A DNA stretch of 42,214 nt from Sedimentisphaerales bacterium (GTDB lineage Bacteria; Planctomycetota; Phycisphaerae; Sedimentisphaerales; SM23-30): assembly GCA_028281535.1 (NCBI GenBank), contig JANQJS010000014.1, positions 1 to 42,214 on the forward strand, read 5' to 3'. The position numbers were made by a program, and so were the translations under genes. How positions within the stretch are numbered: the stretch's first letter is position 1; every line of letters begins with the position of its first letter. The notes under the pieces are model-generated. The model was not told where the DNA came from, ran no database searches, and saw only the letters and a list, made by a program, of their open reading frames with translations. Below are positions 1-42,214 of the stretch, one piece after another.

Positions 1-1
1 T

Positions 2-508
2 ATTGTCTGGGGTAATACCGGCAGTAGTTCACAAATATTTGGTTCTTCTTCAGCTGTGACTGCTAATTACAGTAACATTCAGGGCGGGTTTTCCGGTACG
101 AATAATATAAATCAGGATCCTCTTTTTGTGGATGCGGATGGTGCGGATAATACGGTGGGTACGTTGGATGATGATTTGCGCTTACAGGTTTTTTCCCCTT
201 CGATTAATAGCGGTGATAATGCCGCGATACCTTCAGGGATTACAACTGATCTGGATGGTAATTCCCGTATCATCGCTGCTGTTGTAGATATGGGAGCGTA
301 TGAATTTTTAAGTCCTTGTTCTCTTGTCGGTGATATCAACTGCGATGGCATCGTTGATTCATTGGATTTGTCATTGTTGGCGGATAACTGGTTATCGACA
401 ATTGGATTTGTAAGTCATTGTATTCTTGTCGGTGATATTAACTGTGATGGCATGGTTGATCTGTTGGATGTTGCATTAATGGCAGGTAACTGGTTAGCGA
501 CCATTTAG
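2..508 (+). CDS. C-terminal end of a secreted beta-helix/dockerin-like protein (5'-truncated by window edge)
   Basis: The reading frame is open from base 2 to a TAG at 506-508, so this is the 3' end of a gene that starts outside the window; an internal GTG at 56 is not a real start. The visible protein begins with 'IVWGNTGSSSQ', continues through 'NINQDPLFVDADGADN' and 'DLDGNSR...VVDMGAYEF', and ends in two dockerin-like repeats ('GDINCDGIVD' and 'GDINCDGMVD', each followed by an 'LA.NWL' helix). These features match the last turns of each module of the large neighbour at 671-6535 almost word for word, so the two genes are tandem paralogues. Families of this kind are secreted, often polymorphic-outer-membrane-protein-like beta-helices. 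The dockerin-like pair probably binds calcium and serves anchoring or sorting; no cohesin is visible here. The ligand or substrate is unknown. Confidence 0.85.
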   Translation: MVWGNTGSSSQIFGSSSAVTANYSNIQGGFSGTNNINQDPLFVDADGADNTVGTLDDDLRLQVFSPSINSGDNAAIPSGITTDLDGNSRIIAAVVDMGAYEFLSPCSLVGDINCDGIVDSLDLSLLADNWLSTIGFVSHCILVGDINCDGMVDLLDVALMAGNWLATI

Positions 509-515
509 TTTTTGA

Positions 516-547
516 ATATAGAGATCTGTAAAGATGTAACTCTATAT
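516..547. terminator. AT-rich hairpin after the first beta-helix gene
   Basis: An 8-bp perfect inverted repeat (ATATAGAG at 516-523, CTCTATAT at 540-547) encloses a 16-nt loop, starting 8 bases after the stop codon of the upstream gene. The stem has few G-C pairs and only a short T-run (cacTTTTac) follows, so it is a weak terminator candidate at best. The rest of 548-670 is AT-rich and shows no gene. Confidence 0.3.
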
Positions 548-670
548 CACTTTTACAATGAAATGATAACCTGCAGCCCTGCTATTGAATAAGAGAAATA
601 TATTAAGGCAATATGTATATAAGTGATATTCAAATTCAAGGATATTCTCATAATAAAAGGTAGAAAACAA

Positions 671-3600
671 ATGAATATATTTATCATTAGAAAAAGTTTA
701 GTCATGCAACTGAAAGTACTTGTTTTTGTATGTTGCCTTTTTATGAATTCTCTTGTTCTGTCTGGAGCGACCATCAATGTCCCGGCAGATCAACCCACGA
801 TTCAGGCCGGGATTGACGCCGCTGCTAGCGGTGATGAAGTGGTCGTTGCTACGGGCTTCTATTTTGAAACCATCAATTTTAACGGTAAATCGATTACCGT
901 GCGTAGCTCGAGTGGTAATCCTGATGATGCGTTTATCGATGGTAGTGGTAGTGGTCCTGTTGTCACCTGTGCGAATGGTGAAAGTTCAAGTACGGTGTTG
1001 TCCGGTTTTACGATTACGGGTGGCTCTGCTATCAATGGAGGAGGTATGTATATTTCTAACAGTAGCTCTCCAACGATCACTAACTGTGTTTTTATTTATA
1101 ACTCCGCCATTAATTCAGGTGGTGGTATGTTCGTATATGATAGCGAACCATCGATTAGTAACTGTAGTTTTGTGTTTAATTCAGTTTCTGGGAGTGGTGT
1201 TTTGCCCGGTGGTGGTGGTATGTGCGTAAGGACTTCTAGCTCTGCATCGATCACTGACTGTATTTTTATTGGAAATTCCGCCAAGTATTCTGGTGGTGGT
1301 ATTTTCATAGAATGGTCTAGCTTTGTATCGATCACTAACTGTGTTTTTCGTGATAATTCAGCTACTGGCCAGCCAAATGGGCCTAATGATCTTGAGGGTA
1401 AGGGGGCTGGTATATTGTTGTTTGAAGGATCTACAGCAACAATCATTGACTCTGTTTTTACTGGTAATTCGGCTGAAAGTGAAGCTGGTGCAGTGCTCGT
1501 AGCCAATCGTTGCAATGTATCGGCAACGAACTGTGTTTTTACTGGTAATTCCGCTGCAAATGGAGGTGCTATCGTGAGCAAACCTGAGGGAACTCTTACG
1601 CTTCTCCACTGCAGCCTGAGTGGAAATTCCGCAACAGGAATACATAATACGGATGTGGGGAGCTTAATTATAGTGGGTGATGGCTCAATAACGAATAGTA
1701 TTATCTGGGGTAATATCGGCGCTACTCCTAGACTAACCGGCCCAGCTATTACGGTAAAACATACTAACATTGAGGGTGGGTATTCAGGGGGTGTGAATAT
1801 TATTGACGCGGACCCACTTTTTGCAGACCCTGATGGTGCGGATAACATATTCGGTACAGCGGATGATAATCTGCGTTTACAATTGGGTTCACCTTCGATT
1901 GATAGCGGTGATAGTACCGAGGTGCCTACGGGTCTTACAACCGATCTGGATGGCAATCCGCGTATTATCAACGGTGTTGTGGATATGGGCGCCTATGAGT
2001 CTGGTAAGGTCCATAATATCACGCAATTCGTCTCTTATGGTACCATTCAATCAGCCATTGATGCGGCAAATGGTGGTGATGTCATTAAGGTTCTTCCGGG
2101 CACTTACGCTGAAACCATCGATTTTAAAGGTAAATCGATCACGGTTCGCAGCAGTAGCGGTGATCCCAATGATACGATCATCGATGGCGGTGGTAATGGC
2201 ACTGTTGTCACCTGTACGAGTGGTGTAGACCCGAATATCTTGTTGTCTGGTTTTACGATTACGAATGGTTTTACTAACGTGGGAACCGGTGGCGGTATGC
2301 GTATCTCTGGCTGTAGTGCTACAGTGACCCACTGTGTCTTTAGTGATAATTCAACCTTTTATGAAGGTGGTGGTATCTCGATAGGCGGTACCAGTGATCT
2401 TACGCTTACCCACTGTACCCTGAGTGGTAACGAAGCCGGTAATGATGGTGGTGGTATCTTGATAAAGGGTACCAGTGATCTTACGCTTACCCACTGTACC
2501 CTGAGTAATAATAAAGCTGATACTAATGATGGTCGTAATAGTAGTGGTGGTGGCATCTCAATGGCAGGTAACGGCGTTCTTACGCTTACCCACTGTACCC
2601 TGAGTGATAATTCCGCCTATTATGGTGGTGGTGTGTATGCACAGGATTCCAGCGAACTTACTTTCACCAACTGTACCTTAAGTGGTAATTCTGCCTTTGA
2701 TAGTGGTGGTGGTATCTCAATGGCAGGTAACAGCGTTCTTACTCTTGCCAGCTGTGTTTTGAGAGGTAATTCGATAAGTCTATTTGGTGGTGGTATGTAT
2801 GCACAGGATTCCAGCGATCTTACTTTGACCAACTGTACCTTGAGTGGTAATTCGGCAGCCTTTGGTGGCGGTGTGTATATAAAGGATTCCAGTGATCTTA
2901 CTTTAACCAACTGTACCTTGAGTGGTAATTCGGCAAATAATAGGGGTAATGCCTTAAGTGCAAATGGTAGTAGTAGTAGCTTGCTTACGAATTGTATTGT
3001 CTGGGGTAATCCCGGCAGTAATTCCCAAATACACGGCTCAGGTATTACGATCAATTATAGTAACATTCAGGGTGGGTATTCCGGTACGAATAACATCAAC
3101 GCCGATCCATCGTTTGTGGATGCCAATGGTGCGGATAATCAGTCTGGTACGTTAGATGATAATTTGCGTATACGGTTGAATTCCCCTTCGATTAATAGCG
3201 GTGATAATACCGCGGTGCCTGTAGGTATTATCACCGATCTGGATGGCAACTCACGTATTGTCGACGGTGTTGTGGATATGGGTGCCTATGAGTCTGCGTA
3301 TGATAAGATCCATAATATCACGCAATTGACCGATTATAGTACCATCCAATTAGCCATTGATGATGCGAATAATGGTGATATCATTGAGGTTCTTCCGGGC
3401 ACCTATGTTGAAACCATCGATTTTAAAGGTAAATCGATCACGGTTCGCAGCAGCAGCGGTGATCCTTCTAATACGATCATTGATGGCGGCGGCAATGGCT
3501 CTGTTGTCACCTGTGTGAGTGGTGAAGACCCAAATACCCTGTTGTCCGGTTTTACGATTACGGGTGGCTCTGCTGCCGAAGGGGCAGGTATGTATATTTC

Positions 3601-6535
3601 TAACAGCAGCTATCCTGCCGTGACCCATTGTATTTTTAGTGGTAATTCCGCCTCTTTTGAAGGTGGTGGTATGTTCGTCAGCACGTCTAGCTCTGTATCG
3701 ATCACTAACTCTGTTTTTAGTGGTAATTTCGCCTATTATGGTGGTGGTGTGATTTTAAATTTTTCTAGCTCTGCCTCGATCACCCAATCTGTTTTTAGTG
3801 GTAATTTAGCCGCTATTGAAGGTGGTGGTATCTTGGTGGACAATACCAGCGATCTTATTCTTACTAATTGTACCCTGAATGGTAATTCGGATAATTTTTG
3901 GAAAGGTGGTGGCTTAAATGTAATTGGTAATAGTAGTAGCTTGCTTACGAATTGTATTGTCTGGGGTAGCAATTCCAGCGGTGCTTCACCAATAATCGGC
4001 TCAGGTATTACGATCAATCACAGTAACATTCAGGGCGGGTATTCCGGTACGAATAATATCAGCGCAAATCCTCATTTTGTGGATGCCGATGGATTGGATG
4101 ATGTGCTGGGTACGCCAGATGATAATCTACGCTTGGAGGTTACTTCGCCTTCGATTAATAGCGGTGATAATACCGCGATACCTGTAGGTATTATCACCGA
4201 TCTGGATGGCAACTCACGTATTGTCGACGGTGTTGTGGATATGGGTGCCTATGAATCTGAGGATGATAGGGTTCATAATATAACTCAAGATATCTATTAT
4301 AGTACCATCCAATTAGCTATTGATGGGGCAATGGGTGGTGATGTTATTGAAGTTCTTCCGGGTACCTATATTGAAACGTTCGATTTTAAAGGTAAATCGA
4401 TCACCGTTCGCAGCAGCAGCGGTGATCCCACAAATACGATCGTCGATGGTGGTGGTAATGGCCCCGTTGTCACCTGTGCGAGTGGTGAAGACCCAAATAC
4501 CCTGTTGTCCGGTTTGACGATTACGGGTGGCTCTGCTGGCGCAGTGGGAGGAGGTATGTATATTTTTGGCAGTAGTCCTACGGTGACCCACTGTATCTTT
4601 AGTGGTAATTCTGCTTTTAATGGTGGTGGTTTGTTCATAGGGAGTAATAGCTCTGCATCGATTACTGACTGTATTTTTAACACCAATACCGCCAGCACTA
4701 TTGGTGGTGGTGGTGCTTTGTTCATAGGGAATTCTAACTCTGTATCGGTGACCCACTGTATTTTTAGTGGTAATTCCGCCGCCAGTGGTGGTGGTTTATC
4801 CATAGGGAATTCTAACTCTACATCGGTGACCAACTGCATATTTAGCGGTAATTCAGCAGGTGGCTTTGGTGGTGCCATATACAGTTTTAGTAGTGCTTCT
4901 TCTATTACTATTATCACCAACTGTACGCTAAGTGGTAATTCAGCAAGTGCTGATGGAAGTGGAATCTTTACCGATGGTTCAGCTCATTCTTTAATCACGA
5001 ATAGTATTGTCTGGGGTAATACCGGTGGTAGTTCCCAACTTATCGGTTCAGGTATTACGGTGAATCATAGTAACATTGAGGGGGGCTGGGGTGGATCCGG
5101 TACGAATAACATCAATGCAGATCCTCTTTTTGTGGATGCCGATGGTTTGGATAATGTGTTGGGTACGTCAGATGATAATGTGCGTTTACAGGCAGGTTCG
5201 CCTTCGACTGACACAGGCGATAATACCGCGGTACCTGCGGGTGTGACAACCGACCTGGATGGTACTGTACGTATCCTCAATGGAACGGTTGATATGGGTG
5301 CCTATGAGGCCGCGGTAGAGATCGTCCGTAATATCACGCAATGGATCGTTTATGGTACAATCCAATCGGCCATTGATGATTCCAACGCGGGTGATATCAT
5401 TGAAGCCGATCCGGGAACGTATTTCGAATCGATTAACTTCAATGGTAAATCGATTACCGTTCGTAGCAGTAGCAGTGATCCCACGAATACGATCATCGAT
5501 GGTGGTGGTAATGGCTCTGTTGTTACCTGTAATAATGGTGAAGACTCAAATACCCTGTTGTCCGGTTTTACGATTACGGGTGGTTCTGCTGGCAATGGCG
5601 GCGGCATGGCTATTGTTGGCAGTAGTCCTACGGTGACCCATTGTATTTTTGCAAATAATTCAAGCGGAGGTGGCTCTGGTATGTATCTTCGCAATAGTAG
5701 TTCCAATATTACCCACTGTATCTTTAATAATAACACGTCTTCTGGATTTGGTCCTGGTATGCTTGTTAGCGATAGTAGTGTCAACGTTACCCACTGTACC
5801 TTTTATAATAACTCCACCTCTGGATTTGGTGGTGGCGTGGGTCTTCTTTCCGGTTCTGCTTCATTCACTAATTGTCTTTTTAGTGGCAATTCATCTAACC
5901 TTGGAGGTGGCGGTGCATATGCTTTCGATGGTACTCACGCTTTTACGAACTGTACCTTCAGTGGTAATGTTAACAACACCTTAGGTAGTGGTCTATACGT
6001 TTTTGAAGGGACAGGTCCTACGCCTCAGGTCTCTATTATGAACAGTATTTTCTGGGGTAATACCGGTGGTCCACAAGTCAATGGACCTTCAGCGGCTCTC
6101 GTTGTGAATCATAGTAACATTGAAGGTGGCTGGAACGGTTCCGGTGTGAATAACATCAATCAGGATCCTCTTTTTGTAGATGCCGACGGCACGGATGATG
6201 TACTCGGTACGTTGGATGATAATGTGCGTTTACAGGCGGGTTCGCCTTGTATTGATGCCGGTGATAACACCGCGGTACCTGTAGGCATTACAATCGATCT
6301 GGATGACCAATTACGTATCCTGAACCACACTGTGGATATGGGCGCCTATGAATCTCAAATCGGTTGTAATTTATTGGGTGATATCAACTGTGATGGCATT
6401 GTTGATCTATTGGATTTATCACTTTTGGCAGATCACTGGTTATCGACCACTTATATTGGTGATATCAACTCTGATGGTATTGTCGATCTATTGGATTTAT
6501 CGCTTCTGGCAGGTAACTGGTTAGCAACCATTTAA
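671..6535 (+). CDS. Giant secreted five-module beta-helix protein with C-terminal dockerin-like repeats
   Basis: This is a 1954-residue protein. ATG at 671 is preferred over an upstream in-frame start at 623 because AAAGG lies just upstream and the N-terminus then reads as a signal peptide (charged start, then 'VLVFVCCLFMNSLVLSGA'). Five homologous modules of about 320-435 residues follow. Each opens with 'TIQ.AID....GD.I.V..GTY.E.I.F.GKSITVRSSS', runs through many short glycine/serine/asparagine-rich rungs ('CxFSGNSA..GGG'), then 'IVWGN', 'DPLFVDADG', and closes with 'DLDG..RI..G.VDMGAYES'. This pattern is typical of right-handed parallel beta-helix, choice-of-anchor surface proteins. The last ~60 residues carry two dockerin-like calcium loops ('GDINCDGIVD', 'GDINSDGIVD'). 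It probably acts outside the cell or at the surface, perhaps in polysaccharide binding or adhesion. No catalytic residues are identifiable, and enzymatic activity such as lyase is possible but unsupported. Confidence 0.9.
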   Translation: MNIFIIRKSLVMQLKVLVFVCCLFMNSLVLSGATINVPADQPTIQAGIDAAASGDEVVVATGFYFETINFNGKSITVRSSSGNPDDAFIDGSGSGPVVTCANGESSSTVLSGFTITGGSAINGGGMYISNSSSPTITNCVFIYNSAINSGGGMFVYDSEPSISNCSFVFNSVSGSGVLPGGGGMCVRTSSSASITDCIFIGNSAKYSGGGIFIEWSSFVSITNCVFRDNSATGQPNGPNDLEGKGAGILLFEGSTATIIDSVFTGNSAESEAGAVLVANRCNVSATNCVFTGNSAANGGAIVSKPEGTLTLLHCSLSGNSATGIHNTDVGSLIIVGDGSITNSIIWGNIGATPRLTGPAITVKHTNIEGGYSGGVNIIDADPLFADPDGADNIFGTADDNLRLQLGSPSIDSGDSTEVPTGLTTDLDGNPRIINGVVDMGAYESGKVHNITQFVSYGTIQSAIDAANGGDVIKVLPGTYAETIDFKGKSITVRSSSGDPNDTIIDGGGNGTVVTCTSGVDPNILLSGFTITNGFTNVGTGGGMRISGCSATVTHCVFSDNSTFYEGGGISIGGTSDLTLTHCTLSGNEAGNDGGGILIKGTSDLTLTHCTLSNNKADTNDGRNSSGGGISMAGNGVLTLTHCTLSDNSAYYGGGVYAQDSSELTFTNCTLSGNSAFDSGGGISMAGNSVLTLASCVLRGNSISLFGGGMYAQDSSDLTLTNCTLSGNSAAFGGGVYIKDSSDLTLTNCTLSGNSANNRGNALSANGSSSSLLTNCIVWGNPGSNSQIHGSGITINYSNIQGGYSGTNNINADPSFVDANGADNQSGTLDDNLRIRLNSPSINSGDNTAVPVGIITDLDGNSRIVDGVVDMGAYESAYDKIHNITQLTDYSTIQLAIDDANNGDIIEVLPGTYVETIDFKGKSITVRSSSGDPSNTIIDGGGNGSVVTCVSGEDPNTLLSGFTITGGSAAEGAGMYISNSSYPAVTHCIFSGNSASFEGGGMFVSTSSSVSITNSVFSGNFAYYGGGVILNFSSSASITQSVFSGNLAAIEGGGILVDNTSDLILTNCTLNGNSDNFWKGGGLNVIGNSSSLLTNCIVWGSNSSGASPIIGSGITINHSNIQGGYSGTNNISANPHFVDADGLDDVLGTPDDNLRLEVTSPSINSGDNTAIPVGIITDLDGNSRIVDGVVDMGAYESEDDRVHNITQDIYYSTIQLAIDGAMGGDVIEVLPGTYIETFDFKGKSITVRSSSGDPTNTIVDGGGNGPVVTCASGEDPNTLLSGLTITGGSAGAVGGGMYIFGSSPTVTHCIFSGNSAFNGGGLFIGSNSSASITDCIFNTNTASTIGGGGALFIGNSNSVSVTHCIFSGNSAASGGGLSIGNSNSTSVTNCIFSGNSAGGFGGAIYSFSSASSITIITNCTLSGNSASADGSGIFTDGSAHSLITNSIVWGNTGGSSQLIGSGITVNHSNIEGGWGGSGTNNINADPLFVDADGLDNVLGTSDDNVRLQAGSPSTDTGDNTAVPAGVTTDLDGTVRILNGTVDMGAYEAAVEIVRNITQWIVYGTIQSAIDDSNAGDIIEADPGTYFESINFNGKSITVRSSSSDPTNTIIDGGGNGSVVTCNNGEDSNTLLSGFTITGGSAGNGGGMAIVGSSPTVTHCIFANNSSGGGSGMYLRNSSSNITHCIFNNNTSSGFGPGMLVSDSSVNVTHCTFYNNSTSGFGGGVGLLSGSASFTNCLFSGNSSNLGGGGAYAFDGTHAFTNCTFSGNVNNTLGSGLYVFEGTGPTPQVSIMNSIFWGNTGGPQVNGPSAALVVNHSNIEGGWNGSGVNNINQDPLFVDADGTDDVLGTLDDNVRLQAGSPCIDAGDNTAVPVGITIDLDDQLRILNHTVDMGAYESQIGCNLLGDINCDGIVDLLDLSLLADHWLSTTYIGDINSDGIVDLLDLSLLAGNWLATI
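770..6356 (+). repeat. Five tandem intragenic modules in the beta-helix gene
   Basis: Modules begin near 770, 2009, 3308, 4271 and 5324. The boundary is marked by a recurring 'H/RNITQ' segment after 'MGAYES'. DNA similarity between modules is high in the framing parts (for example the coding stretch for 'GKSITVRSSSGDP' recurs almost unchanged), while the rung-rich centres differ in length. The pattern suggests growth by unequal recombination, with the upstream partial gene as a further copy. Confidence 0.85.
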
Positions 6536-6580
6536 TGTTTAAATAAAAAAGATTATGGCTTCGAGTTTTGGCAATGGTAG

Positions 6581-6603
6581 GGTGGGCAGAGTTTCCGCCC
6601 ACC
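6581..6603. terminator. GC-rich hairpin between convergent genes
   Basis: GGTGGGC (6581-6587) and GCCCACC (6597-6603) form a perfect 7-bp GC-rich stem with a 9-nt loop, 46 bases after the beta-helix stop and 30 bases before the stop of the convergent oxidoreductase. There is no good T-run on either side, so it may be a factor-assisted bidirectional terminator or a dispersed palindromic element rather than a classical intrinsic terminator. Confidence 0.45.
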
Positions 6604-6632
6604 GTTTAAGCTGATACATCTATTTTCATGTG

Positions 6633-8078
6633 TCATAATAATGCCGGAATCGTAAATGGCTTTCGATATTTTGGTTTGCAAATCGTACGTGCCATTTCTA
6701 AGTTGCCATTGTCGACCTTTTTAATGGTTTGGAATTTTTGGTCTACATGAATCCAGGATCCTAATTGTAGAGGTGTTTTTTCTAAATTGATTTTATTGGC
6801 AGCCAAATGTTTTTCTAATCTACTTAAAGCATCTAAAGATATTTCATTTCCTTGCAATGCATCGCGGCACGTGGCAACATCAGCCGTCTCGCCAACACGA
6901 TAAGAAACATTGCCCAGATGGCAACAGGATGTACTCAGATGGCCTTCGTTAATATCTGCATTTAATAATTTGACGTTTTTATTTCGCATTGCATCAATGA
7001 AATTCTGTTGGTGCTTTCCGCCACCATCACCTGCAAATTGTTTTAGCTTTTTCCCTTTCTTGTCATAAGCCCATCCGCCACCATAGCTGCCAACATAGTA
7101 ACCTTCTTCGCATTGAATAACATGCCCTTCATTTGTACCCATAAAATGATCCATTGAGTCAAGACCTTTGCGTCGAGGTAAATTTCTGTTTTCGATAATG
7201 ATGGGAACCTTAGGGTAATTTAAGACCGTCATCTGCGTGTTTGCTGTGTCGCCTGCATCGTTGAATCCAAAACGTCCGCCAAGACTAATCACACTAGGTG
7301 GAAGGGTATCATACCCAGCGATCGCTCGGGAGATATCGACCTGGTGAATACCGATATTACCTGAATCGCCATTGCCTGTATCCCATTTCCAATGCCAGTC
7401 ATAGTGAAAACGTTCTCTTTCTAAAGGTCGCTTTTCGGCTGGGCCGCACCAGTAATCATAATCAAACCATGCTGGATAATAGGGCTTTCGCTTTCCGATC
7501 CCTTCGCGATAGCGATACATGATACTGTTGACCTGTTTAATTTCACCCAGCTGACCTGAATGGATGTATTTGATGACTCTTTGAAAACCTTCATCCGATC
7601 TGGTTTGTGTACCGGCCTGAACAATTCGTCCATATTTGCGAGCCGCGGCCACCATTTGTTGGCCCTCCCATATATTGTGTGATACAGGTTTTTCAACATA
7701 GACATCTTTACCCGCTTGGCAAGCCCATATTGCTTGTAGAGCATGCCAATGATTTGCACTGGCAATGACAACGGCGTCGACATCCTTTCGGTCCATGATC
7801 TCTCTGGCATCGGTCGTTGCAAACACGCTTTCGTTACGTTTCTTAAAATTATTGACCTCTTTGCTTAGGATGCGAGGGTCTATATCACAGATCGCCGTTA
7901 CGCGCACGCCCTTAAGTTCTCTAAAAACATCAATATGTTGTTTGCCCTTAGAGTTAAAACCGATGACAGCAATACGAATATCATTATTTGCACCTAAAAC
8001 CTTAGCGTAAGGCGCAAGGACTGACATTGTTCCTACGAGAGATGTCTTTAAAAACGAACGACGTGTAGTTTTACTCAT
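6633..8078 (-). CDS. Gfo/Idh/MocA-family oxidoreductase with Tat signal
   Basis: A 481-residue predicted NAD(P)-dependent oxidoreductase acting on a sugar or polyol, exported by the twin-arginine route. The start at 8078 is chosen over a longer in-frame ORF reaching 8177, because AAAGGG precedes this ATG and the N-terminus becomes a Tat signal ('TRRSFLK' at residues 5-11, then a hydrophobic stretch). The Rossmann segment 'IRIAVIGFNSKG' lies near residues 34-45 and the family hallmark 'VEKP' at 128-131. A conserved histidine segment ('NIGIHQVD') lies near residues 241-248. The C-terminal half resembles the planctomycetal Gfo/Idh/MocA subgroup often found with sugar catabolism. The substrate cannot be named. 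It is monocistronic here, convergent with the beta-helix gene. A 20-bp palindrome lies in its leader. Confidence 0.9.
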   Translation of the reverse strand: MSKTTRRSFLKTSLVGTMSVLAPYAKVLGANNDIRIAVIGFNSKGKQHIDVFRELKGVRVTAICDIDPRILSKEVNNFKKRNESVFATTDAREIMDRKDVDAVVIASANHWHALQAIWACQAGKDVYVEKPVSHNIWEGQQMVAAARKYGRIVQAGTQTRSDEGFQRVIKYIHSGQLGEIKQVNSIMYRYREGIGKRKPYYPAWFDYDYWCGPAEKRPLERERFHYDWHWKWDTGNGDSGNIGIHQVDISRAIAGYDTLPPSVISLGGRFGFNDAGDTANTQMTVLNYPKVPIIIENRNLPRRKGLDSMDHFMGTNEGHVIQCEEGYYVGSYGGGWAYDKKGKKLKQFAGDGGGKHQQNFIDAMRNKNVKLLNADINEGHLSTSCCHLGNVSYRVGETADVATCRDALQGNEISLDALSRLEKHLAANKINLEKTPLQLGSWIHVDQKFQTIKKVDNGNLEMARTICKPKYRKPFTIPALL

Positions 8079-8141
8079 AATAAGACCCTTTATTGTTAGT
8101 GATATAATTACTAATTTTTTAGATCGCGTTATGTCTATTCT

Positions 8142-8161
8142 AAAAGCAACTAATTGCTTTT
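8142..8161. promoter_or_regulatory. 20-bp palindrome upstream of the Gfo/Idh/MocA gene
   Basis: AAAAGCAA (8142-8149) and TTGCTTTT (8154-8161) are perfect complements separated by CTAA. The site lies 63-83 bases upstream of the start codon at 8078. It could be an operator for a dimeric regulator or a leader hairpin. No clear -35/-10 pair overlaps it. Confidence 0.4.
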
Positions 8162-8779
8162 GCTTCAGTAGTGGCACTAAATATATTTATCAATTTATTT
8201 TTGACCCACTTAGCAAATATTTTTGCGAATAGGCAAACACGTTATCAATACGCGCAATTATACACACTATGAGTTTTATTATCTTTTTTAAGGGTAAGCA
8301 ATGAATGATGTGTGCCAGTTTCTCGGCGGTTAAACCCTTACCAACACGACACTAGTTTTTTGGAGAATACATTAGTTCATCATCCAATGACAATGATACC
8401 AAAATACTATTAGGATTCCAATGTTATTTTTTTTACCCTTCGCTTTGTTTTTAGCCACAAGAAATCACAGATAATATATCCAATTCAGAAAGGTTAGAAT
8501 TCAGGTTGGTCCAGACAACGTCAAAACTCATTATTATCACCAAAAATGTGAGTAGTCATGCCAGATGGAATCGAGTAGATAAGTGTTCTTGATATTTCTT
8601 AAATAGGTAGATTGCACGCTTCGTTGGGTTTAAAGTCATAAAACGTTGTTATTACAATCAAATTATTTACTTATGATCAAAAAAATGTCAAATGAACAAT
8701 TTGTTTGGAGTTTCGTAAGATAACAGGTGCAACAATAGGTGTTGAACGAAGTATTTTTGTAGCCGATTACAATAATGAG
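8162..8779. other. Long non-coding stretch, no gene seen
   Basis: About 620 bases between divergent genes, with stops in all frames and no ORF with a plausible start and ribosome-binding site. A loose inverted repeat (TAAGGGT near 8290 and ACCCTTA near 8335, ~40-nt loop) is the only structure noticed. The stretch is AT-rich, and I see no tRNA, transposon end or degraded gene I can identify. Confidence 0.5.
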
Positions 8780-8807
8780 TTGACTTAATTTGGAACTAAA
8801 TTAAAAT
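8780..8807 (+). promoter_or_regulatory. Promoter with spacer palindrome for the nitroreductase gene
   Basis: TTGACT (8780-8785), a 16-bp spacer, and TAAAAT (8802-8807) match sigma-70-type boxes at 5/6 each. The spacer contains a 7-bp inverted repeat, TTAATTT (8785-8791) and AAATTAA (8798-8804), which also covers the -10 box. A repressor or a redox/drug-sensing regulator bound there would block the promoter. The predicted leader is about 55 nt. Confidence 0.6.
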
Positions 8808-8870
8808 CTTGGCTCATTCAATTCATGTAGTATTACTAACTGAATATAACCGCTATATAGGAATTTAAAC

Positions 8871-9476
8871 ATGGAAACCATAGATGCGATTTACCAACGT
8901 CGGTCAGTCAAACATTTTGACCCAAATCATCAGATGACTCAAGAGGAAGAAACGAAGCTTTTTGAGGCAGCCATTCAAGCCCCAACCAGTTTTAATATTC
9001 AACATTGGCGTTTTGTCGTTCTTCGAGATAAAGAATTGCGTCAAAAAATTCGCACGGAATTCGGTAATGACCAAGCTCAAATGACCGATGCATCCCTCTT
9101 GATTTTATTCACTGCCGATGTTCAAGCTTGGACCAAAGAGCCACATCGCTACTGGCAAAATGCTCCTAAAGAAGTTGCCGATCTGCTCGTCGGTTGGATG
9201 GGCCCTTTCCACGAGGGTCGCGAATGGCTCCAACGTGACGAAGCGCAAAGATCCATCGGGATGGTCATGCAAACCGTCATGCTCGCGGCCAAAGATTTAG
9301 GCTACGATTCCTGTCCGATGATCGGCTTCGATATTGATAAAGTTGCCGAACTGATTAATCTGCCCGAAGATCATGTAATGGGCCCGATGGTTGCCGTCGG
9401 CAAAGGTACGAAAGACTCATGGCCAAAACCGGGTCAACTGCCACTTAGCGAATTAGTTTTTGATAATAGTTTTTAA
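8871..9476 (+). CDS. Nitroreductase-family FMN oxidoreductase
   Basis: A 201-residue protein of usual length for the nitroreductase family, which are FMN-dependent, usually dimeric cytosolic NAD(P)H oxidoreductases acting on nitro compounds, quinones or similar. The N-terminus 'IYQRRSVKHF' is the typical FMN-phosphate-binding start, followed by 'APTSFNIQHWRFVV', the usual flavin-contact region near residues 38-51. The C-terminal part carries 'LGYDSCPMIGFD' and 'MVAVGKG', also family features. ATG at 8871 is preceded by AGGA at 8858-8861. A GNAT acetyltransferase begins 15 bases after the stop and is probably cotranscribed. The promoter with an operator-like palindrome suggests inducible expression. 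The specific substrate cannot be told. Confidence 0.88.
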   Translation: METIDAIYQRRSVKHFDPNHQMTQEEETKLFEAAIQAPTSFNIQHWRFVVLRDKELRQKIRTEFGNDQAQMTDASLLILFTADVQAWTKEPHRYWQNAPKEVADLLVGWMGPFHEGREWLQRDEAQRSIGMVMQTVMLAAKDLGYDSCPMIGFDIDKVAELINLPEDHVMGPMVAVGKGTKDSWPKPGQLPLSELVFDNSF

Positions 9477-9491
9477 TGATTGATTGACTAA

Positions 9492-9938
9492 TTGGAAGAA
9501 ATCAACGTAGTCTATTCTTGGGTTTATGAAGAGAGTCGGGTCGATTGGGACAAGCTTTCTGAACTCTATCGGATCGCACCGCTAGGTAATATCCTGCCTA
9601 GTGAGCTTCAAACGGCGTTTACAAATAGTCGGTATAAATGTTTCGTTTTTGATGGCGATTTACTCATTGCTGCAGGTAGAGCTCTGGCTGATGGCGTCGA
9701 TAGTTCATACATTTGTGATGTGGCAGTTCATCCAGACTATCAGGGTAAAGGGTTAGGTACAGAGCTTGTAAGGCGGTTATTAGTAAAACTGAAAGGCTAT
9801 CGAAAGATTATTCTTTTTTCTGTGCCAGGCAAAGAGCGTTTCTATAAAAAGCTCGGGTTTGATAAAATGAATACTGCCATGGCTATTTTTAAAAACCAAG
9901 AAGCATTTCTGCAGACAGGGATATTAAGCAAAGATTAA
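9492..9938 (+). CDS. GNAT-family N-acetyltransferase with TTG start
   Basis: A 148-residue acetyl-CoA-dependent acyltransferase. The acetyl-CoA-binding motif A is clear: 'CDVAVHPDYQGKGLGTELVRRLL', with the Q/R-x-x-G-x-G/A signature as 'QGKGLG' near residues 81-86, followed by 'KIILFSVPGKERFYKKLGF', the usual motif B region. An in-frame TAA directly precedes the TTG at 9492 and no ATG or GTG lies in the first part of the frame, so TTG is the only reasonable start. No Shine-Dalgarno sequence is visible, and translation may depend on coupling to the nitroreductase gene that ends 15 bases upstream. The acceptor (amine, antibiotic or protein) is unknown. Confidence 0.85.
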   Translation: MEEINVVYSWVYEESRVDWDKLSELYRIAPLGNILPSELQTAFTNSRYKCFVFDGDLLIAAGRALADGVDSSYICDVAVHPDYQGKGLGTELVRRLLVKLKGYRKIILFSVPGKERFYKKLGFDKMNTAMAIFKNQEAFLQTGILSKD

Positions 9939-9939
9939 T

Positions 9940-10812
9940 TTATGCTGTTTTAGAAATGGTTTTCACGAATGTAATCAGGTGCTGGAGGTTATCGCAGAAG
10001 CCTGAATAGTTAATGCGTTGTCGGATGTCATTGTTCAGTGCCATTCCGCCAACGACGAGTGGTACATTGCTTTCTTGTGCATGAATTTGCAGTTCATTAA
10101 AATCATGAATAAATTCTTCTTCATCTTCAAAATATGAAACACTGGTCCAGAATAAATTCGGCTGCGAATCATTGATCGCGGCTTTAAGGGTTGAGACAGG
10201 GTGGCCAGTTCCGTAAAAACTAGCATTCCATCCTTCTTCTAAAAGCGCCAATTCAATCATCAGCCCAGCAAGTGAATAGGGATCTGTTTCTAGCGTAGCA
10301 CCGATCGCTTTAGGGGCGTCATCAACTGGTTTGGGCAAAAATTCCCGTAGCTTATAAATAATACGTTTGGTGATTTCTACGCCGCGTCGTTCCTGATAAA
10401 TTTCTGCTTGTCCATGCTCCCATCGCATGCCAATATCATAAAAAGCAGGCGAAAGTACTTTGTCGCAAATATCACGAGCTGTATGCTGGCCCAGGTATAA
10501 ATTAAATGCAAGCCGGATACATTGTTCTTCATCACCACATTCCAAAGACTCTCGCATGAGCGTCCTTGCCTTATCGATCGAAGGTTGAGTTTTGCCTGTT
10601 GCGGTTGGTAGGCCAAGAATGTCTGGGCGGGCCAAGTCAGTTGCCGTATCACGAAGGTAGCGCATCACTTCTTCAGGCTGAATGCGACGATGGCCGCCAG
10701 CTGTTTTGTGAAAACGTATCAGTCCCTTGTCGCACCATCGTTTCAACGATGCCTCACTGGTTCCGATCGCTAAGGCTACTTGTTTTGGGCTAAGCCCATT
10801 GAGTGCAGGCAT
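9940..10812 (-). CDS. MerR-type regulator with CarH-like B12-binding-fold domain lacking key histidines
   Basis: A 290-residue transcription factor. Residues ~7-55 form a MerR-type winged helix ('LSPKQVALAIGTSEASLKRWCDKGLI', 'TAGGHRRI'). The remainder resembles the helical cap plus Rossmann-like cobalamin-binding domains of CarH/CarA photoreceptor regulators. In that family a W-x9-E-H motif contacts the upper face of B12 and a DxHxxG motif supplies the lower axial histidine. Here the first motif is W131...E141-R142 and the second region reads 'ETDPYSLAG' (175-183), with no histidine. It may therefore bind cobalamin differently, bind another ligand, or need none. Its promoter region carries a 9-bp inverted repeat, so autoregulation is plausible. 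Divergently placed PQQ-propeller gene 11015-12298 is a possible target. Confidence 0.8.
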   Translation of the reverse strand: MPALNGLSPKQVALAIGTSEASLKRWCDKGLIRFHKTAGGHRRIQPEEVMRYLRDTATDLARPDILGLPTATGKTQPSIDKARTLMRESLECGDEEQCIRLAFNLYLGQHTARDICDKVLSPAFYDIGMRWEHGQAEIYQERRGVEITKRIIYKLREFLPKPVDDAPKAIGATLETDPYSLAGLMIELALLEEGWNASFYGTGHPVSTLKAAINDSQPNLFWTSVSYFEDEEEFIHDFNELQIHAQESNVPLVVGGMALNNDIRQRINYSGFCDNLQHLITFVKTISKTA

Positions 10813-10857
10813 GAATATGACCTATATGAACGAATAATTAAATTTTCCATTTACATA

Positions 10858-10886
10858 ATAATATATCGTAAATATATTATAGTCAA
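10858..10886 (-). promoter_or_regulatory. Promoter of the MerR/B12-like regulator with overlapping palindrome
   Basis: On the minus strand TTGACT (10886-10881), a 17-bp spacer and TATTAT (10863-10858) give a strong promoter about 45 bases upstream of the start codon. A perfect 9-bp inverted repeat, ATAATATAT (10858-10866) and ATATATTAT (10872-10880), fills the -10 box and spacer, a classic position for an autoregulatory operator. Confidence 0.6.
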
Positions 10887-10932
10887 ATAAAATATTACTA
10901 AAAAAAGTTTTATGTAATAATTGTATTAAGAT

Positions 10933-10960
10933 TTGACATTGGTCGATATTATGTCATAAT
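10933..10960 (+). promoter_or_regulatory. Promoter of the PQQ-like propeller gene with inverted repeat
   Basis: TTGACA (10933-10938) is a perfect -35 box, followed by a 16-bp spacer and CATAAT (10955-10960). TGACAT (10934-10939) and ATGTCA (10951-10956) form a 6-bp inverted repeat with 11-bp spacing that overlaps both boxes, so a regulator dimer there would occlude RNA polymerase. The neighbouring MerR-like protein is the obvious candidate. Confidence 0.6.
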
Positions 10961-11014
10961 TAAAAAGTGAACGATTTGAATGAATTTAATATGATTAAAT
11001 GATGAGGTGACATT

Positions 11015-12298
11015 ATGGATTCTAACTTTAGTTATGGCAGAAGGTTAAAATTTTTTCTGGTGGGAATGATTGGAATATCATGTTTGGTTGGCAGGGCTAC
11101 CGCTGAGTCCAATAACTGGCTTCAATGGCGGGGGCCAACCAGGGATGGACATATTTCGACTGGAAATTGGCCTGATTCATTATCAAAATCCAATATAAAA
11201 AAACTCTGGCAGGTTAAGCTTTCTGAAGGGTATCCAGGCCCTATTGTTTCGGATGACATGGTTTATGTCGCTGAAACACATAAAAAATCTGATGAAATCG
11301 TCCGTGCGTTTGATCGTAAAACCGGAAAACAGATCTGGGAAACGTCTTGGAAAGGCGCAATGGATGTACCGTTTTTTGCCGCAAAAAATGGGTCTTGGAT
11401 TCGTTCCACACCTGCCTTTGATGGCGAAACGCTCTATGTTGGTGGCATGCTTGATAATTTATGTGCACTCGATGGCAAAACGGGCGAAATTAAATGGACC
11501 GTCAATTTTGTTGAGCGGTTTAACTCTGAAGTACCCATGTTCGGTTTTGTCTGTTCGCCGATGCTTGATGGTGATGCTCTCTATACACAATCTGCATCAT
11601 CGTTTGTAAAACTAGATAAAAATACAGGCAAAACGATTTGGAGGACTCTTGTTGGTGATGATGCCGAATCTGGTGCTTTTTCTTCCCCGTCAATCGCAAC
11701 GATTCATGGGAGAAAAACGTTACTTGTGCAAACTCGTGAAAGTCTCACTGGGGTTGATCCTGAAACGGGTAATGTCCTATGGCAGCATGAAGTGCCAAGT
11801 TTTCGTGGCATGAATATCTTGAGTCCTGTTTCGTATAATAATTCCGTTTTTACCAGTACATACCGAAATAAATCATACTTATACCAAATTCAAAAAAACA
11901 ACAACGATTTTAAGGTTAGCAAAGCCTGGGATAATAAAGCAAACGCCTATATGTCTTCTCCTATCATTATCGATGATTATGTGTATGTCCATTTACAAAA
12001 TCGCCGTATGAGTTGTATTGACTTAAAGACGGGCGAGGAAAAGTGGCGTAGTAAAAAACGTTTTGGCGACTATTGCAGTATGGTCGCTAATAATAATCAT
12101 ATTCTTGCCTTAAACGATGAAGGGGAATTGTTTCTGATTCATGCTAATCCAGATAAGTTTGATCTAGTTGGCTCAATGAAAGTTAGTAAGCAGCCTACGT
12201 GGGGGTATTTAGCCATAGCTGGCAATGAGATCTTTATTAGAGAGCTGAAGGGCTTAGTCGCCTATAAATGGTCAGATTTGGCCGTCGCCAAAAACTAG
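11015..12298 (+). CDS. Secreted PQQ-like beta-propeller repeat protein
   Basis: A 427-residue protein with an N-terminal hydrophobic export segment (residues ~11-30, ending 'GRATA') and tandem propeller blades of the PQQ/BamB-like type. Examples are 'VRAFDRKTGKQIWET', 'LCALDGKTGEIKWTV', 'FVKLDKNTGKTIWRT', 'LTGVDPETGNVLWQHE' and 'MSCIDLKTGEEKWRS'. 'WLQWRGPTRDG' after the signal is typical of planctomycetal members of the family. Blade motifs carry the DxxTGxxxW pattern, but no PQQ-dehydrogenase catalytic residues could be assigned, so a binding, scaffold or assembly role is as likely as enzymatic activity. ATG at 11015 follows GAGGTG. The gene has its own promoter and ends at a strong terminator. 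Confidence 0.85.
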   Translation: MDSNFSYGRRLKFFLVGMIGISCLVGRATAESNNWLQWRGPTRDGHISTGNWPDSLSKSNIKKLWQVKLSEGYPGPIVSDDMVYVAETHKKSDEIVRAFDRKTGKQIWETSWKGAMDVPFFAAKNGSWIRSTPAFDGETLYVGGMLDNLCALDGKTGEIKWTVNFVERFNSEVPMFGFVCSPMLDGDALYTQSASSFVKLDKNTGKTIWRTLVGDDAESGAFSSPSIATIHGRKTLLVQTRESLTGVDPETGNVLWQHEVPSFRGMNILSPVSYNNSVFTSTYRNKSYLYQIQKNNNDFKVSKAWDNKANAYMSSPIIIDDYVYVHLQNRRMSCIDLKTGEEKWRSKKRFGDYCSMVANNNHILALNDEGELFLIHANPDKFDLVGSMKVSKQPTWGYLAIAGNEIFIRELKGLVAYKWSDLAVAKN

Positions 12299-12327
12299 TC
12301 CATCACGTTCAACTTTTTGCGCATAAA

Positions 12328-12363
12328 AAAAGCCATTCAACTCATTAGAGTTGAATGGCTTTT
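12328..12363. terminator. Strong bidirectional intrinsic terminator
   Basis: A perfect 16-bp stem (12328-12343 with 12348-12363) closed by the tetraloop ATTA. A run of A before the stem and TTTT with further T after it give a U-tract in both directions. It lies between the convergent propeller gene (stop at 12298) and porin gene (stop at 12381) and should end both transcripts. Confidence 0.92.
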
Positions 12364-12380
12364 AATTTTAAATCAATTGC

Positions 12381-13121
12381 TTAGAAGCTGCATGAGGTGC
12401 TAACGCCGCCCCAGAATTCATCTGAAGAGTTAACGCCATCATCCATTGATAATTGATACGTAGCGAATGGTGAGAAGCTTAATCCACCAACTTCAACGCT
12501 GGTTGAAGCGGTAAAAGTCATGTGGCTCCATTCGTGATCAGCACCAAAAAGACCGCCGTTGTAGTTGATGTCTGCAGCTAGGTCAAGTGATACGGTGTCT
12601 GAAACATCGACACTGCTACCTAATCCAACTGAAACATAGTCACCATCAACATCGCCAGCAAAACTTTCGTCGGTGTATAAGTGACCATAGTAGATGCTAG
12701 GTGTTACAGATCCGCCTAAAAGATTTGGCATGGACATGCCGACGCCAACTTCTTCGGTATCAGGGGTTGCTGAACTACCAACTTTGTAGAAATCGTAGTA
12801 GATATAGTTGAAGCTAAGGTCTGTATGTAAGGTTTCACCTTCCATGACCGTGGTGCCATAAGCCAGAGTGTAGTCTAATTCTGAAACAGCTTCGCTACCG
12901 CTACCTAGTGGAACAGCTGCCCAAATGTTTAAGCTGAAGCCGGCAGGTAGTGCAAAATCTACACTTGGCATCCAAGCACTGTTTTCGCCGAAAATATCAT
13001 AACCACGCCATACGTACTTGCTTGAGTAAGTATTGTCAATGGTGACATTTTGAGCTTGAACAGATGTGCTGCTAACCATAACAAGTGCAGCTAAAATTAA
13101 GAGTGTTTTCTGAGTGTTCAT
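12381..13121 (-). CDS. TorF-like putative outer-membrane porin
   Basis: A 246-residue protein with a clear Sec signal peptide ('LLILAALVMVSSTSVQA' then Q at ~24). The mature part starts with 'VTIDNTYSSKYVWRGYDIFG', which resembles the conserved first strand of the TorF/Gcw_chp putative porin family (pattern S-x-Y-x-x-R-G). Alternating polar/hydrophobic strands follow, and the chain ends in a C-terminal phenylalanine, as outer-membrane barrels often do. It supports a diderm envelope. GGAAG lies 8-12 bases before the ATG. The gene stands alone, with a strong promoter near 13302-13329 and a long leader of about 170 nt. Cargo is unknown. Confidence 0.7.
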   Translation of the reverse strand: MNTQKTLLILAALVMVSSTSVQAQNVTIDNTYSSKYVWRGYDIFGENSAWMPSVDFALPAGFSLNIWAAVPLGSGSEAVSELDYTLAYGTTVMEGETLHTDLSFNYIYYDFYKVGSSATPDTEEVGVGMSMPNLLGGSVTPSIYYGHLYTDESFAGDVDGDYVSVGLGSSVDVSDTVSLDLAADINYNGGLFGADHEWSHMTFTASTSVEVGGLSFSPFATYQLSMDDGVNSSDEFWGGVSTSCSF

Positions 13122-13301
13122 TGTTTTCTTCCTTTCAATATTAAAAATAGTCTAAACAACCCACATTAATTACTTATTTTGGATAACTCCCAAAAGCTTA
13201 GTTACATTAACGACATGTGATAATACTTTTCATTAATTTTAAGAGATTTAAATTTCAGGAATCTCCCTTTATGATGCTGATATTGCATATTATCGGAACA
13301 A

Positions 13302-13329
13302 ATTGTAGCTTATAGCGGTAAATTGTCAA
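13302..13329 (-). promoter_or_regulatory. Strong promoter of the porin gene with long leader
   Basis: On the minus strand TTGACA (13329-13324), 16 bp, then TACAAT (13307-13302): a perfect -35 and a 5/6 -10. The predicted start near 13295 leaves a leader of about 170 nt before the ATG at 13121, unusually long here, so post-transcriptional control of the porin is possible. No known riboswitch was recognised in it. Confidence 0.65.
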
Positions 13330-13503
13330 CAGCAAAACTGGATTCTAAGCTCAACATTGAAATATTTAAAAAAAGATGTAAATCCAATATTATTAATTTG
13401 TTATAGTTTTATTTGTAAAAGATTTCACAGGGTGTGTCTCATTAATTATGAAACATGATCGATGAAAAATTGCCATAAACAGAAAAATGTTAGAAAATGC
13501 GAT
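13330..13503. other. Non-coding stretch between porin promoter and folP terminator
   Basis: An AT-rich segment without a plausible gene. Nothing recognisable was found apart from the flanking promoter and hairpin. Confidence 0.5.
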
Positions 13504-13541
13504 AAAACCCTGATATCAGTACTAATAATGAGGGGTTTTTT
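13504..13541. terminator. Hairpin at the 3' end of folP
   Basis: AAAACCC (13504-13510) pairs with GGGTTTT (13533-13539) across a loop that contains the short palindrome TGATATCA. It lies just after the folP stop codon at 13549. A/T runs flank the stem on both sides. The stem is short, so termination may be partial. Confidence 0.45.
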
Positions 13542-13548
13542 GGGATAT

Positions 13549-14421
13549 TTACCTGTCGCCGCCTTTAATACGCCCGGCACCAATGGCCTTGATCATTTTA
13601 ACGACCTGGGCCATTTCCTTGACGTCATGTACACGAAGAATTTGGGCATTACCCGCAACACACCATGCTGTGGCCACCGCTGTTCCAATCAATCGCTCGT
13701 TGGGATCTTTTAGTCCTAATACTTTACCTATAAATGATTTACGACTAACTCCCATCAGCACAGGGTGCTGCATCTCATGAAATTGGCTAAGCTCTCTTAT
13801 TAATATGAGATTGTGATTGACCGTTTTGCCAAATCCAATGCCCGGATCCAGCACGATCGATTTTTCATCAATCCCAGCCTCCATTGCTTTTTCAGCGGCT
13901 TGGAGCAGGAAATCCTTAATTTCCTTAATGATATTGAGATATTTAGGTTTCTCCTGCATTGTTTGCGGATCACCTTGCATATGCATAAGAACGATGGCCG
14001 CTTTGTGCTTAGCGATCACTTTGGCCATCTTGTCATCAGTTCGCAGGGCTGAAATATCATTGATCATATTCGCACCTGCTTGCAGACATGTTTTTGCAAC
14101 TTCGGATTGAGTCGTATCGATACTGATAATGACATCCGATTTAGAGCGTAAGCTTTCCAGTACCGGCTTGATCCGCGAAATTTGCTCGTCGACAGGTACG
14201 GGTTCAGAGCCTGGTCGTGTCGACTCGCCGCCGATATCAATGATCTGTGCACCTTGCTTAACCATTTTAAGGGCATGTTTCACGGCATCGTCTGGGTTGA
14301 GATACTTACCGCCATCACTGAATGAATCAGGAGTGACGTTAAGAACCCCCATAAGTATTGGTGCCTGAGCTAGATCAAGCTGTTTATCGCGGCATTTAAG
14401 AACATAGTCGCTCATGCCCAT
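13549..14421 (-). CDS. folP: Dihydropteroate synthase
   Basis: A 290-residue cytosolic enzyme that condenses 7,8-dihydropterin pyrophosphate with p-aminobenzoate in folate synthesis, the sulfonamide target. All signature segments are present in order: 'MGVLNVTPDSFSDGG' (near residue 24), 'IIDIGGESTRPGS', 'MINDISALR', 'VLMHMQGDPQTMQ', 'VLDPGIGFGKT', 'VLMGVSRKSFIG' and the C-terminal 'ILRVHDV'. Length is normal. Two ATGs lie six bases apart (14421 and 14415) and the choice is not settled by a clear ribosome-binding site. It stands alone; folK and folB are near the other end of the window. Confidence 0.96.
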   Translation of the reverse strand: MGMSDYVLKCRDKQLDLAQAPILMGVLNVTPDSFSDGGKYLNPDDAVKHALKMVKQGAQIIDIGGESTRPGSEPVPVDEQISRIKPVLESLRSKSDVIISIDTTQSEVAKTCLQAGANMINDISALRTDDKMAKVIAKHKAAIVLMHMQGDPQTMQEKPKYLNIIKEIKDFLLQAAEKAMEAGIDEKSIVLDPGIGFGKTVNHNLILIRELSQFHEMQHPVLMGVSRKSFIGKVLGLKDPNERLIGTAVATAWCVAGNAQILRVHDVKEMAQVVKMIKAIGAGRIKGGDR

Positions 14422-14559
14422 AATGTAACACGATTTTGCTTCAACTCAAGTTCTCTTTATTTTATTCATCAATTTATGTGAAAGATTTTCCTTCTTGGAT
14501 ATAATAAGGGCATGTCGAGGCTTATTAAATTGAATCATTTGAGTTAAGGTTGTAAATCC

Positions 14560-16467
14560 ATGACTGAATCGTTGAAAAAATGGCTATTGGGTAATAATTT
14601 TCCAAGCTCAACTTATGTGGTCTCTATGCTAGGTTTTTGGGTAGGCATTCTTCCTGAGTTTTGTGGGTTTCATGTTATATATTTACTCTTGGTATTATGT
14701 TTGAATCTAAACCTTCTATTATTTGCCTTGAGTGTTGTGGTAGGGAAACTGGTTTGTCTGTTAGCCCCGCCATTATTATTTTATGTTGGCAAATGGGCCG
14801 TTGAAAACAATTTTGGACTCGTTGGGCATTATTCGAGCATTCCTATTTTAGCGATTGCAGATTTTTCCAAATATGCCGTAATTGGTGCTGCCTGGTTAGG
14901 CCCGGCCCTGGGTACTATATATGGTGGTTTGATGATTTTGGTGGTCACAAAAGTTAAAAAGATGTCAACCAAGCCGAATGCGTCTGATGAAAATCCCGTT
15001 GTGGCCCGGCAACCCTTTCTGCGTAAGGGCGTTCTGCTTATTTTGATCCTGTTCATTTTGATCAGTTCGGTCGTTGTCAATCGATTCGGCGATCAGTGGA
15101 TTGCACAGGCGGCTCAGCCAATTTTATCAAAAGAATATGGGGCCCAGGTTGATTTTGATGCATTGGATGTAGCATTATTGGATGGAACGCTTCAGGTTCG
15201 AAATATTGCTGCAACGGATTTGGATGATCCAATGAAAAACAAGGTGGTCGTCGGGCAACTTGATTCTAAAATTAGTTTAATGGATTTAGCTTTTGGTAAA
15301 GTCGTTTTAGATCAGGTTGTTTTGTCTGATATTGCTTTTGATCAACCGCGACAAACCCCAGGTGAAATTTATCCCAAGCCCAAAAAAGAAAATGAAATCG
15401 ATATTGAAAAAACCATCGAGCAGCTCCCTGGCTCTGAAGATGTCAGTGGCGTACTCAAAGAAAATCATGAATTGGAAAAATGGCTGGAACAAATAGCCAA
15501 ATGGCTTCCAAAAGTAATCGATGAAAGTAAGGCAAAGCAAAAGAACGAAAGTAAGCAGGAATTGTCTTATCTTACCGAAAGAATGCCAACTAAGCCGCTG
15601 CCGAAATTTATTATTAAACATATTTCTCTTGATAAGATTAAAGTGCCTCTTGAGATGATCGGGACGAGCCAATTGCAAATTAATAATGTCAGTGATGTGC
15701 CGGATGTGGTTGGCTTGCCATTGGAAATAAAAGCAAACTCCTTGATGAGTTATTTGGATTTAAAGGTTGTTTGTCATTTTGAAGATCCAACCTTAGGTAC
15801 GGTCATTCAAGGTGAATTTGCCAAAATAGATTTAGCTCAATTGCAAAAAGAATTGCGAGATGATAATGACATTGTGTTTGTTAGAGGCAATGTTAAAGGA
15901 AAGCTCGATGGCAAAATAGATAACGAGAAACTGAATTTAAAAATCAATGCCCAAACACAAGGCATGATGATCAATACACCAGGAGATGATGGTCTGTTTG
16001 GTCTGGATGCCAAAACCACGAAAACCGCTATGGAAGTGATCGACCAGCTCAATGTTGAGTTAACGATTGCAGGTCCATTAACTAAGCCTAAATTTTCTTT
16101 CGATATGGATGCCATTGGAAAACAGATCGAATCAGCACTCGTCAATGTCGGTAAAAAGAAACTCGAAGAAAAGATCGATGAAGAAGTTAAAGAAGTCGTA
16201 GATGACATTCTAGGTAACGACGATAAAGAAAAAGAAGCCAGAAAAAAGAAAAAACAACTAGAGGCCTCAAAAAATAATGACCCTGCCATAGAAAAAGAAA
16301 CAAAAAAGAAGAAAAAGAAAAAAGGTAAGAAGAAAGTCTTAACAGAAGAAGAGAAACAAAAGAAGAAGGAACGTAAACGAAAAGAAAAAGAAGAAAAACG
16401 CAAACGCCAACAACAATGGATCGAACTCGGCATCGGCATCCTGGAAGAAGCCACCAAAGAAAAGTAG
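14560..16467 (+). CDS. Envelope membrane protein, apparent fusion of TIGR03546-like and TIGR03545-like families
   Basis: A 635-residue protein. Residues 1-130 hold several hydrophobic segments around 'GFWVGILPEF', 'NLNLLLFALSVVVGKLV' and 'YAVIGAAWLGPALG', matching the general pattern of the TIGR03546 family. A second part begins with a membrane segment at ~157-173 and a periplasmic-looking domain ('AQVDFDALDVALLDGTLQVRNI', 'GKVVLDQVVLSDIAF..PRQTPGEIY') resembling TIGR03545 and, more distantly, AsmA-like proteins. Those two families usually occur as a gene pair in outer-membrane-bearing bacteria, and here they seem joined in one chain. Residues ~560-625 are a lysine/glutamate-rich tail. Function is unknown; AsmA-like proteins are linked to outer-membrane lipid homeostasis. 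The ATG follows AAGG. A TATAAT box is present at 14500-14505. Confidence 0.65.
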   Translation: MTESLKKWLLGNNFPSSTYVVSMLGFWVGILPEFCGFHVIYLLLVLCLNLNLLLFALSVVVGKLVCLLAPPLLFYVGKWAVENNFGLVGHYSSIPILAIADFSKYAVIGAAWLGPALGTIYGGLMILVVTKVKKMSTKPNASDENPVVARQPFLRKGVLLILILFILISSVVVNRFGDQWIAQAAQPILSKEYGAQVDFDALDVALLDGTLQVRNIAATDLDDPMKNKVVVGQLDSKISLMDLAFGKVVLDQVVLSDIAFDQPRQTPGEIYPKPKKENEIDIEKTIEQLPGSEDVSGVLKENHELEKWLEQIAKWLPKVIDESKAKQKNESKQELSYLTERMPTKPLPKFIIKHISLDKIKVPLEMIGTSQLQINNVSDVPDVVGLPLEIKANSLMSYLDLKVVCHFEDPTLGTVIQGEFAKIDLAQLQKELRDDNDIVFVRGNVKGKLDGKIDNEKLNLKINAQTQGMMINTPGDDGLFGLDAKTTKTAMEVIDQLNVELTIAGPLTKPKFSFDMDAIGKQIESALVNVGKKKLEEKIDEEVKEVVDDILGNDDKEKEARKKKKQLEASKNNDPAIEKETKKKKKKKGKKKVLTEEEKQKKKERKRKEKEEKRKRQQQWIELGIGILEEATKEK

Positions 16468-16472
16468 ATAGG

Positions 16473-16493
16473 GTCAGCAACTTAGTTGCCGAC
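16473..16493. repeat. Short imperfect hairpin after the membrane-protein gene
   Basis: GTCAGCAAC (16473-16481) and GTTGCCGAC (16485-16493) pair with one mismatch around a TTA loop, 6 bases after the stop at 16467. There is no T-run, so it is either a weak terminator or a small dispersed palindrome. Confidence 0.35.
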
Positions 16494-16558
16494 ACGTTGA
16501 TTAAATGAGTATTTTTGTATTTAGATTGAGTAAGTCAAATGTAATTAAATGAGGGATA

Positions 16559-17296
16559 ATGAACAAGAAAACATATGTTATTTCTGGAATAATCATTGTA
16601 GGAATATTATCGCTTTATTTTAAAGGGGGGAGTAATTCTTTAAATGTTCAAATGTACCCAGTTCCAACGGGTTTGCCGCCAGAAGTGGCGACTGAATTAC
16701 CTGAACTCTTAAGTCGATTGGAAAAATTAATTGAAAAGAAAAGGCCACAATCAGTTCAGTACCTTCAGGAGGGATTAACCGGACAAGAATTAGATGACCT
16801 TCAAATGAAGTATAAGATTTTATTGCCATATGAATTGCGAGAGTTTTATAAATGGCATAATGGTTCTAGGCGGTTTAGTAATAATAAATACATGCCTGAT
16901 AATCAGTTTATCCCAGGAAAAGATTTTGTTCCATTAGAAGATGCTTTAAAAAATAATTTAGAAATAAAAAAATATAAAGACAAACATCAGTATTCATTTC
17001 TACCCGATCTGACATTTAATAATTCGTGGATACAAATATTTGACGACGGAGCTGGTGATGGTTATTATTTTGATCCACAACGTTCAGGAGATCAAGGGTA
17101 TGTTTTTGATAGTTTTTTAGAGACTGGATATTTTAGATTTTATCCATCTTTGAAAAATTTACTCATGGAGTTTATTGAATGCTATGAAAAAGATATATTT
17201 TATATGACAACAATGGATGGTATGCCTTATTACGATATGCATTATGAAAAAGCTGAAATTGTTAAAAATAAATATTCAGTGGAAAGGGAGTATTGA
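16559..17296 (+). CDS. SMI1/KNR4-family protein with N-terminal membrane anchor
   Basis: A 245-residue protein. Residues ~5-22 are hydrophobic ('YVISGIIIVGILSLYF') and would anchor it in the membrane. The body shows the SMI1/KNR4 pattern: 'KYKILLPYELREFYKWHNGS' (around residues 83-102), 'FVPLEDAL', then 'WIQIFDDGAGDGYYFDPQ' with the acidic-glycine loop, 'GYVFDSF'. In bacteria this fold is frequent among immunity proteins of polymorphic toxin systems and also occurs in unrelated regulatory proteins; a membrane-tethered form is less usual. GAGGG lies at 16551-16555, rather close to the ATG. The gene overlaps a short ORF at its stop (TGATG), so it once headed a coupled pair. No toxin gene is recognisable beside it. 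Confidence 0.78.
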   Translation: MNKKTYVISGIIIVGILSLYFKGGSNSLNVQMYPVPTGLPPEVATELPELLSRLEKLIEKKRPQSVQYLQEGLTGQELDDLQMKYKILLPYELREFYKWHNGSRRFSNNKYMPDNQFIPGKDFVPLEDALKNNLEIKKYKDKHQYSFLPDLTFNNSWIQIFDDGAGDGYYFDPQRSGDQGYVFDSFLETGYFRFYPSLKNLLMEFIECYEKDIFYMTTMDGMPYYDMHYEKAEIVKNKYSVEREY

Positions 17297-17394
17297 TGAA
17301 GTTGAAATGGCTTTATTACATTGTACATCTATATCTAGATGTCCCCAAAGTCATTTCGACTGAAGCCTTGAAGGAGCATAATGGAGAAATCTAA
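17296..17394 (+). pseudogene. Translationally coupled ORF interrupted by a palindromic repeat
   Basis: An ATG overlaps the stop of the SMI1/KNR4 gene (TGATG), with GGAAAGGGAG upstream. The frame reads 'MKLKWLYYIVHLYLDVPK' for 18 codons, then enters the palindromic repeat at 17350 and stops at 17394. The first residues look like the start of a hydrophobic membrane protein. I infer a small gene truncated by the repeat. The alternative is that a 32-residue peptide is the real product. Confidence 0.4.
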
Positions 17395-17453
17395 AAACCT
17401 GGGCTTTGTAATAATCAATGGCTTTAAGATCTCTCGACTCCGCTCGAGATGAC
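17350..17453. repeat. REP/BIME-like palindromic intergenic repeat
   Basis: The ends are near-perfect inverted copies (GTCATTTCGA at 17350-17359, TCGAGATGAC at 17444-17453), and an inner pair also matches (GAGAAATCT at 17384-17392, AGATCTCTC at 17427-17435). Elements of the form GTCATTTCGA...GAGAAATCT...TCGAGATGAC are familiar as dispersed non-coding repeats in several bacterial phyla, often mobilised by a RAYT transposase elsewhere. This is the only copy noticed in the window. Confidence 0.65.
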
Positions 17454-17473
17454 TTTCGTGCGATGTTTGGTAG

Positions 17474-17490
17474 GTCAGGCCATGCCTGAC
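17474..17490. repeat. Perfect short hairpin beside the REP-like element
   Basis: GTCAGGC (17474-17480), loop CAT, GCCTGAC (17484-17490). It lies 20 bases after the larger palindrome and may belong to the same composite repeat, which would then extend to about 17515. Confidence 0.5.
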
Positions 17491-17536
17491 ATGTAGCTGT
17501 CGAGATAATGTATTACGACTAGGAGAATCAATTAAG

Positions 17537-17899
17537 ATGCAGCGAGCAAAACAAAATAAAATTAGTTGGTTTTTATGTTCTATGAATCTTCTTGTGTTAA
17601 TTCTTTCTTGCTGGTTGATCAAGTTGTTCTCGTGTCGTTTTCAAGAGGTGTTCAACGATTTTGAACTTGAATTACCAGCGATATCCATGAGTTATTTGCA
17701 ATTTACAGAATCATCGTTTTATTACCCATCTTTTGTGATTTTGTTTATCTTGGTTGTGTTGAAAGAACTATTTATGAAAAAGGCAGAAGTGAAACTTATT
17801 TCCAATGTTGTGATGTTAGTAATATTTATGTTATTATTTCCAATCTCATTTGTGATAGTAATGATGATGCCTTTGGCAACGCTTATGCAGAGTTTGTAA
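17537..17899 (+). CDS. Small membrane protein of unknown function
   Basis: A 120-residue protein with three predicted membrane segments: 'WFLCSMNLLVLILSCWLI' (~13-30), 'SFVILFILVVLKELF' (~67-81) and 'LISNVVMLVIFMLLFPISFVIVMMMPL' (~88-114). The intervening part 'FQEVFNDFELELPAISMSYL' resembles a short motif seen in type II secretion F-type and other small planctomycetal membrane proteins ('F.DF...LP.....'), but this is not enough to assign a family. AGGAG at 17521-17525 sits 11 bases upstream of the ATG, which supports real translation. It follows the repeat-interrupted ORF and may be downstream of the SMI1/KNR4 gene in the same transcript. Confidence 0.65.
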   Translation: MQRAKQNKISWFLCSMNLLVLILSCWLIKLFSCRFQEVFNDFELELPAISMSYLQFTESSFYYPSFVILFILVVLKELFMKKAEVKLISNVVMLVIFMLLFPISFVIVMMMPLATLMQSL

Positions 17900-17901
17900 A
17901 A

Positions 17902-17925
17902 ATACTATTTTGTATATAATAGTAT
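17902..17925 (-). terminator. AT-rich hairpin with U-run in the minus direction
   Basis: ATACTATT (17902-17909) and AATAGTAT (17918-17925) are perfect complements with an 8-nt loop. Read on the minus strand, the stem is followed by TTTTTAC, giving an intrinsic-terminator layout for the minus-strand gene ending at 17979. The stem is AT-rich and therefore weak. Confidence 0.4.
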
Positions 17926-17978
17926 GAGAAAAATAATAGAGTCGTAAAAATATCCAGTTTGTTTCATTAAAACGAAAT

Positions 17979-18572
17979 CTATCCTTCTCTTCGTCTCAGA
18001 TAACCATATACAATCAATAAACCAATAAGTGTCCCGGAAACTAACTGGATTAATGATTCTAAAGAACGAACATTATAGAGATTTAATGTCTTGTGATATT
18101 CAACCGAAACGACTAGTGGAAGAAGCAGGAAGACAAAGAATTGAGTTATTGACCTCAGCAAAAGATTAAACTTTTTCCTGTATTCTTCAAACTCCTCTGA
18201 ACTTTCCCAATTATAAATGACGATTTTGCGGTGTTCCTGTTCGCTATTGCTGGTTTTACATAATTCTAATTCTTTATCAGTAAGAGATTTGATATAGAGA
18301 CTCATTTTTCCGATTAATCCATTTTCAACAAAATACAAACCCGCAAAGACAAATGAAATGGGTAGGCACAAAGCCGAAAAATTCGAATCTAATGTTTTTC
18401 CTTCACTCGTGGATGAGCCCAAAAAAGTGACCCCATTGATTAATCCCCAAATGACAACTTGGACGGTCAATTGAAACTTCAGGTAAGCATCACGATGTTT
18501 CACACGAAACAAAAGTTCTTCTCGGGCAGAACGATGGCATTCATTTAAATAATTAAGTCTTTCATGCGACAT
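17979..18572 (-). CDS. Hypothetical four-segment membrane protein
   Basis: A 197-residue protein I do not recognise. It has a charged N-terminal helix ('ERLNYLNECHRSAREELLFRVKHRDAYLKF'), two membrane segments near residues 35-52 and 68-83, a charged cytosolic loop rich in Glu/Lys (~98-135), and two more segments near 143-160 and 173-191, ending 'YLRRREG'. The paired-helix layout with long charged linkers is loosely reminiscent of SLATT-type membrane effectors, but no nucleotide-sensor partner (SMODS, SLOG) lies nearby and the resemblance is only in topology. It is a single gene on the minus strand with a poor ribosome-binding site (TTGGAT). Confidence 0.6.
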   Translation of the reverse strand: MSHERLNYLNECHRSAREELLFRVKHRDAYLKFQLTVQVVIWGLINGVTFLGSSTSEGKTLDSNFSALCLPISFVFAGLYFVENGLIGKMSLYIKSLTDKELELCKTSNSEQEHRKIVIYNWESSEEFEEYRKKFNLLLRSITQFFVFLLLPLVVSVEYHKTLNLYNVRSLESLIQLVSGTLIGLLIVYGYLRRREG

Positions 18573-18735
18573 AAAATATCCAATCTAAAAATTAGTATAA
18601 CTTAACCAAATCCTGTGACTATCCCATTTTGCTGTTTCGCCAAACTAAAATTATAAACCCACAGAAGACAATTGCAAATTCATATCAATTAAAATGTATT
18701 GGGTTTTGCAGAAAAATTAAGAGGGCAGACATCAA

Positions 18736-18870
18736 ATCACCAGGTAGGCAGGGGCCTGTTACCTACGAGGGAAATAACTTTTCATATCTCGCCAACCAGG
18801 CAGCGAACAACGAGAGCGGGTTCCTGTGAGATGGTCGCGGCGTACTTAAACGGGCGGACGCCCGGTGCAG
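18736..18870 (+). ncRNA. Candidate structured RNA (hairpin-rich GC island, strand uncertain)
   Basis: This stretch is visibly richer in G and C than its surroundings and packs several helices. CACC (18738-18741) can close with GGTG (18864-18867). GTAGG-CAGG (18744-18752) pairs with CCTG...CCTAC (18755-18766) around a GG loop and TTA bulge. CGAG/CTCG (18766-18769 with 18788-18791), CAGG/CCTG (18797-18800 with 18823-18826) and CGGGCG/CGCCCG (18851-18856 with 18859-18864) follow. Overlapping open frames (18629-18829, 18699-19019) lack ribosome-binding sites and familiar protein content. I cannot name the family; a group II intron remnant or an IscB-associated (HEARO-type) RNA are ideas, not identifications. 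Confidence 0.4.
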
Positions 18871-18887
18871 TTTGTGTAGTGGTTAAA

Positions 18888-19019
18888 ATGAAAAATAAAA
18901 AAGTTTTCAAATTTCATCACTTATCTAGCAAGGGGTTATGGCAATTCATGTCGGAAAAACTTTCAAAAAGCGGTGCATTCGTGAGGTTTGATCCTATATA
19001 TAGAGGGCCATTTAGTTAA
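18888..19019 (+). CDS. Short ORF downstream of the candidate RNA (hypothetical or remnant)
   Basis: A 43-residue frame beginning 'MKNKKVFKFHHLSSKGLW' and ending 'FVRFDPIYRGPFS'. It has no clear Shine-Dalgarno sequence; the open frame continues upstream into the hairpin cluster, which makes a decayed or accidental frame possible. It could be the tail of a gene once carried with the RNA. No family recognised. Confidence 0.3.
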   Translation: MKNKKVFKFHHLSSKGLWQFMSEKLSKSGAFVRFDPIYRGPFS

Positions 19020-19057
19020 GCCTGATAGAGTTACTTGTACTAACAACTGTATGAAAC

Positions 19058-19085
19058 TTGAAACAAACTCATAAACCGTTATGAT
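19058..19085 (+). promoter_or_regulatory. Promoter of the YceI gene
   Basis: TTGAAA (19058-19063), 16 bp, TATGAT (19080-19085), both close to consensus and about 35 bases upstream of an AGGAG/ATG pair. Transcription from here gives a short leader before the YceI start at 19128. Confidence 0.55.
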
Positions 19086-19127
19086 TTAGGAGATGTAAAA
19101 AAATGAAAACTTATTTGGAGACCAATC

Positions 19128-19706
19128 ATGTACCAAAAAACAAAGTTATCGATCGCAACATTTATTGTCGGACTCATCCTGATTCAACCACAACTAGCCA
19201 AAGCAGAGAAGTACGAAGTCGACGCAGTCCATTCTGCCATCGCTTTCAAAATCAAACATTTGGGTATCAGTGATTTCTATGGCCGCTTCAACGACCCGCA
19301 AGGCAAAGTAAAATATGATGAGAAAAACCCGGAGAAAAGCACATTCCACATTTGGGTCAAAACCTCCAGTGTTGATACCGGCAACAAAGATCGTGACGAA
19401 CATATCCAAGATGAGGAAATGTTAAACACAGAAAAATATAGTAAAATCGAATTCAAAAGTAAAAAAGTAACGAAAGGAAAGGAGAAGTTTTTAAACGTTA
19501 CTGGCGATTTGATCTTTCTTGGTGTCACCAAAGAAATCAAAGTCAATATAGAGTTAGGCGGATGCCAGGAAGCTCGAGGTGAAAGTAAATGCGGCTTTGG
19601 CACAACCTTCACCATCAAGCGTAGCGATTTCGGCATGGAAAAATCAAAATGGCTGGGCGACGACGTTACGCTCTATGTCGGCCTCGAATGTGTCAAGCAA
19701 GAGTAG
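19128..19706 (+). CDS. YceI-family periplasmic lipid-binding-like protein
   Basis: A 192-residue protein with a Sec signal peptide (hydrophobic residues ~8-20, cleavage after 'QLAKA'). The mature start 'YEVDAVHSAIAFKIKHLGISDFYGRF' is the hallmark of the YceI family (D-x-x-H-S-x-x-x-F-x-I-x-H), and 'KDRDEHIQDEEMLNTEKYSKIEFKS', 'GDLIFLGVTKEI' and 'FTIKRSDFGM' complete it. YceI proteins are lipocalin-like beta-barrels that bind long isoprenoids in the periplasm; their physiological roles are varied. GGAG lies just upstream of ATG 19128. Another ATG at 19103 in a different frame with a better-spaced AGGAG opens a 56-codon overlapping frame of doubtful meaning. Confidence 0.92.
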   Translation: MYQKTKLSIATFIVGLILIQPQLAKAEKYEVDAVHSAIAFKIKHLGISDFYGRFNDPQGKVKYDEKNPEKSTFHIWVKTSSVDTGNKDRDEHIQDEEMLNTEKYSKIEFKSKKVTKGKEKFLNVTGDLIFLGVTKEIKVNIELGGCQEARGESKCGFGTTFTIKRSDFGMEKSKWLGDDVTLYVGLECVKQE

Positions 19707-19820
19707 GTCTTTTTGTTATTCCCGCGAAGAGACGGCACAGAGCACAGTTGAACGTTCGGGAATTCTTGACTGTATAAACTAAAATATTAACTAGAAAAGT
19801 GTGAATGGAAAGCGACTATC

Positions 19821-20495
19821 ATGAAGAATTTAGTAAGTGTTTTGTGTATAATGTTTTTTTGGGCCGGGTGTTCAAGTAGTCCTCGTTTGGATAACAGTTT
19901 CACCTCATTATTTAATGGCAAAAATCTTAGCGGGTGGGAAGGTGATGAGTCTGAGTTCTTCCGAGTGGAAGATCACGTTATCGTGATTGGCAAAGCTGAT
20001 AAAGCCGTTGAATTTAATCATTATCTGATCTCTGAAAATGAATACGAAAATTTTGAATTGCATGTGCAGGCAAAATTAAATAACGACCATCATGCCAATT
20101 CAGGCGTTCAGTTTCGCTCGGTAGATGTCGCAAATGAAACAGAAATTCGTGGTTATCAAGCCGATGTAGGATTTCATGATGGCGAAATCATCTGGGGGAA
20201 TTTGTGGGATAATTTCAGGCGCGATGAAGAGCTAGCTATCGAAGCTCCTGATGTACTTAAAAAATTATATCGTTCTGGCGATTGGAATGATATCGTGGTT
20301 CGTTGTCAGGGAAATCGTATTCAAATTTGGTTCAATGGTCACAAAACCGTTGATTACATCGAAAAAGAAGATGGCATCGAATCATCTGGTTTTATTGGTT
20401 TTCAGGTGCATACAGGCGACCCAAGCGAAGTCTACTATCGCAATATTTATATTAAGGAGTTAGGAGCTAAATCAGGCCCTATTTCAACGTACTAA
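19821..20495 (+). CDS. DUF1080 (3-keto-disaccharide hydrolase-like) lipoprotein
   Basis: A 224-residue protein beginning with a lipoprotein signal: 'LVSVLCIMFFWAGCSSS', with the lipobox W-A-G-C (Cys at residue 17). The mature part is a DUF1080 concanavalin-like domain: 'SLFNGKNLSGWEG' is the standard opening, then 'YENFELHVQAKLN', 'ANSGVQFRS', 'GYQADVG', 'GDWNDIVVRCQGNRIQIWFNG' and 'GFIGFQVHTGDPSEVYYRNIYIKEL'. This family is very frequent in planctomycetes; some members hydrolyse 3-keto-disaccharides, so a role in envelope-associated sugar breakdown is likely but the substrate is unknown. It probably sits on a membrane facing the periplasm. It is transcribed alone; a new promoter for the type VII-like operon follows its stop codon. 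Confidence 0.9.
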   Translation: MKNLVSVLCIMFFWAGCSSSPRLDNSFTSLFNGKNLSGWEGDESEFFRVEDHVIVIGKADKAVEFNHYLISENEYENFELHVQAKLNNDHHANSGVQFRSVDVANETEIRGYQADVGFHDGEIIWGNLWDNFRRDEELAIEAPDVLKKLYRSGDWNDIVVRCQGNRIQIWFNGHKTVDYIEKEDGIESSGFIGFQVHTGDPSEVYYRNIYIKELGAKSGPISTY

Positions 20496-20529
20496 CTTAG
20501 GTGATTTAATATCGGACGCAAAGAAACAG

Positions 20530-20602
20530 GTTGGTGTGGTTTGACTTTTTAGTTGGTTTCACATATAATAGTGTGTAAACCAGCCAAAAAATCCACACCA
20601 AC
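20530..20602 (+). promoter_or_regulatory. Near-consensus promoter with nested inverted repeats, type VII-like operon
   Basis: TTGACT (20541-20546), 17 bp, TATAAT (20564-20569): the best promoter in the window. It is flanked by a perfect 10-bp inverted repeat, GTTGGTGTGG (20530-20539) and CCACACCAAC (20593-20602), with arm centres 63 bp apart. A second imperfect inverted repeat, TGGTTTCACA (20554-20563) and TGTGTAAACCA (20572-20582), embraces the -10 box. The architecture implies tight control by a dimeric, possibly loop-forming, regulator. A 6-bp hairpin (TCTCGC/GCGAGA, 20619-20633) lies in the leader just before the ribosome-binding site. Confidence 0.75.
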
Positions 20603-20648
20603 TAGTGAGAAATCAAATTCTCGCCTGGCGAGAGAAATGGAGTCGACG

Positions 20649-20921
20649 ATGGCCAAAGCTCATGTGAATCCGGAAGAACTTAGACGGTTTGCCAAAGATT
20701 TAAATAAGTTCAGCGCCGAACTGAAAGGATTGATGAGTGGATTACATGCTCGTTTGCGAGGACTGGAAGCGAGTTGGCAGGATCAGGAGCAGAAAAAATT
20801 TACCGACGAATTTGAAATGGCCATGAAAAGTTTGAGCCGCTTTTTTGAATCGTCAGATCAACATTCTGCCTTTTTGGTCAAAAAAGCTCGCCATATAGAA
20901 AATTACCTGCAGCAACGATAG
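20649..20921 (+). CDS. WXG100-like small protein (W-x-D variant), predicted type VII-like substrate or partner
   Basis: A 90-residue, almost fully helical protein without signal peptide or membrane segment. The central turn reads 'LEASWQDQEQKKFTDEF', with W43-Q-D45 in place of the WXG turn between two long amphipathic helices. Length, charge and the aromatic-x-x-hydrophobic spacing agree with the WXG100/ESAT-6 family, whose members are exported as dimers by FtsK-type ATPases. ATG at 20649 is chosen over an in-frame ATG at 20553 because GGAG lies at 20639-20642 and the upstream extension spans the promoter region. It is first in an operon with a coiled-coil protein, a second W-x-D protein and an EssC-like ATPase, which strengthens the call. 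Confidence 0.72.
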   Translation: MAKAHVNPEELRRFAKDLNKFSAELKGLMSGLHARLRGLEASWQDQEQKKFTDEFEMAMKSLSRFFESSDQHSAFLVKKARHIENYLQQR

Positions 20922-20930
20922 GAGCCTTTG

Positions 20931-21545
20931 ATGAGCGACTTTGCCCGCGCAGATATTCAACGGCTCGATGAATTTCGAGTCACATTGGGGAAATTTTCCG
21001 ATATTGCAACGACCACATTGGAAGAAGCTATTATGGATGTACAGCGAACCCAAATGTGGTTGAATCAAGAGCAAACAACTTACTGGAAAACACAAATTCG
21101 AAAGTTTACCGAACAACTGCAAAGAGCCAAGCAGGAATTGAGAAGTAAAATGAGTTTTGACCAGATGAGTGATCTCAAAGGGCAACCTTCCTATGTGGAT
21201 GAGCGGAAAGCGATCAAGAAAGCTGAAATGAAATTAGAATATGCAGAAGAAAAAATGAAAAACGTTAAGCGTTGGATTCGATTAATGGAAAAAGAATCTC
21301 AGGATTTTCGAGGTGCCCTCCAAGGGCTCAATAATGTGCTTCGCGTTGATCTTCCAAATTCCAGAAATCTTCTTGAACGGATGATTCAATCGTTGATGGA
21401 TTATTTTGCTGCCTCGCCAAACAGTCAGATAGCACCTAATTCAGTGACAGCTCAACAGGATTTTCGACGTGCGATTGAAGCGTTGGAAGATCAAAGCGAA
21501 GAAGATTCAACTGAATCTAAAAGTGATAAGGATGAGAGACTATGA
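20931..21545 (+). CDS. Coiled-coil protein of the type VII-like operon
   Basis: A 204-residue, soluble, highly charged helical protein. Long heptad-rich stretches run from residue ~70 to ~125 ('KAIKKAEMKLEYAEEKMKNVKRW'), and the N-terminal ~65 residues ('RLDEFRVTLGKFSDIATTTLEEAI', 'QMWLNQEQTTYWKTQIRKF') resemble a WXG100-type helical hairpin with tryptophan at the turn. ATG at 20931 fits GGAG at 20921-20924 better than the TTG three bases upstream. The C-terminus is acidic and low-complexity ('EDQSEEDSTESKSDKDERL'). Its stop overlaps the next start (ATGA), so translation is coupled. It may be a secreted partner, chaperone or a cytosolic linker to the ATPase; the family was not recognised. Confidence 0.72.
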   Translation: MSDFARADIQRLDEFRVTLGKFSDIATTTLEEAIMDVQRTQMWLNQEQTTYWKTQIRKFTEQLQRAKQELRSKMSFDQMSDLKGQPSYVDERKAIKKAEMKLEYAEEKMKNVKRWIRLMEKESQDFRGALQGLNNVLRVDLPNSRNLLERMIQSLMDYFAASPNSQIAPNSVTAQQDFRRAIEALEDQSEEDSTESKSDKDERL

Positions 21546-21769
21546 GTGTCAGTGAAAGTCAGGCAAAGCTGGGTGAAGCAGGCAAGGAATTATTGATTCA
21601 CTGGCAACAATTAAAACAGGTGTGGCGTGATGATAATTCACGTCATTTTGAACAGCGATATATTGCTGCAATCGAAAGAGAACTGCGAAAATCAGATTTA
21701 GCATTAAAGCAAATGGGCACGATGATCAATCAGTGCCGGCATGAGTGTAAAGATCAACAGTTTGGGTAA
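21542..21769 (+). CDS. Second small W-x-D protein of the type VII-like operon
   Basis: A 75-residue helical protein whose start ATG overlaps the preceding stop (ATGA, 21542-21545). 'QLKQVWRDDNSRHFEQRYI' (W28-R-D30) parallels 'ASWQDQEQKKFTDEF' of the first gene: tryptophan, x, aspartate, then an aromatic seven residues on. It is shorter than typical WXG100 proteins and keeps two cysteines near the C-terminus ('NQCRHECKD'). It probably forms a helical hairpin and could pair with the first protein as a heterodimer, as EsxA/EsxB do. This is inferred from motif and context only. Confidence 0.65.
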   Translation: MSVSESQAKLGEAGKELLIHWQQLKQVWRDDNSRHFEQRYIAAIERELRKSDLALKQMGTMINQCRHECKDQQFG

Positions 21770-21790
21770 TTATTAGAGAAAGAGAGTGTC

Positions 21791-24700
21791 GTGACGCAAC
21801 TTCTGGAAGATTATTTAAAAGCTGATTTGCCTGAGCATGGTGGAAATTATTTCCAGCGGCAACGTAGTGCATTTCAGCAACTCATCCAATTGTCGAAAGA
21901 AAAGACTGGACCCATCAAATTGGAGTTAGAGTCACAGCGTGATTCAGCCAAAGCGATCGCTCAGCGTGAATTTGATGAGGCTAAAGAGTTATGTGACAGT
22001 TCCTATCAATCAAAATTGGCGCAAGTTGAAAAAGATCGACGTGAGGCTCTTGACCAAATTGAACTGCATGATGGTTCTCATCGAGAGAAAATGGAAACGC
22101 AATATCGTCGTCAGGTCGACCAGCTTAACTCTGAGGCAGAAGCCAAATTGCATGAAGCGAAAAAAACACGCGACTATGATGTTTTGCTATCTGATACGGT
22201 CTGTGATGAGACATTAAAGAAAATCGAATTACAGCGTAAGCAGACAGAATCGCAGAATCCGCAAAATATAAAAAAACTTGAGCTGCTACAAGAGGAGTTA
22301 AAAGAGACGCTAAAACTCTATCGTCAATCAGCTGTAACGAGTGAACCTAGTGAGCCTCAGACGCACGAAACGCATACGCAAGCCAGTGAGGCATTTGATC
22401 AACATTATCAACATATGCAATATTATTTACAAAAGCTGCATTTGTTAAAAATCCCAGGTTTTTTTAGCCAGGCACGCCCATTTTTATTATTTGCATTTTT
22501 GACGGGGTTACCTGTGGGAGTCGTGTGGTTTTTACAAAGTCAAAATATTGTTGAAATGCCGGCATTTAAAATCGTTGGCCCGGTAACGTTTGGTGTAAGT
22601 GCATTTTTGGTTTTTCTATTAGGTTGGCTGTTGCGAAGTAAAAGCAAAAAAGATATCCAAAAGATCAACCATGCTTTTAATCAGGATCTTCAGTCAGCGT
22701 TGAGTGTCAATGATCAGTGGTTGGATTTAACAATCAAATTCCTCGATTCAAAAATTGTCCAAACCAAACAAACTCAGCAAGAAGATACTGAAAAAACCAA
22801 ATTGGTCTATAAAGAGATAAAGACTAAAGTTGAATCTCAATTGCATACGGTTGGCCAAAAACTTCAGGAAGATTTCCAAACGCAAACCAAAGTCCTGGAT
22901 GAACAGAAATCGCAAGGACTGAAAAAAACAGAGGCGACATATTCCCAGAATAAAGAGTCCTTGGATCAAGAACTTGCAACAGGTTTGGAGGAAATTAATC
23001 AACAATTACAAGAAAAGCTTGGTGATATCCAGGATGGCTATCAGACAGGTTTTGATCGCCTGAAACATCGTTGGCAGCAAGGGTTAGATTGTATTAATCA
23101 ATGCTTGGAAACCACTGCGTCATTTTCACCTGATACGTTAGCCTGTTGGCAAGATCCACGCTGGCATCAATGGTCAGGGTTGGATAAGCCAGAAAATGTG
23201 TTTCGTTTTGGTAACTTAACTGCTCAAGTTGATGATCTGGATGATGACGTGAAATCAATGGCAGCTTTTTCTCAAGAAGATGGCCAAGTTCATTTTCCTG
23301 CAATTTTGTCATTTTCTGATCCTTGTTCTCTGCTATTAGAAACGCAGAGAGAAGGCAGGCAGCAAGGTATTGATATTTTACGTGGTGTGATGTCACGACT
23401 TTTTGTCTCGTTGCCAGCAGGACGCGTGCATTTTACGATTTTAGATCCGATTGGTTTAGGGGAAAATTTTGCAGGATTTATGCATGCCGCCGATTACCAG
23501 GATGCCTTGGTCGGCGGTCGCATCTGGACGGAAGCAACTCAAATACAACAGCAGCTGGTTGATATTACTGAGCATATGGAAAATGTGATTCAAAAGTATC
23601 TACGTAATGAATTTGAAACCATCGAGCAATATAATGAGCAGGCCGGAGAATTGGCTGAGCCTTACCGTTTTTTAGTGATTGCTGATTTTCCAAGAAATTT
23701 TAATGAAGAAAGTATCAAACGCCTACGTAGTATTATTGATAGTGGAAAACGATGCGGTGTCTATACATTAATTATGTATGATTCACGTCAAAAGTTGCCT
23801 GAAGGAATTGATGTTGGGGATTTAGCCTCGAGTGGATTGCATTTAAAATGTGACGAGAGTACATATCGTTGGCAAGATGACATTTATCGTCGGTTTGATT
23901 TAACATTAGATCAGCCGCCTACAGAGGAATTACTGACATCGATTGTACAAAAAGTAGGCAAGGCCAGCCTGGAGGCATCTCGCGTTGAAGTTCCTTTTGA
24001 AATTATTGCTCCGAGTAAGGATGAGTATTGGAGTAAGGATTGTTCCAAAAGTTTAGATATTCCTGTAGGGCGATGTGGAGCAACGCGATATCAACAAATT
24101 AAATTAGGCCATGGTGTTGCGCAGCATGCGTTGATTGCCGGTAAAACGGGTTCTGGTAAATCGACCTTACTGCATGTGATGATTACCAATTTGGCATTAT
24201 GGTATAGCCCTGACCAGGTTGAATTATATTTGATTGACTTCAAAAAAGGGGTGGAATTTAAGACCTACGTGACTAATAAATTACCTCATGCTCGAACGGT
24301 CGCTATTGAGAGTGATCGAGAATTTGGGTTGAGTATCTTGCAGAAACTTGAAGCGGAAATGACGCGTCGTGGCGATTTGTTTCGTGATGCAGGTGTTCAG
24401 GATTTAGCTGGCTACCGTCAGGCAACAGGTGAAATAATGCCGCGAGCCATTTTGATGGTCGATGAATTTCAAGTCTTTTTTAGTGAAGATGATAAATTGG
24501 CCCAGGAAGCTGCATTGCAGATTGAGCAATTGGTGCGTCAAGGTCGAGCGTTTGGGATTCACGTTCTTTTAGGCTCGCAAACACTTGGTGGAATGTCAGG
24601 ATTGTCACGAAGTACGATTGGGCAGATGGCAATTCGTATTGCGCTTCAATGTTCGGAGACAGATTCGCAATTTATTCTTGATGATGAAAACGTTGCCGCA

Positions 24701-25720
24701 CGATTACTTTCGCGGCCAGGTGAAGCAATTTACAATGATGCAGGTGGGCAAGTTGTTGCGAATAGCCCATTTCAAACTGCCTGGCTTTCGGATGATCAGC
24801 GCGATATTTATTTGTCAGGGGTTCACCAGTTGGCAGATGAGAAATCAATACAAACAGATTCTATGATCGTATTTGAAGGTAATGTGCCAGCGAATTTAGC
24901 AGATAATCAAATGCTGGAAGAATGCATGGCAAATGGTGTGGCGAATTCTGCTGCTGCTCATGCCTGGTTGGGTGAGCCGGTTGCCATCAAGGATCCAACC
25001 TCAATTATTTTTCGCCGTCAGAGTGGTACGCATTTACTCATGACCGGGCAGCGAGAAGATGCGTCATTAGGATTACTGACCAGTTCGATGTTAAGTTTGG
25101 CGGCACAATCAAAATCATCTGAAGCGAAATTTATGATTTTAGATGGTAGTCCAGCAGATGCTCCATTAGCTGGGCAATTAGCGCAGGTTGGCGAAAAGCT
25201 TCCACATGTCTGTGAGGCTGTTCAGTGGCGAGATGTTGAGGCTGCCATTCAGTCCGTCCATCAGGAAATGCAAAAGCGATTGGATGAAGATTTATTTAGT
25301 GAGCAGGCGATATATATATTTGTGTATGGCTTACAGCGATATCGTATGTTGCGTCGGAATGAAGATGATTTCGGTTTTTCTATGGATGAGGAAAGCAAAC
25401 CAAGGCCGGATAAGCAGTTTGCAGAAATTCTCAAAGATGGCAGCACGGTTGGGATTCATGTACTCGTGTGGGCGGATACTTTAGCGACCATTGAGCGAAC
25501 TTTAGATCGACAGGTGATACGAAATTTTGATAATCGCGTTTTGTTTCAAATGAGTGCTGCGGATTCCAGTCAATTGGTGGATACGCCTTTGGCAAATCAA
25601 CTAGGGCATCATCGTGCATTATTTTATAGTGAAGAGAGCGGGGTTTTGGAAAAATTTCGACCTTATGCGATGCCGCATCAGGATTGGTTGGATAAATTTT
25701 CTGCTAAGTTAGAAAATTAA
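21791..25720 (+). CDS. FtsK/EssC-like membrane ATPase with three ATPase folds
   Basis: A 1309-residue predicted motor of a type VII-like secretion system. It starts at GTG 21791 after GAAAGAGAG. Residues ~1-215 and ~300-430 are long coiled coils. Two membrane helices lie between them (~230-249 'PFLLFAFLTGLPVGVVWFL' and ~259-281). Three FtsK-type folds follow. D1 (~500-700) has no P-loop: its position reads 'ETQREG' (517-522), and the Walker B-like strand is 'FLVIADF' (~627-633). D2 (~760-1010) is intact: Walker A 'GKTGSGKST' (784-792) and Walker B 'AILMVDE' (886-892), plus 'LGSQTLGGMSG'. D3 (~1060-1300) is degenerate, with 'GQRED' from residue 1086. Three tandem ATPase folds are the layout of EccC/EssC, unlike DNA-pumping FtsK; there is no gamma DNA-recognition domain. 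It closes the operon. Confidence 0.85.
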   Translation: MTQLLEDYLKADLPEHGGNYFQRQRSAFQQLIQLSKEKTGPIKLELESQRDSAKAIAQREFDEAKELCDSSYQSKLAQVEKDRREALDQIELHDGSHREKMETQYRRQVDQLNSEAEAKLHEAKKTRDYDVLLSDTVCDETLKKIELQRKQTESQNPQNIKKLELLQEELKETLKLYRQSAVTSEPSEPQTHETHTQASEAFDQHYQHMQYYLQKLHLLKIPGFFSQARPFLLFAFLTGLPVGVVWFLQSQNIVEMPAFKIVGPVTFGVSAFLVFLLGWLLRSKSKKDIQKINHAFNQDLQSALSVNDQWLDLTIKFLDSKIVQTKQTQQEDTEKTKLVYKEIKTKVESQLHTVGQKLQEDFQTQTKVLDEQKSQGLKKTEATYSQNKESLDQELATGLEEINQQLQEKLGDIQDGYQTGFDRLKHRWQQGLDCINQCLETTASFSPDTLACWQDPRWHQWSGLDKPENVFRFGNLTAQVDDLDDDVKSMAAFSQEDGQVHFPAILSFSDPCSLLLETQREGRQQGIDILRGVMSRLFVSLPAGRVHFTILDPIGLGENFAGFMHAADYQDALVGGRIWTEATQIQQQLVDITEHMENVIQKYLRNEFETIEQYNEQAGELAEPYRFLVIADFPRNFNEESIKRLRSIIDSGKRCGVYTLIMYDSRQKLPEGIDVGDLASSGLHLKCDESTYRWQDDIYRRFDLTLDQPPTEELLTSIVQKVGKASLEASRVEVPFEIIAPSKDEYWSKDCSKSLDIPVGRCGATRYQQIKLGHGVAQHALIAGKTGSGKSTLLHVMITNLALWYSPDQVELYLIDFKKGVEFKTYVTNKLPHARTVAIESDREFGLSILQKLEAEMTRRGDLFRDAGVQDLAGYRQATGEIMPRAILMVDEFQVFFSEDDKLAQEAALQIEQLVRQGRAFGIHVLLGSQTLGGMSGLSRSTIGQMAIRIALQCSETDSQFILDDENVAARLLSRPGEAIYNDAGGQVVANSPFQTAWLSDDQRDIYLSGVHQLADEKSIQTDSMIVFEGNVPANLADNQMLEECMANGVANSAAAHAWLGEPVAIKDPTSIIFRRQSGTHLLMTGQREDASLGLLTSSMLSLAAQSKSSEAKFMILDGSPADAPLAGQLAQVGEKLPHVCEAVQWRDVEAAIQSVHQEMQKRLDEDLFSEQAIYIFVYGLQRYRMLRRNEDDFGFSMDEESKPRPDKQFAEILKDGSTVGIHVLVWADTLATIERTLDRQVIRNFDNRVLFQMSAADSSQLVDTPLANQLGHHRALFYSEESGVLEKFRPYAMPHQDWLDKFSAKLEN

Positions 25721-25723
25721 ATA

Positions 25724-25787
25724 CACCATCGCCAAGCTTTCACCTACGCTAAAGCTCCGGTACAACAGGTTGCTTGACGTTGCCACT
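25724..25787. repeat. Possible dispersed intergenic repeat
   Basis: The short gap between convergent genes contains AGCTTT (25735-25740) and AAAGCT (25751-25756) followed by a GC-richer stretch containing 'CCGGTACAACAGG' and 'GACGTTGCCAC'. It resembles interspersed palindromic sequences I have met in planctomycete-verrucomicrobia-type genomes, but I cannot prove repetition from this window. There is no U-run, so it is not an intrinsic terminator. Confidence 0.3.
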
Positions 25788-25812
25788 CTTCATTAATATC
25801 ACTGATGAAAAT

Positions 25813-26910
25813 TTATATGTTATCTGAGATGGCGGCCATGTGGATCGGTTGTCGTTTTGCGCCCCAGTTTCCTGGCATGGGACAGTGGCCATCTTCTTGA
25901 GCCAAGCCAGCAACAGGTGTGAGGCAATTAGAGCACTGTCCTCGGTCATTAATATACCATTCGGAAAGGACATGCCAATCGCGGCCAATGACCATGCAGC
26001 CGCATTGATGGCAATAGGTGCTGGAAGCTTCTTTATTATGGATGTTTCCTACGTAGACATAATGCAGGCCTTTTTCCATTGCAATGCGTCGTGCATTGAG
26101 AACGGTTTCTGGCGATGTGCGAGGTAGGTCACGCATTTTCCAGTCAGGGTGAAATGCGGTAAAATGGAGTGGCACGTTAGGGCCAAGATTTTCCATGATC
26201 CATTCAGACATTTCGTGAAGTTCTTTTTCAGAATCGTTTTTGGTTGGGATGATGAGGTTCGTTAATTCAAACCAGACTTCCGTTTCATTTTTAAGATATT
26301 TGAGTGTGTCCAGAACGTCACTCAATTTAGAGCCGCAGATTTTATTGTAAAAATCTTCTGTAAAACCTTTCAAGTCGACATTGGCTGCATGCATGTGTGA
26401 ATAAAATTCTTTACGTGCTTCTGGTGTAATATATCCTGCGGTGACTGCGACGGATTTTACGCCAAGATTTTCGCAGGCTTTGGCAGTATCTACAGCGTAC
26501 TCAAGAAAAATAGTTGGATCATTATAGGTATAGGCGACTGACTGGCAGTTGAGAGCTTTTGCGACGTTGGCAATTTTTTTGGGTGAGGCCTGATCCATGA
26601 GGCGATCCATTTCGCGGGATTTACTCATGTCCCAATTTTGGCAGAACTTGCATGTTAGGTTGCAGCCGGCCGTACCAAATGAAAGGATTGGGGTTCCTGG
26701 GATAAAATGGTTCAGAGGTTTTTTCTCGATGGGGTCGACGCAGAAGCCACTTGAACGACCATAAGTGGTCAGGACCATTTGATCCCCTTCACGTTTTCGG
26801 ACAAAACAAAGGCCACGTTGATCTTCTCCAAGTCTGCAGAAGCGAGGGCAGAGATCACACTGTATCTTGCCATCGTCGCACATGTGCCAATATCTTCCGG
26901 GAAAACTCAT
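25813..26910 (-). CDS. amrS: AmmeMemoRadiSam-system radical SAM enzyme
   Basis: A 365-residue radical SAM protein of the AmrS (formerly PflA-like) family. The [4Fe-4S] motif is 'GCNLTCKFCQNWD' with C83, C87 and C90. Upstream is the family's 'CDLCPRFCRLGEDQRGLCFVR' cysteine segment, and the C-terminus has another cysteine cluster ('YCHQCGCMVIGRDW', 'CSNCL') that may bind a second metal. 'NHFIPGTPILSFGTAGCN', 'YTYNDPTIFLEY' and 'HFTAFHPDWKM' are highly characteristic. AmrS usually occurs with MEMO and AMMECR1 homologues, the trio that gives the system its name; neither is visible in this window. The reaction is not firmly established. The gene has its own strong promoter at 26955-26982 and is convergent with the ATPase gene. 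Confidence 0.9.
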   Translation of the reverse strand: MSFPGRYWHMCDDGKIQCDLCPRFCRLGEDQRGLCFVRKREGDQMVLTTYGRSSGFCVDPIEKKPLNHFIPGTPILSFGTAGCNLTCKFCQNWDMSKSREMDRLMDQASPKKIANVAKALNCQSVAYTYNDPTIFLEYAVDTAKACENLGVKSVAVTAGYITPEARKEFYSHMHAANVDLKGFTEDFYNKICGSKLSDVLDTLKYLKNETEVWFELTNLIIPTKNDSEKELHEMSEWIMENLGPNVPLHFTAFHPDWKMRDLPRTSPETVLNARRIAMEKGLHYVYVGNIHNKEASSTYCHQCGCMVIGRDWHVLSEWYINDRGQCSNCLTPVAGLAQEDGHCPMPGNWGAKRQPIHMAAISDNI

Positions 26911-26954
26911 TATGCCTCACTCGTCGAATAATGATATTTTACATTGATATTTTT

Positions 26955-26982
26955 ATTATAAACGATATTAGGTGAAAATCAA
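26955..26982 (-). promoter_or_regulatory. Promoter of amrS
   Basis: On the minus strand TTGATT (26982-26977), 16 bp, TATAAT (26960-26955), about 45 bases upstream of the ATG at 26910. The -10 box is a perfect consensus match. Confidence 0.65.
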
Positions 26983-26999
26983 TAGATGGAAGAAAGTAT

Positions 27000-29426
27000 T
27001 TACTTTGTAACAATCGTTTTATTATTTCGGAAATTATTTATGGCATTGCTCATTGTTGCTTTCATTTGGGGTGGTGTGCTATAGCCTTTTATTCGTTGGA
27101 GTAATTTATTGTCGTGAGTCGTAAAAACCATAAATGGTGCATTTACGATATTGTAAGATTTGGCCAATTCTGATGACTGATCAATATTGATAAATAAGGG
27201 CACGAAATTATTTATCGAACGCGAAGACATTTGTAGTGTTGAAATTAACTTAGATTCAAAACGAAGGTTTTCGGAGTAAAAGAGGATGGCGATTGGGCGA
27301 TTGAGGAGTTGTGCCAGTTTTTTTGCTTCTGTTGGATTTGTGAGCCATAGAAGATTCGCGTACTCTTTTTGCTCTAAATTGGCTGGCAATTGGTTTGAAT
27401 TTTTATGTGGGGCTTTTAAAGGGTTAAGTGAGAATTCCACTTCAGCCCAAGCCGTTAGATTGGAAGAATTTTCTTTGCCATAGTAATTATTTCTCGCTTG
27501 GCGATTTCCAGGTTTATTTTTTGAAATGATCAATCGGAATTTATTTCCCATGTTTTCATCTGGCACCTGGAATAGATACCAGGCTTCCATTTGTTCTGGG
27601 TCATCGGATTCAACCAGTCGTATAGGAATCGAATTTTTAGGTTGCCAATAACTAAAGAGTTCAAATTGATATTCGTCTAGATTCTGAGTTGTTGTTCCAA
27701 ATAGTTTTCCAATAACGTAGGATCCCGGTGAGACATCTTCTGGTATTTTCCAGCGATCAATTGTTAATAGAGGTGAGCGATTTTCTACGGTATCATTTTG
27801 ATTGCTCGCGATTTGTTTAGATTTATATTTTTCAATCAACCAATCAGGTTGAGCCTGGATAGCCACATCATAAAGGATGGGAGAGCGGAACCTGTTTGCT
27901 GAAAAGAAGTTTGCTTGAAGTTGTAAATATTGACCTGGAGGAATATTATTTAGGAGCGAGTGGTTGTTGACTTTTGTCCAGCCAGTGTTTTGGAGCTGGT
28001 CGAGAGTATTTCCGCTACGGACATGCATATAAAAAGCGGTTCCATTGGGTTGTTCGCTGGTCCATGAAATATTTTGCCAGGGCGTCAATGGTGTTTTGCT
28101 ATCATACGTCATGGTCCAGAGTCCTTTTTTGGACATAACATTGTAGGCGTTGTATGCCGACATGCTTCCAAAATTATGTGAAAAGAGGCCTGTGGGGTGA
28201 AACGATGTTTGTAGTGTTTCTGAGTTGATTTTTGTTACATTGTTTGACATACGGTTGAGAACCCAGATATTATGTTCATGATCGATATCAATTGCAATGG
28301 GTTGTTGTCCGACAGGAATTGTTGCCAGGACTTCACCTGTTTCCTGGTGGAAAACTGAAACATTATTTGATTCTACATTTGTTGCCCAGATATGATCATC
28401 ATGTAATGTGATGGCAAAGGTTTTACTGGCAGCAGGATTATGGAAAAAATTAATCAGATCACCCGTTTGTTTGTCAATTTTCATGACACCTTCGTCATTA
28501 TGATCGGTAAGCCAGACGAAATTTGGATCGACAGCCAGGCCTTGTCCTTCAAAATCAAAGAAATCGATTTCTTGGCCGGAATAGATGTTTATTTTGGTTA
28601 GCAAGCTTCCAAGATTGGCCCAGAGAATTCCGTCAAAATCAATGGCCATATGGGTTGGCAGGCCATCAACATTAACCGTGTGAATTTTTTGGCCTGTGTT
28701 TCCATCGAGAACGATCAATTGCGACTCGTTATATAGTCCAACCCAGATTCGATTGAACGGGTCAACACAAATCGGTTGAGGTTGGCTATATATGGTTCCT
28801 ACCCTTGTGGTTAAGAGTAATTTTTCATCTTGATTCCAGGGTAAGATTTCGTCTGGATCAATGCGTCCATTATTATTTCGGTCACTTGAGGTTTCGATGA
28901 TGCCATTATTATTTCGATCAATGGCATGATCATTGGAGAATTTGGTAATTAAGCCATAGCCCCGATTGGCGACCCAGACATCACCATTTAGATCGATTGC
29001 TGTTGAGGCTGGTTGAGGATAAAAATCTTCCGTTGCCGCAGGGTAATGCGTGACGGGATCTTGAATTGCACCTGGTGTCGAAGGAAGATTTGGTATGGTA
29101 TTGGCAGGTGTGATGACGTTGGGCATCAGCCGATTATATTTTTCTGTGATTTTTTCTGGGCCAGTGCGATAACGTGCCAGTTCTTTTCCTGTTAGGGCAT
29201 CTATTTTTGATAATGTTCCTTCCTGTGAGTTGGGTACCCATATATAAGGTGGGATCGGACTTGGTTTATTTGACAACTGGAGTTGTCCGTTAATCACGTT
29301 TCCGGTGATGCCTTCTAGTTTACCTTGTTGGAAATCTTTCAGGGAGGTAAAGGTCTGTGGTTTTGCCGCCAGGAGCATCAGGGTTTGTGAAAAACATACA
29401 ATGGGGATAAGAATGAGATATTTCAT
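27000..29426 (-). CDS. Secreted Vgb/NHL-like beta-propeller with C-terminal thioredoxin-like fold
   Basis: An 808-residue protein with a Sec signal peptide (residues ~1-21, 'LIPIVCFSQTLMLLAA'). Residues ~60-430 form a propeller of Vgb-lyase/NHL type: 'STAIDLNGDVWVANRGYG', 'PICVDPFNRIWVGLYNES', 'HMAIDFDGILWANLG', 'GLAVDPNFVWLTDHN' and 'AIDIDHEHNIWVLNR'. Two EF-hand-like loops ('DRNNNGIIE', 'DRNNNGRIDPDE') sit in one blade and probably bind calcium. A beta-sandwich-like middle follows (~440-690). The last ~100 residues look like a thioredoxin fold ('RPIAILFYSENLRFESKL', 'FVPLFINIDQSSELAKSYNIVNAPFMVF' with the cis-Pro loop) but lack a CxxC pair, so redox activity is unlikely. Function is unknown; streptogramin lyase activity should not be assumed. 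Confidence 0.8.
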   Translation of the reverse strand: MKYLILIPIVCFSQTLMLLAAKPQTFTSLKDFQQGKLEGITGNVINGQLQLSNKPSPIPPYIWVPNSQEGTLSKIDALTGKELARYRTGPEKITEKYNRLMPNVITPANTIPNLPSTPGAIQDPVTHYPAATEDFYPQPASTAIDLNGDVWVANRGYGLITKFSNDHAIDRNNNGIIETSSDRNNNGRIDPDEILPWNQDEKLLLTTRVGTIYSQPQPICVDPFNRIWVGLYNESQLIVLDGNTGQKIHTVNVDGLPTHMAIDFDGILWANLGSLLTKINIYSGQEIDFFDFEGQGLAVDPNFVWLTDHNDEGVMKIDKQTGDLINFFHNPAASKTFAITLHDDHIWATNVESNNVSVFHQETGEVLATIPVGQQPIAIDIDHEHNIWVLNRMSNNVTKINSETLQTSFHPTGLFSHNFGSMSAYNAYNVMSKKGLWTMTYDSKTPLTPWQNISWTSEQPNGTAFYMHVRSGNTLDQLQNTGWTKVNNHSLLNNIPPGQYLQLQANFFSANRFRSPILYDVAIQAQPDWLIEKYKSKQIASNQNDTVENRSPLLTIDRWKIPEDVSPGSYVIGKLFGTTTQNLDEYQFELFSYWQPKNSIPIRLVESDDPEQMEAWYLFQVPDENMGNKFRLIISKNKPGNRQARNNYYGKENSSNLTAWAEVEFSLNPLKAPHKNSNQLPANLEQKEYANLLWLTNPTEAKKLAQLLNRPIAILFYSENLRFESKLISTLQMSSRSINNFVPLFINIDQSSELAKSYNIVNAPFMVFTTHDNKLLQRIKGYSTPPQMKATMSNAINNFRNNKTIVTK

Positions 29427-29475
29427 GGTATATATTGCCTAGAGTAAAGTAGTTATGAAGATCTCTCTGAGGCTT

Positions 29476-29512
29476 AGTGATATTCATATTCCTGTTACAG
29501 GATTTTATCACT
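29476..29512. promoter_or_regulatory. Nested palindrome at the start of the propeller-thioredoxin transcript
   Basis: AGTGATA (29476-29482) and TATCACT (29506-29512) flank a perfect inner palindrome CCTGT-T-ACAGG (29491-29501). It lies immediately downstream of the predicted transcription start of the minus-strand gene, so it may be an operator or a 5'-leader hairpin. Confidence 0.45.
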
Positions 29513-29524
29513 GTTATTCTAATA

Positions 29525-29553
29525 ATTATATACGAGATGATAGAATTCGTCTA
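29525..29553 (-). promoter_or_regulatory. Promoter of the propeller-thioredoxin gene
   Basis: On the minus strand TAGACG (29553-29548, 4/6 match), 17 bp, TATAAT (29530-29525, perfect). The leader to the ATG at 29426 is about 90 nt. Confidence 0.55.
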
Positions 29554-29567
29554 GCTAAAATTCTTTA

Positions 29568-29596
29568 TTGGCGAGCAGGGCAATTCAGGATAAAAT
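29568..29596 (+). promoter_or_regulatory. Promoter of the ygfZ-like gene
   Basis: TTGGCG (29568-29573), 17 bp, TAAAAT (29591-29596), about 40 bases upstream of the ATG at 29638. It lies back to back with the minus-strand promoter at 29525-29553. Confidence 0.45.
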
Positions 29597-29637
29597 TCTT
29601 TTCAAAGAAATAACTCATTATAAAGGTAAATATCATT

Positions 29638-30309
29638 ATGCGAATATATCAGTTGGATAAACGGGCATTTTTATTTTCTCCTAAGCCCGAAGATTTATTG
29701 AAGGGTGTCAGTTCGAATTTATTAAATGAGCCAAGAAATGCTTTATTAACTGCTCAAGGTAAGATTATAGCCGTATGTGATCAAAAACAACTGAGCGATG
29801 ATGACGTTCTTTTGGTGATTGATTCATTTGCCGCTGAAGCTTGCCGCGAGTTATTTAAAAAGTTTTCGTTATTTACGGAGACCAATTGGAAAGAGTTGGA
29901 TGACTCGGTTTATTATGATCTGGATGGTGATGCTGGTATGGAGGGGGCTGTTGCTCAAATTGATCAGCGGGTTGGAAAAATCATTGTAGGGGGAGATTTA
30001 CAAGGAACCGTGAGTGATGAGGTTTTTACTGAGTTTCGATTGGATCAGCAGATGCCGCTTCATGGCATTGACTATACGGATGAAATGTTACTAAATGTGT
30101 ATCCTGATGATCATGTTTGTTATACCAAAGGATGTTTTGTCGGTCAGGAAGTTATTGCGCGAGTTCATAATTTGTCCAAACCACCCAGACAGCTCGTGGT
30201 AAAATATGAAGATGAGTGCAGTACTGATGAGCAAGAGAAGATGACTTCGAAAGTTTGCGAAACATCATCGGATCGTGTTAAGGGATTTATTTTTGTAAAT
30301 GTGAAATAG
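29638..30309 (+). CDS. ygfZ: YgfZ/GcvT-like tetrahydrofolate-dependent Fe-S protein maturation factor (short form)
   Basis: A 223-residue cytosolic protein. The YgfZ signature K-G-C-F-V-G-Q-E is present at residues 164-171 ('YTKGCFVGQEVIARVHN'), with its conserved cysteine at 166. N-terminal segments ('NALLTAQGKIIAVCDQKQLSDDDVLLVID') match the folate-binding fold of the family. YgfZ proteins use a folate to help repair or assemble iron-sulfur enzymes, for example radical SAM proteins. E. coli YgfZ has about 326 residues; this one has a shortened N-terminal region and a very short C-terminal barrel. AAAGG precedes the ATG by 11 bases. It ends 10 bases before the convergent sulfatase-fold gene. 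Confidence 0.82.
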   Translation: MRIYQLDKRAFLFSPKPEDLLKGVSSNLLNEPRNALLTAQGKIIAVCDQKQLSDDDVLLVIDSFAAEACRELFKKFSLFTETNWKELDDSVYYDLDGDAGMEGAVAQIDQRVGKIIVGGDLQGTVSDEVFTEFRLDQQMPLHGIDYTDEMLLNVYPDDHVCYTKGCFVGQEVIARVHNLSKPPRQLVVKYEDECSTDEQEKMTSKVCETSSDRVKGFIFVNVK

Positions 30310-30319
30310 ATTCGAGTAT

Positions 30320-31876
30320 CTAATAAACGGTGTCTGTGACATTTTTGAAATTATAAGGTTGCAGCAATGTTGAGTAGATACTATTGTCGGGTAGTGTTTC
30401 ATATGGTGTATTAAAGTACTGATCAAGAATAATACGAAACGAGTTGACTGGTGAAATGGTCGGGTAAAGTTTTTCGTAGTTTTTATCAGGGAAATAATAG
30501 GCGTTGAGGATTCCCATTTTTTCGAGAAGTCCTTGTTTACTTGGATTATCCCAATCAAGCGTTGAGGTGGGGCCATGGTCTCCCTGGATAATGATGATAG
30601 GTGGTTTAGGGGAGTTGGCCAGAATGTCATCGATACTTTGTTCGATTCTTTTTGTGATATATATCAGTTGATTGATATAGGCCGCGGCGTAGTTTGATAG
30701 CTCGTTTTCAGATACGCCTGCAACTATTCGGTCTCGTCCTTTATGGTCGACGTCTTCGCCATTGGCACCAAATGTAAAGGGCTCATGTGGAGCGATGATA
30801 TGACAAAAAACAAATTTTGGTCCCTTTGCTTTTGCGATCTCTCCTAATTGTTCAAATGCATAAAGAATTCGCCTGCGTCGACTGGAAGGCAATTTCAGTG
30901 CTTCTTGTAAAACAGGCAGTGGGGTGCTGAAAAAGATTTCGCTTTGAAAATCATCCAAGACCCACTTCGGTGATATATATGTGTCAACATGATGTTTTAT
31001 TTCCGTATAGGATGAGCCTGATGAAAAGTTAACGATGTTGTAATTTAAGGCATCAAAAAATCTAAACAGTTTATTGTTTTTTAGTATTTGGCGCATGGGC
31101 AGAAGCGTGCTTGATGTTTCTGGGATGTTTTGGCTTAATGTGTCATGATGATAATCCAGGTTCATACTCGAGGTTAATGAGAGGTAGGTCAACGTGTAGT
31201 TTGAGTTACTCTTTGGGGCCAAATAGAACCCTTTGTCTTTGAGTGCCTTGGTGAAGTGGCTGTTGTCGTAGTTGAAATGAGACAATAGAATGTCTTCTCG
31301 AGCATAGGCATCGAGAATGATGTAATATATGTCTGGTAGATTGTTCTTTGTTTCTAGTGTTGGGGTTTGTATGTTCGTGGATGTAATATTGCTATTTTCC
31401 CAATTAATGTTTGAGGGATTTTTATAAGCATATAGACCTATTTTTGCCAGGGACATACCTAAAATGGCAATGCCAACATAATTTAGTGCCACGGTGAGGA
31501 CATTTAATTTGAAACGTGTTTTAATATAAAAAATACATCCTGTTATATAAATCAAACTCCAGGCAGGAGCCAGCAGCATATCAATGTTTTTGCCAGGCAT
31601 CTGCGAGTTTAAAATTTCGAAAAGATTGCCATAGCTGAAAAACCATATTATGCTTAAGGAGGTTATTATGGCAGATTTTATCATATTTTTTTTACAAATA
31701 TAATAAAAAAGGATCCATATGGTCACGCTTACTATTAAAGATAGTAGGATTGGGGTAATGGTTTGATTGGCAAAGATAAAGCGACGATTATGTGAGAATA
31801 ATGAAATGGTCGGATATATCGCAAATAAAACAGGGTGGTAAAGCCATGTTTTTTTATTTGTTGTTTTTGACATCAT
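30320..31876 (-). CDS. Membrane-bound sulfatase/alkaline-phosphatase-fold protein (copy 1, predicted phospho- or phosphonotransferase)
   Basis: A 518-residue protein. Four to five membrane helices fill residues ~12-165, followed by a large periplasmic domain of the alkaline-phosphatase/sulfatase superfamily. Metal-binding and catalytic landmarks are 'DIYYIILDAYAREDILL' (first Asp), 'SNYTLTYLSLTSSMNLDY' (candidate Thr/Ser nucleophile), 'HIIAPHEPF' and 'IIIIQGDHGPTS' (Asp-His pair). No Cys/Ser-x-Pro-x-Arg sulfatase motif is present, so sulfatase activity is unlikely; the layout is that of LTA-synthase/phosphoethanolamine-transferase-like enzymes. It starts 11 bases after the glycerophosphotransferase-like gene ends, with AGGA ahead of two adjacent ATGs. 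A paralogue lies at 37073-38683 across the phosphonate genes. I infer a role in moving phospho- or phosphono-groups onto envelope polymers. Confidence 0.75.
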   Translation of the reverse strand: MMSKTTNKKTWLYHPVLFAIYPTISLFSHNRRFIFANQTITPILLSLIVSVTIWILFYYICKKNMIKSAIITSLSIIWFFSYGNLFEILNSQMPGKNIDMLLAPAWSLIYITGCIFYIKTRFKLNVLTVALNYVGIAILGMSLAKIGLYAYKNPSNINWENSNITSTNIQTPTLETKNNLPDIYYIILDAYAREDILLSHFNYDNSHFTKALKDKGFYLAPKSNSNYTLTYLSLTSSMNLDYHHDTLSQNIPETSSTLLPMRQILKNNKLFRFFDALNYNIVNFSSGSSYTEIKHHVDTYISPKWVLDDFQSEIFFSTPLPVLQEALKLPSSRRRRILYAFEQLGEIAKAKGPKFVFCHIIAPHEPFTFGANGEDVDHKGRDRIVAGVSENELSNYAAAYINQLIYITKRIEQSIDDILANSPKPPIIIIQGDHGPTSTLDWDNPSKQGLLEKMGILNAYYFPDKNYEKLYPTISPVNSFRIILDQYFNTPYETLPDNSIYSTLLQPYNFKNVTDTVY

Positions 31877-31887
31877 CGATTCCTGTT

Positions 31888-33006
31888 TTACTGGATCAGA
31901 TTAATAATATGATTTGCTCCGGTTTTGGAGGCATTGTTGATTTCAAAAATAGTATTGTTTCTTAGTTGTTTGATTTTTTCTTTGAATGGTTGTTCTGATG
32001 ATATTAATTCCTGGATGATCGTGGAGATTTTGTTAATGTCTGATGTAGCTATCACTTTGCCAATGGTTTGTCGAATAGATAATTCAAAGGGTTCCATCTC
32101 TAGTTGTTGATAGTGTTTGTTTTTAATTTTAATTGGAACGTCGATAAAGAGAACAGGTCTTTCAGTACCGAAGGCGTATTCAAGTGCGATTCCAGAACAA
32201 TCGCAAATGAGGCAATCTGCGTTTAATATCGAGTCATCGTTTGCGACAGAGAGTTCCAGTGTAAAGTTTTCTTGCTGCCCGAAGGATGTTTTTAAAGACT
32301 CAATCAGTTGTTTTGAACGTCTGACTGTTTCAGGGTGGGGTCTAACAATGACATTGTGATTGTCCTTGAGCAATGTCTGGACCAATTCATGGCCACATGT
32401 TTCTAATACGTTTTGGTCTCCCCAGGAGGGGGCAATTAATATGGTTTTTTGGTTTTGGTATGATGGTTCTCTTTTTTGATATTCTTGCATAATACGGTCC
32501 AGGCGATAGTACCCAGCGTTGATCAATTGTTTGGGCGGGTGCTCTAGCATTTTTTCGCGTTGTCGAATTTCTTTGATTTGATAATCACCGACACAAAGAA
32601 TGGAGTCGTAATGATCGAATGCACCTTCATGATACATCATATGCGTGCTGACCAGTGAGTGGTAGACATAGACATAATGTACAGGTTTGGTGGATCGTTT
32701 TAAGTGATATTGATGTAAGCCCGTTAATGTCATGATAAAGACAGAGCAGTCAATAAATTGCATAACAAAGGCCAAAAATTTATTGATATAGAATGTATGA
32801 ATGTTGGGATTGTTTTTTGTCAGAATGGGGTCGTTGATGTCAGAGGTGATATAAGATATTTTTGCCTGGTAGTCTTGAATGAGTGAGTTAATCATTCCTT
32901 CAAAGTTTGGCCAATAACCTTCATGTTCAGAGTAAAAGACAATGCGTTTATCTTGCTTGGGAGTTTTGTATAGAAAACGATAGATATGTTTTAGTTCTTT
33001 GAGCAT
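31888..33006 (-). CDS. CDP-glycerol glycerophosphotransferase-family enzyme, predicted phosphonate-to-glycan transferase
   Basis: A 372-residue protein of the TagF/TagB-type CDP-glycerol glycerophosphotransferase family (GT-B-like fold). Recognisable segments are 'HYVYVYHSLVSTHMMYHEGAFDHYDSILCVG', 'TILIAPSWGDQN', 'VIVRPHPETVRRS', the family's phosphate-binding H-P-x-x region, and 'ADCLICDCSGIALEYAFGTERPVLFID', the nucleotide-binding D-x-S-x-x-x-x-E motif. Classical members transfer glycerol phosphate from CDP-glycerol to teichoic acid. Here the genes upstream make and activate a phosphonate, and no CDP-glycerol pathway is visible, so the donor is more likely CMP-2-hydroxyethylphosphonate and the acceptor a surface glycan. 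AAAGGTG lies 9 bases before the ATG. The start overlaps the end of the reductase gene by 16 bases, so translation is coupled. Confidence 0.8.
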   Translation of the reverse strand: MLKELKHIYRFLYKTPKQDKRIVFYSEHEGYWPNFEGMINSLIQDYQAKISYITSDINDPILTKNNPNIHTFYINKFLAFVMQFIDCSVFIMTLTGLHQYHLKRSTKPVHYVYVYHSLVSTHMMYHEGAFDHYDSILCVGDYQIKEIRQREKMLEHPPKQLINAGYYRLDRIMQEYQKREPSYQNQKTILIAPSWGDQNVLETCGHELVQTLLKDNHNVIVRPHPETVRRSKQLIESLKTSFGQQENFTLELSVANDDSILNADCLICDCSGIALEYAFGTERPVLFIDVPIKIKNKHYQQLEMEPFELSIRQTIGKVIATSDINKISTIIQELISSEQPFKEKIKQLRNNTIFEINNASKTGANHIINLIQ

Positions 33007-34145
33007 AATGGCTGGGCACCTTTCAACATCTGTCTTAAATCGTTTTCTGTTACTTTCTTCGGATTATTTTTGACGCGATGAGGGCTTAAGCCATTTTTGA
33101 TCAGAAGATCAATGCCCTTGTGATCGATACCAAAATCACTTAGATACTGTTTTAAAACAATTTGTTTCATGAGGTCCTGAATGATTGCTTGTGCTTCTTT
33201 TGCGTTTGATGCATGCATACATTGATGAAGCTCTATCTGAATATTTTGAGCGAATTCTAATCCGCGAGGATCCTGGCAATTGCTATCATTCAACGCCGCA
33301 TTGAAGGTGATAAAATGAATTAACCCTAGCGCTACGGCATGCCCATGTGCGATGTTAAAATAACTAGTCATAGGATAGGATAATGCGTGTGACGCGGTTG
33401 TTTGTGCGATATTGATGGCCTTGCCGGCTAAGTGGCTTGCCCGAAGCATCATTTCTCGGTGTTCAGTATTGGGTTGATTTACCGCAGGTGCTAGATGTTT
33501 TAAAATCATCTGGATCGCTTCTTTGCTATAGTTGCGAGATTCATCAGTTGAATTCACAGACCAAAATGATTCGATGGCCTGACAGAGTGCGTCCATTCCA
33601 GTTGATGCGGTAATGTATTTTGGTAGCGACATGGTTAATTCCGCATCCAGAATAACCTGGTCTGCCAGCATACTAGCGTGTGCTAAAGAATATTTTGTTT
33701 TATCTATATAGATTACAGAAAAATGAGTGGCTTCACTTCCTGTGCCTGCGGTTGTCGGAATTAATGTTAAGGGGATGGTTCGCTCAGTTAATTTGCTATT
33801 ACCTGTGATGTATGATTCGCTTTGATTTGTCTGCGATGCCAGAATGGCCGTGGCTTTTGCCAGGTCCATGGCTGATCCACCACCAATTCCAATAATGTAA
33901 TCACATTGATTATTTTGGAAAGCATTAAGAGCGTTATCTAAATCGTGACTGTTTGGGTTGTTTTGAAAATCATGATAGTGAATTGTGTGATAGGGTTTCA
34001 GGATAGATTCGAGTTTTCTCTTGCCACCACATAGAGTGAAAGAAGAATTGCATGTTACTAAAAAAAGATTCGTGGGTTGCAATTGTTTTAAATGGTCGGT
34101 AAGTTTTTCGATCGCCATTATGCCTGAGACTATTTTTTGTTGCAT
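32991..34145 (-). CDS. Iron-containing alcohol dehydrogenase, predicted phosphonoacetaldehyde reductase
   Basis: A 384-residue group III (iron-type) alcohol dehydrogenase. 'IGIGGGSAMDLAKA' (85-98) is the NAD(P)-binding GGGSxxD motif and 'PTTAGTGSEAT' follows. Metal ligands expected for the family are D185, then His four residues on, and two downstream His. Here D185, H253 and H267 are present, but the second position is Gln (Q189 in 'GMDALCQAIESFW'). From memory, related phosphonoacetaldehyde reductases of the PhpC type share this 'QAIESFWS' variation, so it may be a subfamily trait. In this operon, directly after phosphonopyruvate decarboxylase (TAATG overlap), the likely reaction is phosphonoacetaldehyde to 2-hydroxyethylphosphonate. 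No aminotransferase for aminoethylphosphonate is visible nearby. Confidence 0.82.
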   Translation of the reverse strand: MQQKIVSGIMAIEKLTDHLKQLQPTNLFLVTCNSSFTLCGGKRKLESILKPYHTIHYHDFQNNPNSHDLDNALNAFQNNQCDYIIGIGGGSAMDLAKATAILASQTNQSESYITGNSKLTERTIPLTLIPTTAGTGSEATHFSVIYIDKTKYSLAHASMLADQVILDAELTMSLPKYITASTGMDALCQAIESFWSVNSTDESRNYSKEAIQMILKHLAPAVNQPNTEHREMMLRASHLAGKAINIAQTTASHALSYPMTSYFNIAHGHAVALGLIHFITFNAALNDSNCQDPRGLEFAQNIQIELHQCMHASNAKEAQAIIQDLMKQIVLKQYLSDFGIDHKGIDLLIKNGLSPHRVKNNPKKVTENDLRQMLKGAQPLCSKN

Positions 34146-35281
34146 TAGACTGTCCTGAGAAAACTGACGAATTCATTTTTATTTTCAAGAGGGCTGCTGG
34201 TTGGTCGACCAAGATCTTTGCGAGCACCTTTTTCTGATTTTATTTCCAGCAAGGAGGGGCCATTCGTTTCTTTGCAACGATTAAAGCTTTGTTGGATTTC
34301 GTTAAGAGTTTCTGCCGTGGCAGTAAATTTATAGCCACAAGCTTGGGCAATTTTTGGGATATCGATTGAAAATCCTGCGGTCGATTGTCCCCCAACCGAA
34401 TCGTGAGCCCCATTATTGATTACGACATGAATTAGATTTGTCGTAAGGTGTGACCCAATGGTTGCCATGGATCCCATGTGCATGATCAGTGCACCGTCGC
34501 CATCAATGCAGATAATTTTCTTTTTAGATTGTCCTACTGCCAGGCCCATGGCAATCTGGCTGGCATGGCCCATGGATCCGACAGTTAAAAAGTCATTCTG
34601 ATGACCTTGGTGGTTATTTGCCCGACATTCGAATAGTTCTCTAGAGGTTTTTCCTGTTGTGGATACAATCATATGTTCTGGGTCTGTTATATCAACAATG
34701 GTTTTAATAATCTCTTCTCGTTTTAATAAACCAGGCTGCTCTTTTTGCGTTGAGTTTTGTAAGCGATATTTTTCAAAGGTGTTTTTTTCTATAACAATTG
34801 CATAGGGTTGCTGTTTAGATGTTGCTTGCTGAATAGCTTGTTGGACCGTTTCATTAGCAGCTGAAATGTCTTGAGGCAGAATGGCAAACGGGATATCCAT
34901 TAAGTCGAGCAATTCGTTATTTATTTTTCCCTGCTTGATATGTTGTGGTTCATCATGTTGGCTGGGTTGGCCACGCCATCCGATGAGTAAAATCATTGGG
35001 ATAGAATAGACTTCTTTGTGAGTTAGTGACGCCAGTGGATTTAGTGCATTACCTTGGCCTGAATTCTGCATATAAACAAGCGGCACCTCACCTGTTGCTA
35101 AATGGACACCTGTGGCCAGAGCTACGGCTGCCCCTTCGTTGGCTGTTATAATATGCTGCTGGGGTTCGGTATGGTCGGTGATATAGGCCAGAATATCCTG
35201 GAGTAATGAATCTGGTACGCCGCAAAAAAAATGAATTCCCGCCTCTTTGAGACAATGATAAAACGCTTGGCAATCAATCAT
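34145..35281 (-). CDS. aepY: Phosphonopyruvate decarboxylase
   Basis: A 378-residue thiamine-diphosphate enzyme of normal length for the family. The catalytic-glutamate segment is 'ITANEGAAVALATGVHLATG' (E49), followed by 'YMQNSGQGNALNPLASL', a hallmark of phosphonopyruvate/sulfopyruvate decarboxylases. The TPP-binding motif starts at G261-D-G and runs through 'GSMATIG..LTTNLIHVVINNGAHDSVGGQ', which is specific for phosphonopyruvate decarboxylases. It converts phosphonopyruvate to phosphonoacetaldehyde, the irreversible step that pulls the PEP mutase equilibrium forward. Its start lies 13 bases after the PEP mutase stop and its stop overlaps the reductase start (TAATG), so the three genes form one tightly coupled unit. 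Confidence 0.95.
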   Translation of the reverse strand: MIDCQAFYHCLKEAGIHFFCGVPDSLLQDILAYITDHTEPQQHIITANEGAAVALATGVHLATGEVPLVYMQNSGQGNALNPLASLTHKEVYSIPMILLIGWRGQPSQHDEPQHIKQGKINNELLDLMDIPFAILPQDISAANETVQQAIQQATSKQQPYAIVIEKNTFEKYRLQNSTQKEQPGLLKREEIIKTIVDITDPEHMIVSTTGKTSRELFECRANNHQGHQNDFLTVGSMGHASQIAMGLAVGQSKKKIICIDGDGALIMHMGSMATIGSHLTTNLIHVVINNGAHDSVGGQSTAGFSIDIPKIAQACGYKFTATAETLNEIQQSFNRCKETNGPSLLEIKSEKGARKDLGRPTSSPLENKNEFVSFLRTV

Positions 35282-35294
35282 TGTTTCTCACAAG

Positions 35295-36635
35295 TTATAT
35301 TTTAATTTCAGAGGGATTATGACTTTGACTTGCTGACCAATCATTTGGAATCAGATTTAGAATTTTCTTAACAGAGATGTAATGACTGGATGCTTCAAAA
35401 GATCGTTCATGTTTCAGAATCGAGCTGGCAACTTTGACCATGGCCGGATAGGCACTTCGGATCAAATGATTTGCATAAATCACAATATTGGCACCCGCGT
35501 CGATGAGTTCATCTTCTGAGATATGATTGTAGGTGGTTGGAACCACTACTAAGGGGACTTTTTTATCAAAGTAATTATAGGCATGGCAGAACTCTAACAC
35601 TTCGGTAGAATCCTGTGAGCGACTGTGAATCATGATGCCATGAGCACCCGCTTTGATATAAGCTTTTGCTCTTCTGATAGCATCTTTCATACCTTTTTCC
35701 AAGATTAAGCTTTCGATACGTGCAATGATCATAAAGTCATCGGTCACTAGTGCATCGCGGCCTTGTTGGATTTTCTGTGTGAAGTTTTCAATGGTATCTT
35801 GTACTTGATGAACTTCAACGCCATAGAGTGAATTGCGTTTCAGCCCGATTTTATCTTCAATAACGACTGCGGAGACACCTAGTCGCTCAAGTGTTCGGAC
35901 CATAAAGACAAAATGTTCAACAATACCGCCACTATCACCATCAAAAATAATAGGTTTGGTGGTGACTTCAAGAATTTCATTAAGCGTATTGAGCCGTGAT
36001 GTGAGATCAACACATTCGATATCTGGCTTGCCTTTTGCTGTTGAATCGGTCAGGCTACTCAACCAGATGGCGTCAAATTCTTTGGTTTTATAGTTGGTTT
36101 CGACCTTGGTGTTTTCAACGATCAGGCCTGTTAATCCATTGTGAGCCTCCAGAGCTCGTACAATTGGTTTATTGTCTAATAATCGCTTGAAATGTTTCAT
36201 GCGAATTTGAGGGGTAGTACCGATTTCTTTTAAAGCACGATTCAGATCTGATGAGCAGATATCTTTGGTGTAAGGTATTTCAATTAACTCGCCGCCCCAT
36301 TCTTTGAGCACTTCAATAACCTGCTGTCGTGTATTTTGTTGTACACCACTGGTCCAGTCATCGCCATGGACGACATAATCAGGCTTAATAAGTTGGAGGT
36401 TTTCGGTATAATCCAGCGTGTGTTGTGGAATGACTTTTTCGACCCCTTTGATATTTTCCACAACGGTTTTACGTTGCTCATAGGTTAAATAAGGGATGCG
36501 CTTGTAGCTGGCAATGGCTTTGTCGGTCAATAGCCCTAAAATGACATCGCCATAGCTTTTTGCGTGTTGGATGATATTCAAATGACCTGGATGGACCAGA
36601 TCTGCACTCATGGCAACATAAACGATTTTATTCAT
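35295..36635 (-). CDS. pepM: Cytidylyltransferase-phosphoenolpyruvate mutase fusion
   Basis: A 446-residue two-domain enzyme. Residues ~1-135 form a nucleotidyltransferase of the glycerol-3-phosphate cytidylyltransferase type, with the H-x-G-H motif 'HPGH' at 15-18 and 'GDDW' and 'SSDLNR' downstream. Residues ~145-446 are a phosphoenolpyruvate mutase of the isocitrate-lyase/PEP-mutase superfamily, identified by '[12 protein letters not shown]' (E260-D-K...N268-S269), the diagnostic EDKxxxxxNS motif, plus 'GDSGG' (233-237). The mutase forms the C-P bond (PEP to phosphonopyruvate), the entry step of almost all phosphonate pathways. The fused domain probably activates the end product with CTP, giving a CMP-phosphonate for glycan transfer. 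It follows the small 'YMDPGTGS' protein by 18 bases. Confidence 0.95.
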
Positions 36636-36653
36636 TTTGGGGCCTACATCTTT

Positions 36654-36890
36654 TTATGAGGGAGTATTACTATTTTCTTTGCCTTTGAATAGGCGTCCAA
36701 TGGTCAACTTTATATTAGTCCAGCACATTTTAATAAAAACACCGATTCCGACTAATCCTGCCAGTAGAGCTTGCATCACAAAACTGCCAGTTCCTGGATC
36801 CATATATGCTTTGGCTTCGTTGGTCAGACAAAGTATAAAAAGTCCTGCAATACAAAAAATATTCATAATGATTTTTGTCTCGCGTTTCAT
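36654..36890 (-). CDS. Small exported membrane protein with YMDPGTGS motif
   Basis: A 78-residue protein. ATG at 36890 is chosen over 36929 because GGGAG lies 7-11 bases upstream. The N-terminus looks like a signal peptide ('IIMNIFCIAGLFILCLTNEAKA'), followed directly by 'YMDPGTGSFVMQALLAGLVGIGVFIK', a motif plus membrane helix, and a short basic tail. Similar 'Y-I/M-D-P-G-T-G-S' mini-proteins are common beside surface-polysaccharide and membrane-transferase genes, but their role is not known to me. Being first gene of the phosphonate operon suggests a part in assembling or localising the transferases. Confidence 0.7.
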   Translation of the reverse strand: MKRETKIIMNIFCIAGLFILCLTNEAKAYMDPGTGSFVMQALLAGLVGIGVFIKMCWTNIKLTIGRLFKGKENSNTPS

Positions 36891-36914
36891 CTGGATACTC
36901 CCATTAAAATAAAG

Positions 36915-36989
36915 GTGTCTATTGTTCAAGTATAAAGCGTTTATTTTTTATTAATAAACAATATGGGTCTATTCACATATAGTGTCTAT
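36915..36989. promoter_or_regulatory. Regulatory region upstream of the phosphonate operon
   Basis: GTGTCTAT occurs at 36915-36922 and 36982-36989, with GGTCTAT between them at 36966-36972. On the minus strand a TATACT -10-like box is present, but its -35 is poor. Inverted repeats TATTGTT/AACAATA (36920-36926 with 36957-36963) and GTTTATT-type/AATAAAC (36939-36945 with 36953-36959) overlap. The cluster suggests a controlled promoter in front of the small membrane protein and pepM; the exact promoter is uncertain. The rest of the 182-base gap up to 37072 holds no gene. Confidence 0.4.
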
Positions 36990-37072
36990 CGGTTGTGTCA
37001 CGAAAAATTATCCAGGTTTTTTTAGTAGAAGATTTGGTATTAAGAAGTTGTTGTTCTAAATATTATAGGACG

Positions 37073-38683
37073 TTATTGGATTTGCCTAAATAAGGAGACA
37101 TATTCCATTGAAGCAAGGCCATTACTGTTTTCATCTAGATATTCGGACACATCAACAAAGTTGTAAGGTTCTGTTTTTGATGAAAAATAACTTCTATCTT
37201 CTAATATATCTAAATCGGTTTGGAAATAGTGGTTTAATATGATTCTGAAAGTATTCACAGGTGTAATGCTCGGACTTATGGTTTGTGTATCAAAGTCGGG
37301 CAAGTAAAAAGCACTTAAAATAGCCATGCGTTCATAGTAGGTCATTTTGTCTGGGTTGTTCCATTTTAGAAAAGAACTTGGGCCATGATCACTTTGAATT
37401 ACAATAATTGGTGGGGTTTTTGAGTTTTCAAGCAAACAGTTCACTATTTCAATAATTTGTGAATTAACAAATTTGACCTGATGAATGTATCCTTTGATAT
37501 ATTTTTGGCGTTCTTCTGAATTTGTGTCTAAATTCGCATAACCTCTTTCAAAGATTTTTCGTTCGTTACCATATTGGTCAAAATGGAAGGGGGCATGCGG
37601 GATGGATAGATGCGCAAAAGTAATATGTGGTCCATTGTCAAGATTCGGTATTTCTTTGAGTTGAGAGATGGTATGAGCAATAACTTTATATCGCCGATCA
37701 GGCATATCAAACATAAATTTCAGAGATGGTAATGGCGTGCGCTCAAGGAGAACATTCTGAAAGTCGTCGGGCACCCATGAAGGTGAGAAGTAGTAATCGG
37801 CATTGTGTATTTCCGTTGGATAATACCCTGTAGCAAATGAAATGGTTTTATAGTTGTGTTGCGTTAAGAATTCAAAAAGAAGATTCTTTTTAATCATCTG
37901 ATTTAATGGCAGCACGTAGTTTGTATTTGTACCTAGCTGGTCGGCGAGAGTAGAAAGATAAGTCATGTTTAGCGAGCTGCTAACAGACAAACATGTCTGA
38001 GTATAATTACTGCGACTGTCGCGAGCAATATAGAATCCCTTTTCTTCCAATAAACTCAGAAAAGGTGTATTGTCAAAATTGTAATATTTTTTTAATACAT
38101 CGTCTCGTGCATATGCATCAAATATTAAATAATAAATATCTGGCATGGGACTGTCTGCTGATTGCTTTGGTTCTATTGAAGGTATGCTTTTAGCCTGAGG
38201 TGAATAATGCCATTCGTAAAGCTCGTGATTTTTGTATGCATATAAGCCGATCTTACTAATGGATATAAAAATGAGTAAACTGGGAATGATCGTTAGGATC
38301 GCTTTTGTTTTATTAAAATCTCGATTTGTACGAAAGAAAAATAGTAATAACAAAATTACAAATCCAACCCAAAGATTCAAAAGAATGATATCCATATAAA
38401 TTAAGTTTTCTTCGGAAATGCTCGTTTGAAAAGTTTGGTAAAAATGGCCATAGGATGTGAAGGTTGCTATGATAATTGAACTCATAACAGTTGCTTTGTT
38501 GAAGCATTTAAATATGAATCTTAAAAGTAATATTAAACAGAGGGTAATACAAACAGCAAATAAAATAGGGCCGACCATTCTGCTGGATTCCATGCTGCGT
38601 ATGTTGTGAGAGTAGAGAAAAATGATGGGAAATACTGCAAACAGAAACGGATGAATATTCCACATTATATTTTTACGTACCAT
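37073..38683 (-). CDS. Membrane-bound sulfatase/alkaline-phosphatase-fold protein (copy 2)
   Basis: A 536-residue paralogue of the protein at 30320-31876, with the same order of membrane helices (~10-165) and periplasmic catalytic domain. Shared landmarks are 'DIYYLIFDAYARDDVL', 'NFDNTPFLSLLEEKGFYIA', 'SNYTQTCLSVSSSLNM', 'HLSIPHAPF' and 'IVIQSDHGPSS'. In the last of these the first copy has GDHG and this one SDHG, but the Asp-His pair is kept. The conserved SNYTxTxLSxxSS segment holds the likely nucleophile. ATG at 38683 is chosen over a TTG nine bases upstream because AAGGA sits about 10 bases ahead of it. It is transcribed in the same direction as the phosphonate operon and precedes it by 182 bases. 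Substrate is unknown. Confidence 0.75.
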   Translation of the reverse strand: MVRKNIMWNIHPFLFAVFPIIFLYSHNIRSMESSRMVGPILFAVCITLCLILLLRFIFKCFNKATVMSSIIIATFTSYGHFYQTFQTSISEENLIYMDIILLNLWVGFVILLLLFFFRTNRDFNKTKAILTIIPSLLIFISISKIGLYAYKNHELYEWHYSPQAKSIPSIEPKQSADSPMPDIYYLIFDAYARDDVLKKYYNFDNTPFLSLLEEKGFYIARDSRSNYTQTCLSVSSSLNMTYLSTLADQLGTNTNYVLPLNQMIKKNLLFEFLTQHNYKTISFATGYYPTEIHNADYYFSPSWVPDDFQNVLLERTPLPSLKFMFDMPDRRYKVIAHTISQLKEIPNLDNGPHITFAHLSIPHAPFHFDQYGNERKIFERGYANLDTNSEERQKYIKGYIHQVKFVNSQIIEIVNCLLENSKTPPIIVIQSDHGPSSFLKWNNPDKMTYYERMAILSAFYLPDFDTQTISPSITPVNTFRIILNHYFQTDLDILEDRSYFSSKTEPYNFVDVSEYLDENSNGLASMEYVSLFRQIQ

Positions 38684-38982
38684 ATGCCTCAATTCCTTCT
38701 AATATTTGTCAATCGATTTGTCAGTCCCCCCCAAAAAAATTGAATATGAGAATCATCGGATAAAATATTGTGCAAGATAAATTATATTTTCTTTTTATAT
38801 ATGTTTTTTATTTGATAGATAGATTTTCTATAGATATTTCGGATAATATATTGAAGCCAAATTCAAGACATTAAATCCCATATTCCGATAGTTAAGTGGA
38901 AGTATAACTGTTCGTTTCTAAATGATTTAAGGTAGAAATTAATACCTCATTAAGTCAAATATGTTCATAAGGACTTTTGCTT
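38684..38982. other. Divergent intergenic region, very AT-rich
   Basis: Separates the minus-strand sulfatase-fold gene from the plus-strand MBOAT gene. A CCCCCC tract with adjacent A-run lies near 38727-38738 and a small inverted repeat AGGTA/TACCT at 38930-38934 and 38943-38947. TTGATA (38812-38817) is a possible -35 for the MBOAT transcript, but no convincing -10 follows. No gene or RNA seen. Confidence 0.45.
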
Positions 38983-40413
38983 GTGCAATTTAACTCGTTT
39001 ATATTTTTTGTCTTTGCTGCTTTGTTTTTTCTCGGCTGGACACAATTTAAAAAGCGTAATCAGTCACGTTGGATTTATCTGACCTTTGCATCCTTTCTCT
39101 TTTACGGGTGGTGGGATTGGCGATTTTTATTTCTTATCATTGGTAGTGGTTTGATCGATTTTCTTGCAGGATTGGGAATCGTTCGTTTTTCAAAATATCG
39201 TAAGATCTTTTTAGTGCTATCTATTTTGGGAAATGTCGGGTCGCTTGCGATATTTAAATATCTGGATTTCTTTATCGAGAGTGTTGCCGAATTATTAGGA
39301 CTGTTTGGCTTAGGGGCCTCCGTTCATACGCTGGGAATTATTTTACCAGTGGGTATTAGTTTTTATACCTTTCAGTCGATGAGTTATACGATCGATATCT
39401 ATCGTGGCCAGATGAAACCAACGCCACATATTTTTCATTTTTTTGCTTATCTGTCGATGTTCCCACAACTGGTGGCAGGACCGATTGTTCGTGCGAAAGA
39501 TTTACTGCCGCAGTTAGAAAAAAACATCAAAGTTGATGAACAGCAGCGTTGGGATGGATTTCAGCTAATTGTTCATGGTTTTTTTAAGAAGGTTGTGATC
39601 GCAGATAATTTGGCTCCGATTGTCAACAAGGCCTTTGAGATGTCTACAGTATATCCTTCGACGACATTCTGGTGGATCATCATGGCAATGTTTGCGTTTC
39701 AGATTTATTGTGATTTTAGTGGCTACAGCGATATTGCTCGTGGGCTTGGTCGATGGATGGGGTTTGATTTTGGTGTGAATTTTAATCATCCATATACTTC
39801 TTCCAGTTTTCGCGAATTCTGGTCACGCTGGCATATTTCCCTGTCGAGTTGGTTTAGGGATTATGTCTATATTCCTCTGGGCGGCAGCCGCGAGGGACGA
39901 TTTGCTATGTATAAAAATTTATGGCTTACGCTGTTAATTTCAGGTCTTTGGCATGGTGCAGCATTTACCTTTATTGCATGGGCCCTGTGTCATTGCATAT
40001 ATTTGACGATCGAAAAACTCACGGATTGGCCACGACATATTAAAAAGATACCTGGTGGTAAGCTGGTTGCCACACTCATCGTATTTATGTGTGCAACCAT
40101 TGCCTGGGTTTTCTTTCGAGCACAGTCTTTTGAGCAGGCAGGCACTATTCTATTAACGATGTTTCGTCCGGAAAATCTTGCCTATAGCCAGTTTGGCCAC
40201 CTGATAGGTTATAGTGGGTTATTTATTTTTATGATCATCATTTTTCGCGAAGTTTATGTCTATCTGTTTTCCCAAAAGCCGTTCTTATGGGCACGCTTTA
40301 ATTTTGGTCGCCTCTTGGATACGCCTGTTCGAATGGCAGCGATGGTCATGCTCATTGTATTAAGTTTATCGATGCATGGTCCTGGTAATCAATTTGTCTA
40401 CTTTCAATTTTAG
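38983..40413 (+). CDS. MBOAT-family O-acyltransferase (AlgI-like)
   Basis: A 476-residue polytopic membrane protein of the MBOAT family, AlgI-like branch, which moves acyl (usually acetyl) groups across the membrane for O-acylation of extracytoplasmic polysaccharides. Start at GTG 38983 fits AAGGA at 38969-38973 and the usual 'M-x-F-N-S' opening ('QFNSFIFFVFAALFFLGW'); the TTG at 38977 is too close to the ribosome-binding site. Family landmarks are 'LPVGISFYTFQSMSYTID', 'FPQLVAGPIVRAKDLLPQL', 'FWSRWHISLSSWFRDYVYIPLGG' and the catalytic histidine in 'SGLWHGAAF' (H324). About ten membrane helices. It forms a pair with the SGNH-like gene nine bases downstream. Probably it modifies a surface glycan; the acyl donor and acceptor are unknown. 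Confidence 0.92.
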   Translation: MQFNSFIFFVFAALFFLGWTQFKKRNQSRWIYLTFASFLFYGWWDWRFLFLIIGSGLIDFLAGLGIVRFSKYRKIFLVLSILGNVGSLAIFKYLDFFIESVAELLGLFGLGASVHTLGIILPVGISFYTFQSMSYTIDIYRGQMKPTPHIFHFFAYLSMFPQLVAGPIVRAKDLLPQLEKNIKVDEQQRWDGFQLIVHGFFKKVVIADNLAPIVNKAFEMSTVYPSTTFWWIIMAMFAFQIYCDFSGYSDIARGLGRWMGFDFGVNFNHPYTSSSFREFWSRWHISLSSWFRDYVYIPLGGSREGRFAMYKNLWLTLLISGLWHGAAFTFIAWALCHCIYLTIEKLTDWPRHIKKIPGGKLVATLIVFMCATIAWVFFRAQSFEQAGTILLTMFRPENLAYSQFGHLIGYSGLFIFMIIIFREVYVYLFSQKPFLWARFNFGRLLDTPVRMAAMVMLIVLSLSMHGPGNQFVYFQF

Positions 40414-40422
40414 AAAGAACCC

Positions 40423-41490
40423 ATGGATACAAAATCTACCAATATGAAAAAAGGATTCTTACGCCGTCTCATACGAGAACGCATGTTGTGGGTTTTGGTC
40501 ATATCGTTTGGGATCTATGCCGGACTGAAATTGACCATAAGTGATTTGGTGTTAGAGGGACTTTATCCTAAGCGATTTCATAAAGTTAAGTTGGATTGGT
40601 CTCAGGAAGCTGATGTGGTGTTCGCTGGCGATTCTCGAATTGGAACGGATATCGCACCATTTGTTATGTCTGATATTTTGCTAGGTCAGCGCGTACTGAA
40701 TTTTTCATTTTCAGGTGCGGGGTATTCAGAAGATTATTTGCAGGCGATTGAAAACGTGTTAGATATGGATTCTTCTAAACCATCGATTGTATTGGGAATC
40801 AATCCTAATCAGTTCACTTCTAAGGCGATTACAACTAATAGCTTTAATGATTATCGAGAGAAGTTTTCAACCTTTGACGGGCAATTTCAAATGCATGTTG
40901 AGCGAATTGCCTATCCATTTGAACGAACGCTACCTGTTCTTCAGACCGCACGAAAAGTATTGGCTAATGGACCTGAGCCACCACGTTATTATCGACATTA
41001 TAGTGAAGACGGATGGACGGGGTATACCATGGTCCCCTCAGACGATCAGTCGCTTTTGAATATAAAATATTTTGATACGATTTATCGTGATAACCCAATT
41101 GATCCGACGTTGATCGAACAGTTTATTCAGTATGTACGTCAATGGAATAATAAAGGTATCACCGTGTATGCATTTCGCCCACCAGTGGTTGAAGAGTTAA
41201 GCACTCTAGAACTAGAGTTAAGTGGTATGGATTTACCTGGTTTTATCAGTGATTTTGAATCAGCGGGTGGTGTCTGGATTGATGTTCCAAGTGGACCTTA
41301 TGCAGATAAAACCAATGATGGTCATCATCTTAATCGAGAGCCCGCATTAGCCTATTCTAAAGAAATTGCCAAAAGAATTGCGAATTATCAAGCCCGTCAA
41401 GATCGCCGTTCAGAGCCATTTACGATTCCTGCGGTTAATAGTGATGCTGTAAAAGTAGATCTTGCCGAAAAACCAATGATGGAAAAATAA
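40423..41490 (+). CDS. SGNH-hydrolase-like membrane-anchored partner of the MBOAT protein
   Basis: A 355-residue protein with one N-terminal membrane helix (~21-40) and a periplasmic domain. 'VVFAGDSRIGTD' contains the GDS nucleophile motif (S71), and 'TNDGHHLNREPA' gives a D299-x-x-H302 pair as in the C-terminal block of SGNH/GDSL hydrolases. The overall fold resembles partners that complete acyl transfer onto polysaccharides (AlgJ/AlgX, DltD-like), which fits its place immediately after the MBOAT gene in one transcript. The intermediate oxyanion-hole blocks are less clear ('SFSGAGYS', 'GINPNQF'), so the enzymatic role is probable but not certain. It ends five bases before the convergent folK. 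Confidence 0.75.
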   Translation: MDTKSTNMKKGFLRRLIRERMLWVLVISFGIYAGLKLTISDLVLEGLYPKRFHKVKLDWSQEADVVFAGDSRIGTDIAPFVMSDILLGQRVLNFSFSGAGYSEDYLQAIENVLDMDSSKPSIVLGINPNQFTSKAITTNSFNDYREKFSTFDGQFQMHVERIAYPFERTLPVLQTARKVLANGPEPPRYYRHYSEDGWTGYTMVPSDDQSLLNIKYFDTIYRDNPIDPTLIEQFIQYVRQWNNKGITVYAFRPPVVEELSTLELELSGMDLPGFISDFESAGGVWIDVPSGPYADKTNDGHHLNREPALAYSKEIAKRIANYQARQDRRSEPFTIPAVNSDAVKVDLAEKPMMEK

Positions 41491-41495
41491 GCAGG

Positions 41496-41891
41496 TTAAG
41501 GAGAGGGAGAATGCAAATCGGGGAGCAGTTGTTCGATGGCATTTTTTATAAATTCCCTTTTATAATAATCTGGATCTACGATAGAGTTATTCCAAACAGT
41601 GATGTCCAGGTCGATGGTGCGAGGTCCATTTTTGTTTTCCGTTTTGACACGACCGCACTGCCGTTCAATGTTCTTTAATTCTATGATTAATTCTTCTTGA
41701 GTCGCCGTCGTTTCTATGAGAAAAGCACCATTGGTAAAATCATCCTGATCTTCAAAGCCCAAAGGCTTGGTGATGACAAAATCGGATGCTTGAATGAATC
41801 GGTGTGACGCTGAAATGAGTTGCCTGGCAAGAGCAATGTTTTTCTCAGGATAAATATTTGAACCTACACTGATGGCGACGATGTTGGCCAT
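41496..41891 (-). CDS. folK: 2-amino-4-hydroxy-6-hydroxymethyldihydropteridine diphosphokinase
   Basis: A 131-residue cytosolic enzyme that adds pyrophosphate from ATP to 6-hydroxymethyl-dihydropterin, making the substrate of dihydropteroate synthase. 'ISVGSNIYPEKNIALA' is the N-terminal signature, and 'CGRVKTENKNGPRTIDLDITVW' carries the pterin/Mg-binding 'GPRTIDLD' motif with two aspartates. At 131 residues it is shorter than the usual ~155-170, with the C-terminal segment trimmed to 'LLPDLHSPSP', but the catalytic core looks complete. The start lies three bases after the folB stop, so the two genes are cotranscribed. Confidence 0.93.
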   Translation of the reverse strand: MANIVAISVGSNIYPEKNIALARQLISASHRFIQASDFVITKPLGFEDQDDFTNGAFLIETTATQEELIIELKNIERQCGRVKTENKNGPRTIDLDITVWNNSIVDPDYYKREFIKNAIEQLLPDLHSPSP

Positions 41892-41894
41892 AAT

Positions 41895-42214
41895 TTATAC
41901 TCGAGATTTTGTTTCTTTGATGGAAACGGAGTCTGTAAAACGCAATGCCGTGGGTTTGTCAATTTCAACGGTTGCACGTTTTGCAATTGGATCTTCGAGA
42001 ATGATATCCAGGCAGTGGTCGACCAGTTTTTCCAGAAGAAAAAAATCAGATGCTTCGATAAATTGAATCAGTCGTTTTGTAATTGTTTTATAATTACAAG
42101 CATCTTCGATATTGTCTGATTGTGCCGCTTGGTCAATGTCGACATCTATTTCAATGTTGACGATGATGTCTTGTTTTTTTGTGCGTTCAAAATCTTCGAT
42201 ACCAATGATTGTCC
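41895..42214 (-). CDS. folB: Dihydroneopterin aldolase, N-terminus cut by window edge
   Basis: The minus-strand frame runs from the window end to a TAA at 41897-41895. About 105 residues are visible, against a family length near 120, so roughly the first dozen residues lie outside. 'TIIGIEDFERTKKQDIIV' and 'SDNIEDACNYKTITKRL' match the FolB pattern (G-x-x-x-x-E-R...Q and D-x-x-x-x-x-x-x-Y), and 'KPTALRFTDSVSI' is the usual C-terminal block. FolB releases glycolaldehyde to give 6-hydroxymethyl-dihydropterin, which the neighbouring FolK uses. Confidence 0.88.
   Translation of the reverse strand, partial: TIIGIEDFERTKKQDIIVNIEIDVDIDQAAQSDNIEDACNYKTITKRLIQFIEASDFFLLEKLVDHCLDIILEDPIAKRATVEIDKPTALRFTDSVSIKETKSRV

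What the first reader, a model, noticed from the sequence alone, without database searches (positions are those of the whole stretch)
20649..25720. Minimal type VII-like secretion operon in an apparent Planctomycetota genome
Four tightly spaced genes encode two small helical proteins with a W-x-D turn, a coiled-coil protein and a 1309-residue membrane ATPase with the tandem triple-ATPase layout of EccC/EssC. Seen: order, overlaps (ATGA), motifs. Known: WXG100 proteins are exported by such ATPases, chiefly in monoderms and mycobacteria. Inferred: this is a reduced secretion or surface system in a diderm. The usual partners (EccB/D/E, MycP, EssA/EssB/EsaA, YukD) are absent from the window, so how substrates would cross an outer membrane is open.
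Basis: partly seen in the sequence, partly recalled or inferred. Interest (0 to 1): 0.78.

Follow-up and report, generated by a model that had tools for sequence, protein, structure and literature searches.

The report
Stand-alone minimal type VII-like operon
Four genes in a planctomycete genome encode two tiny hairpin proteins, a long coiled-coil partner and a membrane-anchored pump ATPase; they are a real, widely conserved version of a minimal 'type VII-like secretion' cassette that earlier genome surveys had already noticed in two-membrane bacteria, but whose job has never been tested.

Summary
At 20649-25720 four co-directional genes encode W1 (90 aa, Pfam WXG100, E 2.9e-10), CC (204 aa, predicted long two-helix hairpin), W2 (75 aa) and a 1309-aa FtsK/SpoIIIE ATPase with a transmembrane hairpin and three RecA folds. 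W2, unrecognised by Pfam, is a second WXG100-like protein (profile-profile E 1.8e-6). All four genes occur together in at least 49 of 80 named loci, mostly planctomycete and verrucomicrobial, with no other shared neighbour. The ATPase is nearest EccC/EssC, not FtsK. Only its middle fold keeps a Walker A motif.

It is not a degraded ESX or Ess system. It matches a kind already described in 2012 for planctomycetes and verrucomicrobia: solo WXG proteins with a distinct three-fold ATPase, only the middle fold active. Relatives are H. pylori HP0062/HP0066 and TerY-P/CoCoNuT-linked modules. Added here: the fixed W1-CC-W2-ATPase set, the membrane hairpin (reported absent in CoCoNuT-linked forms), an Imm33-like domain on some CC proteins, and absence of the classical export signal (0 of 26 W1). 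The likeliest function is ATP-driven handling or export of a W1/CC/W2 complex at the inner membrane. Secretion is unproven.

The parts
20541..20569 (+). sigma-70-like promoter match (TTGACT-17-TATAAT), the best in the region
   Evidence: 11 of 12 consensus positions; consensus match only (15 sites found, 12.7 expected by chance); 80 bp before the W1 ATG
20649..20921 (+). W1: WXG100-family protein, 90 aa, W-x-D turn
   Evidence: Pfam PF06013 E 2.9e-10, 40.7 bits over the 27.3 cut-off; the only WXG100 over cut-off in its genome; family profile matches HP0062 structure 3fx7 at 1.4e-12 and EsxB/EsxA structures
20931..21545 (+). CC: 204-aa coiled-coil protein, two long helices (2-79, 89-161) forming a hairpin, low-confidence tail
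   Evidence: AF2 pLDDT 89.5; homologue directly upstream of the ATPase in about 25 relatives; no Pfam/NCBIfam family; some relatives carry a C-terminal Imm33-like domain PF24719
21542..21769 (+). W2: second WXG100-like protein, 75 aa, W-x-D turn
   Evidence: no Pfam hit; iterated profile merges with W1; hhalign W1 vs W2 90% probability, E 1.8e-6; EsxA structures at E 0.002
21791..25720 (+). ATPase: 1309 aa, EccC/EssC-like FtsK/SpoIIIE superfamily
   Evidence: Pfam FtsK_SpoIIIE 9.4e-38; EccCa 6.6e-33 against FtsK 1.1e-9; PDB profile search best hit EccC 7.7e-44
22478..22534 (+). transmembrane helix 1 of the ATPase (residues 230-248)
   Evidence: hydropathy scan; 98 of 103 homologues have at least one such segment before the ATPase folds, 82 exactly two
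22565..22621 (+). transmembrane helix 2 of the ATPase (residues 259-277)
23198..24010 (+). RecA-like fold 1 (about residues 470-740), no Walker A
   Evidence: AF2 model; one GxxxxGK[ST] per homologue, never here
24053..24835 (+). RecA-like fold 2 (about residues 755-1015), catalytic: Walker A GKTGSGKS at 784-791 (24140-24163), Walker B VDEF at 890-893
   Evidence: (invariant G-K-S and D-E-F columns)
24953..25705 (+). RecA-like fold 3 (about residues 1055-1305), no Walker A

Best explanation
The operon is a planctomycete member of the stand-alone 'minimal T7SS' cassette: an inner-membrane EccC/EssC-like ATPase, two WXG100-like small proteins (W1, W2) and a long helical-hairpin partner (CC). Shown: gene content, predicted folds, the single active site and conservation. 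Inferred: W1 and W2 pair, as WXG100 proteins do, and pack with the CC hairpin into a pre-secretion complex, comparable to an LXG domain with its two Lap partners. The complex docks on the cytoplasmic ATPase hexamer, and hydrolysis in the middle fold moves it, or one of its members, to or across the inner membrane. Any crossing of the outer membrane would need unlinked factors.
For: WXG100 assignment of W1 and of W2 by profile. ATPase nearest EccC/EssC by family models, PDB profile and Foldseek. Conserved TM hairpin. The four genes recur together with no other shared neighbour, so they are likely a functional unit. The W1 family's nearest solved structure is HP0062, a hairpin dimer with a WRD turn whose gene cluster holds an FtsK/SpoIIIE protein (PMC3397514). 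LXG toxins travel with pairs of WXG100-like partners (PMC10765036).
Against: No classical signal: YxxxD/E is in the last 35 residues of 0 of 26 W1 and 0 of 27 W2. No YukD or YukC/EssB in the genome and no known channel partner. Apart from the operon, no other WXG100 and no LXG protein over cut-off in the genome. CoCoNuT-linked relatives lack TM segments, so this ATPase type can act without a membrane (PMC11090510). Complex formation was not modelled. CC showed no specific structural relative.
Confidence: 0.55

Rival explanations
1. The cassette does not secrete: the ATPase with its WXG100-like and coiled-coil partners is an intracellular stress or anti-phage module. The membrane hairpin is a tether, and the ATPase remodels or positions the CC protein and its C-terminal cargo.
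For: The nearest plasmid homologues sit in Ter surroundings: a Rhodococcus plasmid ATPase has an N-terminal TerD domain beside TerD/DUF475 genes; a Caballeronia plasmid has WXG100 and ATPase with VWA, PP2C, Ser/Thr kinase, CARF and helicase genes. In CoCoNuT type III-A loci the same kind of ATPase lacks TM helices and accompanies a coiled-coil fused to a nuclease-like domain (PMC11090510). No export signal.
Against: The versions in Planctomycetota and Verrucomicrobiota have a conserved TM hairpin, and their neighbours are mainly ordinary metabolic genes; among 98 flanking proteins only scattered PADLOC hits, one DpdF the strongest.
Confidence: 0.3
2. The ATPase is a DNA translocase or conjugative coupling protein, and the small proteins are unrelated cytoskeletal or partition factors.
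For: The middle fold alone resembles FtsK motor and TcpA structures strongly (Z 31.7 and 28.0).
Against: Three folds with only the middle one active; whole-length best match is EccC; no FtsK gamma domain in the Pfam scan; the genome has a separate FtsK; FtsK sequences form their own clade (100/100); WXG100-like proteins are encoded next to it in most loci.
Confidence: 0.05
3. The operon is a decayed remnant of a classical ESX or Ess system.
For: Classical partners (YukD, YukC/EssB) are missing.
Against: The same four genes recur across Planctomycetota and Verrucomicrobiota with intact frames and strong conservation of the active site.
Confidence: 0.03

Closest known systems
Stand-alone WXG / YueA-like three-fold ATPase cassette (Zhang et al. 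2012, PMC3482391, Table 1 note 6; Anantharaman et al. 2012, as cited in PMC11090510)
   Same: Solo WXG proteins with an ATPase of three HerA/FtsK folds of which only the middle is active; planctomycetes and verrucomicrobia are named
Helicobacter pylori HP0062/HP0066 'minimal type VII' pair (PMC4978471, PMC3397514)
   Same: Diderm host; HP0062 is the nearest solved structure to W1 (3fx7, 1.4e-12), a hairpin dimer with a WRD turn; gene cluster with an FtsK/SpoIIIE protein
   Different: Gene content between HP0062 and HP0066 was not compared here
[quoted passage not shown]
   Same: Two WXG100 proteins (one without WxG), a coiled-coil protein, ATPase with N-terminal coiled coil and only D2 active
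   Different: There: no TM helices, CC fused to a nuclease-like domain, flanked by TerY-like VWA genes. Here: TM hairpin, no nuclease, no TerY-P
T7SSa EccC / T7SSb EssC systems
   Same: Membrane ATPase with three tandem RecA folds; WXG100 partner
   Different: D1 inactive here; WxD instead of WxG; no YxxxD/E signal; no YukD or EssB in the genome
LXG toxins with Lap1/Lap2 partners (PMC10765036)
   Same: A long helical protein encoded beside two WXG100-like proteins
   Different: CC carries no toxin domain; homology to LXG was not shown

Membership tests
Type VII secretion system (T7SSa/T7SSb) | EccC/EssC-type membrane ATPase with tandem FtsK/SpoIIIE folds | tested here: met
Type VII secretion system (T7SSa/T7SSb) | WXG100-family protein encoded with the ATPase | tested here: met
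   W1 over Pfam cut-off; W2 by profile
Type VII secretion system (T7SSa/T7SSb) | W-x-G motif in the turn | tested here: not met
   0 of 26 W1 and 0 of 27 W2 have WxG; all have WxD
Type VII secretion system (T7SSa/T7SSb) | YxxxD/E export signal near the C terminus | tested here: not met
   0 of 26 W1, 0 of 27 W2
Type VII secretion system (T7SSa/T7SSb) | Walker motifs intact in D1 | tested here: not met
   The single Walker A lies in the middle fold in all homologues that span it
Type VII secretion system (T7SSa/T7SSb) | Ubiquitin-like YukD/EsaB and EssB/YukC partners | tested here: not met
   No match in the 99.4% complete genome, while one control genome exceeds the cut-off for each family (B. 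subtilis among those ringing)
Type VII secretion system (T7SSa/T7SSb) | EccB and EccD partners | tested here: inconclusive
   No match, but no control genome exceeded the cut-off either
Type VII secretion system (T7SSa/T7SSb) | Demonstrated secretion | not testable with these tools
   needs experiment
Stand-alone WXG / YueA-like ATPase cassette (Zhang 2012) | ATPase with three HerA/FtsK folds, only the middle active | tested here: met
Stand-alone WXG / YueA-like ATPase cassette (Zhang 2012) | Solo WXG protein, no fused toxin | tested here: met
Stand-alone WXG / YueA-like ATPase cassette (Zhang 2012) | Mobile | tested here: inconclusive
   Patchy (31 of 246 genomes of the phylum), no shared neighbours, plasmid relatives; no mobility genes tied to it
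CoCoNuT type III-A extension | TerY-like VWA/TerY-P neighbours and nuclease-fused coiled coil | tested here: not met
FtsK DNA translocase | Gamma domain and placement in the FtsK clade | tested here: not met
   no gamma domain; separate FtsK

The most novel reading that the evidence does not exclude
A self-contained protein-export machine of only four genes in diderm bacteria, in which a TM-hairpin-anchored ATPase hexamer is both motor and membrane passage, and the two WXG100-like proteins deliver a coiled-coil carrier whose C-terminal cargo varies (none, Imm33-like; nuclease-like in CoCoNuT relatives).
Probability: 0.15. Interest if true: 0.8.

Novelty: new member of a known kind. Interest (0 to 1): 0.42.

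Why it matters
WXG100/FtsK pairs in Gram-negative bacteria have been noted since about 2011 but not shown to secrete anything (PMC10765036). The set defined here is minimal and conserved, and it also occurs in Verrucomicrobium sp. BvORR106 (L181, a named strain rather than a MAG). That makes the question testable: can an EccC-like ATPase work without the EccB/D/E or EssA/EssB/EsaA channel, and on what?

Tried and rejected
A shared neighbour beyond the four genes: the largest other cluster was two-component regulators at mixed positions, rejected as unrelated. CC as a polymorphic toxin: the structured C-terminal extensions found resemble one domain, Imm33-like, not varied toxins. Fold relatives of CC: only generic long-helix matches, none significant. 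Deep placement of the ATPase by a single-fold tree: separate from FtsK, but its relation to EccC is unresolved because of long branches. Defence-island context: flanking genes are mainly metabolic. Further WXG100 or LXG substrates in the genome: none over cut-off. Anantharaman 2012 is not held, and Sutcliffe 2011 was seen only as a citation; both are known here only through papers that cite them.
Full report
What is there. Four + strand genes run without large gaps from 20649 to 25720: W1 (20649-20921), CC (20931-21545), W2 (21542-21769, ATGA overlap with CC) and the ATPase (21791-25720). A sigma-70-like match lies 80 bp before W1 (consensus only). The genome is 4.44 Mb, 99.4% complete, and holds one copy of the ATPase and a separate FtsK. 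Nearest named homologues are Phycisphaerae and Sedimentisphaerales MAGs. An Omp85 protein is encoded, as expected of a diderm.

The small proteins. W1 passes the Pfam WXG100 cut-off and is the only protein in the genome to do so. Its family profile finds HP0062 of H. pylori first among solved structures (1.4e-12), then EsxB/EsxA. W2 has no Pfam match, but its iterated profile merges with W1, profile-profile comparison gives 90% probability, E 1.8e-6, and EsxA is the best PDB match at E 0.002. Both families have an invariant W-x-D instead of W-x-G. HP0062 also has WRD (PMC3397514). The YxxxD/E signal is absent from all 26 W1 and 27 W2. In 23 of 27 W2 a cysteine lies in the last 12 residues, unexplained. 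CC is predicted as two helices of about 75 residues in a hairpin (pLDDT 89.5). In part of the relatives it carries an extra C-terminal domain matching Imm33-like PF24719 (3.1e-11 in the best case). The window's CC lacks it.

The ATPase. Family models rank EccCa, EccCb and EssC (1e-28 to 1e-33) far above FtsK (1e-9). A profile of 31 homologues finds EccC first in the PDB (7.7e-44). The AF2 model of residues 455-1309 (pLDDT 88) has three RecA-like folds. Foldseek ranks whole EccC first (1.9e-33), and structural alignment to EccC covers the model from end to end; the middle fold alone aligns best to FtsK motors (Z 31.7), as expected for one superfamily. Every homologue that spans the site has exactly one GxxxxGK[ST], in the middle fold. 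Upstream of the folds a TM hairpin is conserved: 82 of 103 sequences with exactly two segments, 98 with at least one. The flanking N-terminal parts look like coiled coil from sequence (apolipoprotein-like match; inference). A tree of single folds separates FtsK fully but does not resolve the relation to EccC.

Distribution and context. The ATPase is in 31 of 246 genomes drawn across the phylum and intact or partial in about 15 of 59 closer relatives (the other matches there are FtsK). Among 80 named loci at least 49 hold all four genes; many of the others are cut by contig ends, but five with more than 6 kb upstream (L121, L135, L145, L146, L166) show only the ATPase. Hits include Planctomycetota, Verrucomicrobiota and a few MAGs with other labels, possibly misbinned. 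No neighbour beyond the four genes is shared; neighbours are mainly metabolic, not defence genes. More distant relatives sit elsewhere: a Rhodococcus plasmid in the reversed order ATPase-CC-small-W1, with a TerD domain on the ATPase; a Caballeronia plasmid beside VWA, PP2C, kinase and CARF genes; and a Bacteroidota-like contig with an ATPase, several WXG100-like proteins and coiled-coil proteins (L184).

What is known already. Zhang et al. [quoted passage not shown] The H. [quoted passage not shown] The CoCoNuT paper describes two WXG100 proteins, a coiled-coil protein and the same kind of ATPase as an extension of type III-A systems and cites the stand-alone form (PMC11090510). A 2023 review notes that Gram-negative cases are not functionally confirmed (PMC10765036). 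So the kind is known; this operon is a member.

How it most likely works. Shown: parts, predicted folds, single active site, conserved set, membrane hairpin. Inferred: W1 and W2 pair, bind the CC hairpin, and the complex is driven to or across the inner membrane by the ATPase hexamer. This fits T7SS logic and the LXG/Lap precedent. Against it: no export signal, no known channel subunits, and relatives without membrane segments in defence-type loci. The intracellular stress/defence reading is therefore kept at 0.3.

Limits. Complexes could not be modelled. EccB/EccD absence is not conclusive because no control genome exceeded those cut-offs. Nothing here tests secretion.

Noticed in passing
window 16559-17296 (+): SMI1/KNR4 (SUKH-1) protein with an N-terminal hydrophobic segment, Pfam 4.8e-13, about 3 kb upstream of the operon; SUKH proteins are often immunity proteins.
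   Followed up: partly
window 623-6535 (+): 1970-aa protein of repeated beta-helix-like units ending in dockerin-like 'GDINCDGIVDLLDLSLLA' motifs; a second such end lies at 56-508.
   Followed up: no
L069:1486-2517, L074:11875-12891, L081:2279-3376 and others: The CC protein carries a C-terminal Imm33-like domain (PF24719) in some Phycisphaerae; an immunity-type domain on a type VII-like component is odd.
   Followed up: partly
L182:10492-14457: Rhodococcus plasmid homologue of the ATPase has an N-terminal TerD domain and lies beside TerD and DUF475 genes.
   Followed up: partly
L184:5029-11192: Bacteroidota-like contig in a viral collection: ATPase followed by several WXG100-like small proteins, a CC-like protein and another long coiled-coil protein.
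   Followed up: partly
window 21542-21769 (W2) and relatives: A cysteine near the C terminus of W2 is kept in 23 of 27 sequences; no explanation.
   Followed up: no
L121, L135, L145, L146, L166: ATPase without recognisable W1/CC/W2 despite more than 6 kb of upstream sequence; partners may have diverged or moved.
   Followed up: no
L033, L037-L039 (own genome contig C56, 1672-4245): Two neighbouring 675-710 aa ORFs with several weak, sub-threshold WXG100-profile matches; probably generic helices.
   Followed up: no
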